Assembly: GCA_018623495.1 (NCBI GenBank)
Contig: JAAZVP010000009.1
Span: 1 to 60,023 of the forward strand
Source of the DNA: Halothiobacillus sp.
GTDB taxonomy: Bacteria > Pseudomonadota > Gammaproteobacteria > JAAZVP01
Reading direction: 5' to 3'
DNA: 60,023 nucleotides
Both the position numbers and the translations under genes were made by a program. Shown here in pieces: positions 1 through 60,023 of this stretch (position 1 is its first letter; each line of letters opens with the position of its first letter). The notes under the pieces are model-generated. The model was not told the DNA's origin. It worked only from the letters and a program-made list of their open reading frames with translations, and ran no database searches.

Positions 1-4713
<4,713 letters not shown>

Positions 4714-4719
4714 CACCGG

Positions 4720-5172
4720 ATGGCAGCGCCAAACCAGTCCCACCAGAGCCTGCATTGTGTGCTCATGCCCACCACCGCGGACCCGGCGCTCATGCCCTAT
4801 GCCGCGGTTGCCGAGATCCTCGAGATCGACCCCGACGGAATCGAGGGCGAGGCCCGGGGCATCCAGCTCGGCGAGCTCGCCTGGCGCGGGCGCCGGGTAC
4901 CGGTGACCAGCCTGGAGCAGGCGTGTGGGCGGGCGGCCGCAGCGCCTCCCGGCAAGCAGGTGATCGCCGTGCTCTACAACCCCGGGGACGAGCGCGTGCC
5001 CTACCTCGCGCTGCGTCTGGCCGATGCCCCCCGTTCCCAGGCGGTGCACGAGACCAACCTCCCGTCCACCTCGGACCCGCTGGGCTGCGAGTACGTCCAG
5101 GCGGCGGCCCTGCTCAATGGCCGCAAGGTGGTGATCCCCGACGTGCCCGCCCTGGCCCGTGAATGCGGCTGA
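4720..5172 (+). CDS. chpC: ChpC-like CheW-domain coupling protein
   Basis: A 150-residue protein made almost entirely of one CheW-like domain, which normally links chemoreceptors to a CheA kinase. The N-terminal stretch CVLMPTTADPALMPYAAVAE is typical of ChpC rather than of the main coupling protein PilI. An AGGAGG ribosome-binding site at 4703-4708 lies inside the end of chpA, so the two genes are surely co-transcribed and perhaps translationally coupled. Position immediately after ChpA matches the pil-chp cluster of Pseudomonas, except that the methylesterase gene chpB, which lies between them there, is absent. It is expected to be cytoplasmic and to bind the ChpA array. The exact role of ChpC is less defined than that of PilI. 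Confidence 0.85.
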   Translation: MAAPNQSHQSLHCVLMPTTADPALMPYAAVAEILEIDPDGIEGEARGIQLGELAWRGRRVPVTSLEQACGRAAAAPPGKQVIAVLYNPGDERVPYLALRLADAPRSQAVHETNLPSTSDPLGCEYVQAAALLNGRKVVIPDVPALARECG

Positions 5173-5251
5173 TGCCCGGGGCGTCCATCGGCCGGCCGGA
5201 CCGGCCCACATCGCGGTAGCGTCCCGTCAAGTGGTGTAAAAGCGGGATGGC

Positions 5252-5802
5252 CATCGGCGTCCCCGCCGCGAACTCCCGGAGCGGCCGGGCGACAACCCCG
5301 TTCGCGACCGGGAGGTCGCTCCCACGGTGGATGGGGCTCTGGTATGACGGAGCGGCACCCAGGCCATTGGAGCGGCGTCCTCGCCGCGAACGCCCGGAGC
5401 GGCCGGGCGACACCCCCGTTCGCGACCGGGAGGTCGCTCCCACGGTGGATGGGCTCCGGGACTACGGATCGGCACCCAGGCCGTAGGAGAGGCGTCCCCG
5501 CCGCGAACGCCCCGACGGGCCGGGCGCCAACCCCCGTTCGCGACCGGGAGGTGGCTCCCACGGTGGATGGGCTCCGGGACTACGGAGCGGCACCCAGGCC
5601 GTGGGAGCGCTGTCCTCGCCGCGAACGCCCGGAGCGGCCGGGCGACAACCCCGTTCGCGGCCGGGAGGTCGCTTCCACGGTGGATGGGGCTCCGGGAGGG
5701 CGGATCGGCACCCAGGCCGTGGGAGCGGCGTCCCCGCCGCGAACCTCTCGGGCGGCCGGGAGCTGGTGCCCACTCGCTACCGGGAGGGCCGCTCCCGCAT
5801 CA
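5252..5802. repeat. Array of five ~117-bp REP/BIME-like palindromic repeats
   Basis: Four near-identical units begin at about 5252, 5369, 5486 and 5604 (117, 117, 118 and 118 bases), and a shorter degenerate fifth begins at 5722. Each starts with GGAGCGGCGTCC-type sequence followed by CGCCGCGAAC and, about 35 bases on, has GTTCGCGACCGGGAGGTCGCTCCCAC, so the two ends can fold back on one another. The GGAGCGGC...GCCGCGAA core resembles the REP palindromes common in gammaproteobacteria. Short open frames across it are periodic by-products, not genes. The array fills the space between chpC and the convergent rsmE. Confidence 0.85.
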
Positions 5803-5823
5803 CCCTGCCGACCACCCCGACGC

Positions 5824-6552
5824 TCAACCCAGGTCGCCCCAGCGGGCCTGGATGGCCGCGAGGGCAGCGATGGCCGCGGTCTCGGTCCGCAGTACCCGCG
5901 GCCCCATCCCCAGCCGCTCGAAACCGGCCCCCTCGGCGGCCGCCACCTCCTCGTCGGTGAAGCCGCCCTCGGGGCCGATCAGCAGCGTCACCGTCGCCGG
6001 TGATGCCGTCCAGGCGCCGAGCGGCCGGCCCCCCTCGGGGTGGAGTACCAGGCGCAGGTCGTCGGCCGGGGCCGCGCTCAGCCATTCGCCAAGGGGGCGG
6101 GCGGTGTCGATGGCGGGCAGGCGGTTGCGGCCGCACTGTTCGCAGGCGGAGACGGCGATACTGCGCCAGCGGGCGGCGCGCTTCTCCCGCCGCTTGCCTT
6201 CCAGGTTGACCACGCTGCGCTGGCAGAGCACGGGCTCGATGCGGCTCACGCCGAGCTCGACCGCCTTCTGCACGGTGAGATCCATTCGCTCGCCCTTGGA
6301 GACGCCCTGCACCAGGCGCAACTCGAGGGGGGACTCCGATTCCCTCGGGGAGAAGGCTTCGACTCCGAGGCGCGCCTGCCCGGGGTCGATCACCCGGGCG
6401 GCGTATTCGCCGCCCCGGCCGTTGAACAGCACCACCGGGGCCTGTGCCCGCAGGCGCAGCACGCGGAAGAGGTAGCTGGCCGCGGGCCGGTCGAGGACGA
6501 CTTCCCGGCCCTCGGCCAGGTCGTCGTCGAGAAACAGGCGGGGGATGCGCAC
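5824..6552 (-). CDS. rsmE: 16S rRNA (uracil-1498-N3)-methyltransferase RsmE
   Basis: A 242-residue SPOUT methyltransferase that uses S-adenosylmethionine to methylate U1498 of 16S rRNA. The N-terminal PUA-like part includes YLFRVLRL, and the C-terminal knot has the family signatures LIGPEGGFTDEE and GPRVLRTETA, which form the SAM site. Length matches the family. It is the last gene of metK-ahcY-metF-rsmE: only 7 bases separate its start from the stop of metF. Grouping a SAM-dependent enzyme with the SAM cycle is biochemically sensible but may be incidental. The REP array follows its stop codon. Confidence 0.95.
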   Translation of the reverse strand: MRIPRLFLDDDLAEGREVVLDRPAASYLFRVLRLRAQAPVVLFNGRGGEYAARVIDPGQARLGVEAFSPRESESPLELRLVQGVSKGERMDLTVQKAVELGVSRIEPVLCQRSVVNLEGKRREKRAARWRSIAVSACEQCGRNRLPAIDTARPLGEWLSAAPADDLRLVLHPEGGRPLGAWTASPATVTLLIGPEGGFTDEEVAAAEGAGFERLGMGPRVLRTETAAIAALAAIQARWGDLG

Positions 6553-6559
6553 GACCGGC

Positions 6560-7420
6560 TCAGCCGGGCTCGGGCAGGCCGAGTTCGCGCCAGAGGCGCA
6601 GGCAGGGCTCGGCCTGGTTCATGCTGTAGAAGTGCAGACCCGGTGCGCCGGCCTCGAGCAGGCGCCGGCAGAGGTCGGCGACCACGTCGTGACCGAATTC
6701 GCGGATCGAGTCGACGTCGTCGCCGTAGGCCTCCAGGCGCTTGCGCAGCCAGCGGGGGATTTCGGCCCCGCACATGTCGGAGAAGCGCGCCAGCTGGGGG
6801 AAGTTGATGATGGGCATGATGCCCGGGACGATGGGCGCATCCACGCCCAGGGCCTCCATGCTCTCCACGAAGCGCAGGTAGGCATCGAGGTTGAAGAAGT
6901 ACTGGGTGATGGCGGAATCCGCGCCGGCCTCCATCTTGCGCTGGAAGTTGCGCATGTCCGCCAGGGCGTCGGGAGCCTGGGGGTGGAACTCGGGGTAGGC
7001 CGCCACCTCGATGTGGAAGTGGTCACCGGTCTCCGCGCGGATGAATGCCACCAGCTCGTTGGCGTAGCGGAAGTCGCCCGGCTCGCGCATGCCGGAGGGC
7101 ATGTCGCCGCGCAGGGCGACGATCCGCCGGATGCCCTCGGCCCGGTAGTTGGCCAGGATCTCGCGGATGGAGTCCTCGGTCGCGCCGATGCAGGACAGGT
7201 GCGGGGCGGCCTCGACCGCACCCTCGCGCTGGATCTCGGCGACCGCGTCGAAGGTGCGGTCGCGCGTGGATCCGCCCGCCCCGAAGGTCACCGAGAAGAA
7301 GTCGGGTTGCAGCCGGGCCAGCTCGCCGCGTACCTGGCGCAGGCGGGCCTCGCCCTTCTCGGTCTTGGGCGGGAAGAACTCGAAACTGAAACTGCGCTGG
7401 AAGCGCTGCTGCGATTGCAT
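6560..7420 (-). CDS. metF: 5,10-methylenetetrahydrofolate reductase
   Basis: A 286-residue flavoprotein of the MetF family. It reduces methylene-tetrahydrofolate to methyl-tetrahydrofolate, the methyl donor for methionine synthesis. The N-terminal SFEFFPPKT with the catalytic Glu, SVTFGAGGS, and the LRGDMPSG stretch near residues 110-120 are diagnostic. The start lies 15 bases downstream of the ahcY stop on the same strand, so ahcY-metF is an operon, an order common in proteobacteria. Cytoplasmic TIM-barrel enzyme. No irregularities seen. Confidence 0.96.
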   Translation of the reverse strand: MQSQQRFQRSFSFEFFPPKTEKGEARLRQVRGELARLQPDFFSVTFGAGGSTRDRTFDAVAEIQREGAVEAAPHLSCIGATEDSIREILANYRAEGIRRIVALRGDMPSGMREPGDFRYANELVAFIRAETGDHFHIEVAAYPEFHPQAPDALADMRNFQRKMEAGADSAITQYFFNLDAYLRFVESMEALGVDAPIVPGIMPIINFPQLARFSDMCGAEIPRWLRKRLEAYGDDVDSIREFGHDVVADLCRRLLEAGAPGLHFYSMNQAEPCLRLWRELGLPEPG

Positions 7421-7435
7421 GGCTCTCGCCGGCCC

Positions 7436-8752
7436 TCAGTAGCGGTAGTAGTCGGGCTTGTAGGGCCCCTCGGGCGCGACGCCGATGTAGGCCGCCTGCT
7501 CGGTGCTCAGCTCGGTGAGCCGGGCGCCGATGCGCTCCAGGTGCAGGCGGGCCACCTTCTCGTCGAGGTGCTTGGGCAGCACGTACACGTCGCGCTCGTA
7601 CTGTTCCGGGTGGTTCCAGAGCTCGATCTGGGCCAGTACCTGGTTGGTGAACGAGGCCGACATCACGAAGCTCGGGTGGCCGGTGGCGCAGCCCAGGTTC
7701 ACCAGCCGGCCCTCGGCGAGCAGGGTGATGCGCTTGCCGTCGGGGAAGATGACGTGGTCCACCTGCGGCTTGACGTTCTCCCACTCGTAGGCGCCGAGGG
7801 AGGCGACGTCGATCTCGTTGTCGAAATGGCCGATGTTGCAGAGGATGGCCTCGTTCTTCATCCGCTCCATGTGGCCGTGGTCGATCACGTGGTAGTTGCC
7901 GGTGGCGGTGACGAAGATGTCGGCCTGCTCGACCACGCCGGCGTCCTCCAGGTCCACCACCCGGTAGCCTTCCATGGCCGCCTGCAGGGCGCAGATGGGG
8001 TCGATCTCGGTGATCCACACCGTGGCCCCCAGCCCGCGCAGGGACTGGGCCGAGCCCTTGCCCACGTCGCCGTAGCCGCAGACCACGGCGATCTTGCCGG
8101 CGATCATGGTGTCGGTGGCGCGCTTGATGCCGTCCACCAGCGACTCCCGGCAGCCGTAGAGGTTGTCGAACTTGGACTTGGTCACCGAGTCGTTGACGTT
8201 GAAGGCGGGGGTCTTGAGCTCGCCCTTCTTCGCCATCTCGTAGAGCCGGTGGACCCCGGTGGTGGTCTCCTCGGACAGGCCGCGCACGTCCTCCATCAGC
8301 TCGGGGTACTTCTCGTGCATCACCGCGGTGAGATCCCCCCCGTCGTCGAGCAGCATGTTGGGACGCCAGCCGTCGGGACCCTGGATGGTGCGGTCGATGC
8401 ACCACCAGTACTCCTCCTCGGTCTCGCCCTTCCAGGCGAACACCGGCACGCCGGTTTCGGCGATGGCCGCGGCGGCGTGGTCCTGGGTGGAGAAGATGTT
8501 GCAGGACGACCAGCGGACCTCGGCGCCGAGCTCCACCAGCGTCTCGATGAGCACCGCGGTCTGGATGGTCATGTGCAGGCAGCCCGCCACCCGGGCACCG
8601 GCCAGCGGTTTCCGGCCGGCGAATTCCTCGCGCAGGGCCATCAGGCCGGGCATCTCGCTCTCGGCGATGCGGATCTCCTTGCGGCCCCAGTCGGCCAGGC
8701 CGATGTCGGCCACCTTGTAGTCGGTTTCCAGCTCGCGTGCGGCAGTGCTCAT
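7436..8752 (-). CDS. ahcY: S-adenosylhomocysteine hydrolase
   Basis: A 438-residue NAD-dependent enzyme that hydrolyses S-adenosylhomocysteine to adenosine and homocysteine, relieving product inhibition of methyltransferases. The NAD-binding [10 protein letters not shown], the substrate motif HMTIQTAVL and the conserved C-terminal PDYYRY support the assignment. The frame stays open far upstream into metK, but the start is the ATG at 8752, where homology begins. Only 38 bases separate it from metK, so there is no room for a separate SAH riboswitch directly upstream. Middle gene of metK-ahcY-metF-rsmE. Confidence 0.97.
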
Positions 8753-8790
8753 CGTTCGGTTCGCCTCGGTATGGATTCGTGTTCGCCGTT

Positions 8791-9948
8791 TCACAGCCCG
8801 GCGGCGTCGCGCAGGGCTTCGGCCTTGTCGGTGCGTTCCCAGGTGAAGTCCGGGTCCTCGCGCCCGAAGTGCCCGTAGTTCGCGGTCTTCTGGTAGATCG
8901 GGCGGATCAGGTCGAGCATCTGGACCAGCCCGTACGGACGCAGATCGAAGTGGTCGCGGATCAGTTCCACGATGCGCGACTCCTCGACCTTGGCCGTGCC
9001 GAAGGTGTCCACGCTGATGGAGGTGGGTTCGGCCACGCCGATGGCATAGGAGACCTGCACCTCGCAGCGGTCGGCGAGCCCGGCGGCCACCACGTTCTTG
9101 GCCACGTAGCGCATGGCGTAGGTGGCCGAGCGGTCCACCTTGGAGGGGTCCTTGCCGGAGAAGGCCCCGCCGCCGTGGCGGGCCATGCCCCCGTAGGTGT
9201 CGACGATGATCTTGCGACCGGTCAGGCCGCAGTCGCCCACCGGCCCGCCGGTGACGAACGAGCCCGTGGGGTTGATGTGGAACTTGGTCTCGGGGGTGAT
9301 CCATTCCCGCGGCAGCGTGGGCTGGATGATCACCTCCATCACCGCGTCGTGCAGGTCCTGCTGGGTGATGTGGCCGTCGTGCTGCGTGGAGAGCACCACC
9401 GCGTCGATGCCGGCCACCCGGCCATTCTCGTAGCGCAGGGTCACCTGGCTCTTGGCGTCGGGGCGCAGCCAGGGGAGGGTGCCGTTCTTGCGCACCTCGG
9501 CCTGGCGGCGGGTGAGCCGGTGGGCGTAGGTGATCGGCGCCGGCATCAGCACGTCGGTCTCGTTGCAGGCGTAGCCGAACATCAGCCCCTGGTCGCCGGC
9601 GCCCTGGTCCTCGGGCAGCTCGCGGTCCACCCCCTGGGCGATCTCGCCGGCCTGCTTGCCGATCATGGAGATCACCGCGCAGGTCTGGCCGTCGAAGCCC
9701 ACCTCCGAGCTGTCATAGCCGATGTCGGTGATGGTGTCGCGGACCACGTCCTCCAGGTCCACCCAGGCCGAGGTGGTGATCTCCCCGGCGACGATGGCCG
9801 CACCGGTCTTCACCAGGGTCTCGCAGGCCACCCGCGCCCCGGGGTCCTGGCGGATGATCTCGTCGAGAACGGCGTCGGAGAGCTGGTCGGCGATCTTGTC
9901 CGGATGGCCTTCGGAGACCGATTCGGAGGTGAAGAGGAAATCTCGCAT
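8791..9948 (-). CDS. metK: S-adenosylmethionine synthetase
   Basis: A 385-residue methionine adenosyltransferase (ATP + methionine to SAM). Diagnostic motifs are the N-terminal [14 protein letters not shown] with the ATP-contacting His, [15 protein letters not shown] and the P-loop-like [16 protein letters not shown]. The start is the ATG at 9948, from which the normal family N-terminus begins; the frame is open further upstream without a stop, through a conserved-looking leader. It is the first gene of the SAM-cycle operon, so leader control would affect all four genes. Cytoplasmic homotetramer in the family. Confidence 0.97.
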
Positions 9949-10102
9949 GAACGATCCCGTTGTTCGCTGTTTGACCCGCGCCCGGGCCCGCCCGGGGCGC
10001 GCGGTTTTGCAATGGTAGACCAAATGATGGTTCACTTCACCGCAGCCGCATTCACGCGGCACTTGATGCAGTTTCATGCCGTTCCCGGCCCGATTCAACC
10101 GG
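9949..10102 (-). promoter_or_regulatory. Structured leader upstream of metK
   Basis: The region between metK and the divergent redoxin gene contains, in metK mRNA sense, a small GCCGC(GTGAAT)GCGGC hairpin at about 10048-10063 and a long GC-rich hairpin near 9975-10002 (CGCGCC..GGGCGCG type with one bulged C) just before the start codon. I see no match to the SAH, SAM-II or SAM/SAH riboswitch cores and no MetJ boxes. Control through this leader is an inference from its structure and position only. Confidence 0.35.
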
Positions 10103-10154
10103 CCGGGGTGGCGGTCTTTTCGGTCCTTTCCGGCATTCGTTGAGGAGGTTGCTG

Positions 10155-10715
10155 ATGGTCAGCCTGGAAACCCCCGTCTGTGACTTCGGCGCCCCGGCGC
10201 CCGATTTCGCCCTTCCCGGCGTCGACGGCCGGACCTGGCGCCGCGACGACTGTGCCGGGGAGAAGGGGCTGCTGGTGATGTTCATCTGCAACCACTGCCC
10301 CTACGTCAAGGCCATCCGCGAGCGGCTGGTGCGCGACGCGCGCGAGCTGCAGGCACTGGGCATCGGGGTGGTGGCGATCATGTCCAACGACCCCGCCGAC
10401 TACCCCGAGGACTCCTTCGAGAACATGCAGCGGGTGGCCGAAGAGGCCGGCTTCACCTTTCCCTACCTGCTCGACGAGACCCAGGCGGTGGCCCGGGCCT
10501 TCGGTGCCGTCTGCACCCCCGACTTCTTCGGCTACAACGCCGACCTGGAGCTCCAGTACCGTGGCCGTTTCGATGCCAGCCGCAAGGAAACCGCCCAGGG
10601 CGACGTGCGCCGCGACCTGTTCGAGGCCATGAAGCAGGTGGCCGAGACCGGTGCCGGCCCGCGCGAGCAGATCCCGTCCATGGGTTGCTCGATCAAGTGG
10701 CGGGAAGACGGCTGA
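10155..10715 (+). CDS. Redoxin/AhpC-TSA family thioredoxin-fold protein
   Basis: A 186-residue cytoplasmic thioredoxin-fold protein of a widespread family with the active-site motif CNHCPYV at about residues 47-53, in place of WCxxC. It has no signal peptide. The start is the ATG at 10155, placed by AGGAGG at 10143-10148; an upstream in-frame TTG would sit on top of that site. The middle part ([12 protein letters not shown] at the N-terminus, ending with PSMGCSIKW) matches peroxiredoxin-like redoxins. The precise substrate is unknown; thiol peroxidase or disulfide reductase are the reasonable options. Divergent from metK. Confidence 0.82.
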
Positions 10716-11366
10716 ACGCGGTGGCCGGGACACGGCCCCCGGTCCCGGCCCTTTGCCCGCCCGGGAGCGGGGCGCTCGGGCGGGGCCGCCTGCCGGGTTC
10801 CGCGACCGACGCCAACCCTGCCTTCCCGCCGCGGGGATGATCGCCTGGCGGTGACCGATGCCGGGGAGACACCCCTCCCCGCCCCGGTCGGTGCATCGTC
10901 GAGCCTGTCTTCAGCGGTTCTCGTTTAGGGTCCGCATGGTCCGTCCGACTCGCCGGCAGCGGCCACCGAGGTGCCGGCGTGGTCGCGCCGGTTTCCGCCT
11001 GTGCCGTTCCCGGGCCCCGCGGCGGCCGCGCGCGCTGCCGGAAGGGTGCGGTGATGGCCGGGCCCGGCTTCACCGGCGGGTCATCCGGGTCGGGCAGGAT
11101 GCCCGTCAGGGCGGCCCCGGCGGGGTGATTTGCCCCGCGCATCCAACTCGTGGAGAATATGCGCAGCTTTTTGCTGGGGGTGTTTGTTTTCCCGCTCGCC
11201 CGCCGAGAACAAGGCGTTGCGTGCCCCGGCAAGTGCCCGAGCCCGGCCGGGGAGCGCTCGCGAGCGGCCCGGTGGCGGGCAGGCCCGATACAGGATTTTC
11301 GCCGGCGCCGCGCCGGGCGGCGCCGGCTGCGTTTTTCGTATTCTTCCCAACCTTCAGGAGATCGTT
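10716..11366. other. 650-base non-coding stretch ahead of tkt
   Basis: No convincing gene is seen on either strand; the open frames here lack recognisable protein character. The stretch is GC-rich with several dyads (for example GGGGAG/CTCCCC at 10863-10880 and GCGGGG/CCCCGC near 11110-11136). It presumably holds the promoter and leader of the tkt-gap-pgk-pyk-fba operon. I cannot fix a -35/-10 pair with confidence. Confidence 0.5.
11301..11337 (+). terminator. Intrinsic terminator/attenuator hairpin in the tkt leader
   Basis: A perfect 10-bp stem, GCCGGCGCCG at 11301-11310 and CGGCGCCGGC at 11318-11327, encloses a 7-base loop and is followed by TGCGTTTTTC. It ends about 30 bases before the tkt start codon and points in the same direction. 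No gene lies just upstream that would need a terminator, so it may act as an attenuator. Confidence 0.6.
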
Positions 11367-14434
<3,068 letters not shown>

Positions 14435-14452
14435 ACGGCGCCGAAGCCTCGG

Positions 14453-14482
14453 GGCGGAGGGCGATGCCCTCCGCCGCCTTTT
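14453..14482 (+). terminator. Terminator-like hairpin after gap
   Basis: A perfect 10-bp stem, GGCGGAGGGC at 14453-14462 and GCCCTCCGCC at 14466-14475 with a 3-base loop, is followed by GCCTTTT. It may cause partial termination between gap and pgk. A smaller AAAGCC/GGCTTT dyad follows at 14499-14514. Confidence 0.6.
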
Positions 14483-14562
14483 CCCGAGTGCGCTCAACAA
14501 AGCCCGCCGGCTTTCTTGAACGTTCTCGTTTTCCTCCGTCTTTGCTGATCAGGAGTATTGCC

Positions 14563-15741
14563 ATGTCCGTACTCAAGATGACCGATCTCGACCTGAACGG
14601 TAAGACCGTTCTGATCCGCCAGGACCTGAACGTCCCCGTGAAGGACGGCAAGGTCGCCTCCGACCAGCGCATCAAGGCCAGCCTGCCCACCATCGAAAAG
14701 GCCCTGGAGAAAGGCGCCAGGGTCCTGATCATGTCCCACCTGGGCCGTCCCACCGAGGGCGAGTTCGACGAGTCCCAGTCCATGAAGCCGGTGGCGGACC
14801 ACATGTCCGACCTGCTGGGCAAGCCGGTCCGCCTGGAGCGCGACTACCTGGACGGCGTGGAAGCCGACGAGGGCGAGGTCGTCCTGCTGGAGAACGTCCG
14901 CTTCAACCAGGGCGAGAAGAAGAACGACGAAGCGCTGGCCAGGAAGTACGCCGCCCTGTGCGACGTGTACGTGATGGACGCCTTCGGCACCGCCCACCGC
15001 GCCCAGGCCTCCACCCACGGCGTGGCCCAGTATGCCCCGGAGGCGTGTGCCGGGCCCCTGCTGGCCGGTGAGCTGGATGCGCTGAGCAAGGCCCTGGACA
15101 ACCCCAAGCGCCCGATGGTGGCCATCGTGGGCGGTTCCAAGGTCTCCACCAAGCTGACCGTGCTGGAATCCCTCTCCAAGGTGGTCGACCAGCTGATCGT
15201 CGGCGGCGGTATCGCCAACACCTTCATCGCCGCTGCCGGTCACAACGTCGGCAAGTCCCTCTACGAGCAGGACCTGATCGACACCTGCAAGAAGCTCACC
15301 GAGGATGCCCGGTCCCGCGGTGGCGACATCCCCGTGCCGGTGGACGTGGTCTGCGGCAAGGAATTCTCCGAGTCGGCCTCCGCGGAGCTGAAGAAGGTGG
15401 ACGAGGTCGCGGATGACGACATGATCTTCGACATCGGCCCGGAGACCGCCAAGCAGTTCGGCGCAATGCTGAAGGATGCCGGCACCATCGTCTGGAACGG
15501 TCCCGTGGGCGTGTTCGAGTTCGACCAGTTCGGCAAGGGCACCGAGGCCCTGTCCCACGCCATCGCCGATTCCGACGCCTTCTCCATCGCCGGCGGCGGC
15601 GACACCCTGGCGGCCGTGGACAAGTACGACATCGCCGACAAGGTCTCCTACATCTCCACCGGCGGCGGTGCCTTCCTCGAGTTCCTGGAAGGCAAGACCC
15701 TGCCGGCCGTGGCCATCCTGGAAGAGCGGGCCAAGGGCTGA
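14563..15741 (+). CDS. pgk: Phosphoglycerate kinase
   Basis: A 392-residue monomeric kinase of glycolysis and the Calvin cycle, where it phosphorylates 3-phosphoglycerate at the expense of ATP. Family signatures are [13 protein letters not shown] near the N-terminus, [29 protein letters not shown], and GGGDTLAAV near the C-terminus. The start is the ATG at 14563 after CAGGAG; the frame is open upstream through gap and tkt but only this start gives the family N-terminus. Third gene of the tkt-gap-pgk-pyk-fba run. Confidence 0.97.
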
Positions 15742-15785
15742 ATCCCGCCCGCCCCGCGGGCGCCCCAACATCAAGGAGCCAAGCT

Positions 15786-17225
15786 TTGGACAGACGTACC
15801 AAGATCGTGGCGACACTGGGCCCGTCCACGGACTCGCCCGAGGTGATCGACGCGCTGATCCAGGCGGGCGTGGACACGGTGCGCCTCAACTTCTCCCACG
15901 GGACCGCCGACGACCACCGTCGCCGGGCGCAGATCGTGCGTCAGCGGGCCGAGGCGGCCAACCGCCACGTGGCCGTGCTGGGCGATCTCCAGGGCCCCAA
16001 GATCCGCATCGAGAAGTTCGCTGACGGCCCGATCACCCTCAAGGAGGGCGATCCGTTCATCCTCGACGCGGGCTGCGAGCCGGACGCCGGCGACCAGCAG
16101 CGCGTGGGGCTGACCTACAAGCCCCTGGTGCGCGACGTCGCCCCGGGCGACACCCTGCTGCTGGACGACGGCCGCCTGGTGCTCAAGGTCGAGGAGGTCG
16201 AGGGCTTCGAGATCCGCTGCCACACCGTGGTGGGCGGGCAACTCTCCAACAACAAGGGCATCAACCGCCAGGGTGGCGGCCTGTCGGCCCCGGCGATCAC
16301 CGACAAGGACCGCGCCGACCTCAAGACCGCCGCCGAGATCGACGTCGACTACCTCGCCGTATCCTTCCCGCGTTCGGCGGAGGATCTCAACGAGGCGCGC
16401 CTGCTGATCGAGCAGGCCGGCTGCGATGCCGGCATCGTCGCCAAGGTGGAGCGGGCCGAGGCCGTGGAGGTGATCGACGAGATCATCGAGGCCTCCGACG
16501 TGATCATGATCGCCCGCGGCGACCTGGGCGTGGAAATCGGCGACGCCGAGCTGCCGGCGGTGCAGAAGGCCTTCATCCGCAAGGCCCGGGCCATGAACCG
16601 GCTGGTGATCACCGCCACCCAGATGATGGAGAGCATGATCGAGAACCCCATCCCCACGCGGGCGGAGGTCTTCGACGTGGCCAACGCGGTGCTCGACGGC
16701 ACCGACGCGGTGATGCTCTCCGGCGAGACCGCCGCCGGCAAGTACCCGGCCAAGGTGGTCGAGTCCATGGCGCGCATCTGCCGCCATGCCGAGAAGCAGG
16801 AGATCGCCAAGACCTCCGATCACCGGATCGACAAGCGCTTCTCGCGGATCGACGAGACCATCGCCATGTCGGCCATGTATGCCGCCAACCACCTCGACAT
16901 CCGCGCCATCGGCGCCCTGACCGAGTCCGGGGCCACCCCGCGCTGGATGTCGCGCATCAGCTCCGACATCCCCATCCACGGGCTCACCCGGAACGTCAAG
17001 TCGGCCCGGCGGATGGCGCTGTTCAAGGGCGTTGTGCCGACGCTGTTCGAGTACGACACCCAGGATCATCACGAGATCAATCGCCTGATGGTCGAGGACC
17101 TGATGCAGCGCGAGGTGCTCCACGAGGGCGACAAGGTGATCATCACCAAGGGCGACCTGCTCGGCCAGGGCGGTCGCACCAACGCGCTCAAGATCGTGCG
17201 CGTGGGGGACGTGGTCGGCAATTGA
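15786..17225 (+). CDS. pyk: Pyruvate kinase
   Basis: A 479-residue enzyme that converts phosphoenolpyruvate and ADP to pyruvate and ATP. The N-terminal TKIVATLGPSTDSPE, the barrel motifs GDLQGPKIRIE and MIARGDLGVEI, and VMLSGETAAGKYP are diagnostic. The start is a TTG at 15786, 6-7 bases after the AAGGAGC ribosome-binding site; no ATG or GTG lies in a better place. It is 44 bases from pgk, a spacer that contains a GCCCGC(CCC)GCGGGC dyad. It carries the pathway from triose phosphates toward pyruvate, away from the Calvin cycle proper. Confidence 0.96.
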   Translation: MDRRTKIVATLGPSTDSPEVIDALIQAGVDTVRLNFSHGTADDHRRRAQIVRQRAEAANRHVAVLGDLQGPKIRIEKFADGPITLKEGDPFILDAGCEPDAGDQQRVGLTYKPLVRDVAPGDTLLLDDGRLVLKVEEVEGFEIRCHTVVGGQLSNNKGINRQGGGLSAPAITDKDRADLKTAAEIDVDYLAVSFPRSAEDLNEARLLIEQAGCDAGIVAKVERAEAVEVIDEIIEASDVIMIARGDLGVEIGDAELPAVQKAFIRKARAMNRLVITATQMMESMIENPIPTRAEVFDVANAVLDGTDAVMLSGETAAGKYPAKVVESMARICRHAEKQEIAKTSDHRIDKRFSRIDETIAMSAMYAANHLDIRAIGALTESGATPRWMSRISSDIPIHGLTRNVKSARRMALFKGVVPTLFEYDTQDHHEINRLMVEDLMQREVLHEGDKVIITKGDLLGQGGRTNALKIVRVGDVVGN

Positions 17226-17233
17226 CCGGTCCC

Positions 17234-17262
17234 CTGACGGCGAACGGCAGTTGATGTAAACT
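17234..17262 (+). promoter_or_regulatory. Possible promoter ahead of fba
   Basis: CTGACG at 17234-17239 and TAAACT at 17257-17262 are separated by 17 bases and each match four of six positions of the sigma-70 consensus. The spacer between pyk and fba is 142 bases, longer than others in the run, which suits a separate promoter. Confidence 0.35.
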
Positions 17263-17367
17263 CGGCCGCAGAAAATCAGCGGGCGGCTGCCGCTCGCCGA
17301 CCGCATTCCATGCGCCGGCCCGCGGCCGGCCCATACCAACGGGCTTTAATCGAGAGGAGCTTTTCCC

Positions 17368-18432
17368 ATGGCAATGATCTCAATGCGCCAGTTGATGGAC
17401 TACGCCGCCGAACACGAATTCGGCATGCCGGCGTTCAACGTCAACAACCTCGAGCAGGTACAGGCCATCATGGAGGCCGCCGACGAGACCGACTCGCCGG
17501 TCATCATGCAGGGTTCCGCCGGTGCGCGGAAGTACGCGGGCGAGCCCTTCCTGCGCCACCTGATCGAGGCGGCCACCGAGCAGTACCCGCACATCCCCGT
17601 GGTCATGCACCAGGACCACGGTTCCGAGCCCGCGGTCTGCCTGCGCTCCATCCAGTCCGGCTTCACCTCCGTGATGATGGACGGTTCCCTCATGCCCGAC
17701 ATGAAGACGCCGTCCGAGTACGACTACAACGTCAACGTCACCGCGGAAGTGGTCAAGATGGCCCACGCCGGCGGTGTCACCGTCGAGGGCGAGCTGGGCT
17801 GCCTGGGCTCGCTGGAAACCGGCGAGATGGGCGAGGAAGACGGCCACGGTGCGGAAGGCAAGCTGGACATGGACAAGCTGCTGACCGACCCCGAGGAAGC
17901 CGCCGACTTCGTCAAGAAGACCAACGTGGACTGCCTGGCGGTCGCCATCGGCACCTCCCACGGCGCCTACAAGTTCACCCAGAAGCCCACCGGCGAGGTC
18001 CTGCGGATCGACCGCATCAAGGAGATCCACGACCGCCTGCCCACCACCCACCTGGTGATGCACGGTTCCTCCTCCGTGCCGCAGGAGTGGCTGGACATCA
18101 TCAACAACTACGGCGGTGACATGGGCCAGACCTACGGCGTGCCCGTGGACGAGATCGTCGAGGGCATCAAGCACGGCGTTCGCAAGGTCAACATCGACAC
18201 CGACCTGCGTATGGCTTCCACCGGCGCGGTTCGCAAGCACCTGCACGACAACCGCTCCAACTTCGACCCGCGCAAGTTCATGAAGGAGTCGAAGAACGCC
18301 ATGAAGGAGATCTGCAAGGCCCGCTTCGAGGCCTTCGGCTCCGCGGGCCACGCCTCCAAGATCAAGCCGGCGCTGCTCGAGGAGATGCGCCTGCGCTACG
18401 AGGCGGGCGAGCTCGACCAGAAGGTCGACTGA
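17368..18432 (+). CDS. fba: Class II fructose-bisphosphate aldolase
   Basis: A 354-residue zinc-dependent aldolase of the CbbA/FbaA class. In the Calvin cycle this type condenses trioses to fructose-1,6-bisphosphate and often also makes sedoheptulose-1,7-bisphosphate. MHQDHG near residue 85 carries a zinc His, GTSHGAYK and [11 protein letters not shown] contain further metal and phosphate ligands, and [11 protein letters not shown] is the conserved C-terminal barrel motif. The ATG at 17368 follows GAGAGGAG. It is the last gene of the run and ends in a strong terminator. Confidence is high for function; dual substrate use is inferred from family members. Confidence 0.97.
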
Positions 18433-18462
18433 AGCCACGCCCCTTCGAGGCGAGCAAGACCA

Positions 18463-18489
18463 GGGCGGCCCACGGGCCGCCCTTTTTTT
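18463..18489 (+). terminator. Rho-independent terminator after fba
   Basis: An 8-bp perfect stem, GGGCGGCC at 18463-18470 and GGCCGCCC at 18475-18482 with a CACG loop, is followed by seven T residues. Confidence 0.92.
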
Positions 18490-18835
18490 GGTTCCTCGCA
18501 TTTTGCCGTGAAACAGGGGGCCTGTATGCGACGGGGCAGGGATTGCGCGCACCTTCGGGGCCGACATCCTTCCCCTGCGCGTGTTGCCGGGTGCGCGAGG
18601 CCCTTTCTGTCGCTTGCCCAACGAAACGCCCCCTTCGATCCGGGCACCCCGGGGGAGCAGCGTTGGAGCGCCTGAACAGACCGAACCAGTGGTGAACGGC
18701 CTGGCGTACTTGGCGCCCTGGCGCGGGGCATTGCTCTCTGCTGTGTCCGGATCAGGGATGTCACGCTAAAGCGCGATGAACCCTTTCGGGTTCATGCCGG
18801 CTGGCCGGTGGTGCCGGGCTGCGTCCCGCGGGGTA
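18490..18835. other. Intergenic stretch between fba and bioD without a supported gene
   Basis: No gene was recognised. The only clear structure is ATGAACCC(TTTC)GGGTTCAT at 18776-18795. On the minus strand it is an 8-bp stem with a GAAA tetraloop about 40 bases after the bioD stop, so it may end the purC-bioD transcript even though only a short T run follows. Confidence 0.45.
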
Positions 18836-19498
18836 TCAGCTCAGGCCCAGGTGCCGGGCGAGGGCGGCGAATGCGTCCGGGCCGGCATGCGCCGGCAGGG
18901 AGAGGACGGGCACGTCCGTGCGTCGGCGCAGGTCGGCGGCGTTGTCGGTCTCCGGGGCGGGTTCGCGGGGGGCGTTGAGGATCACGCCCCGGCAGGGCCG
19001 CCGGCGGCGGTGCATGGCCTCCAGGGCGAGCAGCACGCCGCTGATGACCCCCAGCCGGTCGGGGGCCACCAGCAGCAGGTCGGCCGACAGGCGGTCGGCG
19101 AGATCGGCATTGAGCCCGTCCTCGGCGATCGGGGAGTAGTAGCCTCCCGCCCCTTCCACCAGCAGGCGGTCGGCATCGTCGCCGGCCCGGCAGGCCGCGG
19201 CCAGCCGGGCCAGGGTGAGGGTCTCGCCGGCGAGCCGGGCGGCACGGTCGGGGGCGACGGCGGCGGGATAGCGCCACGGGCAGACGGTCGCCAGGGATTC
19301 GCGTGCCCCGGCGGCCGCGCGCAGGGCGAGGGCATCGGCGGGAACCCGGCCGGTCTCGCCCGCGGCGCAGCCGGACTCGGCGGGCTTGCGCACGGCGACC
19401 TTCAGGCCGGCGTCGGCCAGGGCCCGCGCCAGGCCGGCCGCGACGAAGGTCTTGCCGGCACCGGTGTCGGTGGCGGTGAGAAACAGCGGCACCGTCAT
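18836..19498 (-). CDS. bioD: Dethiobiotin synthetase
   Basis: A 220-residue ATP-dependent enzyme that closes the ureido ring of dethiobiotin using CO2 or bicarbonate and 7,8-diaminopelargonate. The N-terminal TATDTGAGKTFVAAGL is the P-loop form typical of BioD, followed by the substrate Lys in RKPAESG and the LLVEGAGGYYSPI motif. It lies 16 bases downstream of the PurC-carbonic anhydrase gene on the same strand, and other biotin genes are not in the window. Its use of CO2 as substrate makes co-expression with a carbonic anhydrase domain noteworthy, though this may be coincidence. Confidence 0.95.
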   Translation of the reverse strand: MTVPLFLTATDTGAGKTFVAAGLARALADAGLKVAVRKPAESGCAAGETGRVPADALALRAAAGARESLATVCPWRYPAAVAPDRAARLAGETLTLARLAAACRAGDDADRLLVEGAGGYYSPIAEDGLNADLADRLSADLLLVAPDRLGVISGVLLALEAMHRRRRPCRGVILNAPREPAPETDNAADLRRRTDVPVLSLPAHAGPDAFAALARHLGLS

Positions 19499-19514
19499 GC
19501 GGCCGGCTCGCCGA

Positions 19515-21080
19515 TCAGGAGAAATCGGGCGGGGCGTCGACCGGCTCGAAGCGGCGCGTGTCCTCGTCGAAGATGCGCAGCTGCCCGTGGACCAGGTCGA
19601 AGTACCAGCCGTGGAGCTTCAGCTCGCCCGCCTCCAGGCGCTCGCGCACCCAGGGAAAGGTGGCCAGGTGCTTGAGCGAGAGCAGCACCGAGTCCTTCTC
19701 GCACTCGCAGGCGAGCTGGTCGTCGTCGGCCGCGGGGTGGCGTTCGCGGGCGCGCCAGTAGGCCGGTGCCGCCAGCGACATCCAGCGCTCGATGAACGAC
19801 TCGGAATCCGGCCGCATGGCCTCGGGCTGGTCGATCAGCGCGCGGATCCCGCCGCAGTGGGCGTGTCCCATGACCACGATGTGCTCCACCTCGAGGATGC
19901 GCACGGCGTACTCCAGCGCGGCACTGGCGCCGTGCTGGGCCGAGTCGTGTTCGCAGGGGGGCACCAGGTTGGCCACGTTGCGGATCACGAAGACCTCGCC
20001 GGGCTGGACGCCCAGGGTGAAGGCCGGGTCCACCCGCGAGTCCGAGCAGGCGATCAGCAGGACCTTGGGTTTCTGGCCCTCGCGCACCAGGCGGTCGAAG
20101 GGGCCGCGGTCCTCGACGTAGTGTTGGCGGCGGAACTCGCGGAAACCCTGGACCAGGTGGTCGAGTGCCCGGTCGCTGTCCCGCGCCCCCAGCAGCCGGT
20201 CGCGGGCCTCCCGGTACTTGGCCGCGGTCCGGTCGATCACGTCCCGGGGCAGTCGCGGCCCGGGCGCGGTCTTGTCCCAGTCCAGCGACTCGAGATAATC
20301 GCGCACGTACTGCTTGTCGAAGCTCTCGGGGCTCTCGCCGACCCGGTAGCGGTCGGCCGGCCAGAAGCGCGAGGAGTCCGGGGTCAGGGCCTCGTCGATG
20401 AGCACCAGGCGGTCGTTCTCGTCGACCCCGAATTCGAACTTGGTGTCGGCGATGATGATGCCGCGCTCGCGGGCGTATTCCGCGGCCCGGGCGTAGATCG
20501 CCAGGCTCACCTCGCGGATCTCGTTGGCCAGGCGCTCGCCGACGGCCTCGACCACGCCCTCGAAGGCGATGTTCTCGTCGTGGTCGCCCACGGCCGCCTT
20601 GGTCGAGGGCGTGAAGATGGGCTCGGGCAGGCGCTCGGCCTGGCGCAGCCCCGCCGGCAGGTCGATGCCGCAGACCGCCCCGCTGGCCTGGTAGTCCTTC
20701 CAGCCCGAGCCGATCAGGTAACCGCGGACGATGGCCTCCACCGGCAGGGCCCGCAGCCGGCGGACCACCACCGCCCGGCCGCGGACGCGCTCGCGCTCGG
20801 CGGGGTCGGGGATGGCCTCTTCCAGGGGGATGTCGGCCAGGTGGTTGGGTACCCGGTCGGCGAGCTGGCGGAACCAGAAGCTCGAGACCTCGGTGAGCAC
20901 CCGGCCCTTGCCCGGGATGGGGTCGGGCAGGACGACGTCGAAGGCCGACAGGCGATCCGTGGTGACGATCAGCAGGTGATCGGCGTCCACGGCGTAGATG
21001 TCGCGGACCTTGCCGCTGTGGACGAGCTCCAGGCTCTCGAGGTCGGCGCGGTAGAGGGTTTCGGGGATGGATTCGCTCAT
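19515..21080 (-). CDS. purC: Fusion of SAICAR synthetase (PurC) and beta-carbonic anhydrase
   Basis: One uninterrupted 521-codon frame carries two complete enzymes. Residues 1 to about 298 are a PurC of the roughly 300-residue type ([57 protein letters not shown]), which makes SAICAR from CAIR and aspartate in purine synthesis. Residues about 305-521 are a beta-carbonic anhydrase with CSDSR (C345, catalytic pair D347/R349) and GHAHCGG (H406, C409) supplying the zinc ligands. The junction [16 protein letters not shown] is short, with no stop and no linker. The CA part is full length. Start ATG 21080; bioD follows 16 bases downstream. A stop-codon loss joining two neighbouring genes would explain it; a frameshift or sequencing error would have to be excluded. 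Confidence 0.92.
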
Positions 21081-21198
21081 GGGCCGGCTGCGCTGGGAAT
21101 TTGCGGTATTCTATCGACGCACGGCCCGCGCGGGAACCGGGCCGATTCCCATCGGCGCGGGAGCGCGCTAGAATGTGCGTTTTAGTTCGAGGTCGCGC

Positions 21199-22467
21199 AT
21201 GTCCGTCAGAGCCACCCTGAGATCCTGCCTGGGATTGCTGTTGCTGCTGGCCGCCCTGCCGGCGGGGGCCGATTTCAGCGTCGTCACCCGCGACGACGAA
21301 CAGGTGGACGTGAAGGTGTTCGCGCCCGAGGGCGAGGCGGAAGGGCCGCTGTTCGTCTGGCTGGTGGCCGAGTACGGCCATCACGAGGGCAGCGACGACC
21401 AGGCCCGGGGCCTCGCCGCGGCGGGTTCCACGGTCTGGCAGGTGGACCTGCTGGAGTCCTATTTCCTCGACCGTTCCAGCCGCAACGTGCGCGAGATGAG
21501 CGGCGAGGGCGTTCGCCGGCTGGCGCAGGCGGCCGCCGAGCGCGGCTTTGACCAGGTGGTCTTCGTGGGCACCGAGCGCTTCGGCGTGCCCATCCTGCGC
21601 GGCCTGCGCCGATGGCAGTCGGATCCCGGCCAGGAGGGCGTCCACGCCTCGGCGATCCTGCTCTATCCCAATCTCTACGCCGGCACGCCGGTGGCCGGCC
21701 GGGCCCCCGAGCTGATGCCCGTGGCCCGGGCCACCAACATGCCGGTCTTTCTCTTCCAGCCGGCCGAGGGGGCCAACCAGTTCCGCGCGGAGGAGATGTT
21801 CGCCGCCCTCAACGCCGCCGGGGGGACGGCCTACACCTGGGTCATCCCCGGCGTGCGCGACTGGTTCCACGTGCACACCGAGGCGCCCACCGAGCGCGAG
21901 GCCGAGCTCCAGGACAACCTGCCGCGGGCGCTGCGCAATGCCGCGGCCATGCTCGCGGACGCGCCGCAACCCGCCGAGGCCCCGCCCCTCGAGGCCGAGC
22001 CGGTGGCGGTCGAGCGCCGGGTGGGCCTGGTGGCGATCGACGAGCGACCCGTGGCCCCCGACTTCACCCTGGAGGCCACCCGCGGGGGCGAGCACCGTCT
22101 CTCGGACTACCGCGGGCAGGTGGTGCTGGTGAACTTCTGGGCCACCTGGTGCCCCTCCTGCGTCGAGGAAATCCCCTCCATGAACCGCCTGGCCGCGGGT
22201 TTCGAGGACGACGAGTTCGCCATCCTCTCGGTGAACTTCAAGCAGCCCCGCGAGGAGGTGGCGGCCTTCCTCGAACAGGTGCAGGTGGACTTCCCCGTGC
22301 TGCTGGATATCGATGGCGCGGTTTCCGAGCAGTGGAACGTGTTCTCCTTTCCCAGCTCGTTTCTCATCGACCGCGAGGGCCGGATCCGGTACTCGGTGAA
22401 CGTGGGCATCCTCTGGGACAAGCCGAAGGTGGCCCGGGTGGTCGAAGCGCTTGTGGAGGCCGACTAG
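21199..22467 (+). CDS. Exported protein with hydrolase-like N-terminal and TlpA-like thioredoxin C-terminal domain
   Basis: A 422-residue protein. Residues 1-25 form a signal peptide ending near AGADFS. Residues about 30-260 resemble an alpha/beta-hydrolase-like (DUF3530-like) domain, though I do not see a confident catalytic triad. Residues about 280-422 are a TlpA/ResA-type thioredoxin domain with FWATWCPSC, active-site cysteines C318 and C321, so a periplasmic disulfide reductase role is likely, perhaps in cytochrome c maturation. The start is the ATG at 21199 preceded by GAGGTC; an in-frame GTG at 21175 would spoil the signal peptide. It is divergent from purC and ends 3 bases from the convergent MFS gene. 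The combination of domains is unusual. Confidence 0.75.
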   Translation: MSVRATLRSCLGLLLLLAALPAGADFSVVTRDDEQVDVKVFAPEGEAEGPLFVWLVAEYGHHEGSDDQARGLAAAGSTVWQVDLLESYFLDRSSRNVREMSGEGVRRLAQAAAERGFDQVVFVGTERFGVPILRGLRRWQSDPGQEGVHASAILLYPNLYAGTPVAGRAPELMPVARATNMPVFLFQPAEGANQFRAEEMFAALNAAGGTAYTWVIPGVRDWFHVHTEAPTEREAELQDNLPRALRNAAAMLADAPQPAEAPPLEAEPVAVERRVGLVAIDERPVAPDFTLEATRGGEHRLSDYRGQVVLVNFWATWCPSCVEEIPSMNRLAAGFEDDEFAILSVNFKQPREEVAAFLEQVQVDFPVLLDIDGAVSEQWNVFSFPSSFLIDREGRIRYSVNVGILWDKPKVARVVEALVEAD

Positions 22468-22470
22468 GAC

Positions 22471-23709
22471 TCAGTCCACCGCCTCGGCGGGGCGCAGGCC
22501 GATCGCCACCCACAGCCCCGAGACGGCCATCGCGATCCCCACGAACCAGAACCCGGCCTCGATGCCGCCGGTGGCCGTGGCGATCAGCCCCAGGGCCAGG
22601 GCGCCCACCGCGTAGCCGAAATCGCGCCAGAACCGGTAGACACCGAGGGTGCCGGCTCGCTCCGCCGGTTCGCAGTGGTCGGCTACGGCGGCCCCCAGGG
22701 TCGGGTAGAGCATGGCCATGCCCACGCCGCTGATGGCCATCGCCGTCGCCCAGAGTCCGGGCGAGTGGCCCAGCACGACGGCGATGATGCCGCCGCCGCA
22801 GAGCCACATGCCCCAGGTGATCAGGCCGCGTCGGCCGAGCTTGTCGGAGGCCGGGCCGGTGACCAGCTGGCCTGCGCCCCAGACCATCCCGTAGATGCCC
22901 ACCAGGAATCCGGCGGTGACCAGGTCCGCGCCGCGGGCCACCAGCAGGATGGGCACGAACAACCAGATGATGGTGTCGGTGAACTTCTCCACCAGCCCGG
23001 CCTGGTTGATCGCCAGCAGGCTGCGATTGCCTGCCGTGGCATGCAGGAAGAACGCCAGGCCGGTCCGGCGGGGCGGGGGCTTCCCGGCTGGATGCGCGTT
23101 CTGCTGGGCGTGCGCCCAGGGCAGGGTGTCGCGGGCGCTCCAGAGGGCCATGACCAAAGCCACCAGGATCACCGCGAGGCCGAACGTGAACAGGCCCTGG
23201 CGGGCGCCCAGCTGCTCGGCGGCAATCGCGGCCAGATAGCCGGCCACCGCCACCCCACCGTAGCCCGCGAATTCGTTGGCGCCGTTGACCAGGCCCCGCT
23301 GGTGGGCATGGGTGAGATCGAGCTTGCTGTTGAGAGCCATGGACCACGCCAGGCCCTGGTTGATTCCCAAGAACACCGTGGCCAGCAATACCCAGCCCCA
23401 GGAATCGGCGATCAGCAGGAGAGCCGGCACTGGCAGCGCGAACAGCCACCCGGCGATCAGTACACGCTTGCGCCCGTAGTGGTCGGAAAGCCGACCGGCC
23501 ACCAGGTTGAGCGCAGCCTTGATCACCCCGAAGATCACCACGAAGCTCGCCAGCAGATTGAAGGCCCCTTGCGCCAGGCCGAAGCCGGACTCGGAAAGCA
23601 CGGGCAGCACGGTCCGGGTCATGCCCACCAGGGCACCGACGAAGAATACCTGGAGCAGGAAAAGGACGAACTGGCCGGGGTTGGCGCGGATGCCGTGAGC
23701 GAGGTGCAT
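22471..23709 (-). CDS. Major facilitator superfamily transporter
   Basis: A 412-residue inner-membrane protein with about 12 hydrophobic segments and the MFS loop motif GRLSDHYGRKRVL after the second segment, with a degenerate copy (PASDKLGRRGL) in the second half. Substrate unknown. The start is the ATG at 23707-23709; upstream codons in the same frame are Arg/Pro-rich and not membrane-like. It lies downstream of the persulfide dioxygenase, small exported protein and rhodanese genes on the same strand, with a strong hairpin in between, so it may export or import a sulfur compound; that is an inference from position only. It converges with the TlpA-like gene. Confidence 0.85.
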   Translation of the reverse strand: MHLAHGIRANPGQFVLFLLQVFFVGALVGMTRTVLPVLSESGFGLAQGAFNLLASFVVIFGVIKAALNLVAGRLSDHYGRKRVLIAGWLFALPVPALLLIADSWGWVLLATVFLGINQGLAWSMALNSKLDLTHAHQRGLVNGANEFAGYGGVAVAGYLAAIAAEQLGARQGLFTFGLAVILVALVMALWSARDTLPWAHAQQNAHPAGKPPPRRTGLAFFLHATAGNRSLLAINQAGLVEKFTDTIIWLFVPILLVARGADLVTAGFLVGIYGMVWGAGQLVTGPASDKLGRRGLITWGMWLCGGGIIAVVLGHSPGLWATAMAISGVGMAMLYPTLGAAVADHCEPAERAGTLGVYRFWRDFGYAVGALALGLIATATGGIEAGFWFVGIAMAVSGLWVAIGLRPAEAVD

Positions 23710-23786
23710 GGCGGACTCCGTTGGGATCAGGGTGTGGGAACGACCTGACCCGGGGTCCGGCACGATGGGACGCCCCGGGCCAGGTC

Positions 23787-23810
23787 GCCGCACGCCCCCG
23801 GGCGTGCGGC
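23787..23810 (-). other. Strong hairpin between rhodanese and MFS genes
   Basis: GCCGCACGCCC at 23787-23797 and GGGCGTGCGGC at 23800-23810 form a perfect inverted repeat with a 2-base centre. There is no T run on the minus strand, so mRNA stabilisation or partial rho-dependent termination is more likely than an intrinsic terminator. Confidence 0.5.
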
Positions 23811-23818
23811 GGGGTGGG

Positions 23819-24280
23819 TCAATGGTCTTGTGCCTCCCGGGCGCGGGCGTTGGCCTCGAAACCGCGCGCGGCCTTGAAGCCCTCGAAGCCGCCCTGGAGG
23901 ATGCGGACGTTGTCCATTCCCGCCAGCCGCAGCATCAGGCCGGCCTGGGCCGAGAGCGTGCCGGTGTTGCAGTAGACCAGCACCGGTTCGTCGTCGGGCA
24001 GTTCGTCCCTGCGTTCGAGGATCTGGCGCCACTCGATGTGGATGGCGCCGGGGATGTGTGCCTCCTGGTACTGACCGGCATCGCGGGTGTCCACGATGGT
24101 CATGTTTTCCCATTCCTCGACCGGGATCTGCTCCGGCCGGATGGTCCCGCCGTGGTACTCGGTGAACATCAAGTAGCCCTCCATGGCGTCCACCAGTTCC
24201 GCGTCCTGGGCCATGGCGGGGCCACCGGCCAGGCCCAGGGCCGCCACGCCCCCGATGATCGTTCGCTTGATGACTTTCAT
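23819..24280 (-). CDS. Periplasmic single-domain rhodanese
   Basis: A 153-residue protein with an N-terminal signal peptide (cleavage near AMAQD, residue 25) and one rhodanese domain. The active-site loop is VYCNTGTLSAQA, with the persulfide-forming Cys near residue 104; VDTRDAGQYQEAHIPGAIHI is the preceding family motif. It probably moves sulfane sulfur between donors in the periplasm. It lies 11 bases after the small exported protein and belongs to the run starting with the persulfide dioxygenase-like gene, opposite an ArsR-rhodanese regulator. Sulfane-sulfur detoxification or oxidation is the likely context. Confidence 0.88.
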   Translation of the reverse strand: MKVIKRTIIGGVAALGLAGGPAMAQDAELVDAMEGYLMFTEYHGGTIRPEQIPVEEWENMTIVDTRDAGQYQEAHIPGAIHIEWRQILERRDELPDDEPVLVYCNTGTLSAQAGLMLRLAGMDNVRILQGGFEGFKAARGFEANARAREAQDH

Positions 24281-24291
24281 GGTCGGACTCC

Positions 24292-24750
24292 TCAGTTGCC
24301 GCTCTTGATGGCGTTGATCAGCTCGGAGAATTTTCGCGAGACCGTCTCGTCGCGATCCAGCTTGCCGGGTGAGTCGTGCCGGGCCACGCCTTCCAGTTCC
24401 AGGATGTCGGCAATGATCTGGTAGCTGGCCATGCCGTTGTGGTCCGCACCGTCGGCCGCGATGAGCTGGTCGCCGTAGAAGACGGCCGGGGCCGGCGCGC
24501 CTTCCACCATGCTCGCCGAGAGGATCCGGATCGGCACCTGGTAGGTGTTGGCCACCCGGGCCGCGACCTGGAGATTGTTGTTGCAGCGTGTCCCGGGCGG
24601 CTCCTTGCCGATGAAGGTGAGTACCTGTCGGCCTTCCTGGTCCACCGCTCCGGGCAGGGTGGTTTCCGTGGCTTGGGTGTTGCCGGCGAGCGCGGTGATC
24701 GCCAGGCCCGCGGCGATGGCCGCGGCGCGGATGCGCTTGTCGAGATTCAT
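24292..24750 (-). CDS. Small exported protein of unknown function in sulfane-sulfur operon
   Basis: A 152-residue protein that I do not recognise. The N-terminus looks like a signal peptide (positively charged MNLDKRIR, then a hydrophobic run to about residue 23, AGNTQA). The mature part has a single Cys in PPGTRCNNN, about residue 56. The pattern of strands and helices and the AVFYGDQL stretch hint at a thioredoxin-like fold, but this is weak. The start ATG at 24750 is set by AGGAGG 7 bases upstream; an in-frame GTG two codons earlier would overlap it. It lies between the persulfide dioxygenase-like and rhodanese genes, so it may be a periplasmic sulfur carrier or a partner of the rhodanese. 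Confidence 0.7.
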   Translation of the reverse strand: MNLDKRIRAAAIAAGLAITALAGNTQATETTLPGAVDQEGRQVLTFIGKEPPGTRCNNNLQVAARVANTYQVPIRILSASMVEGAPAPAVFYGDQLIAADGADHNGMASYQIIADILELEGVARHDSPGKLDRDETVSRKFSELINAIKSGN

Positions 24751-24797
24751 GGTCACTCCTCCTCTGGTTGCCTTTGGTGTCGTTTTCGAGGCCGGGA

Positions 24798-25523
24798 TCA
24801 GGCCCCGGTGTTGAAGGCGTAGAAGCCTTTCAGGTCCTCGACGGGCGGCAGCTCGATGGCAGCGACCTCGTCGACGAACCGGTTGCGCTCCCGGATCAGG
24901 CCCGGGTTGTGGCGCTTTTCGAACCCCAGGGTCGAAACCGGCTTGCCACTGATCCCGCCGCCGCAGACGCTGCCGGCCTGCGCCCCGGCCAGGATCTCGA
25001 TGTGGTCGGGCAGGCTGAGAATCGGCCCGAACAGGGCGTCGTGGAGCTTGCCGGCCATTTCGCGTTCACGGCCGTGCAGGTCCGGACGGCCCACTCCGCC
25101 GGGGAACAGCGTGTGCCCGGTGAGCAGGAACCAGGGTTCATCGGTTCGGGAATGGTCGGTGACCAGCAGGCAGATGCTGTCATCGGTATGCCCCGGCGTG
25201 TGCAGGACCCGGGCACTGACGTTGCCCAGCTCCAGTCGCTCGCCGTGCGTTACCGCCCGGAAACCGAAACGGACCGGCGCGGATTCGTGCAGGGCGTATT
25301 CGGCGCCGGCCCGTCGGGCCAGCTCCGGGCCGCCGCTTCGGTGGTCGGCATGCACGTGCGTGTCGATCACGAAGCGGATATCCACGCCTTTCTCTGCGGC
25401 CATGGCGAGGAACCGTTCCTCGTCGCCGGCATGCACGTCGACGGCCATGGCTACGCCCTTGCCCGTGCAGCCGAACAGGTAGGCCAGCGAGCTGTACGGG
25501 CAGGAGTGCTGGATCAGGAACAT
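24798..25523 (-). CDS. Persulfide dioxygenase-like metallo-beta-lactamase-fold protein (ETHE1/Blh family)
   Basis: A 241-residue cytoplasmic protein of the family whose members oxidise glutathione persulfide to sulfite. It has THVHADH (H56, H58, D60, H61) and TPGHTDDS with H112. At the third iron-ligand position, where the family has TGD, this protein has TGH (H137), followed by the usual FPGGVGRPDLHG. In ETHE1-type enzymes that Asp is one of three iron ligands, so activity or metal may differ. The ATG is at 25523, divergent from the ArsR-rhodanese regulator with an AT-rich palindrome in the shared promoter. It leads the operon with the small exported protein and rhodanese. Identification as a dioxygenase rather than another MBL hydrolase rests on sequence pattern and neighbours. 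Confidence 0.8.
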   Translation of the reverse strand: MFLIQHSCPYSSLAYLFGCTGKGVAMAVDVHAGDEERFLAMAAEKGVDIRFVIDTHVHADHRSGGPELARRAGAEYALHESAPVRFGFRAVTHGERLELGNVSARVLHTPGHTDDSICLLVTDHSRTDEPWFLLTGHTLFPGGVGRPDLHGREREMAGKLHDALFGPILSLPDHIEILAGAQAGSVCGGGISGKPVSTLGFEKRHNPGLIRERNRFVDEVAAIELPPVEDLKGFYAFNTGA

Positions 25524-25550
25524 TGAGTCGTCCTCCGGGTGGCTCGACTC

Positions 25551-25576
25551 TATTCAAGTACTATATTGAATACTTG
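25551..25576. promoter_or_regulatory. Overlapping palindromes, probable ArsR-type operator
   Basis: An AT-rich island in a GC-rich genome contains TATTCAA (25551-25557) with TTGAATA (25566-25572), and CAAGTA (25555-25560) with TACTTG (25571-25576). Both pairs are perfect inverted repeats. It lies 28 bases from the persulfide dioxygenase-like start and 91 bases from the regulator start, as expected for a shared operator. Confidence 0.65.
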
Positions 25577-25666
25577 TCAACGCCTTTCCCGGAAGGCTCC
25601 CGGTTGGTGTTCGCCCCGGCGGAGTGGTTGAATCATGGTTCGCTGGATGATCGGGGAAACATCTGC

Positions 25667-26347
25667 ATGGGGTTCAAGCAGCAGCTCAACGACCAGTTCG
25701 CCCGCCTGGGCAAGGTGTTGGCCAACGGCCGACGGCTGGAGTTGCTCGAGTACCTGGCGCAGGGCGAGCGGTCCGTGGAGGGGCTGGCGCGCGTGTCGGG
25801 GTTGAGCGTGGCCAACACCTCCCAGCACCTGCAGCGCATGCAGCAGGCCGGGCTCGTGACCGCTCGGCGTGAAGGCAACCGGGTGATCTACCGGATCGCC
25901 GATGATGACGTGGTGGAGTTGCTGGACGTCTTCCGGCGGGTGGGCGAGCGCCACTTGGCCGAGGTGCGCCGGATGGTGGACGACCACCTGCACCGCAAGG
26001 ATGACCTCGAGCCGGTCTCGCCCGAGGAGCTGGTCGAGCGCTGCCGGCAGGGGCTGGTGACCCTGATCGATGTGCGCCCGGAAGAGGAGTATGCCGCCGG
26101 GCATATCCCCGGGGCGCTGAACCTCGACGTGGACGAGCTGGAACGTCGCCTGGCGGAGCTGGACCCGGAGCGCGAGGTCATCGCCTACTGCCGAGGACCC
26201 TATTGCGCCTTGTCCTTCGATGCAGTGGAACGGCTGCGCAAGGCGGGTTTCCGCTCGCGTCGCCTGGAGGCGGGCTTTCCCGAGTGGAGGCTGGCGGGTT
26301 TGCCGGTGAGTGATCGGGACGAGGAAGCGGCCGAGCGCGACTCGTGA
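25667..26347 (+). CDS. ArsR-family regulator fused to a rhodanese domain
   Basis: A 226-residue protein. Residues about 5-95 are a winged helix of the ArsR family (VLANGRRLELLEYL, then recognition-helix region LSVANTSQHLQRMQQAGLV). Residues about 115-215 are a rhodanese domain with DVRPEEEYAAGHIPGALN and an active-site loop AYCRGPYCALSF containing two cysteines. Such fusions probably sense sulfane sulfur by persulfidation of a rhodanese Cys, but the mechanism here is inferred. The start is the ATG at 25667, where ArsR homology begins; the frame is open upstream through the promoter. It is divergent from the persulfide dioxygenase-like operon, which is the obvious target. A bidirectional terminator follows. 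Confidence 0.88.
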   Translation: MGFKQQLNDQFARLGKVLANGRRLELLEYLAQGERSVEGLARVSGLSVANTSQHLQRMQQAGLVTARREGNRVIYRIADDDVVELLDVFRRVGERHLAEVRRMVDDHLHRKDDLEPVSPEELVERCRQGLVTLIDVRPEEEYAAGHIPGALNLDVDELERRLAELDPEREVIAYCRGPYCALSFDAVERLRKAGFRSRRLEAGFPEWRLAGLPVSDRDEEAAERDS

Positions 26348-26407
26348 ATCCCGTCCCGGGAGCGGCTGTGCCGGGCCCGTCCTGGTCGATTGCAAGGAGC
26401 GATCCAC

Positions 26408-26439
26408 AAAAAGCCCCGGGGTGATCCCCGGGGCTTTTT
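26408..26439. terminator. Bidirectional terminator
   Basis: AAAAAGCCCCGGGG at 26408-26421 and CCCCGGGGCTTTTT at 26426-26439 form a perfect 14-bp stem with a TGAT loop and T runs on both strands. It ends the ArsR-rhodanese transcript and may also stop the convergent cbbO transcript. A second dyad, GGCGCCTC (26555-26562) with GAGGCGCC (26587-26594), lies closer to the cbbO stop. Confidence 0.9.
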
Positions 26440-26617
26440 CGTGGGCGACCTGGTTGTCGCGATCGTTCCATAGGTGGCTCTGTTCCCGCACCGGCAGGCG
26501 GGAGGGGGCCGTTGCCGAGGTTGGTGAGCCGGACAACCCGTCCGCTTTCGGCGCGGCGCCTCGATTGCGAGCAAACCCGCAAGCCAGAGGCGCCGTCGAT
26601 TCGTACCGGGGGGTTTT

Positions 26618-28975
26618 TCAGCTGGTCAGGCCGACGAACAGCTGGGGCAGCTTCTCGGGCAGCTTGGTGACGTTGTCCACCACCGTGTAGTGGTTGGCGC
26701 CGAAGATCCGCGAGACGTACTGGTCGGCGTGCGGATCGAGGGTCAGGCAGTAGGAGGTGATGCCGTTGCCGGCGAGTTCCTCGACCGCCTTCTTGGTGTC
26801 ATGGCGCAGGTACTGCGGATCCTTCTCGTCGATGTCCGAGGGCTCGCCGTCGGTGACCAGCAGCACCAGCTTGCGCTGCTCGGGCCGCCGGGACAGGTAG
26901 TGGCCGGCATGGCGCAGGGCGCCGCCCATGCGGGTGGAGAGCCCGCCCTGCATGCCCGCCATGCGCGCCTTGGCCTCGTCGGAGAAGGGCTGGTCGAAGT
27001 CCTTGAAACGGTAGTACTGCACGTCGTGGCGGCCGTCGGAGGCGAAGCCGTGCACGGCGAAGGGGTCGCCGATGCCGTCGATGGCCCAGGAGAGCAGGGT
27101 GGTGGCCTCGCGGGTGAGCGAGAGCACGGTGCTGTCGGTGCCGGCCACGGTCTCGTTGGTGGACTCGGAGAGATCGAGCAGGACCACCACGGCGAGGTCC
27201 CGCTGCTTGCGGGTGTAGCGCATGTTCACCCGCGGGTCCGGGGTCTCGCCCATGCGCAGGTCCACCATGGCGCGCACGGCGGCGTTGAGGTCGAGCTGGT
27301 CGCCGTCCTCCACGTGGCGCTCGACCACCAGCCCCTGGGGGGCGAGCATGTCGACCACGTGCTTGAGGCGCGAGGCGATGGGCTTGTACTGGGCGAGGAT
27401 GTCGTCGATGGTCTCCTCGTCGCCGATCGGCTGGCGTTTTTCCAGCACCGTGACCCAGTCGGGGCGGTGCAGCTGCACCTTGTAGTCCCATTCCTTGTAG
27501 TGGTAGGGCTCGGAGACCGGCTCCTTGCCTTCCAGCTCGTTCATGGACATGCCCACCGGGTCGCCGTCGCGGTAGAACTCGGTCTCCAGCGTCCAGATCT
27601 CCTGGGCATCGTCGCCGGCGAGCTCGACGTCGATCTCGTTGACCATCTCCATGACGTTGGGCTTGCGGTGCACCTGCTTCTCGCTGCCGGGCAGGACCTC
27701 GGCGTCGGCGTCCCAGTCGATCTCCTCGAATTCCCACACGTAGCGGTTGTCGTCGCGGTAGATCAGGCCGTGGTCCTCGAGCACGTGTGCCGGCGGCAGG
27801 GGCTGGGCCGAACCCAGGCGGTTGTAGAGCGTCACGCCGAGATCCCAGGAGAGCTGGCCTTCGTCCTGCTCGGCCTCGATGCGCTCCCAGAACTCCTTCG
27901 CCAGGTCGGCGGTGACCGTCATCATGGGCTCGTGCCGGGGGTCCATCAGCGCCAGGGCCATGTCCTCGAGGACGGTGCGGATGTCGTTGTCGGCGCGCTC
28001 GGACTCCGCGGCCCGCTCGCGGGCGATGTCGAAGAACGGCCGCCAGAGCTTCTGCAGGCCCGGGAATTCGCGGATGGCCTTGTATTCCACCCGGGCATCC
28101 TCGAAGTAGCCGATCAGGGCCATCTGGCCGGGGTTGAGCTGCTCGGCGGAGATCGGCGCGCGGGTGTAGGTCATGTGCGAGGCGGCATGGGCCACCGCGG
28201 CGCGGTAGACGTTGGTGCCGGTGACGCCGTTGACGTCGTCGTAGGCGTCGGGCACGTGGATCATGCGGTCCTCGATGTAGGGCCGCAGGCCCTCGCGGGT
28301 CTCGTAGTCGCCGGAGGTGGGGCGCAGGAAGAAGCTGCGGCCCCAGAGCGCGCGCAGGTAGAAGTTGAGCTTGCGCTGGGTGTCCACGAACAGGGTGCCG
28401 CGGCGCTCGTTCTGCAGCACCTTCTGGCTGTCCGGGGATTCCAGGGCGAAGTAGGCGGCCATGGCCTTGAAGTCGCTGCCGTGGGCCTGGGCACCCCACA
28501 TGGCCCAGCGGCGCAGGCCGCCGAGGGTGAGCTGGGAGAGCAGCTCGTCGAGATGCTCGAGCATCGGCCGCATGCCGCGTGGGGCCCGGGCCGAGAGCTT
28601 GTGCAGCAGGCTGAAGTACTGGCGCATCAGGTCGGGATCGGCCAGGCGCCGGGCGGCGGTGGGCAGGGTGGAGAAGATCAGCGCGATGACCTGGCCGCTG
28701 ACCATGGAGGAGAGCTTGAGGGCCGCCTCCACGGCGTCCTGGATCAGCTCGTCGCCGACCTCCTTCACCGCGGCCGGCATCTCCTGGAAGTAGGAGATCA
28801 GCACGTCCTCGCCGCGGCTCAGCTGGGCCAGGGCCTTGCCGCCCTCGAGGAAGTTCTTCAGCCCGGTCGGTGACATCACCCGGGTGGCCTCCTGGAAACT
28901 GGCCTCCAGGGTGTCGTGCATGTGCGGGTCCTGGGCCTCCAGGAACTCCCGGTACTCTTCCAGGTGGATGCTCAT
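26618..28975 (-). CDS. cbbO: CbbO, RuBisCO activase adaptor with von Willebrand A domain
   Basis: A 785-residue protein. With the AAA+ ring CbbQ, CbbO removes inhibitory sugar phosphates from form I RuBisCO. The C-terminal vWA domain has the metal-site signature DLSES near residues 595-605 and a later TDGEPSDIDE motif; the long helical N-terminal part matches CbbO family proteins. It is cytoplasmic. Unlike the usual cbbQ-cbbO arrangement, it is about 25 kb from cbbLSQ, in the minus-strand run zur - RsmC-like methyltransferase - cbbO, with 22 bases between the methyltransferase stop and its ATG. Its pairing with the CbbQ in this window is inferred from family knowledge. Confidence 0.93.
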   Translation of the reverse strand: MSIHLEEYREFLEAQDPHMHDTLEASFQEATRVMSPTGLKNFLEGGKALAQLSRGEDVLISYFQEMPAAVKEVGDELIQDAVEAALKLSSMVSGQVIALIFSTLPTAARRLADPDLMRQYFSLLHKLSARAPRGMRPMLEHLDELLSQLTLGGLRRWAMWGAQAHGSDFKAMAAYFALESPDSQKVLQNERRGTLFVDTQRKLNFYLRALWGRSFFLRPTSGDYETREGLRPYIEDRMIHVPDAYDDVNGVTGTNVYRAAVAHAASHMTYTRAPISAEQLNPGQMALIGYFEDARVEYKAIREFPGLQKLWRPFFDIARERAAESERADNDIRTVLEDMALALMDPRHEPMMTVTADLAKEFWERIEAEQDEGQLSWDLGVTLYNRLGSAQPLPPAHVLEDHGLIYRDDNRYVWEFEEIDWDADAEVLPGSEKQVHRKPNVMEMVNEIDVELAGDDAQEIWTLETEFYRDGDPVGMSMNELEGKEPVSEPYHYKEWDYKVQLHRPDWVTVLEKRQPIGDEETIDDILAQYKPIASRLKHVVDMLAPQGLVVERHVEDGDQLDLNAAVRAMVDLRMGETPDPRVNMRYTRKQRDLAVVVLLDLSESTNETVAGTDSTVLSLTREATTLLSWAIDGIGDPFAVHGFASDGRHDVQYYRFKDFDQPFSDEAKARMAGMQGGLSTRMGGALRHAGHYLSRRPEQRKLVLLVTDGEPSDIDEKDPQYLRHDTKKAVEELAGNGITSYCLTLDPHADQYVSRIFGANHYTVVDNVTKLPEKLPQLFVGLTS

Positions 28976-28997
28976 GGTGTCCCCCTCTGGATGATGA

Positions 28998-29585
28998 TCA
29001 ATCTGGACGGGTCGCCATCGCCACCGTGTAGCGAGGGCCCTGCTTGAGCTTCTTGTAGTTGCCGAAGCCGTCCGCGAGCACGCGCTTGAAGAACTGGCGC
29101 AGGCCGGTGATGGTGACCACGTAGAACCGGCCGCCCGGGTGCAGGTGATCGAAGGCGTCGGCGACGAACAGCTGCAACATCTCCTTGCCCACCTTGGCCG
29201 GGATGTTGGAGGCGATCACGTCGAAGCGGCGCTCGCCCACCGACTCGAAACCGTTGCTCAGCATCGCCTCGGCGTTGTCGATGCCGTTGCGCCGGGCGTT
29301 GGCCCGGGCATACTCCACCGCCTTGAAGTCGCGGTCGACCATCAAGGTGCGACCCTCGGGGGCCATCACCGCCATGGCCAGGCCGATGGGGCCGTAGCCG
29401 CAGCCGAGATCCAGGCAGTCGTCACCGGGCTCGATCTCCAGGCGGTCGATGAGCATGCGGCTGCCCTCGTCCACCTCCCGGGGCGAGAAGGTCCCCCAGG
29501 TGCTGTGCAGGGTCAGCTCCCGGCCGCCGAGTTCGGCGCGGAAGACGATGTCCCGGCGGAGTCTTTCCAGGGCTGCGCGGTCCAT
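28998..29585 (-). CDS. RsmC-like class I SAM-dependent methyltransferase
   Basis: A 195-residue Rossmann-fold methyltransferase. SAM-binding motif I is LDLGCGYGPIGLA, near residues 59-71, preceded by TFSPREVDEGSRML as in the catalytic half of RsmC-type 16S rRNA guanine methyltransferases. At the position where nucleic-acid N-methylases have NPPF/NPPY, it has SNIPAK, so substrate and even chemistry are uncertain. It corresponds to the short single-domain relatives (YbiN/RsmC-like). It precedes cbbO by 22 bases and follows zur by 54, so it is probably co-transcribed with both. Confidence 0.82.
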   Translation of the reverse strand: MDRAALERLRRDIVFRAELGGRELTLHSTWGTFSPREVDEGSRMLIDRLEIEPGDDCLDLGCGYGPIGLAMAVMAPEGRTLMVDRDFKAVEYARANARRNGIDNAEAMLSNGFESVGERRFDVIASNIPAKVGKEMLQLFVADAFDHLHPGGRFYVVTITGLRQFFKRVLADGFGNYKKLKQGPRYTVAMATRPD

Positions 29586-29639
29586 GGGCCTATGGTGCCA
29601 GAATGCCTGGCGCGGTCGAGTCGAACATGGCGGCTCCGG

Positions 29640-30128
29640 TCATGGCTCTTGCCGGCAGGCGGGGCACAGGCCCTTCACCTCGATGATCTGGTGCTCCGCG
29701 GAAAACCCGTGCCGCTCGGCCTCCGCCCGCAGGGTCTCGGCCACGTCGCGGCGCTCGAACTCCTCGGTGCGCCCGCAGCGCCGGCAGATCAGGACCTGGA
29801 AGGCGTGGGTCTCGCTCGGCCGGGCGCAGCCGATGAAGGCGTTGAGGCTCTCCACCCGGTGGATCAGTCCGTGCTCGAGCAGAAAGTCCAGCGCCCGGTA
29901 GACCGTCGGCGGCTTGACCGTGCGGTCCTCGCTGCTCAGGCGGTCGATCAGGTCGTAGGCCTTGACCGCCTCGTGGTCCTGCCAGACCGCTTCCAGCACC
30001 CGCCGACGCAGCGGGGTGAGCCGCGCCCCCTCCCGCGCGCACACTCGCTCGGCCTCGTCCAGGGCCGAGTCGATGCAGTGCTGGTGGTCGTGGTCGCAAT
30101 GAACGGGCATGGGCGCGCGGCCGGGCAT
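29640..30128 (-). CDS. zur: Zinc uptake regulator Zur (Fur family)
   Basis: About 162 residues: an N-terminal winged helix (ARLTPLRRRVLEAVW, KPPTVYRALDFLLEHGLIH) and a C-terminal dimerisation domain with two CxxC pairs (CRRC and CPAC) for structural zinc. KPPTVYRALDFLLE, VESLNAF and EVKGLCPAC are closer to Zur than to Fur or PerR. The N-terminus carries a His/Cys cluster HCDHDHQHC. The start may be ATG 30128 or ATG 30110; neither has a strong ribosome-binding site, and a TACAAT -10-like element near 30150 leaves only a very short leader. First gene of the run that ends with cbbO. It would repress zinc uptake genes when zinc is plentiful. Confidence 0.87.
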   Translation of the reverse strand: MPGRAPMPVHCDHDHQHCIDSALDEAERVCAREGARLTPLRRRVLEAVWQDHEAVKAYDLIDRLSSEDRTVKPPTVYRALDFLLEHGLIHRVESLNAFIGCARPSETHAFQVLICRRCGRTEEFERRDVAETLRAEAERHGFSAEHQIIEVKGLCPACRQEP

Positions 30129-30342
30129 CAACGGAATCGGGCCGGTATTGTACCAGAGCGTTCGGTGCCGGCCGCGGCGAATAAAATCGCGGCGACGACA
30201 TAAAAGACACTCATGTGACACGCCCGCGCGAATGTATTAGTTTTTCCTGATCCACCAGGGTGCCCGGCGCCCGAGCTTCACCGTCGAATCGAGCCGCCGG
30301 CGGGCGTAGCCGCCGGTCTCGTCAGGTCAGGAGGAACAGGCA

Positions 30343-31377
30343 ATGCAACAATCCGCGCAGGACCTTAGAGCCATGGAACGCCGGCGTTTTCTCGAGGGGT
30401 TGGTCAAGGGCTCGGTGGCCGGCATGGCGGGCCTGGCTGCCATGCGCCCGCTGACCGCCTTCGGCCAGGAGATGATGGAGATCCGCGGCCCGCGAATGCC
30501 CGATCGCCCTCTGCGCCGGATCACCGAGCGCTGCTACTACATCCTCGCCGACGGCCCCTTCCCCACGGCGGGCAACCAGGGCTTCATGGGCAACGTCGGC
30601 ATCGTGTTCACCCGGAAGGGGGTGGTGATCATCGATTCCGGCGCCTCGGTGCAGATCGGCGAGATGGTGCTGAGAAAGATCGAGGAACACACCGACAAGC
30701 CGGTGGTGGCCATCATCAACACCCATTACCACGGCGACCACTGGATGGGGAACCACGCCTTCGTCAACGCCTACCCCGACGTGCCCATCTATGCCCATCC
30801 CGAGTGCACCCAGGCCATCAAGGGCACCCAGGGCGAGTTCTGGAAAGGGCTCCTGAATCGCTCCACGGACAACGCCATCGCCGGCACCATCATCACCCCG
30901 CCCAACGAGGACGCCGAGCACGGCCAGGAATTCGATTTCGGCGACTGCACCCTGCGCCTGCACCACTACGGCACGGCCCACACCCCCACCGACATCACCG
31001 TGGAGGTGGTCGAGGATCACGTGACCTACATCGGCGACGTGGCCATGGCCAACCGCATCGCCAACATGGACGACGGTTCCTACCTGGGCACCTTCGAGAC
31101 CATGGACAAGCTCGAGGCCAACACCGACACCATCTCCTGGGTGCCGGGTCACGGCGCCTTCGGCCCGGACGTGATGAAGCGCAACCGCGAGCTCTTCGAG
31201 GGCATCTACGAGTCGGTGAAAAAGTACTACGACCAGGGCCTGATGGACTACGAGATGAAGGACAAGGTGATCGCGGATCCGCGGGTGGCCAAGTACCGCC
31301 AGTGGTACGGCTTCGAGTCCACCATCGGTCGCTACATCAGCATTGCCTATCTCGAGGTGGAGAAGAACATCTGGTAG
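30343..31377 (+). CDS. Tat-exported metallo-beta-lactamase-fold hydrolase (SoxH-like)
   Basis: A 344-residue protein with a twin-arginine signal (ERRRFLEGL, then a hydrophobic stretch to about residue 41) and an MBL fold. THYHGDH gives the HxHxDH metal site near residues 127-133; GTAHTPTD and IGD supply later ligands. This pattern resembles SoxH-type periplasmic metallohydrolases found near sulfur-oxidation or quinoprotein genes, but the substrate is unknown. The ATG at 30343 follows AGGAGG at 30329-30334; a second in-frame ATG at 30373 would also keep the Tat motif. It is monocistronic, with a terminator downstream. Confidence 0.8.
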   Translation: MQQSAQDLRAMERRRFLEGLVKGSVAGMAGLAAMRPLTAFGQEMMEIRGPRMPDRPLRRITERCYYILADGPFPTAGNQGFMGNVGIVFTRKGVVIIDSGASVQIGEMVLRKIEEHTDKPVVAIINTHYHGDHWMGNHAFVNAYPDVPIYAHPECTQAIKGTQGEFWKGLLNRSTDNAIAGTIITPPNEDAEHGQEFDFGDCTLRLHHYGTAHTPTDITVEVVEDHVTYIGDVAMANRIANMDDGSYLGTFETMDKLEANTDTISWVPGHGAFGPDVMKRNRELFEGIYESVKKYYDQGLMDYEMKDKVIADPRVAKYRQWYGFESTIGRYISIAYLEVEKNIW

Positions 31378-31402
31378 AACGGCATCGACCCGGTTCATGG
31401 AA

Positions 31403-31426
31403 GGGCCGCCCTCGGGCGGCCCTTTT
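31403..31426 (+). terminator. Rho-independent terminator
   Basis: GGGCCGCC (31403-31410) and GGCGGCCC (31415-31422) form an 8-bp stem with a CTCG loop, followed by TTTT. It closes the SoxH-like gene. Confidence 0.85.
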
Positions 31427-31501
31427 CGTTGGTGTGCCCGTCCCGCTGCAGGGGCTAACATGGCGGGAGTCTCGCAGAGGTTGGAGCCCTTGAATCGTCG
31501 C

Positions 31502-32452
31502 ATGCCTGTCGGTCGACACTCAGGCCCGGTCCGGGTCGCGCGCCTGTGCCTGGGCTTGCTCCTGGGGCTGGCCGCCTGTATCGCCGGGGCGGCGCAGCCC
31601 CGCGGCGTGGTCGCCTTCGCCCAGGACGACCTGGCCAACGACTGGCGCCGGGCCCAGGTGGAGGCGGTGCGCCGCGAACTGGCGCGGCATCCGGGGATCG
31701 AGCTGCGGGTCAGCGATGCCCGTGGCAGCCTGGCGCTCCAGGTCAAGCACATCGAGGACTGGGTGGCCTCGGAGGTGGACGTGCTGATCACCAGCCCGCT
31801 GGACGGGCGGGCGATGACCCCCGTCATGCGCCGCGTGCGCGCCGCGGGCATCCCGGTGGTGCTGCTCTCGCGCGGGGTCATGGAGGGCGAGTACACCTGT
31901 TTCGTGCACCCGGACAACGCCCGCATCGCCCGCCAGGCGGCGGCGGAGGTGGCCCGGCGCCTGGCCGGGCGGGGGCGGGTGCTGATGCTCGAGGGCGTGC
32001 CCGGGGCCACGCCCACCGTGATTCGTCGCCGGGCCTTCCTCGATGCCCTGGAGGACGCCCCCGGCATCGAGGTGGTGCACCGCCGTGCGGACTACCTGCG
32101 CGGCGAGGCCATCCGGGTGGTGGAGCGGCTGATCGACGAGACGGGCGGCTTTCCCTTCGACGCCATCTACGCCCAGAGTGATTCCATGGCCAGTGGCGCG
32201 CGCATGGCCCTGTCGGCCGCCGGCATCGATCCCGCGGGGCTGGTGATCGTGGGCATCGACTACATCGCCGAGGCCCGCCGCGCGATCCGCGCGGGCCGCC
32301 AGGATGCCAGTTTCACCTATCCCACCGGCGGGCGGGAGGGCGCGCAGGTGGCCGTGGACCTGATCCGGGGCGAGCCGGTCCCGCGCGAGATCGTGCTGGA
32401 ATCCCGCCGGGTCACCCGGGAAAACGTCGACCGCGTGGAGCCGATCTTTTGA
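31502..32452 (+). CDS. Orphan periplasmic sugar-binding-type protein
   Basis: About 316 residues: a signal peptide (ARLCLGLLLGLAACIAGAAQ), then a two-lobed type I periplasmic binding protein of the ribose/LacI-like class (ITSPLDGRAMTPVMRRVRAAGIPVVLLSR, and DAIYAQSDSMASGARMAL in the second lobe). No ABC permease or ATPase gene is near. The stop overlaps by 3 bases the TTG start of a membrane GGDEF-EAL sensor, so it is probably a ligand-presenting partner of that sensor, as LuxP is for LuxQ; this is an inference. Start ATG 31502 is chosen because it begins a clean signal peptide; TTG 31490 and ATG 31460 are alternatives. Confidence 0.82.
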   Translation: MPVGRHSGPVRVARLCLGLLLGLAACIAGAAQPRGVVAFAQDDLANDWRRAQVEAVRRELARHPGIELRVSDARGSLALQVKHIEDWVASEVDVLITSPLDGRAMTPVMRRVRAAGIPVVLLSRGVMEGEYTCFVHPDNARIARQAAAEVARRLAGRGRVLMLEGVPGATPTVIRRRAFLDALEDAPGIEVVHRRADYLRGEAIRVVERLIDETGGFPFDAIYAQSDSMASGARMALSAAGIDPAGLVIVGIDYIAEARRAIRAGRQDASFTYPTGGREGAQVAVDLIRGEPVPREIVLESRRVTRENVDRVEPIF

Positions 32453-35400
32453 AGCCGACCATTGCCAGCCTGCGCACCAAGATGATCCTGCTGCTGCTCG
32501 CCGCGGTGATCCTGCCGCTGCTGGCGGTGGGGGTGGGGCTGGATGCCTACCTGCGCCACCTGCACTGGGACCAGGCCCACGACCGCAGTCGCCAGGCCAT
32601 CACCGTCCTGGAGGAAACCCTGGCCGCCGACGAGCAGTGGCTGCGCGAGGCCACCGACGCGCTGCGCACCGCCGAGTCCACCGTCGCCGCCTTCAACCTG
32701 GTGGAGCGCTACCAGGAGATCCGCGACTACCGTCCCATCGTCTTCGACGAGGCCAAGAAGTCGCTGGTGCGCGAACTGCTCGAGGTCATCGAGCGCGGCC
32801 AGGCGGACCGGGGCTATCTCCACCAGGCCGACGGCCGGTTGCTGGGTTACGTCCGCCGCGAGGCGGGCGAGCCGGTGGTCGGCATCGTCTCCTTTGCCGA
32901 CGGCCGGCCGCGTTTCCTCGAGCGCCGGGTGGACGGGGAGTGGTCGGTGGTCGAGCCGCCCGCGGATCGCTACCGCTACCGGCCGATGGCGCAGTCCCTG
33001 GGCGTGGTCTACCTGCGCCGGCCCGACCGCGCCGAGCAGGTCATGGGCCGGCCGGTGCTGCGCGAGCCCGGCGACGCCGACAGCGCGCGGCTGGGCAGCG
33101 TCACCCTGGTACACGATCTGGACCCGGGGTTTCTCGGGCGCCTGCCGCTGCCCGACGGCGTCTCGCTCGGCCTGCTCTCGCGGGAGGGCTGGCCGGTGGC
33201 CGACACCGGGGGGCTGGCGGCGCTGGACGGCGACCGGCTGACCGAGACGGTGACGGCGCACCTCGAGGCGCCGGGCACGCGGCGCTGGTTCGCTTTCCCG
33301 GGGCTTCTGCTCTCCCTCCACGCGCTGCCCAATGCCGAGGAGAGCGCCGACATGCTGGTGGGTATCGGCATCGACCGCTCCCAGCTGGAGCGGCAGGTGG
33401 CCGCGGCCCGCTGGGTGGTGCTGGCGGCCCTCGCCTCCTCGGCGCTGATCTTCATTCCCATCGGCTTGCTGGTCATCCGCCGGCGCCTGCAGCGGCCCCT
33501 GGACCGGCTGATCGCCGGCGTCACCGCCCTGCGCCAGGGCGACTATGCCTGCCGCGTGGAGCCCGGCCGCGACCGCGAGATCCGCCAGCTGGCCGAGTCC
33601 ATGAATGCCATGGCCGGGGTGATCCAGCGCCGCGAGGACGAGCTGCGCGAGATCATCGAGAACATCCCCGAGATGATTTTCGTCAAGGATGCCGAGGACC
33701 TGCGCTTCGTGCGCTTCAACCGCGCGGGAGAGCAGCTGCTGGGGCTCTCCCGCGAGACCCTGCTGGGCCACGGCGACCACGATTTCTTCCCGCCCGAACA
33801 GGCCGAGGCCTTCGTCGCCGGCGACCGCGAGGTGCTCGCCGGCGGGGCGATGGTGGAGATCGACGAGGAGCCCATCGACACCCCCCGCGGGCGGCGCCTG
33901 CTGCGCACCCGCAAGGTGCCCATCACCGACCCGGACGGCCGGCCCCGTTTTTTGCTGGGCATCTCCGAGGACATCACCGAGCGTCGCCGGGACGAGGCCC
34001 GCCTGCGCGAGGCCCAGGCGGTCGCCCGCATGGGCGACTGGCAGCTGGACCTCGAGACCCGCGAGGCCGTCTGGCCCGAGCAGACCCGGCGCATCCTGGA
34101 CGTCGCCGCCGACGAGCCGGCGGGCCCGGAGACCCTGCGGCGCCACTGCCATCCCGACGACTGGCCGCGGGTGGAGCGGGCCCTGGCGCAGGTGCTGGCC
34201 GGCGAGGGCGACTACGACGTCGAGTACCGCCTGCTTACCGGCGACGGTGACGAGCGCATCGTCCACTCCCGCGCGCAGCTGGAGGAGGCCGCGGACGGGC
34301 GTCCGCGGCGGCTGGTGGGCGTGGTCCAGGATGTCACCGAGCGGGTGCAGGCCGAACAGCAGCAGCGCCTGGCCAACGCGGTGCTGGAGAACACCAGCGA
34401 GGCGGTGATCGTCACCGACGCCGAGGGCCGGATCCTGCGCACCAACCCGGCGTTCACCACGATCACGGGTTACCGGGCCGAGGAGGTCCGCGGGGAGAAT
34501 CCGCGGCTGCTCAAGTCGGATCTCCACGAGGCGACGTTCTACGCCGGGATCTGGCAGGCCCTGGCGGAGCAGGGCCAGTGGCAGGGCGAGATCTGGAACC
34601 GGCGCAAGGACGGCACGGTCTTCCCCGCCTGGCAGACCATCGGCTGCGTGTACGACGAGACCGGCCGGGTGCGCCAGTACGTCTCGCTGATGTCGGACAT
34701 CACGCCCCTCAAGGAGGTGGAGGAGCGGCTCGACTACATGGCCTACCACGACCCGCTCACCAACCTGCCCAACCGCCACCTGCTCGGTGACCGGCTCGAA
34801 CACGCCATCGCCCGGGCCCACCGCGAGGGCTGCCGGGTGGGCGTGCTGTTCCTCGATCTCGACCGCTTCAAGAACATCAACGACAGCCTCGGCCACCCGC
34901 TGGGCGATGCCCTCCTGCAGGCGGTGGCCCGGCGCCTGGGCGGGGTCCTGCGCGAGGCCGACACCCTCGCCCGCCTGGGGGGCGACGAGTTCGTGGTGGT
35001 GATGGAGTCGGTGGGCAGCGAGGAGGAAATGGCCGCCCTGGCCGAGAAACTGCTGGCGGCCTTCGCCGAACCTTTCCGGGTGCAGGGCCACGAGCTGAGC
35101 GTGGATGCCAGCATCGGCATCAGCGTCTACCCGCTGGACGGGGAGGACGCCTCGATCCTGGTGCGCAACGCCGACACGGCGATGTACCGGGCCAAGGAGG
35201 CGCACCGCAACCACTACGTCTTCTACACCGCCGAACTCACCGAGAACGCCAACCGCCGGGTGGCCCTGGAGATGGAGCTGCGCAGCGCCCGCGAGCGCGG
35301 CGAACTGATGCTTTACTACCAGCCGCAGGTGGATCTCGCCGCCGGGCGCGTGGTGGCCCTCGAGGCCCTGATCCGCTGGAACAATCCCCGGCTGGGCTGG

Positions 35401-36045
35401 GTGTCGCCCGCCGACCTGATCCCGCTGGCCGAGGAGACCCGCCTGATCCTGCCCATCGGCGAATGGGTCCTCGAGCGCGCCTGCCGCGACTTCCGCGCCC
35501 TGCTGGATGTCGGCCACGACCTCCAGCGCATGGCGGTCAACGTCTCCCCCGAGCAGGTCCAGCACGCCGGCCTGGTGGCGGCGGTGGAGCGGGCCATCGG
35601 CCGGGCCGGGCTGGAGGCCGGGCACCTGGAGCTGGAGGTGACCGAGGCGGCCTTCATGCGCGACCCCGAGACCGCCATCGACACCCTCAACCGGCTGCAC
35701 GAGATGGGCGTTGCGCTGGCGGTGGACGATTTCGGCACCGGCTTCTCCTCGCTGGCCTACCTCAAGCAGTTCCCGGTCTCGCGGCTCAAGATCGACCAGT
35801 CCTTCGTCCGGGACATGCTCGGCGACGCCGACGACCGCGCCATCGTCCGCTCGGTGATCGCCCTGGGCCGGAGCCTTGAGCTGGCGGTCATCGCCGAGGG
35901 CGTGGAGACCGAGCGCCACGCCGGGGCCCTGCGCGACGAGGGTTGCGGCGAGGCCCAGGGCTATCTCTACACGCGCCCCCTGCCGCATGCCGAGCTGGCC
36001 GCCTGGCTGGAGGCCTTCGCCCGCCGCGGGACGAGGGGCGCCTGA
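32449..36045 (+). CDS. Membrane sensor with HAMP, three PAS, GGDEF and EAL domains
   Basis: A 1198-residue protein that should make and/or degrade c-di-GMP. TM1 is at residues about 10-32, a periplasmic Cache-like region at about 35-320, TM2 at about 323-345, then HAMP and three PAS domains to about 765. The GGDEF domain is intact (G844-F848) with an upstream inhibitory RxxD (READ), and the EAL domain is intact (EAL 972-974; [30 protein letters not shown]). Both activities are therefore possible. The start is TTG 32449, overlapping the stop of the binding protein (TTGA), which implies translational coupling and a joint ligand response. Its own stop overlaps the next start. Confidence 0.9.
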   Translation: MKPTIASLRTKMILLLLAAVILPLLAVGVGLDAYLRHLHWDQAHDRSRQAITVLEETLAADEQWLREATDALRTAESTVAAFNLVERYQEIRDYRPIVFDEAKKSLVRELLEVIERGQADRGYLHQADGRLLGYVRREAGEPVVGIVSFADGRPRFLERRVDGEWSVVEPPADRYRYRPMAQSLGVVYLRRPDRAEQVMGRPVLREPGDADSARLGSVTLVHDLDPGFLGRLPLPDGVSLGLLSREGWPVADTGGLAALDGDRLTETVTAHLEAPGTRRWFAFPGLLLSLHALPNAEESADMLVGIGIDRSQLERQVAAARWVVLAALASSALIFIPIGLLVIRRRLQRPLDRLIAGVTALRQGDYACRVEPGRDREIRQLAESMNAMAGVIQRREDELREIIENIPEMIFVKDAEDLRFVRFNRAGEQLLGLSRETLLGHGDHDFFPPEQAEAFVAGDREVLAGGAMVEIDEEPIDTPRGRRLLRTRKVPITDPDGRPRFLLGISEDITERRRDEARLREAQAVARMGDWQLDLETREAVWPEQTRRILDVAADEPAGPETLRRHCHPDDWPRVERALAQVLAGEGDYDVEYRLLTGDGDERIVHSRAQLEEAADGRPRRLVGVVQDVTERVQAEQQQRLANAVLENTSEAVIVTDAEGRILRTNPAFTTITGYRAEEVRGENPRLLKSDLHEATFYAGIWQALAEQGQWQGEIWNRRKDGTVFPAWQTIGCVYDETGRVRQYVSLMSDITPLKEVEERLDYMAYHDPLTNLPNRHLLGDRLEHAIARAHREGCRVGVLFLDLDRFKNINDSLGHPLGDALLQAVARRLGGVLREADTLARLGGDEFVVVMESVGSEEEMAALAEKLLAAFAEPFRVQGHELSVDASIGISVYPLDGEDASILVRNADTAMYRAKEAHRNHYVFYTAELTENANRRVALEMELRSARERGELMLYYQPQVDLAAGRVVALEALIRWNNPRLGWVSPADLIPLAEETRLILPIGEWVLERACRDFRALLDVGHDLQRMAVNVSPEQVQHAGLVAAVERAIGRAGLEAGHLELEVTEAAFMRDPETAIDTLNRLHEMGVALAVDDFGTGFSSLAYLKQFPVSRLKIDQSFVRDMLGDADDRAIVRSVIALGRSLELAVIAEGVETERHAGALRDEGCGEAQGYLYTRPLPHAELAAWLEAFARRGTRGA

Positions 36046-38714
36046 TGCGGCGCTGGCCGTTCTTCCTGTTGCTCGCCCTGGTCCTCGAGCTCGGGCTGGC
36101 CGGCCTGGCCTACTGGCAGTACCGCACGGGGGTCGACGAGCTCGTGGCCCACGGCCAGATACGCCAGGCCACGGCACTGGAGGCGCTGGACCGGAGCTAT
36201 GCCATCGCGGCGCAAAACGTCGTCGAGCAGAGCGTGCAGCGCCCCGGGATCCTGCGCCTGGTGGCCCGCGCCGGCCGCCGGCCGGACGAGCGCGCGGCGG
36301 TGCGTGGCGAGCTCGCCGCGCGCCTGCAGCCGGTCTTCGATGTGCTCGAGGAAAACGGCTTTCGCCAGTTCCACTTCCACCTCGCCGACGGGACCTCGCT
36401 CTACCGCTTCCACCGGCCGGAGCGCTTCGGTGATCCCCTCTTCGACGTGCGCCCCTCGGTGCGCATCGCCCAGCGGGAACGGCGGGCCGTGCACGGTTTC
36501 GAGACCGGCCGGGTCTACCACGGTTTCCGCCACGTCTTTCCGCTGGTCTGGGAGGGCGAAGTGGTGGGCTCGGTGGAGGCCTCGGTTCCATTCGCGACCA
36601 TCGAGCGCCTGTTGCGCGAGATCGGTGCCGAGCAGCGCCACGTGCGCCTGCTGCTCGAGCGCGATGCGGTCGAGCCCAAGCTCTTCGCGGACCAGCGCGG
36701 CATCTACCGGCCGGCCCGGGTGAACCCGGCCTATTTCCTCGAGAACCCCGGGCAGGCCGAGGCCGCCAACAGCGAGCTGTTCGCCCGGCTCGGCGAGCGT
36801 CCCGGCGTGCGCCGGCAGATGAGGTCGGGGGCGCTGTTCTCGCAGGTGATGGCCTACGGGGGGCGCGACTACTCGGCCACCTTCGTGCCCGTGCGCGACG
36901 TGACCGGCGAGGATGCCGCCTACGTGGTCACGGTGCGCGAGAACCCGGCCATCTCGGGCCTGCGTGCCGAGGCGCTCTGGTTCTTCGGCCTCGGCTCGCT
37001 GCCGGTGCTGGTCTCGCTGCTGCTGCTGGGTGCCTGGCTGGGCAAGCGCCGGGATCTCGCCGAAGAGAGCCGGCGCCTGCGAGCGATCGCCGATGCCATG
37101 GGCGACGGGCTCTACGTGCTCGACGCCCAGGGGCGGATCCGCTTCGTCAACACCCGGGCGGCGGCCATCCTGGGCTACACCGAGCAGCAGCTCCTGGGGC
37201 GCGAGGCCCACCCGCTGCTGCATGCCCACAGTGCCCAGGGGGCGGGCGACGACTGTCCCATCCAGGCGCACACCTTCGCCGGCGAGCGTTATCACAGCCG
37301 CGAGGAGGGCTTTCGCCGCGCCGATGGCCGGGTGATCCCCGTGGAGGTCACCGCCACGCCGCTGGACAACGCGGGCGGTGGTCGCGGGGCGGTGACCATC
37401 TTCCGCGACATCTCCGGGCAGCTGGAAATGGAGCGCCGCCTGCGCGAGCAGGAGGCCCTGTTCCGCTCCATCTTCCACGCCACCGACGTGGGCGTGGGTC
37501 TGCTGGATGCCGAGGGCCGGCTGCTGCGGGTCAACGAGGCCCTCGCCCGGATGCTCGACCGTTCGCCGGAGGCACTGCAGGGCACCGCCCTGGGGGCGCA
37601 TGTCGCCGAAGGCGATGCCCTGGCCGGGGCGATGGCGTCGATGGGCTGTGGCGAAGTCGAGACCCGCGACCTCGAGCTCGCCTACCGCCGTGGCGATGGC
37701 AGCCGGCTGTGGGTCCACCAGAGCATGTCGCTGTTGTGCGACCTGGAGGGGGCCCGCGAACAGATGGTGGTGCTGCTCGCCGACATCACCGAGCGCAAGC
37801 GCTACGAGCGCCTGCTCAAGCACGAGCGCCGGCAGATGGACCGGGTGCTCAACTCGGCCGGCGAGGGCATCATCGGCCTCGACGCCGAGGGCCGGGCGAT
37901 GTTCGTCAACGCCGCGGCGCTGCGCCTGACCGGCTACACGCGGGCCGATCTCGAGCAGCGCCGCCTGCACGACCTGATCCATCACCATTGCCGTGACGGC
38001 GAGACGTACGCCGCCGAGGACTGCCCCATCCTGTCCACGCTGGCCGACGGCCGCGAGCGGCGGGTGGACGACGAGCTCTTCTGGCGGGCCGATGGCGAGG
38101 CCTTCCCCGTGGAATACGTGGTCGCCCCGGTGGACGCCGATGAAGGCGAGGGCGCCGGTGCCGTGGTGGTCTTCCAGGACATCACCGAGCGGCGTCGACT
38201 CGAGCGCGAGCTGGAGCGCCGTGCCACCACGGACGCGCTCACCGGGGCGCTCAATCGCGAGCGTTTCGAGGCCCTGCTGCGGGCCGAGCGGACGCGGTCG
38301 AGGCGCACCGGTGCGCCGCTGTCGGTGGTGATGTTCGACATCGACCACTTCAAGCGGGTCAACGACCACTTCGGCCATGCCGCCGGCGACGCGGTCCTCG
38401 AGACGCTGGTGGACCGGGTGGGCGGCGAGCTGCGCGACATCGACAGCCTGGCGCGCTGGGGTGGGGAGGAATTCATGGTGCTGCTGCCCGAGACCGATGC
38501 CGAGGGTGCAGCACGGCTGGCCGAGCGGCTGCGCCGGCGGGTCGCCGGCGAGCCCTTCGAGACGGTGGGCGCGGTGAGTATCAGCCTGGGGGCGGGCCAG
38601 TGGCGCGAGGGCGAGGACGAGGACGGCTTCCTGCGGCGCGTGGACGACGCCCTCTACGCCGCCAAGGCCGCCGGCCGCAACCGCGTGGAGCCGGCCGCCC
38701 CGCCGGGCGAGTGA
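36045..38714 (+). CDS. Membrane diguanylate cyclase with periplasmic sensor and three PAS domains
   Basis: An 889-residue protein with no EAL domain. TM1 is at residues about 5-25, a periplasmic Cache-type domain at about 30-310 (LADGTSLYRFHRPERFGD is a typical segment), TM2 at about 312-335, three PAS domains to about 725 and a C-terminal GGDEF domain with GGEEF at 806-810 and an RDID inhibitory site just before it. It should synthesise c-di-GMP. The PAS regions contain CPI and CRDGE segments with Cys and His, which might bind a cofactor. The ATG shares a base with the stop of the previous gene (TGATG), so the two are an operon. Confidence 0.9.
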   Translation: MRRWPFFLLLALVLELGLAGLAYWQYRTGVDELVAHGQIRQATALEALDRSYAIAAQNVVEQSVQRPGILRLVARAGRRPDERAAVRGELAARLQPVFDVLEENGFRQFHFHLADGTSLYRFHRPERFGDPLFDVRPSVRIAQRERRAVHGFETGRVYHGFRHVFPLVWEGEVVGSVEASVPFATIERLLREIGAEQRHVRLLLERDAVEPKLFADQRGIYRPARVNPAYFLENPGQAEAANSELFARLGERPGVRRQMRSGALFSQVMAYGGRDYSATFVPVRDVTGEDAAYVVTVRENPAISGLRAEALWFFGLGSLPVLVSLLLLGAWLGKRRDLAEESRRLRAIADAMGDGLYVLDAQGRIRFVNTRAAAILGYTEQQLLGREAHPLLHAHSAQGAGDDCPIQAHTFAGERYHSREEGFRRADGRVIPVEVTATPLDNAGGGRGAVTIFRDISGQLEMERRLREQEALFRSIFHATDVGVGLLDAEGRLLRVNEALARMLDRSPEALQGTALGAHVAEGDALAGAMASMGCGEVETRDLELAYRRGDGSRLWVHQSMSLLCDLEGAREQMVVLLADITERKRYERLLKHERRQMDRVLNSAGEGIIGLDAEGRAMFVNAAALRLTGYTRADLEQRRLHDLIHHHCRDGETYAAEDCPILSTLADGRERRVDDELFWRADGEAFPVEYVVAPVDADEGEGAGAVVVFQDITERRRLERELERRATTDALTGALNRERFEALLRAERTRSRRTGAPLSVVMFDIDHFKRVNDHFGHAAGDAVLETLVDRVGGELRDIDSLARWGGEEFMVLLPETDAEGAARLAERLRRRVAGEPFETVGAVSISLGAGQWREGEDEDGFLRRVDDALYAAKAAGRNRVEPAAPPGE

Positions 38715-38779
38715 CAGGTGGGCGGTTTCCGTGCTTACAATCGTTGCCGCGCCTGCGCGGCATCCCGGATGCGAGATTG

Positions 38780-41700
38780 ATGGTGGAACAGGCTTTCGAC
38801 AAGACCCTCGAGGAGCTGGTGACCCGTGACGTGGTCACCGCGGCTCCCGGTGCGCCGCTCGCCGAGGTCATCGGCCGCATGGACCGGTTCGGCGTCAGCG
38901 CGGTGGTGATCACCGAGGACGGCCGCCCGGTGGGCGTGTTCAGCGAGCGCAACCTGCTCCAGGCCCTGGCCGTGGGGGCCGACCGCGAGGCGCTGCCGGT
39001 GTCGGCCTTCATGCAGCGCGACCCGGTGCTCGCCAGCCTCGACCAGGACTACCGCGAGGCCTACTTCCGCCTGCTCGAGCGCGAGCGCCACCACCTGGTG
39101 GTGGTCGACGACGACGAGCGGCTGGTGGGCATCGTCACCCAGACCGACTTCGTCCACAAGCTGGCCGCCCGCGACCTGGAAGGCGAGCAGGCGGTGGGCG
39201 AGATCATGGTGCGGGTGGCGGCCCGCCTCGAGCCGGAGGACACTGTCGCCGACGCCATCCGCGAGATGACCTGCCGCGGCATCAACGCCCTGGTGGTCGA
39301 GCGCGGGAGTCGCCCGGTGGGCATGCTCACCGGGCGCGACGTGCGCCGCCTGTGCCGCGCGGGCCCGGACTGCGGCGAACACCGCCTGGAGGCGGTGATG
39401 ACCCAGCCGGTGATCACCGTGGAGAAGGGGGTCACCGTCAGCGAGGTGCTGGCCCTGATGCGCGGCCACGGCATCCGCCGGGTGGTGGTGGTCGACGAGC
39501 AGGGGCACACCGCCGGCATCGTCACCCGCCGCGGGGTGCTCGGTCGCCTGCTGGGCGAGTACCTGGGATTCCTCAAGCAGATGGTCTCGCTCCAGGAGGC
39601 CGAGATCCAGCGCCGCGAGCAGGCCGAGCGGATGCGCGACCAGGCACTGGAGATCCTCGAGCACTCGCCGGACTTCATCGCCCTGTCCGAGGTGGACGGC
39701 GAGATGGTCTATGCCAACCCCGTCGCCCGCGGCATCCTCGGCGATTCCCGCAAGGCCGGCTGGTGCGTGGAGGACATCCACCCCGAGTGGGCCCGCCGCC
39801 GGCTGCGCGACGAGGCCCTGCCGGCGGCCCGTCGAACCGGGCTGTGGCAGGGCGAGACCGCCTTTCTCGACACCCGCGGCCGCGAGCGGCCGTTTTCCCA
39901 GACCATCGTCGCCCACCGCGACGGCGAGGGCGAGGTGGAGTCGTTTTCCACCATCGCCCGCGACATCACCGCCATCAAGCAGGCCCAGCAGCGGCTCGAG
40001 GAGAGCGAGGGGCGCTATCGCAGCCTGGTGGAACTCGCCCCCGAGGCCATCGTGGTGCACGTGGCCGGCATCATCCGCTTCGCCAACCAGAAGGCGCTGG
40101 CGGTCTTCGGCGCGGCGCGCGAGGAGGAGATGCTGGGCCGGCACGTGATGTCCTTCGTCCCCCGCGATCAGCGCGAGGCCGTCGCCGGGCGCATCCGCCG
40201 GGCCACGCGCGGCCAGGAGATGCCGCCGCTCGAGGAGCGCCTGCTGCGGGTCGACGGCGCGCTCATCGACGTCCAGGTGGTGGGGCGCGCGGTGCACTAC
40301 GAGGGCGATGTCGGGGTCCAGCTGATCATCCAGGACATCAGCGAGCGCAAGCGGCGCGAGCGCGAATTGCAGCTGGCCGCGGCGGTGCTCGCCAACACCG
40401 CCGACGCGGTCATGGTCACCGACGCCGGCGGGCGGGTGGTGGACGTCAACCCGGCCTTCACCCGGATCACCGGCTTTGCCGGCGACGCGGTGATCGGCCG
40501 GCCCGTGGACGCCTTCCGCTCGCCGGCCGTCGACGAGGCCGAGGTGGCCGCCATCTGGACCGCGCTGGCCCGCGAGGGCCGCTGGCAGGGCGAGGTGCGC
40601 AAGCGACGTCGTGACGGCGGCGACCTCTGGGCCTGGGAGAGCATCTCCTGCGTGCGCGACGAGCATGGCGAGGTGGACCACTACGTGGTGCTGTTCTCCG
40701 ACATCACCCGGCTCAAGGAGAGCCGCGAGGAGCTCGAGTACCAGGCCTACCACGACCTGCTCACCGGCCTGCCCAACCGGGCCGCGCTCAAGGCCGGCCT
40801 GGAGCATGCCGTGGCCCGCTCGCGCCGCGAGGGCGGGCAGGTGGCCGTGCTGCTGATGGATCTCGACGGCTTCAAGCACGTCAACGACAGCCTGGGCCAC
40901 GCCATGGGCGACGAGTTGCTCCACCGGGTGGGGCAGCGTCTCGGCGCGAGCGTGCGCGAGTCCGACCTGCTGGCGCGCCTGGGCGGCGACGAGTTCTGCT
41001 GCCTGCTGGAGGACGTCCGTCACCGGGAGGACGCCGGCGCGGTGGCGGGCAAGCTGATCGAGGCCATGGACGCCCCCTTCGAGGTCGAGGGTCACTCCTT
41101 CCAGCTGGGGCTGTCGGTGGGCATCAGCCTGTTCCCGCTGGACGGCGAGGGTGTCGACGACCTGCTGCGCAACGCGGACGCCGCCATGTACCGCGCCAAG
41201 GCCGCCGGCGGCGACGGTTACCACTTCTACACCGAGGAGCTCACCCGCGTGGCCCACGAGCGCGTGCAGCTGGAATCGGCCCTGCGCAGCGCGGTGGCCG
41301 AGGAGCGCTTCCAGCTGGTCTACCAGCCCCAGGTCTGCCTGGAGCGCGGCCTGCCCAGCGGCGCCGAGGCCCTGGTCCGATGGCAGAGCGACGGGGGTGT
41401 CATCTCGCCCGCGCGCTTCATTCCCCTGGCCGAGGAGACCGGCCTGATCCTGCCCCTGGGACGCTGGGTGCTGCGCGCCGCCTGCCGGCAGATGGCGCAA
41501 TGGCGCGACCAGGGACTGGCCATCGGCCACATGGCGATCAACATCTCGCCGGTGCAGGTGCTGCGCGGCGACCTCGTGGGCGAGGTGGCCGAGGCCCTGG
41601 CCGAGAGCGGGCTGCCCGCCTCGGCGCTGGAGCTCGAGGTCACCGAGGCCGTGTTCATGCGCGACACCGACCGGGCCATCGAGGTGCTCCACCAGCTGCG

Positions 41701-42046
41701 CGAGCTGGGCGTGAGCCTGGCGGTGGACGACTTCGGCACCGGCTACTCCTCGCTCTCCTATCTCAAGCGCTTCCCGGTCCAGCGGCTCAAGATCGACCAG
41801 TCCTTCGTCCGCGACATGCTGGTGGATGCCAACGACCGGGCCATCGCCGAGGCGGTGATCGCGCTGGGCAGGAGCCTGGGCCTGACGGTGGTGGCCGAGG
41901 GCGTGGAGACCCTGGAGCACTCCCGCCTGCTGCTCGCCGAGGGCTGCCACGAGGCCCAGGGCTACTACTTCAGCCGGCCGCTGGCGGATGCCGACTTCAC
42001 CCGTTTCCTGGCCCGGGGCAGAGTGCCCACGGGCGGGGCCGGGTGA
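38780..42046 (+). CDS. Cytoplasmic CBS-CBS-PAS-GGDEF-EAL protein
   Basis: A 1088-residue protein without membrane segments. Residues about 8-255 hold four CBS motifs (two Bateman pairs), which in other proteins bind adenine nucleotides; three PAS domains follow to about 625. The GGDEF domain is intact (G735-F739, preceded by RESD inhibitory site) and the EAL domain is intact (E863-L865, [30 protein letters not shown]). It may couple energy or nucleotide status to c-di-GMP level. The start is the ATG at 38780, where the first CBS domain begins. It lies 65 bases after the diguanylate cyclase on the same strand. Confidence 0.9.
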   Translation: MVEQAFDKTLEELVTRDVVTAAPGAPLAEVIGRMDRFGVSAVVITEDGRPVGVFSERNLLQALAVGADREALPVSAFMQRDPVLASLDQDYREAYFRLLERERHHLVVVDDDERLVGIVTQTDFVHKLAARDLEGEQAVGEIMVRVAARLEPEDTVADAIREMTCRGINALVVERGSRPVGMLTGRDVRRLCRAGPDCGEHRLEAVMTQPVITVEKGVTVSEVLALMRGHGIRRVVVVDEQGHTAGIVTRRGVLGRLLGEYLGFLKQMVSLQEAEIQRREQAERMRDQALEILEHSPDFIALSEVDGEMVYANPVARGILGDSRKAGWCVEDIHPEWARRRLRDEALPAARRTGLWQGETAFLDTRGRERPFSQTIVAHRDGEGEVESFSTIARDITAIKQAQQRLEESEGRYRSLVELAPEAIVVHVAGIIRFANQKALAVFGAAREEEMLGRHVMSFVPRDQREAVAGRIRRATRGQEMPPLEERLLRVDGALIDVQVVGRAVHYEGDVGVQLIIQDISERKRRERELQLAAAVLANTADAVMVTDAGGRVVDVNPAFTRITGFAGDAVIGRPVDAFRSPAVDEAEVAAIWTALAREGRWQGEVRKRRRDGGDLWAWESISCVRDEHGEVDHYVVLFSDITRLKESREELEYQAYHDLLTGLPNRAALKAGLEHAVARSRREGGQVAVLLMDLDGFKHVNDSLGHAMGDELLHRVGQRLGASVRESDLLARLGGDEFCCLLEDVRHREDAGAVAGKLIEAMDAPFEVEGHSFQLGLSVGISLFPLDGEGVDDLLRNADAAMYRAKAAGGDGYHFYTEELTRVAHERVQLESALRSAVAEERFQLVYQPQVCLERGLPSGAEALVRWQSDGGVISPARFIPLAEETGLILPLGRWVLRAACRQMAQWRDQGLAIGHMAINISPVQVLRGDLVGEVAEALAESGLPASALELEVTEAVFMRDTDRAIEVLHQLRELGVSLAVDDFGTGYSSLSYLKRFPVQRLKIDQSFVRDMLVDANDRAIAEAVIALGRSLGLTVVAEGVETLEHSRLLLAEGCHEAQGYYFSRPLADADFTRFLARGRVPTGGAG

Positions 42047-42267
42047 CCGGGAAGCCCCGCCGGGGCTGCCGCTCGTTGGGCTCGGCAACGGTTCACGACA
42101 GGCCGGCCCCCATTCAGGAAAACCTTGTTGCCGGTGCCGGATGAGGGCCTGATACTGCCCGGATTGCCGCTTTCTCCCCGCTCCCGCCAGGAGGGCCGAT
42201 AAGCCCCGCAAGCGCCCGCATAGGCATTTGCGATAGAACGTCCCTGGCGGTCGAAGGGTCTCACTCA

Positions 42268-43581
42268 GTGACAACCACGGGATCGGGCCGGGAACCGGCC
42301 GAGCAGCCAATGAAGGACAAGGGTCTGGAAATCGCGCTGTCTTCACCGGCGCCAGCGCACTCCGGTGCGCTGGCGGCACTGCGCATGGTGGTGCGCATCC
42401 TGCTGCGTGCCACCGATGAGCGCCAGTTGCTGCTGGATTGCTGCCGGGCCGTGAGCCACGTCGACGGCTACCGCGAGGCCTTCGTCGCCACCCTGGGGGC
42501 CGACGGTGGCCTGGAGGTCCTGGCCGAGGCCGGCCAGGACCCCGATCCGCGGGGCTGGCTGGCGGTGCTGGAGTCCGCCGGCAGGGTCCAGCAGCTGGCG
42601 GCAGGGCCGGTCCTGCTCGAGGGCGAGGGGGGCTCGGGAGCGGCCCTGGCGTTGCCCTTGCTGACCGGTGCCGATCACGGCCGGGGGCTGCCCTTCCTGG
42701 TGGTCGGGGGCGCCGATGCCGCTGCCGTGCGGTTCCCGGAATCCGAGGTGGCCGTGCTCGAGGAGCTGGCCGCCGACGTCGGCCACGCCCTCGTGGTCCT
42801 CCGGCGCCGCGGGGAGCATCGGCAGGCGGAGGCCTACCGCGACCGCCTGGTCGAGCTGGTGGAGTCCACATCCGATCTCATCGGCCTGGTGACGCCGGAC
42901 GGCACGGTGGTCTATCGCAACCCGGCCCTCTGCGACGCCCTGGGGGTCTGGCCCGGGCGCGATCTCACCGGCCGCCGGGTGGAGTCGATCTTCTTTCCCG
43001 AGGAGGCCCACCGCCTGCGGGAGCATGCCTTCCCCCGGGCGATCCGCAATGGTCGCTGGCGGGGCGGCAGTGCCTTGCGTCGCGGTAACGGGGGCCGGCT
43101 GCCGGTCTCGCTGGTGGTGCTGGCCCACCGGGGCCGCGAGGGCGATCTGCAGTATCTCTCGCTCTCCATGCGGCCCGTGGAGGCGGGGGCCGAACCCGGG
43201 ATGGCCGCGGCCCTCTCCCGGGAGGACGCCCCCTACTTCCCCGAGCCCCGGCTGCCGGTGCACACCGGGGCCGAGACCCTGCTGCTCAAGCCCTCGCGGC
43301 TCTGCTTCCTGCAGGCCGAGGGGCACTATACCCGCATCCATTCCCGCGACGGTGTCTTTCTCAGCAGCCAGTCGCTGGGCCGGCTGGAGAAGCAGCTGCG
43401 CACCGCCCAGTTCAAGCGCGTGCACCGCTCGTACCTGGTCAATGTCGATTGCATCCGTGCGCTGGAGCGCGAGGACACCCAGCACTACCTGGTCCTCGAT
43501 CACGAGGACTCCCGTCGCGTGCCCGTCAGCCGCGGCAAGATCGCCCAGGTGCGGGCCTGGCTGGGCCTGGCGGATGAATAG
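42268..43581 (+). CDS. GAF-PAS-LytTR DNA-binding regulator
   Basis: About 437 residues from GTG 42268 (ATG 42310 is an equally possible start; neither has a clear ribosome-binding site). Residues about 35-195 look like a GAF domain, 200-315 a PAS domain ([20 protein letters not shown]), and about 335-435 a LytTR DNA-binding domain ([43 protein letters not shown]). No receiver domain is present, so it senses a ligand, gas or redox signal directly, somewhat like the PAS-LytTR CO sensor RcoM. It sits between two c-di-GMP proteins and its stop is 2 bases from the next start, so it is expected to act on local or related genes. Confidence 0.86.
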
Positions 43582-43583
43582 GC

Positions 43584-46463
43584 ATGCCGGGTAGGCTGCG
43601 CGGCAATCGACAACCCGGTTTCCGGGGCCCGCCGTCGGCCGCGCTTGCCGGCTTCGCCGTCTTCCTCTTGCCCCTTGCCTCGATCGCCGTCGCCGCCCCC
43701 CTCCCTGACGTCACTCCCCTGCAGATGTTTCGCAACCATTGGCGCTGGTTCAGCGCGCTGCTGGTACTGATCGCGCTCCTGGCCCTGGCACTGGCGTGGG
43801 TGGGGCGGCTCAATCGGCGGGTGGTACGTTCGCGTGACGAGCTCGAGCACCGGGTGGCATCGCGCACCCGCGAGCTGGAGGCGCAGCGCGACTTCATCCG
43901 CAGCGTGGCCGATGCCGTTCCCGGTCCGTTGTTCCTGTTCGATGCCCAGGGCCGTTACCGCTTCCGCAACCGGTTCATGGAAGAGTACATGGGCTATGGC
44001 CCCGGGGCGATGGACGCGTGGCCACCCGAGGCCGCCGTGGCCGAGGCGGATCGGACCGCGGTGCGCCGGGCGATCGAGCGGGTCTTCGAGCAGGGGGCCG
44101 CCCAGGTGGAGGCCGGTCTGCTCGATGCCGATGGCGGTGAGCACGCGTTTCTCTTCAATGCCCAGCGCATCGAGCGGGACGGTGAGGCGCTGGTGCTGGG
44201 CATCGGCCAGGGCGTGGACGAACTGCGCACCGCGCGCGGGTCGCTGGAACGGGCCAACCGGGCGTTGCGGGTGCTCAGTGCCTCCAACCGCGCGCTCATC
44301 CATGCCTCGCGGGAAGAGCAGCTGCTCGACCGGGTCTGTCGCATCCTGGTGCAGGAGCGGGCCTATCGGCTCGCCTGGGTGGGGTTCGCCGAGCCGGCAC
44401 CGGAGTGTGCCATCCGGCCGGTGGCCCAGCGCGGTTTCGAGCAGGGCTTTCTCGAGACCCTGCCGCTGACCTGGTCACGGGACAGTGTCCGCGGCTGCCC
44501 CACCGGGCAGGCGATCCTCGAGGGTGGCCCGGTGATCATCCAGGACATCCCGGCCAAGCGGGGCCACCTGCCCTGGTGCGTGGAGGCCATGGAGCGGGGT
44601 TTCGCGTCGCTGATCGCCCTGCCGCTGGTGGGGCACGACGCGGGCGGGCAGCCCCTGGGGGCCCTGACCGTCTATGCCGGCGAGGCCAATGCCTTCGACG
44701 AGGACGAGCGGGCCCTGCTGGCCGAGCTGGCGGACGATCTCGCCTTCGGTATCCATCACCTGCGCCGGGAGGCCGAGCGCGAGGCCCACCTGGATCAGTT
44801 GCGCCAGGCGGGCGTGGTCTTCGACGCCACCGTCGAGGGAGTGCTGGTCACCGATGCCGAGGCCCGCATCCTGTCGGTGAACCAGGCCTTCACCGAGATC
44901 ACGGGCTTTACCGAGGAGGAGGTGGTGGGCGAGAACCCGCGGCTGCTCAAGTCCGGGCGCCAGGACGCGGCGTTCTATCGGCGCATGTGGTCGGCGATCG
45001 AGACCCACGGCAGCTGGCAGGGCGAGATCTGGAACCGGCGCAAGAATGGCGAGGTGTATCCGGAATGGGAGACCATCTCGGCCGTGCACGATGAGACCGG
45101 CGAGCTGACCCATTACGTGGCGGTCTTCTCCGACCTTACCGAGGTCAAGCGCTCGCGGGAGGAGGTGGATTTCCTCACCCACCACGACCCGCTGACCCGC
45201 CTGCCCAACCGGCTGTTGCTGCGCGAGCGTATCGGCCATGCCGTGGAGCGCGCCGCCCGCACGGGCCAGAGGGTGGCGGTGATCGCCGTGGACCTCGTCG
45301 ATTTCCGCCGGGCCAACGAGAGCCTGGGGCATGCCGTGGGCGATCGCATCCTGCAGAAGGTGGCCCGGCGGCTGGGGCAGACCGTGCGCGAGGACGACAC
45401 CGTGGGCCGGCTGGGGGCCGACGAGTTCGTGGTGCTGCTGGAGTCGGTGCGCGACCAGGCGGCCGTGGTCGCGGTGGTCCGCAAGCTGGCCGAGGCCGTG
45501 GAGGGCGTGATGCGGCTGGACGGCCAGGCGGTGGTGATGCGCGTGCACCAGGGGATCGCGCTCTACCCCGAGGACACGGGGGCGGCCGATGCCCTGATGC
45601 GCAACGCCGACAGCGCCCTGCGGCGGGCCAAGCAGGCGGATGATGCCTATGCCTTCTTCAACCCCGCCTTCACCGAGCAGGCAGTCGAGCGGCTCCGGCT
45701 CGAGACCGAGCTGCGGGTGGCGCTGGAGGCCGGGCAGCTGGAATTGTTCTACCAGCCGCAGCTCGATTGCCGGGGCGAGCGGCTGGTGGGGGCCGAGGCC
45801 CTGCTGCGCTGGCGCCACCCGGAGCGGGGCCTGGTCTCGCCTGCCGAGTTCATCCCGCTGGCCGAGCAGACCGGCCTGATCGTGCCCATGGGGGAGTGGG
45901 TGGTGGCCGAGGCCTGCCGCCAGGCCCTGGCATGGGTGGCGGCCGGCTACCGCCTGCCCGTGGTGGCCATCAACCTCTCGGCGCGACAGCTGGGTCGTTC
46001 CGACGTGGTGGAGCGGCTGCAGGGGATCGTCGACGAGGCGAACTGCGAGGACGCGCGGATCGAGTTCGAGATCACCGAGAGTGCCTTCATGGACGACGTC
46101 GACCGCGTGGAGACCAGGCTGGCCTGGTGGCGCGAGCGGGGCATCCGGGTGGCCGTCGACGATTTCGGCACCGGCTATTCCTCGCTCACCTACCTGCGCC
46201 GGCTGTCGGTGGACCGGCTCAAGATCGACCAGTCCTTCGTCCGCGGCATGCTCGAGCACGGCGAGAACCGGGCGATCGTCCGGGCGGTGGTCGCCATGGG
46301 CCACGGACTGGGACTGACCGTGCTGGCCGAGGGCGTGGAGACCGAGGCGCAGCGGGCCGCGCTGGAGGCCGAAGGTTGCGACGAGGTGCAGGGCTTTCTC
46401 TTCGACGAGCCAAGGCCGGCCGAGGCCTTCGCCCGGCGATGGCTGGGGGCATCGGTCGGTTGA
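43584..46463 (+). CDS. Membrane PAS-GAF-PAS-GGDEF(degenerate)-EAL protein
   Basis: A 959-residue protein. Two hydrophobic segments near residues 20-38 and 53-75 bracket a very short periplasmic part; PAS (about 105-215), GAF (about 235-395) and PAS (about 405-525) domains follow. The cyclase signature is GADEF (611-615), and the preceding metal-site region reads [15 protein letters not shown] instead of the usual DLDxFKxIND, so the GGDEF domain is probably inactive, though an RxxD (REDD) remains. The EAL domain looks complete (E738-L740, [37 protein letters not shown]), so a phosphodiesterase is most likely. Starts 2 bases after the LytTR gene, without a visible ribosome-binding site. Confidence 0.88.
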
Positions 46464-46553
46464 GCGGTCGAGTCGTCGCGGGGTTGCGTGGCCGAGTCGA
46501 GGCGGGGCGCGGCAGGCGGGACCTTGACGCAGCAGGATAACGCCGAAACCTGC

Positions 46554-46616
46554 CACTACCCACTACCCACTACCCACTACCCACTACCCACTACCCACTA
46601 CCCACTACCCACTACC
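46554..46616. repeat. Perfect heptanucleotide tandem repeat (CACTACC)9
   Basis: Nine exact, uninterrupted copies of CACTACC fill these 63 bases, between the convergent ends of the GGDEF-EAL gene and the deacetylase-family gene. The opposite strand reads GGTAGTG repeats. It is non-coding. Confidence 0.97.
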
Positions 46617-46634
46617 CGTCACGTCACCCGCGCT

Positions 46635-47759
46635 TCATCCCTTCAGACCGTGCAGGTCCCTCAGTGCGCCGACCAGCTCGCCCAGGTCGGCCTCGGCCTC
46701 GGGACCCGGGCCGATGGGGTCGAGGTGGTCCCGCTCGCCCAGCAGGGCGCGGACGGTGTTGCCCACGCCCGTGCCCAGGGCCTCGGCGTCGTAGCCGCCT
46801 TCCAGGGTGAAGACGATGCGCCCGTCGCAGAGTTCGTCGGCCATCCCGATGAGCTCGCGCGAGAGGCGGTCGAACCCGCCGAGGGTGAGCGCCTGGTGGG
46901 AGAGGGGGTCGCGCCAGTGGCCATCGTAGCCGGCCGAGACGATGATGAACTGCGGGTCGAAGCGATCCAGGGCCGGTGCCAGCACCCGCGTCGTCAATCC
47001 GGCCAGCGCGGTGTCACCCACCATCCGCGGCAGCGGGGCGTTGAGCACGCTGCCGCGGCCGGCGCCTTCGCCGGTGGCGTCGACGGGGCCGGAGGCCGGC
47101 GGGAAGAGGTTGCGCTCGTGGATGTCGGCGAAGAAGCAGGCCGGGTTGGCGCCCACCAGGGCCTGGGTGCCGTTGCCGTGGTGGATGTCGAAGTCCACGA
47201 TGGCCACCCGCTCGACGTCGGCCCGTTCCAGCAGGGTGGTGGCCGCCAGCGAGGCGTTGCCGAAGTAGCAGAATCCCATGGCGCGGTTCTGCTCGGCGTG
47301 GTGGCCGGGCGGGCGGACGAAGGCGAAGCCGTTGTCCAGCCGGCCGTCGGCGACCGCCAGGCACAGGTCGGTGAGCCCGCCCACGGCCCGGCAGGCCGCC
47401 TCCCAGGTGGCCGGGGTGTAGTAGTTGTCGCGGTTGTAGGGGTCGAGGTGGCCGCTGTCCCCCTGGCGGGAGAGCATTTCCAGCTCGTCCACGTGCCAGT
47501 CGCCGTGCAGGCGCTTGATCTCCGCGGCCGGCGCGATGCGTGCGGGGACCGGCTGCAGCCGCTCCAGCAGCCCGGTGGACCGGAGGTGGTCGTTGATGGC
47601 CCGCAGCCGGTAGGCGCCCTCGGGGTGCTCGGGGAAGTCGTGCTGCAGAAACACCGGGTGAAAGACGTAGCCGGTGCGGCGGTCGCCGGCCAGTGCCCGG
47701 CCGCCGGCGGTGGCGGCGGCCAGGGCGGCGGTGGTGGCGAGGAATTGACGACGGTTCAT
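46635..47759 (-). CDS. Tat-exported histone deacetylase/acetylpolyamine amidohydrolase family protein
   Basis: A 374-residue zinc hydrolase of the class II HDAC/AcuC superfamily. FVRPPGHHAE, VDFDIHHGNGTQ (metal Asp and His) and SAGYDGH (second metal Asp region) plus LEGGYD are the family signatures. The N-terminus from ATG 47759 is a twin-arginine signal peptide (NRRQFLATTAALAAATAGG), so the enzyme should act in the periplasm, where acetyl-lysine substrates are unexpected; an acetylpolyamine or other amide substrate is more plausible. The frame is open upstream, but only this start gives the signal. No clear operon partner. Confidence 0.85.
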   Translation of the reverse strand: MNRRQFLATTAALAAATAGGRALAGDRRTGYVFHPVFLQHDFPEHPEGAYRLRAINDHLRSTGLLERLQPVPARIAPAAEIKRLHGDWHVDELEMLSRQGDSGHLDPYNRDNYYTPATWEAACRAVGGLTDLCLAVADGRLDNGFAFVRPPGHHAEQNRAMGFCYFGNASLAATTLLERADVERVAIVDFDIHHGNGTQALVGANPACFFADIHERNLFPPASGPVDATGEGAGRGSVLNAPLPRMVGDTALAGLTTRVLAPALDRFDPQFIIVSAGYDGHWRDPLSHQALTLGGFDRLSRELIGMADELCDGRIVFTLEGGYDAEALGTGVGNTVRALLGERDHLDPIGPGPEAEADLGELVGALRDLHGLKG

Positions 47760-47886
47760 GGGTCGCTCCCGGGTGTCGACGGGTCGGCTTTTGCAGGGCG
47801 GCCGCAGGCCGCTCGCCCACGGCTCCGGGAGCCTCTCCATCGGCCCCTGTCGCTGAGCATAGCCTTGCCGGGCAGCAGGCAATAAA

Positions 47887-47908
47887 AAACCCGGCGGATG
47901 CCGGGTTT
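47887..47908 (-). terminator. Rho-independent terminator of the fcc operon
   Basis: AAACCCGGC and GCCGGGTTT form a 9-bp stem around a 4-base loop; on the minus strand TTTTTTATT follows. It is 27 bases after the stop of the dihaem cytochrome gene. Confidence 0.87.
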
Positions 47909-47934
47909 GCAGGGGGGGCGGTGCGGTGCGGCGG

Positions 47935-48654
47935 CTATTCGGAGCCCATGGCCGCGTAGTAGTCGGCGAGCGCCTCGATCTCGCCGTCGGTCAGTTGCCT
48001 GGCGAAGACGGACATGCCCTCGTTGAGGTCGTTGTCCCGCTGGCCGTTCTTGAAGTGGTTCATGGTGCGAATGAAGTACGCGCGATCCTGACCGGCCAGT
48101 GCCGGGGTCTCGTTGATGCCGCCCTGGCCGTCGCGCCCGTGGCAGGATGAGCAGGGGGTGATCAGCCGGCTGGGGTCGCCCGCGCGCACCAGCTCCTCGG
48201 CCGCCTGGGTCTGCCGGGCCTCCGGGTCGGCCGGGGGCAGGGGCAGGCTCTCGTAGTAGGCGGCCAGGTCGGCCATGTCCTGGCGGGTCAGGGGCTTGGC
48301 GATGTACTGCATCAGGCCCGAGCGGCGGGTGCCCTCGGAGCGCAGCCCGCTCTTGTAGTCGAGCATCACCTTGTAGGTGTACTCGGCCCGCTGGCCGCCC
48401 AGGTCGCTCCAGTTGCCGGACCAGGACTCGCCGGTCCCGCCGTGGCAGGAGGCGCACATCATCTCGGTGTTGAGCCTTTCGCCGCGCCCGGCGTCGCCGG
48501 CGGGCATCTCTGCGAGGGTGGTGCGCAGCTCGGCGGGGTTCCAGGGCTCGGGCTGGCTGCCCGCGCTCCCGTGGCCCGCGGCCAGGGCCGTGGTGACGCC
48601 GGCGACACCCAGGCCGGCAACGGCCATCGATGCGATCCGTGTTCTTTTCATCAT
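47935..48654 (-). CDS. Periplasmic dihaem cytochrome c (c4-like)
   Basis: A 239-residue protein with a signal peptide (to about residue 26) and two CxxCH haem-binding sites, CASCH at 67-71 and CSSCH at 168-172, in two homologous halves. This is the layout of cytochrome c4. It probably takes electrons from the sulfide dehydrogenase next to it and passes them to a terminal oxidase. Last gene of the five-gene unit; its start is 10 bases after the fccB stop. Methionines following each haem site (GLMQYIAK, EGMSVFAR) are candidate distal ligands. ATG 48651 is an alternative start one codon later. Confidence 0.9.
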   Translation of the reverse strand: MMKRTRIASMAVAGLGVAGVTTALAAGHGSAGSQPEPWNPAELRTTLAEMPAGDAGRGERLNTEMMCASCHGGTGESWSGNWSDLGGQRAEYTYKVMLDYKSGLRSEGTRRSGLMQYIAKPLTRQDMADLAAYYESLPLPPADPEARQTQAAEELVRAGDPSRLITPCSSCHGRDGQGGINETPALAGQDRAYFIRTMNHFKNGQRDNDLNEGMSVFARQLTDGEIEALADYYAAMGSE

Positions 48655-48663
48655 GGGCTTACC

Positions 48664-50010
48664 TCACGCAAAGGTGTCTTCGACGAAGGCGCGCATCCAG
48701 GATTCCTGGTAGAGCGCTTCCAGGCGGTTGGCCATGGGCGGCGCATCCAGCGGCGAGACCCCGCCAGAGCCCGGGGTGCTGACGATGCGGCCGTCGCGCA
48801 CACGGTAGACGGCAGCGATGGAGACGCCGTACTCGGTGTTGGCCCGGGAGAAGCAGGTGTTGGCGAACAGCGGCTCTTCCAGCGGTTCGTCGCGCAGCAT
48901 GTGCACGATCTGCGCGGCGGCGACCTTGGCCTGGCTGTTGGCGGCATAGCCGGACTTGGGCATGGCGTCGGCGATGCATGAGTCGCCGATGACGTGGATG
49001 CGCTTGTGGACCCTGGACTCGAAGGTGTTGCGGTCCACGTCGCACCAGCCCTGGGCGTTGGTCAGGCCCATCTTGAAGGCCAGCTTGCCGGCCTTCTGCG
49101 GCGGGATCACGTTGACCACGTCGCCCTGGATGCTGTCGAGGTTGGCGGTGTGCACGGTGTTGGTCTTGGGGTCCACGCCGGTGACCTTGCCGCCCTCGGT
49201 GCCCGGCACCCACTCGATGAAGCCGGAGTCGTGCTGGCGGACGTCGTCGGGCATCCCCTCCATGTGGGAAGCGGGGATGTTGAAGCCGTAGAGGCGGTTC
49301 CAGGCCAGCATGAAGGGCTGGTCCTTGGTAAAGCCTTCCTTGGGATCGAGGATCAGGATCTTGGCCCGCGGCTTGTGCGCCTTGAACCATTCCGCCAGCA
49401 GCGAGGCCCGCTCGTAGGGCGCCGGCGGGCAGCGGTAGGGGTTGGGTGGTGCGGCGATGACCACGGTGCCGTCTTCGGGCATGGCGTGGATCTGGCGGCG
49501 CAGCAGTTCGGTCTGCGGGCCGGCCTTCCAGGCGTGGGGAATGGTGGTCTCGGCTACCTCGGGGGTGAAACCGTCGATGGCCTCCCAGCGGTAGTCGATG
49601 CCCGGGGAGACGATCAGCCGGTCGTAGTCCAGGCGGGTGCCGCCGGCGGTGTCCACCCGGCGCTTCTCGGGGTCCACGCCGACCACCTCGTCGAAGACGA
49701 ACTCGATGCCGTACTTGTCCTTGAGGGCATCGTAGCCGATCACCAGGTCATCCATCGTGCAGTGGTCGGTCAGGACCTCGTTACTGCCGTAGCAACGCAC
49801 GTATTCCTTGTTGCGCTCGACGATGGTGACCCGGATGTTCTGGTCCGCCAGCTTGAGGTACTTGGCCGCGGTGGCACCGCCGGTGCCGCCGCCGATGACC
49901 ACCACGTGGGGTGCGGCGGCGCCGAAGGCCCGGCTGCCGAACAGGCCGCTGCCCAGGGCCGCACCGGCGCCGAGCAGCTTGATGAATTCGCGACGATTGA
50001 TCTCACTCAT
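48664..50010 (-). CDS. fccB: Flavocytochrome c sulfide dehydrogenase, flavoprotein subunit
   Basis: A 448-residue FAD protein that oxidises sulfide (or polysulfide) in the periplasm. A Tat signal (NRREFIKLLGAG) leads to a Rossmann fold (VVVIGGGTGGATAAKYL). C73 in VRCYGSNEV corresponds, after removal of about 31 signal residues, to the Cys that binds FAD covalently in Allochromatium FccB; C194 (PYRCPPAPYER) and probably C386 (NTCFS) are the redox pair. IHVIGDSCIADAMPKSG is the second FAD motif. The start overlaps the fccA stop by 8 bases. The neighbouring cytochromes and membrane proteins point to electron transfer out of the periplasmic dimer. Confidence 0.94.
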   Translation of the reverse strand: MSEINRREFIKLLGAGAALGSGLFGSRAFGAAAPHVVVIGGGTGGATAAKYLKLADQNIRVTIVERNKEYVRCYGSNEVLTDHCTMDDLVIGYDALKDKYGIEFVFDEVVGVDPEKRRVDTAGGTRLDYDRLIVSPGIDYRWEAIDGFTPEVAETTIPHAWKAGPQTELLRRQIHAMPEDGTVVIAAPPNPYRCPPAPYERASLLAEWFKAHKPRAKILILDPKEGFTKDQPFMLAWNRLYGFNIPASHMEGMPDDVRQHDSGFIEWVPGTEGGKVTGVDPKTNTVHTANLDSIQGDVVNVIPPQKAGKLAFKMGLTNAQGWCDVDRNTFESRVHKRIHVIGDSCIADAMPKSGYAANSQAKVAAAQIVHMLRDEPLEEPLFANTCFSRANTEYGVSIAAVYRVRDGRIVSTPGSGGVSPLDAPPMANRLEALYQESWMRAFVEDTFA

Positions 50011-50332
50011 TGTCGCCTCCGTCGGTCTGCTGGGCGTAGAACTCGGCCATCGCCTCGATCTCCTCGTCGGAGAAGGCGCGGGCCACGCGATCCATGATGG
50101 TGGCGGGGCGCGTGCCCTCGCGGAAGGCCTTCATGCCCTCGATGAAGTCCTGCTCGGGCATGCCCGCCAGCGGGGGCATGTACTCGTTTTCCAGGTGGCC
50201 GTAGGTGCCGTGGCAGGGAGCGCAGGCATTGGCCATCATCTCGCCGCTGATGCGGGACTCGGCTGTGGCCGTGCCGACGGCGCACAGCGATCCCGCGAGG
50301 ACGACGGAATGCAGCAGTAGTTTGCGGTTCAT
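50003..50332 (-). CDS. fccA: Flavocytochrome c sulfide dehydrogenase, monohaem cytochrome subunit
   Basis: A 109-residue exported cytochrome with a signal peptide (LLLHSVVLAGSLCAVGTATA) and one haem site CAPCH; a Met in PPLAGMPEQDF or nearby is the likely distal ligand. It resembles the small monohaem FccA of Chlorobium rather than the dihaem form of Allochromatium. ATG 50332 is preferred because GAGG lies 7 bases upstream; ATG 50338 would touch that site. The stop overlaps the fccB start, as expected for subunits made in equal amounts. It accepts electrons from the FAD of FccB. Confidence 0.88.
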   Translation of the reverse strand: MNRKLLLHSVVLAGSLCAVGTATAESRISGEMMANACAPCHGTYGHLENEYMPPLAGMPEQDFIEGMKAFREGTRPATIMDRVARAFSDEEIEAMAEFYAQQTDGGDNE

Positions 50333-50394
50333 AGACATTCCTCGAAACCGGTTGGGTTCGGGGCCGCCCGCCCGGGGGCGGCCCGTGGGATCGG

Positions 50395-51618
50395 TCACTG
50401 GGCCAGGACCCAGAACCCGGCCACGAAGTACTGGAGAATCCAGATGGCGATGCTCCAGACGGCCAGCTTGCCGAGGGTCTGGACCCCGCCGCTGGGCACG
50501 TAGACGCCCTTGGTCTGGCCGGCCTTCCAGGCCACGGTGAGCAGATACCCCAGGACCAGGCCGCCGACGATGATGAAGGTGGCGAAGAACATGATGGTGG
50601 AGTACCAGTCCATGTTGATCGTGTAGTCCATGAAGTTGTAGCCGTGGACGCCGTTGAGCGTGACGTAGCGCAGCATCTCGCGCGACAGGGCGATGACGAT
50701 GCCGGCCACGGTGGCGGCGATCATGGGGACGTAACCCCAGCTGTCCATCCGGCTCCGGGTCATGATGCCGATGGCGGCGAAGCCCAGCAGGGCCGCCAGG
50801 GCCATGAACGCCCAGATGGAGGTGGCGAAGCCGGCGGTCTTCTCGGGCAGGGTGAGCATCCATGCCACGCCCAGGAGCACGGTCACCACGCCGCCGACGT
50901 TCATCAGCTTCAGGCCCAGGTTGCCGGCCCAGTCGAGGTAGGCCTGGTCACTGTCCTCGCGCGCCATGAAGTAGCGGCGGTAGGCCACCAGCCAGGCACC
51001 GATCACCGGCGCGGCCAGGCTGATGAAGAAGGCATAGCGCCAGAAGTTGTAGGCGTGCATGCCGGTGCCGGAGGTGTCCAGCTGGCCGTTGGGCGCGTAC
51101 CACTCCTGCCATTGCTCGGGGTAGAGGGTCTGCACGGAGAGCACGTGCATGATCCAGCCGACGAACAGCAGCAGGGCCACGGAGACGATCAGCGACCAGG
51201 TGGACTTGGGCTTCTCGGTCTTCTCCCCGCTGTAGTTGCGGAAGTAGAAGAAGTACATGAACCAGTAGCCCACGATCAGGATGCCCACGAAGGCGATCAC
51301 CCACCAGGCCGAGAGCACGTTGGACGTGTACCAGAACGGGTCGTAGATGACCTGGGTGGTGAGCAGTGGCGCCACGCCGATCACGATCGCCACCGAGACG
51401 GCGATCTTGGAGACGTCCACCATGGCGTGGGCCAGGCGGTGCCAGTTGGTGTCGTTCTTGTAGGAACCCAGGATCGCGAGGGTCGCACCGCCCAGCATGA
51501 TCGCCACGGCGGCGATATGCAGGGCCCAGGTGGCGATGCCCACGATGAAGAAGACGATCGGGTGGGTGGGCACGCCCGCGGGATCGCGCAGGGCGTACGT
51601 CATCATTTCCGTTTCCAT
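50395..51618 (-). CDS. Polytopic membrane protein, partner of bd-like cytochrome
   Basis: A 407-residue inner-membrane protein with about ten transmembrane segments. I do not recognise it as a named family. Several segments contain His or Met in positions that could bind haem (for example H33 in the first segment WALHIAAVAIMLGG, and GWIMHVLSVQ). The overall design suggests the second subunit of a two-subunit haem membrane complex, in the way CydB accompanies CydA, although it may itself share the CydA-like fold. Its ATG overlaps the stop of the upstream bd-like gene (TAATG) and fccA follows 62 bases downstream, so all are one operon. Confidence 0.75.
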   Translation of the reverse strand: METEMMTYALRDPAGVPTHPIVFFIVGIATWALHIAAVAIMLGGATLAILGSYKNDTNWHRLAHAMVDVSKIAVSVAIVIGVAPLLTTQVIYDPFWYTSNVLSAWWVIAFVGILIVGYWFMYFFYFRNYSGEKTEKPKSTWSLIVSVALLLFVGWIMHVLSVQTLYPEQWQEWYAPNGQLDTSGTGMHAYNFWRYAFFISLAAPVIGAWLVAYRRYFMAREDSDQAYLDWAGNLGLKLMNVGGVVTVLLGVAWMLTLPEKTAGFATSIWAFMALAALLGFAAIGIMTRSRMDSWGYVPMIAATVAGIVIALSREMLRYVTLNGVHGYNFMDYTINMDWYSTIMFFATFIIVGGLVLGYLLTVAWKAGQTKGVYVPSGGVQTLGKLAVWSIAIWILQYFVAGFWVLAQ

Positions 51619-53066
51619 TACTTCACCTCCTGTTCGGAGTCGGCGGCGAAGACCAGCTTGTCCCCGGACTGGGCCAGCTGGCGTTGCTTTTCACGCTCTT
51701 GCGCCTTGGCCTCGGCGACCGCGGCCGGTCCGCCCTCGGAGAGCACCGCCAGGTACTCGGCCAGTGCCCCGGCCTCGTCGTCCTGCAGCGGGATGCGCGG
51801 CATGTAGAGCGTATTGCCGGTGGCCAACGCACCCTTGAGGTAGGTCTCGATGAGGGCCACGTCGGTGGTGCCGATGTAGTTCTTCAGCGGCCGGATACCG
51901 CTGTTGGAGAGGCTGTGGCAGTTCGAGCACATGGTCAGGGCCACGGCCTCGCCCGCATGCACCTGGTTGGTCTCGGAGACCTCGCGCAGGTTGTCCGGCA
52001 GGAGGGGCATGGTCTTGAGCATGCCGTGCTTCTCCAGCAGCGGGATCTCGGACTTGACCCCCATGCCGGGCACGTCGCGCGCGATCACCTGGTTGGAGTA
52101 GACGTACTGGCCGGCGACGTACGGCTTGCGGATGGACTCGCGCGCCGTCTCCTCGGGCCAGAGGCCGAAGACCAGGATCAGCACGGCCATGGTGCCGGCC
52201 AGGCCGGTGACCAGGATCCGCGGCTGGATCAGGGTGGCGATGAAGTAGGCGAGGATGGCGCCCATCACGCCCACCAGGGCCGGGCCGAAGTAGCCGGGCA
52301 GGCGGTTCTCCATCACCAGCTTGGCGGTCTCGGGGATGGTGCCGAGATACCACGGGTAGAACGCCAGGCCGACCAGCGTGGAGACGATACCGAGGATCGC
52401 CAGCTTGCGGGCCATTTCCTTCTTGAAGGCAGCGTCCTTGATGCCGGCCGCGACGATGCCGCCGACCACCGCGGTCATGGTGAACATGAAGGCGGTCCGC
52501 ATGGCCAGGTGGGCGAAGGTGTTCTCGCCGTAGAAGCCGTTGAGGTAGCCGCCGGTCTGGAAGAACTCCTCCTGCCCGGGCCACATCATGAACGACAGGA
52601 TGCCGAGGATGATGAGCATCGTGGTGTAGGAGGCCAGGCCGAATACCCAGGAGATGATCATGTGGGTGCGCTTGTCCACCTTGCCCACGAGGTAGACGAT
52701 CATGTAGACGCCGACCACCTCGATCACGAAGAAGACCCACTCGGTGGCCCACTTCCAGACGAAGGTGTGGATCAGCGCGGAAATCCCGCGTGGACTCGCC
52801 ACGGTGGTGGAGTACCAGATCCCTGGCCCGGTGATCGAGCCCAGCACGTAGGCAAAGACCAGCAGGAACAGGCCGTACTTCTTGACGTAGTCGAGAAGCT
52901 CTGGCCGGTCCTCGCGGTAGGCCTTGGTGGAAAGGTAGGTGAAGAAGAGGGCTGCACCGACGGAAGTGTGCGAGGCCAGGACGTGAATCGTGGCGATGAT
53001 GGCCACGACCCAGCCACTGCCCACTCCCGGTTCGTACCACGTGGGGTAGAGACCGATCAGCTCCAT
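51618..53066 (-). CDS. Cytochrome bd oxidase subunit I-like protein with C-terminal cytochrome c domain
   Basis: A 482-residue membrane protein. Residues about 15-305 hold eight or so transmembrane segments with a CydA-like pattern: His in segment 1 (H28 in ATIHVLASHTSVG), two Glu about one helix turn pair apart in segment 3 (E109, E116), and His in AHLAMRTAFMF (H187). I do not see the GRQPW quinol-loop motif of CydA. After the last segment a periplasmic domain has one haem c site, CSNCH at 380-384. It may therefore take electrons from a cytochrome c rather than quinol. Start ATG 53066. It leads the operon with the second membrane protein, fccA, fccB and a dihaem cytochrome. Membership in the bd family is inferred by eye. 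Confidence 0.75.
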   Translation of the reverse strand: MELIGLYPTWYEPGVGSGWVVAIIATIHVLASHTSVGAALFFTYLSTKAYREDRPELLDYVKKYGLFLLVFAYVLGSITGPGIWYSTTVASPRGISALIHTFVWKWATEWVFFVIEVVGVYMIVYLVGKVDKRTHMIISWVFGLASYTTMLIILGILSFMMWPGQEEFFQTGGYLNGFYGENTFAHLAMRTAFMFTMTAVVGGIVAAGIKDAAFKKEMARKLAILGIVSTLVGLAFYPWYLGTIPETAKLVMENRLPGYFGPALVGVMGAILAYFIATLIQPRILVTGLAGTMAVLILVFGLWPEETARESIRKPYVAGQYVYSNQVIARDVPGMGVKSEIPLLEKHGMLKTMPLLPDNLREVSETNQVHAGEAVALTMCSNCHSLSNSGIRPLKNYIGTTDVALIETYLKGALATGNTLYMPRIPLQDDEAGALAEYLAVLSEGGPAAVAEAKAQEREKQRQLAQSGDKLVFAADSEQEVK

Positions 53067-53147
53067 AGTGGCGACTCCCGAGTTCTTTTGAGTGGAATGT
53101 GCCTGACGCGCGAGGTCGGGTTCGGCCTCGGGCGCTGCGCGACATGC

Positions 53148-53195
53148 CATAAAAAGGTCTTATGACATGATTACGATGGTGAAACATGCTTCACC
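53148..53195. promoter_or_regulatory. Palindromes upstream of the bd-like/fcc operon
   Basis: An AT-richer patch holds CATAA(53148-53152)/TTATG(53160-53164) and GGTGAA(53178-53183)/TTCACC(53190-53195) with ACATGC between, giving a nearly perfect 18-bp palindrome. They lie 82 and 112 bases upstream of the first gene. They could be operators for a sulfide- or redox-responsive regulator; none is identified. Confidence 0.4.
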
Positions 53196-53300
53196 AGAAA
53201 TCAAGAACGAGTATAGGAAACGCCGCGCGCTCCCGAGGGTCCCTGCGTTCTTGGATATGCGTGGGCGGGGAAGGTGCCCACCGGGTCGCGGTCGGGGGCG

Positions 53301-53789
53301 TCAGCCGGGGGCGATGGCTTCCAGGGCGTGGTTGCGGATGGCCTGGATCATGGCGTGCAGGCCGTTGCTGCGGGTCGGCGAGAGATGGGAGGCGAGGCCG
53401 ATGCGGCCGATGAACTCGGGCGGGGAGACGAGGATCGCCTCGGGCGCGTGGTCGTCGTAGACACGCAGGACCAGGGCAATGAGCCCGGAGACGATGGCGG
53501 CATCCGAGGTGGCGCGGATCTGCAGGCGGCCGTCGTGCATCCGGGTGTGCAACCAGACCTGGGACTGGCAGCCGTGCAGGCGGTTGGCCTCGGTGCGGTG
53601 TTCCTCGGGGAAGGGGGGAAGCTTGCGCCCCAGGTCGACGATGTACTTGTAGCGCTCGGCCCAGTCGCCGAGGAACTCGAATTCCGCGGCGATGCGTTCC
53701 TGGGTCTCGACGATGGCAGGCGCCGGCTCGCGGTCCCGAAGGGCTTCGGGAACGAAGCCGGCGATGAAGTCCTGGCCCTCGATCTGCAT
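53301..53789 (-). CDS. sufE: SufE-family sulfur acceptor protein
   Basis: A 162-residue SufE/CsdE-type protein that accepts persulfide sulfur from a cysteine desulfurase for Fe-S cluster assembly. The sulfur-accepting Cys is in RLHGCQSQVW; FPEEHRTEANRLHGC and the end MIQAIRNHALEAI fit the family. The start is ATG 53789; the frame is open upstream into cbbQ but homology begins here. It lies 16 bases downstream of cbbQ, so it is probably the last gene of cbbL-cbbS-cbbQ-sufE. No desulfurase gene is in the window, and a link to RuBisCO is not obvious. Confidence 0.9.
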   Translation of the reverse strand: MQIEGQDFIAGFVPEALRDREPAPAIVETQERIAAEFEFLGDWAERYKYIVDLGRKLPPFPEEHRTEANRLHGCQSQVWLHTRMHDGRLQIRATSDAAIVSGLIALVLRVYDDHAPEAILVSPPEFIGRIGLASHLSPTRSNGLHAMIQAIRNHALEAIAPG

Positions 53790-53805
53790 GTGTCCGGACG
53801 CGCCC

Positions 53806-54612
53806 TCAGAAGTAGGTGTCGATGGCGGCATCCAGTGTATCACGCATGTCGGGATCGTCGGTGATCGGGCGCACCAGGGCCATGCGGCAGGCCGCCTTGG
53901 CGTCGATGCCCTTGGCGATCAGGTTGCCCGCGTAGACCAGCAGGCGGGTGGAGATGCCCTCGTCCAGGCCGTGGCCCTTGAGGTTGCGCGCGCGGTGGGC
54001 CACCGAGATCAGCTTGTCGGCCACGTCGCTGTCCACGCCGGTCTCGTGGGCGACGATCTCCTTCTCGGTGTCGCCGTCCGGGTAGTCGAAGTCCAGGGCC
54101 CCGAAGCGCTGCTTGGTGGACTGCTTGAGGTCCTTCATCAGGTTCTGGTAACCCGGGTTGTAGGAGATCACCAGGTGGAAGTCCGGGTGGGCCTCGACCA
54201 GCTCGTTCTTCTTCTCCAGCGGCAGGGCGCGGCGATGGTCGGTCAGGGGGTGGATGGCCACCATGGTGTCCTGGCGCGCCTCGACGATCTCGTCGAGATA
54301 GCAGATGGCGCCGATGCGGGCGGCCACGGTCAGCGGGCCGTCCTGCCAGCGGGTGCCCTGGGCGTCCAGGAGGTACCGGCCCACCAGGTCGGAGGCGGTC
54401 ATGTCCTCGTTGCAGGCCACGGTGATCAGCGGCCGGCCCAGCTTCCAGGCCATGTGCTCGACGAAGCGGGACTTGCCGCAGCCCGTGGGGCCCTTGAGCA
54501 TCACCGGCATGCGCGCACCAAAGGCGGCCTCGTAAAGCTCGACCTCGTCGCTTACCGGGCGGTAGTAGGGTTCTTCAGTGACGCGGTACTGGGATACGTC
54601 GATATCGCTCAT
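53806..54612 (-). CDS. cbbQ: CbbQ, AAA+ RuBisCO activase subunit
   Basis: A 268-residue MoxR-class AAA+ ATPase. Walker A is GPTGCGKS (41-48), Walker B is ICYLDEI (D107, E108), and SYNPGYQNL and TKQRF supply sensor and arginine-finger regions. With CbbO it remodels inhibited form I RuBisCO. It lies 137 bases downstream of cbbS, behind two hairpins, on the same strand, which is the form IAq arrangement. Cytoplasmic hexamer in studied relatives. CbbO is encoded elsewhere in the window (26618-28975). Confidence 0.96.
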   Translation of the reverse strand: MSDIDVSQYRVTEEPYYRPVSDEVELYEAAFGARMPVMLKGPTGCGKSRFVEHMAWKLGRPLITVACNEDMTASDLVGRYLLDAQGTRWQDGPLTVAARIGAICYLDEIVEARQDTMVAIHPLTDHRRALPLEKKNELVEAHPDFHLVISYNPGYQNLMKDLKQSTKQRFGALDFDYPDGDTEKEIVAHETGVDSDVADKLISVAHRARNLKGHGLDEGISTRLLVYAGNLIAKGIDAKAACRMALVRPITDDPDMRDTLDAAIDTYF

Positions 54613-54678
54613 CGCCGACCACCTCTGTCAACGTTGATGGTTCCGGGCACGCGGGGCCCGGATCGTTCGACTCTGCGG

Positions 54679-54740
54679 AAAGCGGACACGCGATCCGCTT
54701 TCGGCAAAGCCGGAGGCGGGTCCTCGCGGACCCGCTCCGG
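54679..54740 (-). other. Two hairpins in the cbbS-cbbQ spacer
   Basis: AAAGCGGA (54679-54686) pairs with TCCGCTTT (54694-54701). CCGGAG plus CGGGTCC (54710-54723, one bulged G) pairs with GGACCCG plus CTCCGG (54728-54740). No T run follows. The likely effect is to protect cbbLS mRNA or reduce read-through to cbbQ. Confidence 0.6.
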
Positions 54741-54749
54741 GGGATGGTC

Positions 54750-55106
54750 TCAGTCCATCTTGCCGCGGTAGATGACCATCGAGGTGCCCTGGGACTGGGC
54801 ATAGTTGTCGTAGCCGATCAGGCGCACGTGGTTGTCGGGATGCGCCTTGTGGCACGCTTCGGCCTCCTTCAGGATGGCGTCCACGTCGTCTTCGCCGAAC
54901 ATCGGCAGCTTCCACATGTACCAGTAGTCGCTCATGGCGTTTTCCGGCTCGGTGTGCTCGATGGCCGGGTTCCAGCCCTGGTCGACGATGTACTGGACCT
55001 GCTTGCGGACCTGGTCGTCGGTCATCTCCGGCAGGTAGGAGAAGGTCTCGAACTTCCGGCTGCGCGGATCGCTGAGACTGGACTTGTAGTCTTGCATTTC
55101 GCTCAT
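54750..55106 (-). CDS. cbbS: RuBisCO small subunit, form IA
   Basis: A 118-residue small subunit that joins CbbL in an L8S8 complex. [27 protein letters not shown] and YDNYAQSQG are family signatures. Near the N-terminus there is a six-residue insertion (SDPRSR) before KFETFSYLP compared with carboxysomal form IA small subunits; this is the mark described for the form IAq, non-carboxysomal type. It lies 74 bases after cbbL. The absence of carboxysome genes in the window agrees. Confidence 0.97.
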
Positions 55107-55180
55107 GGGTCTAATCCCCTAATTCAAGAGTTCGGTTGGAATCTGGGCGCGGCCCTCGCGGACCGCGCGGAAACCCGGCC

Positions 55181-56599
55181 TTACTTGTGGGCCTTGTCGA
55201 TCTTGTCGACGGTGTCGAACTCGAACTTGATTTCCTTCCAGGTCTCCATGGCGACCTTCAGCTCGGGGCTGTGCTTGGCAGCGGCCTGGAGGATTTCCTT
55301 GCCTTCCTTCTCCAGTACGCGGCCCTGGTTGCGAGCCTCGACACAGGCCTCGAGCGCCACGCGGTTGGCCGCCGCGCCGGCTGCGTTGCCCCAGGGGTGG
55401 CCCAGGGTGCCGCCGCCGAACTGCAGGACGGAGTCGTCGCCGAAGATGGAAACCAGTGCCGGCATGTGCCAGACGTGGATGCCACCGGAAGCCACCGGGA
55501 AGACACCGGGCATGGCGCCGAAGTCCTGGTCGAAGAAGATGCCGCGGTTGCGGTCTTCCTCGATGTAGGAGTCGCGCATGATGTCGATCCAGCCCAGGGT
55601 CGCCTCGCGGTCGCCTTCGAGCTTGCCGACAACGGTGCCGGAGTGCAGGTGGTCACCGCCGGACAGGCGCAGCATCTTGGCCAGTACACGGAAGTGGATG
55701 CCGTGGTGCGGGTTACGGTCGATCACGGCGTGCATGGCACGGTGGATGTGCAGCAGCATGCCGTTGTCGCGGCACCACTCGGCCAGACCGGTGTTGGCGG
55801 TGAAGCCGGCGGTCAGGTAGTCGTGCATGATGATCGGCGCGCCGATTTCCTTGGCGAACTCGGCCCGCTTGAACATCTCTTCCGGGGTCGGCGCGGTCAC
55901 GTTCAGGTAGGAACCCTTGCGCTCACCGGTCTCGGCCTCGGCCTTCTTGATGCCTTCCATGACGAACAGGAAGCGGTCACGCCAGCGCATGAAGGGCTGG
56001 GAGTTGACGTTCTCGTCGTCCTTGGCGAAGTCCAGGCCACCGCGCAGGACTTCGTACACGGCGCGGCCGTAGTTCTTGGCGGACAGGCCCAGCTTGGGCT
56101 TGATGGTGCAGCCCAGCATCGGACGGCCGTACTTGTTCATCTTGTCGCGCTCGACCTGGATGCCGTGGGGCGGGCCACCGCAGGTCATGACGTAGGCGAT
56201 CGGAACGCGCACGTCTTCCAGGCGCAGGGCACGCAGGGCCTTGAAGCCGAATACGTTGCCCACCAGGGAGGTCAGGATGTTGACGACAGAGCCTTCCTCG
56301 AACAGGTCGATGGGATAGGCGATGAAGGCATAGAACTCTTCGTCGGAGCCCGGGACGTCCTCGATCGCGTAGGCACGGCCCTTGTAGTAGTCCAGGTCGG
56401 TCAGCAGGTCGGTCCAGACGGTGGTCCAGGTGCCGGTGGAGGACTCGGCCGCTACCGCGGCAGCCACCTCTTCACGCGGTACGCCGGGCTGAGGGGTGAC
56501 CTTGAAGCACGCCAGGAAGTCGGTGTCCTTGGGCGTGTACTCCGGCATCCAATACGTCTCACGGTACTCTTTTACACCCGCGGAGTATTTCTTCGCCAT
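55181..56599 (-). CDS. cbbL: RuBisCO large subunit, form IA
   Basis: A 472-residue catalytic subunit that carboxylates ribulose-1,5-bisphosphate. Active-site residues are in place: [10 protein letters not shown] with K167, the carbamylated Lys K193 in FAKDDEN, loop 6 GTVVGKLEG with K326, and IHRAMHAV. The sequence is form I of the proteobacterial A type. The ATG at 56599 starts the family N-terminus [12 protein letters not shown]. It leads cbbL-cbbS-cbbQ-sufE and is divergent from cbbR, so its control by CbbR is expected. Codon use here is more biased than in neighbours, as for a highly expressed gene. Confidence 0.98.
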
Positions 56600-56758
56600 G
56601 GTGCATCTCCGATTGGTTGATGGATGGAATTCCTGGGCTGGCCGCCTCCCGGCGCGATACCCGGAATGGCAAGCGAGTCTAGCAGGCAGGGGTATAATTA
56701 CAATTCAATAATAGTGATTGATAACATCAGATAAGACTTATGCATACACGGGGGCTTC
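56600..56758. promoter_or_regulatory. cbbL-cbbR divergent control region
   Basis: An AT-rich island in the middle of this 159-base spacer contains the dyad ATAAG-A-CTTAT (56731-56741), ATTGATAA (56717-56724) and other LysR-type T-N11-A candidates. For cbbR, TATAAT at 56693-56698 is a good -10. For cbbL, TTGTAA (56703-56698) and TAGACT (56681-56676) on the minus strand are 16 bases apart and could be -35 and -10. CbbR binding here is expected from the family but not shown. Confidence 0.6.
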
Positions 56759-57682
56759 ATGAACGTCACGCTGCGCCAGCTCAAGGTCTTCGAGGCGGTG
56801 GCCCGTCACAGCAGTTTCACGCTTGCGGCCGAGGAGTTGCACCTCACCCAGCCGGCGGTCTCCATGCAGGTGCGCAGCCTGGAGGAGAGCGCCGGGATGG
56901 CGCTGTTCGAGAAGCTCGGGCGCAAGATCTATCTCACCGAGGCGGGGCGGGAGATGTTCACCTACGCCCGCTCCATCGCCCACCTGCTCGACGAGGCCGA
57001 GGAAGTGCTCGATTCCCTGCGCGGGGTCAAGAGCGGTGCCCTGTCGGTGTCGGTGGCGACCACCGCCAACTACTTCGCCACGCGAATCCTGGCCGGTTTC
57101 GCCGGGCGCTTCAGCGATGTCTCCTTCAGTCTCGACGTCACCAACCGCGAGACCCTGCTGCGCCAGCTCGACAACAACGAGCGTGACCTGGTGATCATGG
57201 GCGAGCCGCCCGGGGGCATCGACCTGGTGGCCGAGCCGTTCATGGAGAACCCGCTGGTGATGATCGCGCCGCCGGACCACCCGCTGGCCGCGGAGCGCGA
57301 GATCCCCATGGAGCGCTTCGCCGACGAGAGCTTCGTGGTCCGCGAGAAGGGGTCGGGGACGCGCGGGGCCATCGAACGGTTCTTCCAGGCCCGGGGCATG
57401 CAGCTGGTCACCGGCATGGAGCTCGGTTCCAACGAGGCGATCAAGCAGGCCGTGGCCGCGGGCCTGGGGTTGGGAATCGCCTCCATCCACACCCTCGAGC
57501 TGGAGCTGGAGACGGGCCGGCTGGCCCTGCTGGACGTGGCCGACTTCCCGATCCGGCGCAACTGGTACATCGTCCACCGCGAGGGCAAGCGCCTCTCGCC
57601 GGTGGCCCAGGCCTTCCGCCGCTTCGTCCTCGCCGAGGCGGAAGGGTACGTGGCCCTGCCGGCCGGGGTGCTGTCGGCGTGA
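56759..57682 (+). CDS. cbbR: LysR-family RuBisCO operon regulator CbbR
   Basis: A 307-residue LysR-type transcription factor: an N-terminal winged helix (RQLKVFEAVARHSSFTLAAEELHLTQPAVSMQVRSLE region, residues 5-42) and a two-lobed effector domain from about 90. Homologues activate cbb operons in response to metabolites such as ribulose bisphosphate, phosphoenolpyruvate or NADPH. Divergent position from cbbL supports the name. The start ATG 56759 gives the standard N-terminus MNVTLRQLKVFE. A terminator lies 63 bases after the stop, shared with the convergent SLAC1-family gene. Confidence 0.94.
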   Translation: MNVTLRQLKVFEAVARHSSFTLAAEELHLTQPAVSMQVRSLEESAGMALFEKLGRKIYLTEAGREMFTYARSIAHLLDEAEEVLDSLRGVKSGALSVSVATTANYFATRILAGFAGRFSDVSFSLDVTNRETLLRQLDNNERDLVIMGEPPGGIDLVAEPFMENPLVMIAPPDHPLAAEREIPMERFADESFVVREKGSGTRGAIERFFQARGMQLVTGMELGSNEAIKQAVAAGLGLGIASIHTLELELETGRLALLDVADFPIRRNWYIVHREGKRLSPVAQAFRRFVLAEAEGYVALPAGVLSA

Positions 57683-57744
57683 GGCGGGCAGCCGGGGGAG
57701 CGAGGGACGGGCGGGGTGTCGAATGGCCCGCCCCGGGACGCAAG

Positions 57745-57767
57745 AAAGCCGGCGCGAGGCCGGCTTT
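57745..57767. terminator. Terminator between convergent cbbR and SLAC1-family genes
   Basis: AAAGCCGGC (57745-57753) and GCCGGCTTT (57759-57767) form a perfect 9-bp stem with a 5-base loop. T residues end the stem on either strand, so it may work in both directions. Confidence 0.75.
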
Positions 57768-57796
57768 CGTCGGTTCGTTGCGGGGGCGGGCCGCCG

Positions 57797-58762
57797 TTAC
57801 TCGGGGACGCAGATGCCCTTGCGGGTGATCTCGCGGCCCGTCAGCACCACCAGCAGCACGATCAGGGCGGTGAGCAGGGTCAGCAGCACCCAGGCCAGGG
57901 TCTTGAACCAGCCTTCGCCGGTGAGCTGGTACATCAGCATGGTGGCGATGGTCATGGCGGCCATGGGGAAGGAGTAGGCCCACCAGGAGAGGAAGAACTT
58001 GAGCTTGCTGAAGTAGCGCACCTGGGCGAACAGCAGCAGGGTGATGAACAGCCCCGTGTAGTAGAGCACCCGCGCCAGGGTGTCGAGGTCGCCGCCGTTG
58101 AGCTTGGTATAGGAGATGAAGCCCACCGCCGGCGGCGCGATCATGATGAACAGCGTCGGCAGCAGTTTCCCGGGCAGCGGCTGGTGGTGGAAGATGATCC
58201 GGTTGAGCACGATCGCCTGCAGCAGGATCCAGAACACCAGGCCGAAGGAGAAGAAGAACCAGGAGGTCTCCGGCGCGGCGTGCTCGACGCCCGCGATGGG
58301 CACCAGGATGTTGCCCACCACCGGGATGAACCAGGCCGGGTTGGAGTGCTGGACCTCGAAGTGGGTCTGGTGGATCCACTGCGAGAGGATGTGGAGGGTG
58401 AGCACCAGCTGGACCACCGTGCCCACGTACCAGAGCGCCTTCGACAGCCCCGGCTGGCTGTGCAGCGTGGCGATGCTCAGCACCAGCAGGGCGATGGAGG
58501 CGGCGGGGAAGAAGCTCATCCGGATCGGGTGGTTGAACTCCGTTTTCACCGCCTCGGGGTAGCGCATCCACTTGGCGACGTAGCCGGCCAGGATGACGAT
58601 GAACAGCAGCCCGGTGATGCCCAGCAGCACGGGGCTCGCGGTGACGGGCAGGTCGAGGGTGGTCTCGGCCTTCTCCAGTGCGATGGTGAAACCGCCCAGC
58701 CCCATGATGGTGGCGAAAAAGGGCACCGGGAAGTGCTTGAGTCGCGGCTCTTGTTGGTTCAA
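57797..58762 (-). CDS. SLAC1/TehA-family (TDT) anion channel or transporter
   Basis: A 321-residue inner-membrane protein with ten hydrophobic segments. The N-terminus LKHFPVPFFATIMGLGGFTIAL and repeated aromatic residues inside helices match the tellurite-resistance/dicarboxylate (TDT) family that includes TehA, plant SLAC1 and fungal sulfite exporter Ssu1. Substrate cannot be read from sequence; nitrate, chloride, sulfite or bicarbonate are all possible, and sulfite or bicarbonate would fit a sulfur-oxidising autotroph. It is convergent with cbbR and divergent from the CbiM-like gene with an AT-rich promoter region between. Start ATG 58762. Confidence 0.87.
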   Translation of the reverse strand: MNQQEPRLKHFPVPFFATIMGLGGFTIALEKAETTLDLPVTASPVLLGITGLLFIVILAGYVAKWMRYPEAVKTEFNHPIRMSFFPAASIALLVLSIATLHSQPGLSKALWYVGTVVQLVLTLHILSQWIHQTHFEVQHSNPAWFIPVVGNILVPIAGVEHAAPETSWFFFSFGLVFWILLQAIVLNRIIFHHQPLPGKLLPTLFIMIAPPAVGFISYTKLNGGDLDTLARVLYYTGLFITLLLFAQVRYFSKLKFFLSWWAYSFPMAAMTIATMLMYQLTGEGWFKTLAWVLLTLLTALIVLLVVLTGREITRKGICVPE

Positions 58763-58860
58763 CGCTCGGCCTCCTAAGCTTGGGATGAGAGTTGTCCGGC
58801 GGGATACTAGACCATTATGCTCAATTATTATCCTTTATCAATTGTCGAGGTGGCACCGGC
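58763..58860. promoter_or_regulatory. AT-rich divergent promoter region, SLAC1-family/CbiM-like
   Basis: The stretch at about 58804-58846 is much richer in A/T than its surroundings. It contains TTATCAAT (58835-58842), the same octamer that occurs in the cbbL-cbbR spacer (as ATTGATAA at 56717-56724). It may bind CbbR; this is an inference from one shared octamer. Confidence 0.4.
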
Positions 58861-59526
58861 GTGAATGTTCCCACAGGCCTGTTACCCGGGGCGTATCTCT
58901 GGCTCGCCCACCTGCTGTACGCGGCCTGCCTGCTCTACACCCTCTACCGTGCGCCCTGGCGACGCCTGGAGCGGGGCTCGATGCAGAACGTGTTCATGGT
59001 GGCGGTGGTCTTCGTGGCCCTGCTCTGGCAGCTGGACGTCTCGCTGCTCGCCGGCGTCAGCCTCCACTACCTGGGGGCCACCGCGCTGGCGCTGCTGTTC
59101 GGCTGGGAACTGGGGATCGTCGCGGTGACGCTGGCCATGATCGGGCACACCCATTTCAGCCCCGCGGGCTGGGAGGCCTTCTCCCTGAACGTGCTGGTGG
59201 TGGGCGTGGCGCCCGTGCTGGTGAGCTATGCCGTGCACGCCTTCGTCCGCGACCGCCTGCCGCACAACTTCTTCGTCTATCTCTTTCTCGGGGCCTACCT
59301 CGGCGGCGCCATGGCCATGGCGAGCATGGTGCTGCTCTCCTACGGGGTGATGTCGTTGAGCGGGCTCTACGAGTCCGCCCAGCTCTCGCGCCAGCTGCTG
59401 CCCTATCTGCCGCTGATGATGTTCCCCGAGGCCTTCATCAACGGCCTGTTGATCACCGCGCTGGTGATGCTGCGCCCGGAATGGGTCGCCACCTTCGACG
59501 ACGAGACCTACATCCACGGCAAATGA
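58861..59526 (+). CDS. CbiM-like energy-coupling-factor transporter permease
   Basis: A 221-residue membrane protein with six or seven hydrophobic segments. LHYLGATALALLFG, NVLVVGVAPVLVSY and FPEAFINGLLITALV resemble the CbiM family of cobalt/nickel ECF transporter membrane components. No CbiQ or CbiO gene follows, so it is an orphan or works with proteins encoded elsewhere; CbiM-like orphans are known in gammaproteobacteria. Metal transport is not assured. The start is GTG 58861, 10 bases after GAGG. It ends 19 bases before the 3' end of the TnpB gene. Confidence 0.72.
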   Translation: MNVPTGLLPGAYLWLAHLLYAACLLYTLYRAPWRRLERGSMQNVFMVAVVFVALLWQLDVSLLAGVSLHYLGATALALLFGWELGIVAVTLAMIGHTHFSPAGWEAFSLNVLVVGVAPVLVSYAVHAFVRDRLPHNFFVYLFLGAYLGGAMAMASMVLLSYGVMSLSGLYESAQLSRQLLPYLPLMMFPEAFINGLLITALVMLRPEWVATFDDETYIHGK

Positions 59527-59539
59527 ACTACTCCCGCCA

Positions 59540-59552
59540 AGCCTTTTAGGCT
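59540..59552 (-). other. Small hairpin at the tnpB 3' end
   Basis: AGCCT (59540-59544) and AGGCT (59548-59552) form a 5-bp stem with a TTT loop that includes the tnpB stop codon. IS200/IS605 elements end in small hairpins and encode the guide RNA in this region, so it may mark the right end of the element or part of the guide RNA. Confidence 0.4.
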
Positions 59553-60023
59553 ATGACGTGAGTTTCGCGCTTCTCTGGAAGTGCCGGAGCACCCGAAGGA
59601 TGCTCCGGTCTTACCTCCCTCCACGCCTCGGCCGGTTCCCGGCCGGACAACCGTTGCTCAATCCAGGACAGCAGTACCCGAGCGGCGTTTTCGTCCCGCG
59701 AGCAGGACGCGCCGCAGGGGCAGATATGCTGGCGCTGGCGGAGCGGTTTCTTCTGCCGCCGCCCGCAGGCGTGGCAGGTCTGCGAGGGCTTGAGTTGCCG
59801 CGTGGGAACCTCCATCGCCCAGGCACCAGCCTCTTCCGCTTTGTACCCGAGCAGTTGATGGAAGGCGCCGCCGGCGGCATCAAGGATGCTGCGATTCAAG
59901 CCCTTCTTGTGCTGACCGCCGGATGCGGTCATGTTCTTGATATTCAGGTCCTCCAGGCCCAGAACGGCGAACTCGGAAATCAACGCCGCCGTGGTCTGGT
60001 GCAGGAAGTCGTGGCGCTGGTTC
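59546..60023 (-). mobile_element. tnpB: IS200/IS605-family TnpB, 3' part, 5' end outside window
   Basis: The frame is open to the end of the window, giving at least 158 codons. It contains the TnpB signatures HDFLHQTTAAL, LGLEDLNIKNM with the catalytic Glu, and a zinc ribbon CHACG...CPCG followed by SRDENAARVLL with the final catalytic Asp. TnpB is an RNA-guided nuclease encoded with IS200/IS605 transposons. The ribbon's second half reads CPCGASC rather than the usual CPxCG, so zinc binding may be altered. Whether the N-terminal RuvC Asp and a TnpA transposase exist cannot be seen here. The element lies directly behind the CbiM-like gene. Confidence 0.9.

Follow-up and report, generated by a model that had tools for sequence, protein, structure and literature searches.

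A conserved gene cassette linking FccAB sulfide dehydrogenase to a CydA-like, haem c-bearing membrane pair in Halothiobacillus sp. and other bacteria

Genes for the sulfide dehydrogenase FccAB, the role of which has been called unclear (PMC10892978), stand in the DNA studied here within one run of genes that also encodes a pair of membrane proteins resembling cytochrome bd oxidases, raising the question of whether sulfide oxidation and the bd-like pair are functionally joined. The window is the whole stretch analysed, 60,023 nucleotides of a Halothiobacillus sp. contig (JAAZVP010000009.1), the source genome being 2.46 Mb in size and about 99% complete. Its relevant features are the following:

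53301-53843: SufE family gene, upstream of A and 234 bp off
51618..53066, minus strand: A, an OR-C-like, CydA-like membrane subunit with 8 TM helices and a C-terminal haem c domain (CSNCH, axial Met M422)
52983..52985, minus strand: codon of A-H28, counterpart by hhalign of the active-site haem ligand H19 of E. coli CydA (place computed from the gene start)
52119..52142, minus strand: RESIRKPY of A, residues 309-316, counterpart by hhalign (helix 8) of E. coli AEYGRQPW (place computed from the gene start)
50395..51618, minus strand: B, a ten-helix CydA paralogue, CydA'-like by hhalign, AlphaFold and Foldseek
50003..50332, minus strand: FccA, a monohaem cytochrome c (CAPCH) with a signal-peptide-like N-terminus; best PDB match 1fcd_C (E=8.6e-16)
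48664..50010, minus strand: FccB, the FAD flavoprotein of sulfide dehydrogenase (PF21706, PF09242), with a TAT-like signal and placed by trees in an A/B-linked clade
47935..48654, minus strand: DH, a dihaem c4-like cytochrome (CASCH, CSSCH), matching cytochrome c4 1etp_A (E=3.9e-20)
47887..47908, minus strand: intrinsic terminator-like hairpin with a T tail, 3' of DH, the last gene of the five

The first-pass annotation had described five overlapping or closely spaced minus-strand genes followed by a single terminator, and both parts of this description were recovered. The gaps range from -8 to 62 bp, as A and B overlap by 1 bp (TAATG), B and FccA are separated by 62 bp, FccA and FccB overlap by 8 bp and FccB and DH are spaced by 9 bp. 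Regarding the hairpin, the scan returned three such sites overall against 2.2 expected, and its weight lies in its position, not in the number. The promoter scan gave nothing above chance, and no Rfam families were found in 46000-57000. The five genes adjoin others whose translations look like those of form I RuBisCO. Dozens of genomes share the arrangement of the five, and for that reason it goes beyond chance.

The identities proposed earlier for FccA, FccB and the dihaem cytochrome c agree with their PDB matches, and cytochrome c domains were found by Pfam in both FccA and DH. FccB gives full FCSD_central and FCSD-flav_bind Pfam matches and aligns with the A. vinosum reference chain 1fcd_A at E=2e-124, with C42, C161 and C337 of the reference corresponding to C73, C194 and C386 in the window. 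Thus, it possesses the FAD domain, the redox-active disulfide (C194/C386) and the FCSD C-terminal domain, as well as C73, the cysteine of the covalent 8-alpha-S-cysteinyl FAD bond. These features, together with a homologous cytochrome subunit, are shared with the A. vinosum FccAB (1fcd; also 5n1t), from which the window proteins differ in that FccA has one haem, FccB belongs to its own clade and the genes lie beside a membrane complex. DH has the dihaem architecture of cytochrome c4 and differs in being encoded within the cassette, being likely a periplasmic shuttle.

The kinship of A and B to CydA is visible only by profiles and folds. Protein A (482 aa) scored 23.1 bits against Pfam PF01654 (Cyt_bd_oxida_I), below the cut-off of 26.2, its cytochrome c domain being found by Pfam; a PDB sequence search with the single protein returned no relative, and with the profile of A the matches of the cytochrome c domain swamped the output. 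When 92 homologues were used, the profile aligned with canonical CydA by hhalign from helix 1 to about helix 5 (E=1e-5). Moreover, the top 19 Foldseek matches of its AlphaFold model (pLDDT 87.6) are bd-oxidase subunits, CydA chains first, with TM-scores of about 0.5, indicating a fold that is common to bd subunits but divergent; sequences from plasmid records were left out of the structure-model alignments. A thus has the CydA fold, and the earlier description of 51618-53066 as CydA-like with a fused haem c (CSNCH), which a lack of structural similarity to CydA would have contradicted, holds up in both hhalign and Foldseek.

Protein B (407 aa) had been described as a ten-helix membrane partner, and its AlphaFold model (pLDDT 94.2) indeed has ten long helices. 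Searches of the PDB with its single sequence and its profile gave no relative, but the profile matched that of A by hhalign (Prob 95.5, E=1.5e-8), and the best Foldseek match of the model is a CydA chain, 9r2g_A (E=3.1e-5). The comparison of 50395-51618 with the CydA and CydB families therefore came out for the first and against the second, as B did not match CydB (E=0.15; 0.049 for the control of CydA against CydB), and the candidate identity of B as CydB was rejected. A chance similarity between transmembrane proteins was also discarded, because A, B and CydA compared with CydB all gave E values of 0.039 or more against 1.5e-8 for B and A. B keeps H34, R194 and R313-E314-x-x-R317, and the helix-3 acids of CydA have no conserved counterpart in it. 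As judged from profiles and models, A and B are two CydA paralogues, forming a CydAA'-like pair.

The functions of the E. coli CydA residues are established from bd structures, in which the Q-loop and the GRQPW motif are separate features. In A, H28 and E310 occupy the two positions of the active-site haem ligands, E310 aligning with E. coli E445 in helix 8 over a stretch of few residues (E=0.003). All 92 sequences have both residues, and E109, R190, E306, R309, R313, K314, P315 and the CxxCH motif are likewise invariant, while position 116 is always E or D and the helix-3 acidic residues are kept. The earlier remark that the subunit has helix His and Glu residues is thereby sustained, and A contains the four-helix core of the bd superfamily with both active-site ligand positions, where the two haems would be bound. 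Meanwhile, the His ligand of haem b558 in canonical bd is not conserved: position 186, which corresponds to E. coli H186 by number and neighbourhood with an uncertain helix register, is Q in 69 and H in 21 of the 92 sequences. The absence of a quinol-loop GRQPW motif had also been claimed, which is correct for the loop, since helices 212-243 and 260-280 are only about 16 residues apart in the AlphaFold model, but not for the motif, as its counterpart RESIRKPY is conserved.

Compared with canonical CydAB (E. coli bd-I, M. smegmatis bd-II 9r2g), A shares the helix core and the counterparts of H19, E445 and the helix-3 acids; however, it lacks the Q-loop and the conserved b558 His, bears a haem c domain and is paired with a CydA paralogue instead of CydB, so that none of the marks of a canonical bd quinol oxidase (Q-loop, b558 His, CydB subunit) is found in A-B. 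The features of an OR-C-type protein, namely a CydA homologue with haem c and without a quinol site, are found in A (CSNCH and Met, no Q-loop), and it is assigned to this type on the basis of a fused or bound haem c, which we take to be the defining mark of OR-C. The OR-C and OR-N families, including the CydAA'-type bd-like oxidases of Nitrospirota and Nitrospinota, resemble A-B in having a CydA core free of a quinol site, cytochrome c as the proposed donor and a pair of CydA paralogues. OR-N is discussed for nitrite oxidisers, and A-B differs in its fused haem c and its fccAB neighbours, its likeness to OR-C being one of features. A full-text literature search found no paper describing a linkage of FccAB to a bd-family pair; Murali et al. 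2021, reportedly the defining paper for OR-C/OR-N of the bd superfamily, may mention it. Families that have two active-site haems and lack a quinol site have been described, with cytochrome c proposed as their electron donor (PMC8509429, PMC13189123, PMC10839748), and according to a 2021 review all biochemically characterised bd enzymes are quinol oxidases, those with other donors being still to be obtained (PMC8509429). A matching complex, then, is partly on record, as quinol-site-free bd families probably using cytochrome c are known, but none in the literature consulted is tied to FccAB; the superfamily and the idea of its cytochrome c donor are not new, and what appears to be new is the FccAB link.

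For this link, a scan of GTDB genomes returned at least 570 relatives of A, the best 80 of which were analysed, a choice that favours relatives close to the window and biases the overall linked proportion upward. Among these best 80 of at least 570, 67 loci have flanks long enough to judge, and 41 of them carry fccB beside A-B, the commonest order being A-B-fccA-fccB-c4. The loci of Guyparkeria, Halothiobacillaceae and Halothiobacillus have fccAB upstream rather than downstream, and the linkage therefore survives rearrangement. That the membrane pair is only rarely linked to fccAB is contradicted by the tree of A within its own clade (SH-aLRT 98), again for the best 80 of at least 570: the linkage is nearly constant there, occurring in 43 of 47 resolvable members. 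The exceptions are three loci of Methylococcus and a contig that ends 477 bp upstream. In the sister clade the linkage is found in none of 24. Seen from the FccB side it is rare. FccB occurs in 123 and A in 9 of 369 gammaproteobacterial genomes, A being beside fccB in 6 of the 9, and the cassette is thus present in 6 of 123 FccB-bearing genomes, which means that most FccAB work without A-B.

In the same sample (best 80 of at least 570), A-B occurs without fccAB in 26 of the 67 resolvable loci, which belong to diverse bacteria and some of which have only a monohaem c or c4-like protein. Methylosinus and Agrobacterium plasmids hinted at a role of such copies in two-component sensing, and this was dropped as a general explanation, as a Pfam scan of the neighbours of fccAB-free relatives found none that is conserved. 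These many lineages and the sister clade, along with the loci that have only such a cytochrome, speak for A-B and fccAB being merely co-expressed sulfide-response genes, A-B being a sulfide-resistant oxidase on the general cytochrome c pool without a dedicated contact with FccAB.

The phylogeny of FccB makes such simple co-expression unlikely. The 44 linked FccBs group in a single clade that excludes 28 unlinked ones (100/100), and the separation remained complete (SH-aLRT 100) when the unlinked set was enlarged to 49 by 21 further, mostly low-scoring sequences chosen to challenge it; A and B were absent from the re-fetched regions of the unlinked FccBs. Where a genome encodes both kinds, its unlinked FccB groups with the unlinked, so that the split runs even within one genome. 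In addition, most linked FccBs have an insertion near residues 245-258, which is not seen in the unlinked set and is expected of a dedicated partner, and 30 of the 44 have Pro or His in place of the covalent-FAD Cys, both being differences from A. vinosum FccB. The existence of a dedicated FccB clade supports functional coupling, and the linkage of A-B to fccAB is no accident. Shared ancestry among a few closely related species was rejected as its cause, because the linkage spans Gamma- and Betaproteobacteria, outlasts changes of gene order and separates paralogues within one genome.

On balance, the five genes probably constitute one respiratory module, in which an OR-C-like, cytochrome c-fed O2 reductase of the bd family is served by a dedicated sulfide dehydrogenase. 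FccAB would oxidise sulfide in the periplasm; the FccB flavin would hand the electrons to the FccA haem, and these would go on, probably through the dihaem c4-like DH, to the haem c domain of A, from where they would reach the two active-site haems of the CydA-like core (ligand positions H28 and E310), the most likely place of O2 reduction. B would act as a structural, possibly haem-bearing partner of A, the two forming a quinol-independent heterodimer of an OR-C-like CydAA' type, and a physical complex and proton coupling may be envisaged. Against the module speaks the lack in A of a conserved low-spin b558 site, without which no obvious route leads from haem c to the active-site haems. The first-pass proposal of a complex fed by FccAB through cytochromes c is supported in its coupling, by the linkage and the FccB clade. 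Of the two kinds of acceptor that it offered, O2 is likelier than another carrier, because the active-site ligand positions and the helix-3 acids are kept and the quinol site is gone. It seems highly improbable that the bd fold has been reused in A-B for reducing NO, nitrite or a sulfur compound with FccAB electrons: the fccAB-free relatives, living in diverse bacteria without a common neighbour, offer a context that gives no acceptor away, but A retains the O2-reducing ligand set found across the superfamily and the cassette has no reductase genes for such acceptors.

Other outlets for cytochrome c, searched as COX1, bc1 cytochrome b and cytochrome c peroxidase in 30 genomes with A-B, differ among the holders of the cassette. 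Most of these genomes encode haem-copper oxidases, and bc1 is present in the genomes from other families than Sutterellaceae that were tested for it. The window's genome also encodes a cbb3 oxidase, bc1 and two cytochrome c peroxidases, so that cytochrome c has other outlets there, which counts against the module, as do its rarity (6 of 123) and the canonical CydA of Sutterellaceae. In four cassette-bearing Sutterellaceae (Sutterella, Duodenibacillus), searches for COX1, bc1 cytochrome b and cytochrome c peroxidase gave no match, and A-B is the only membrane enzyme found in them that could reoxidise cytochrome c; the same four genomes encode canonical CydA. A cytochrome c:quinone oxidoreductase, through which the proton-motive force would drive FccAB electrons into the quinone pool, either for reverse transport or for feeding CydAB, would join FccAB to canonical CydA in these Sutterellaceae without bc1 cytochrome b, and a reverse electron flow role has been proposed for the bd-like gene cluster of nitrite oxidisers (PMC6606698). 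This function for A-B, the main alternative to O2 reduction, is nevertheless rather unlikely, since A has invariant active-site ligand positions and neither a Q-loop nor a conserved b558 His, and bc1 can already do the same in the tested cassette genomes outside Sutterellaceae.

Returning to the O2-reducing module, a reason for pairing FccAB with a bd-like oxidase may lie in sulfide itself, as isolated E. coli bd oxidases are insensitive to it up to 58 uM and the haem-copper bo3 oxidase is inhibited with an IC50 of 1.1 uM (PMC4815019). By analogy, A-B may share the resistance of canonical bd. A further-reaching version, only tentatively put forward, is that of a self-contained, sulfide-resistant sulfide:O2 oxidoreductase, in which a specialised FccAB docks via c-type cytochromes on a quinol-free CydAA'-type bd, bypassing the quinone pool and the haem-copper oxidases. 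Going by the literature consulted, it would be the first bd-superfamily enzyme shown to oxidise cytochrome c. If the module is real, A-B would offer FccAB a physiological partner and help to account for the respiration of sulfide oxidisers where sulfide is high enough to poison haem-copper oxidases. Gut Sutterellaceae have the cassette, and no other cytochrome c oxidase was found in them, which suggests that their respiration is linked to sulfide. As the cassette names a candidate donor, shuttle and oxidase in cultured organisms, the prediction is testable. Its cultured holders include Thioalkalivibrio sulfidiphilus, Guyparkeria hydrothermalis, Thiomonas bhubaneswarensis and Sutterella wadsworthensis.

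The cysteine that carries the covalent FAD in the FccB of A. vinosum (1fcd), C42, has its counterpart in C73 of the window FccB (48664-50010). Among the 44 FccB proteins encoded beside the genes of the CydA-like pair A-B (loci L025-L100), this position is occupied by proline in 26 and by histidine in 4 (motif RPYGS), while the redox disulfide is retained in all 44. Replacement of this cysteine implies that the substituted enzymes would bind their flavin non-covalently. Most linked FccBs also possess an insertion of about 12 or more residues, located at about residues 245-258 of the window FccB and absent from the 28 unlinked FccBs compared, which could possibly act as a docking element.

The genome of the window also encodes a distant FccB-like protein whose N-terminus is both TAT-like and lipoprotein-like, and a transposase-like frame adjoins its gene:

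L180 1036-2580, remote FccB-like protein (FCSD_central, 85.7 bits)

Beyond the cassette terminator, two features were noted in the window, the repeat being flanked by a GGDEF/EAL-type gene and the histone-deacetylase-like gene:

46635-47759, protein of the histone-deacetylase family, bearing a TAT-like signal, directly after the terminator
46553-46617, 9.3 copies of the 7-bp unit CCACTAC in a perfect tandem array

Regarding other genomes, Thiomicrorhabdus heinhorstiae has two tandem copies of the cassette with identical A proteins (L027 3990-13444), and on a Methylosinus plasmid an A-B-c set has a two-component system as its neighbour, together with a methanobactin cluster (L013 9001-19250). 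On contig 10 of another gammaproteobacterial genome, G027 (L118, L123, L124), a cydA-like gene is interrupted by several stop codons and is probably a decayed copy.
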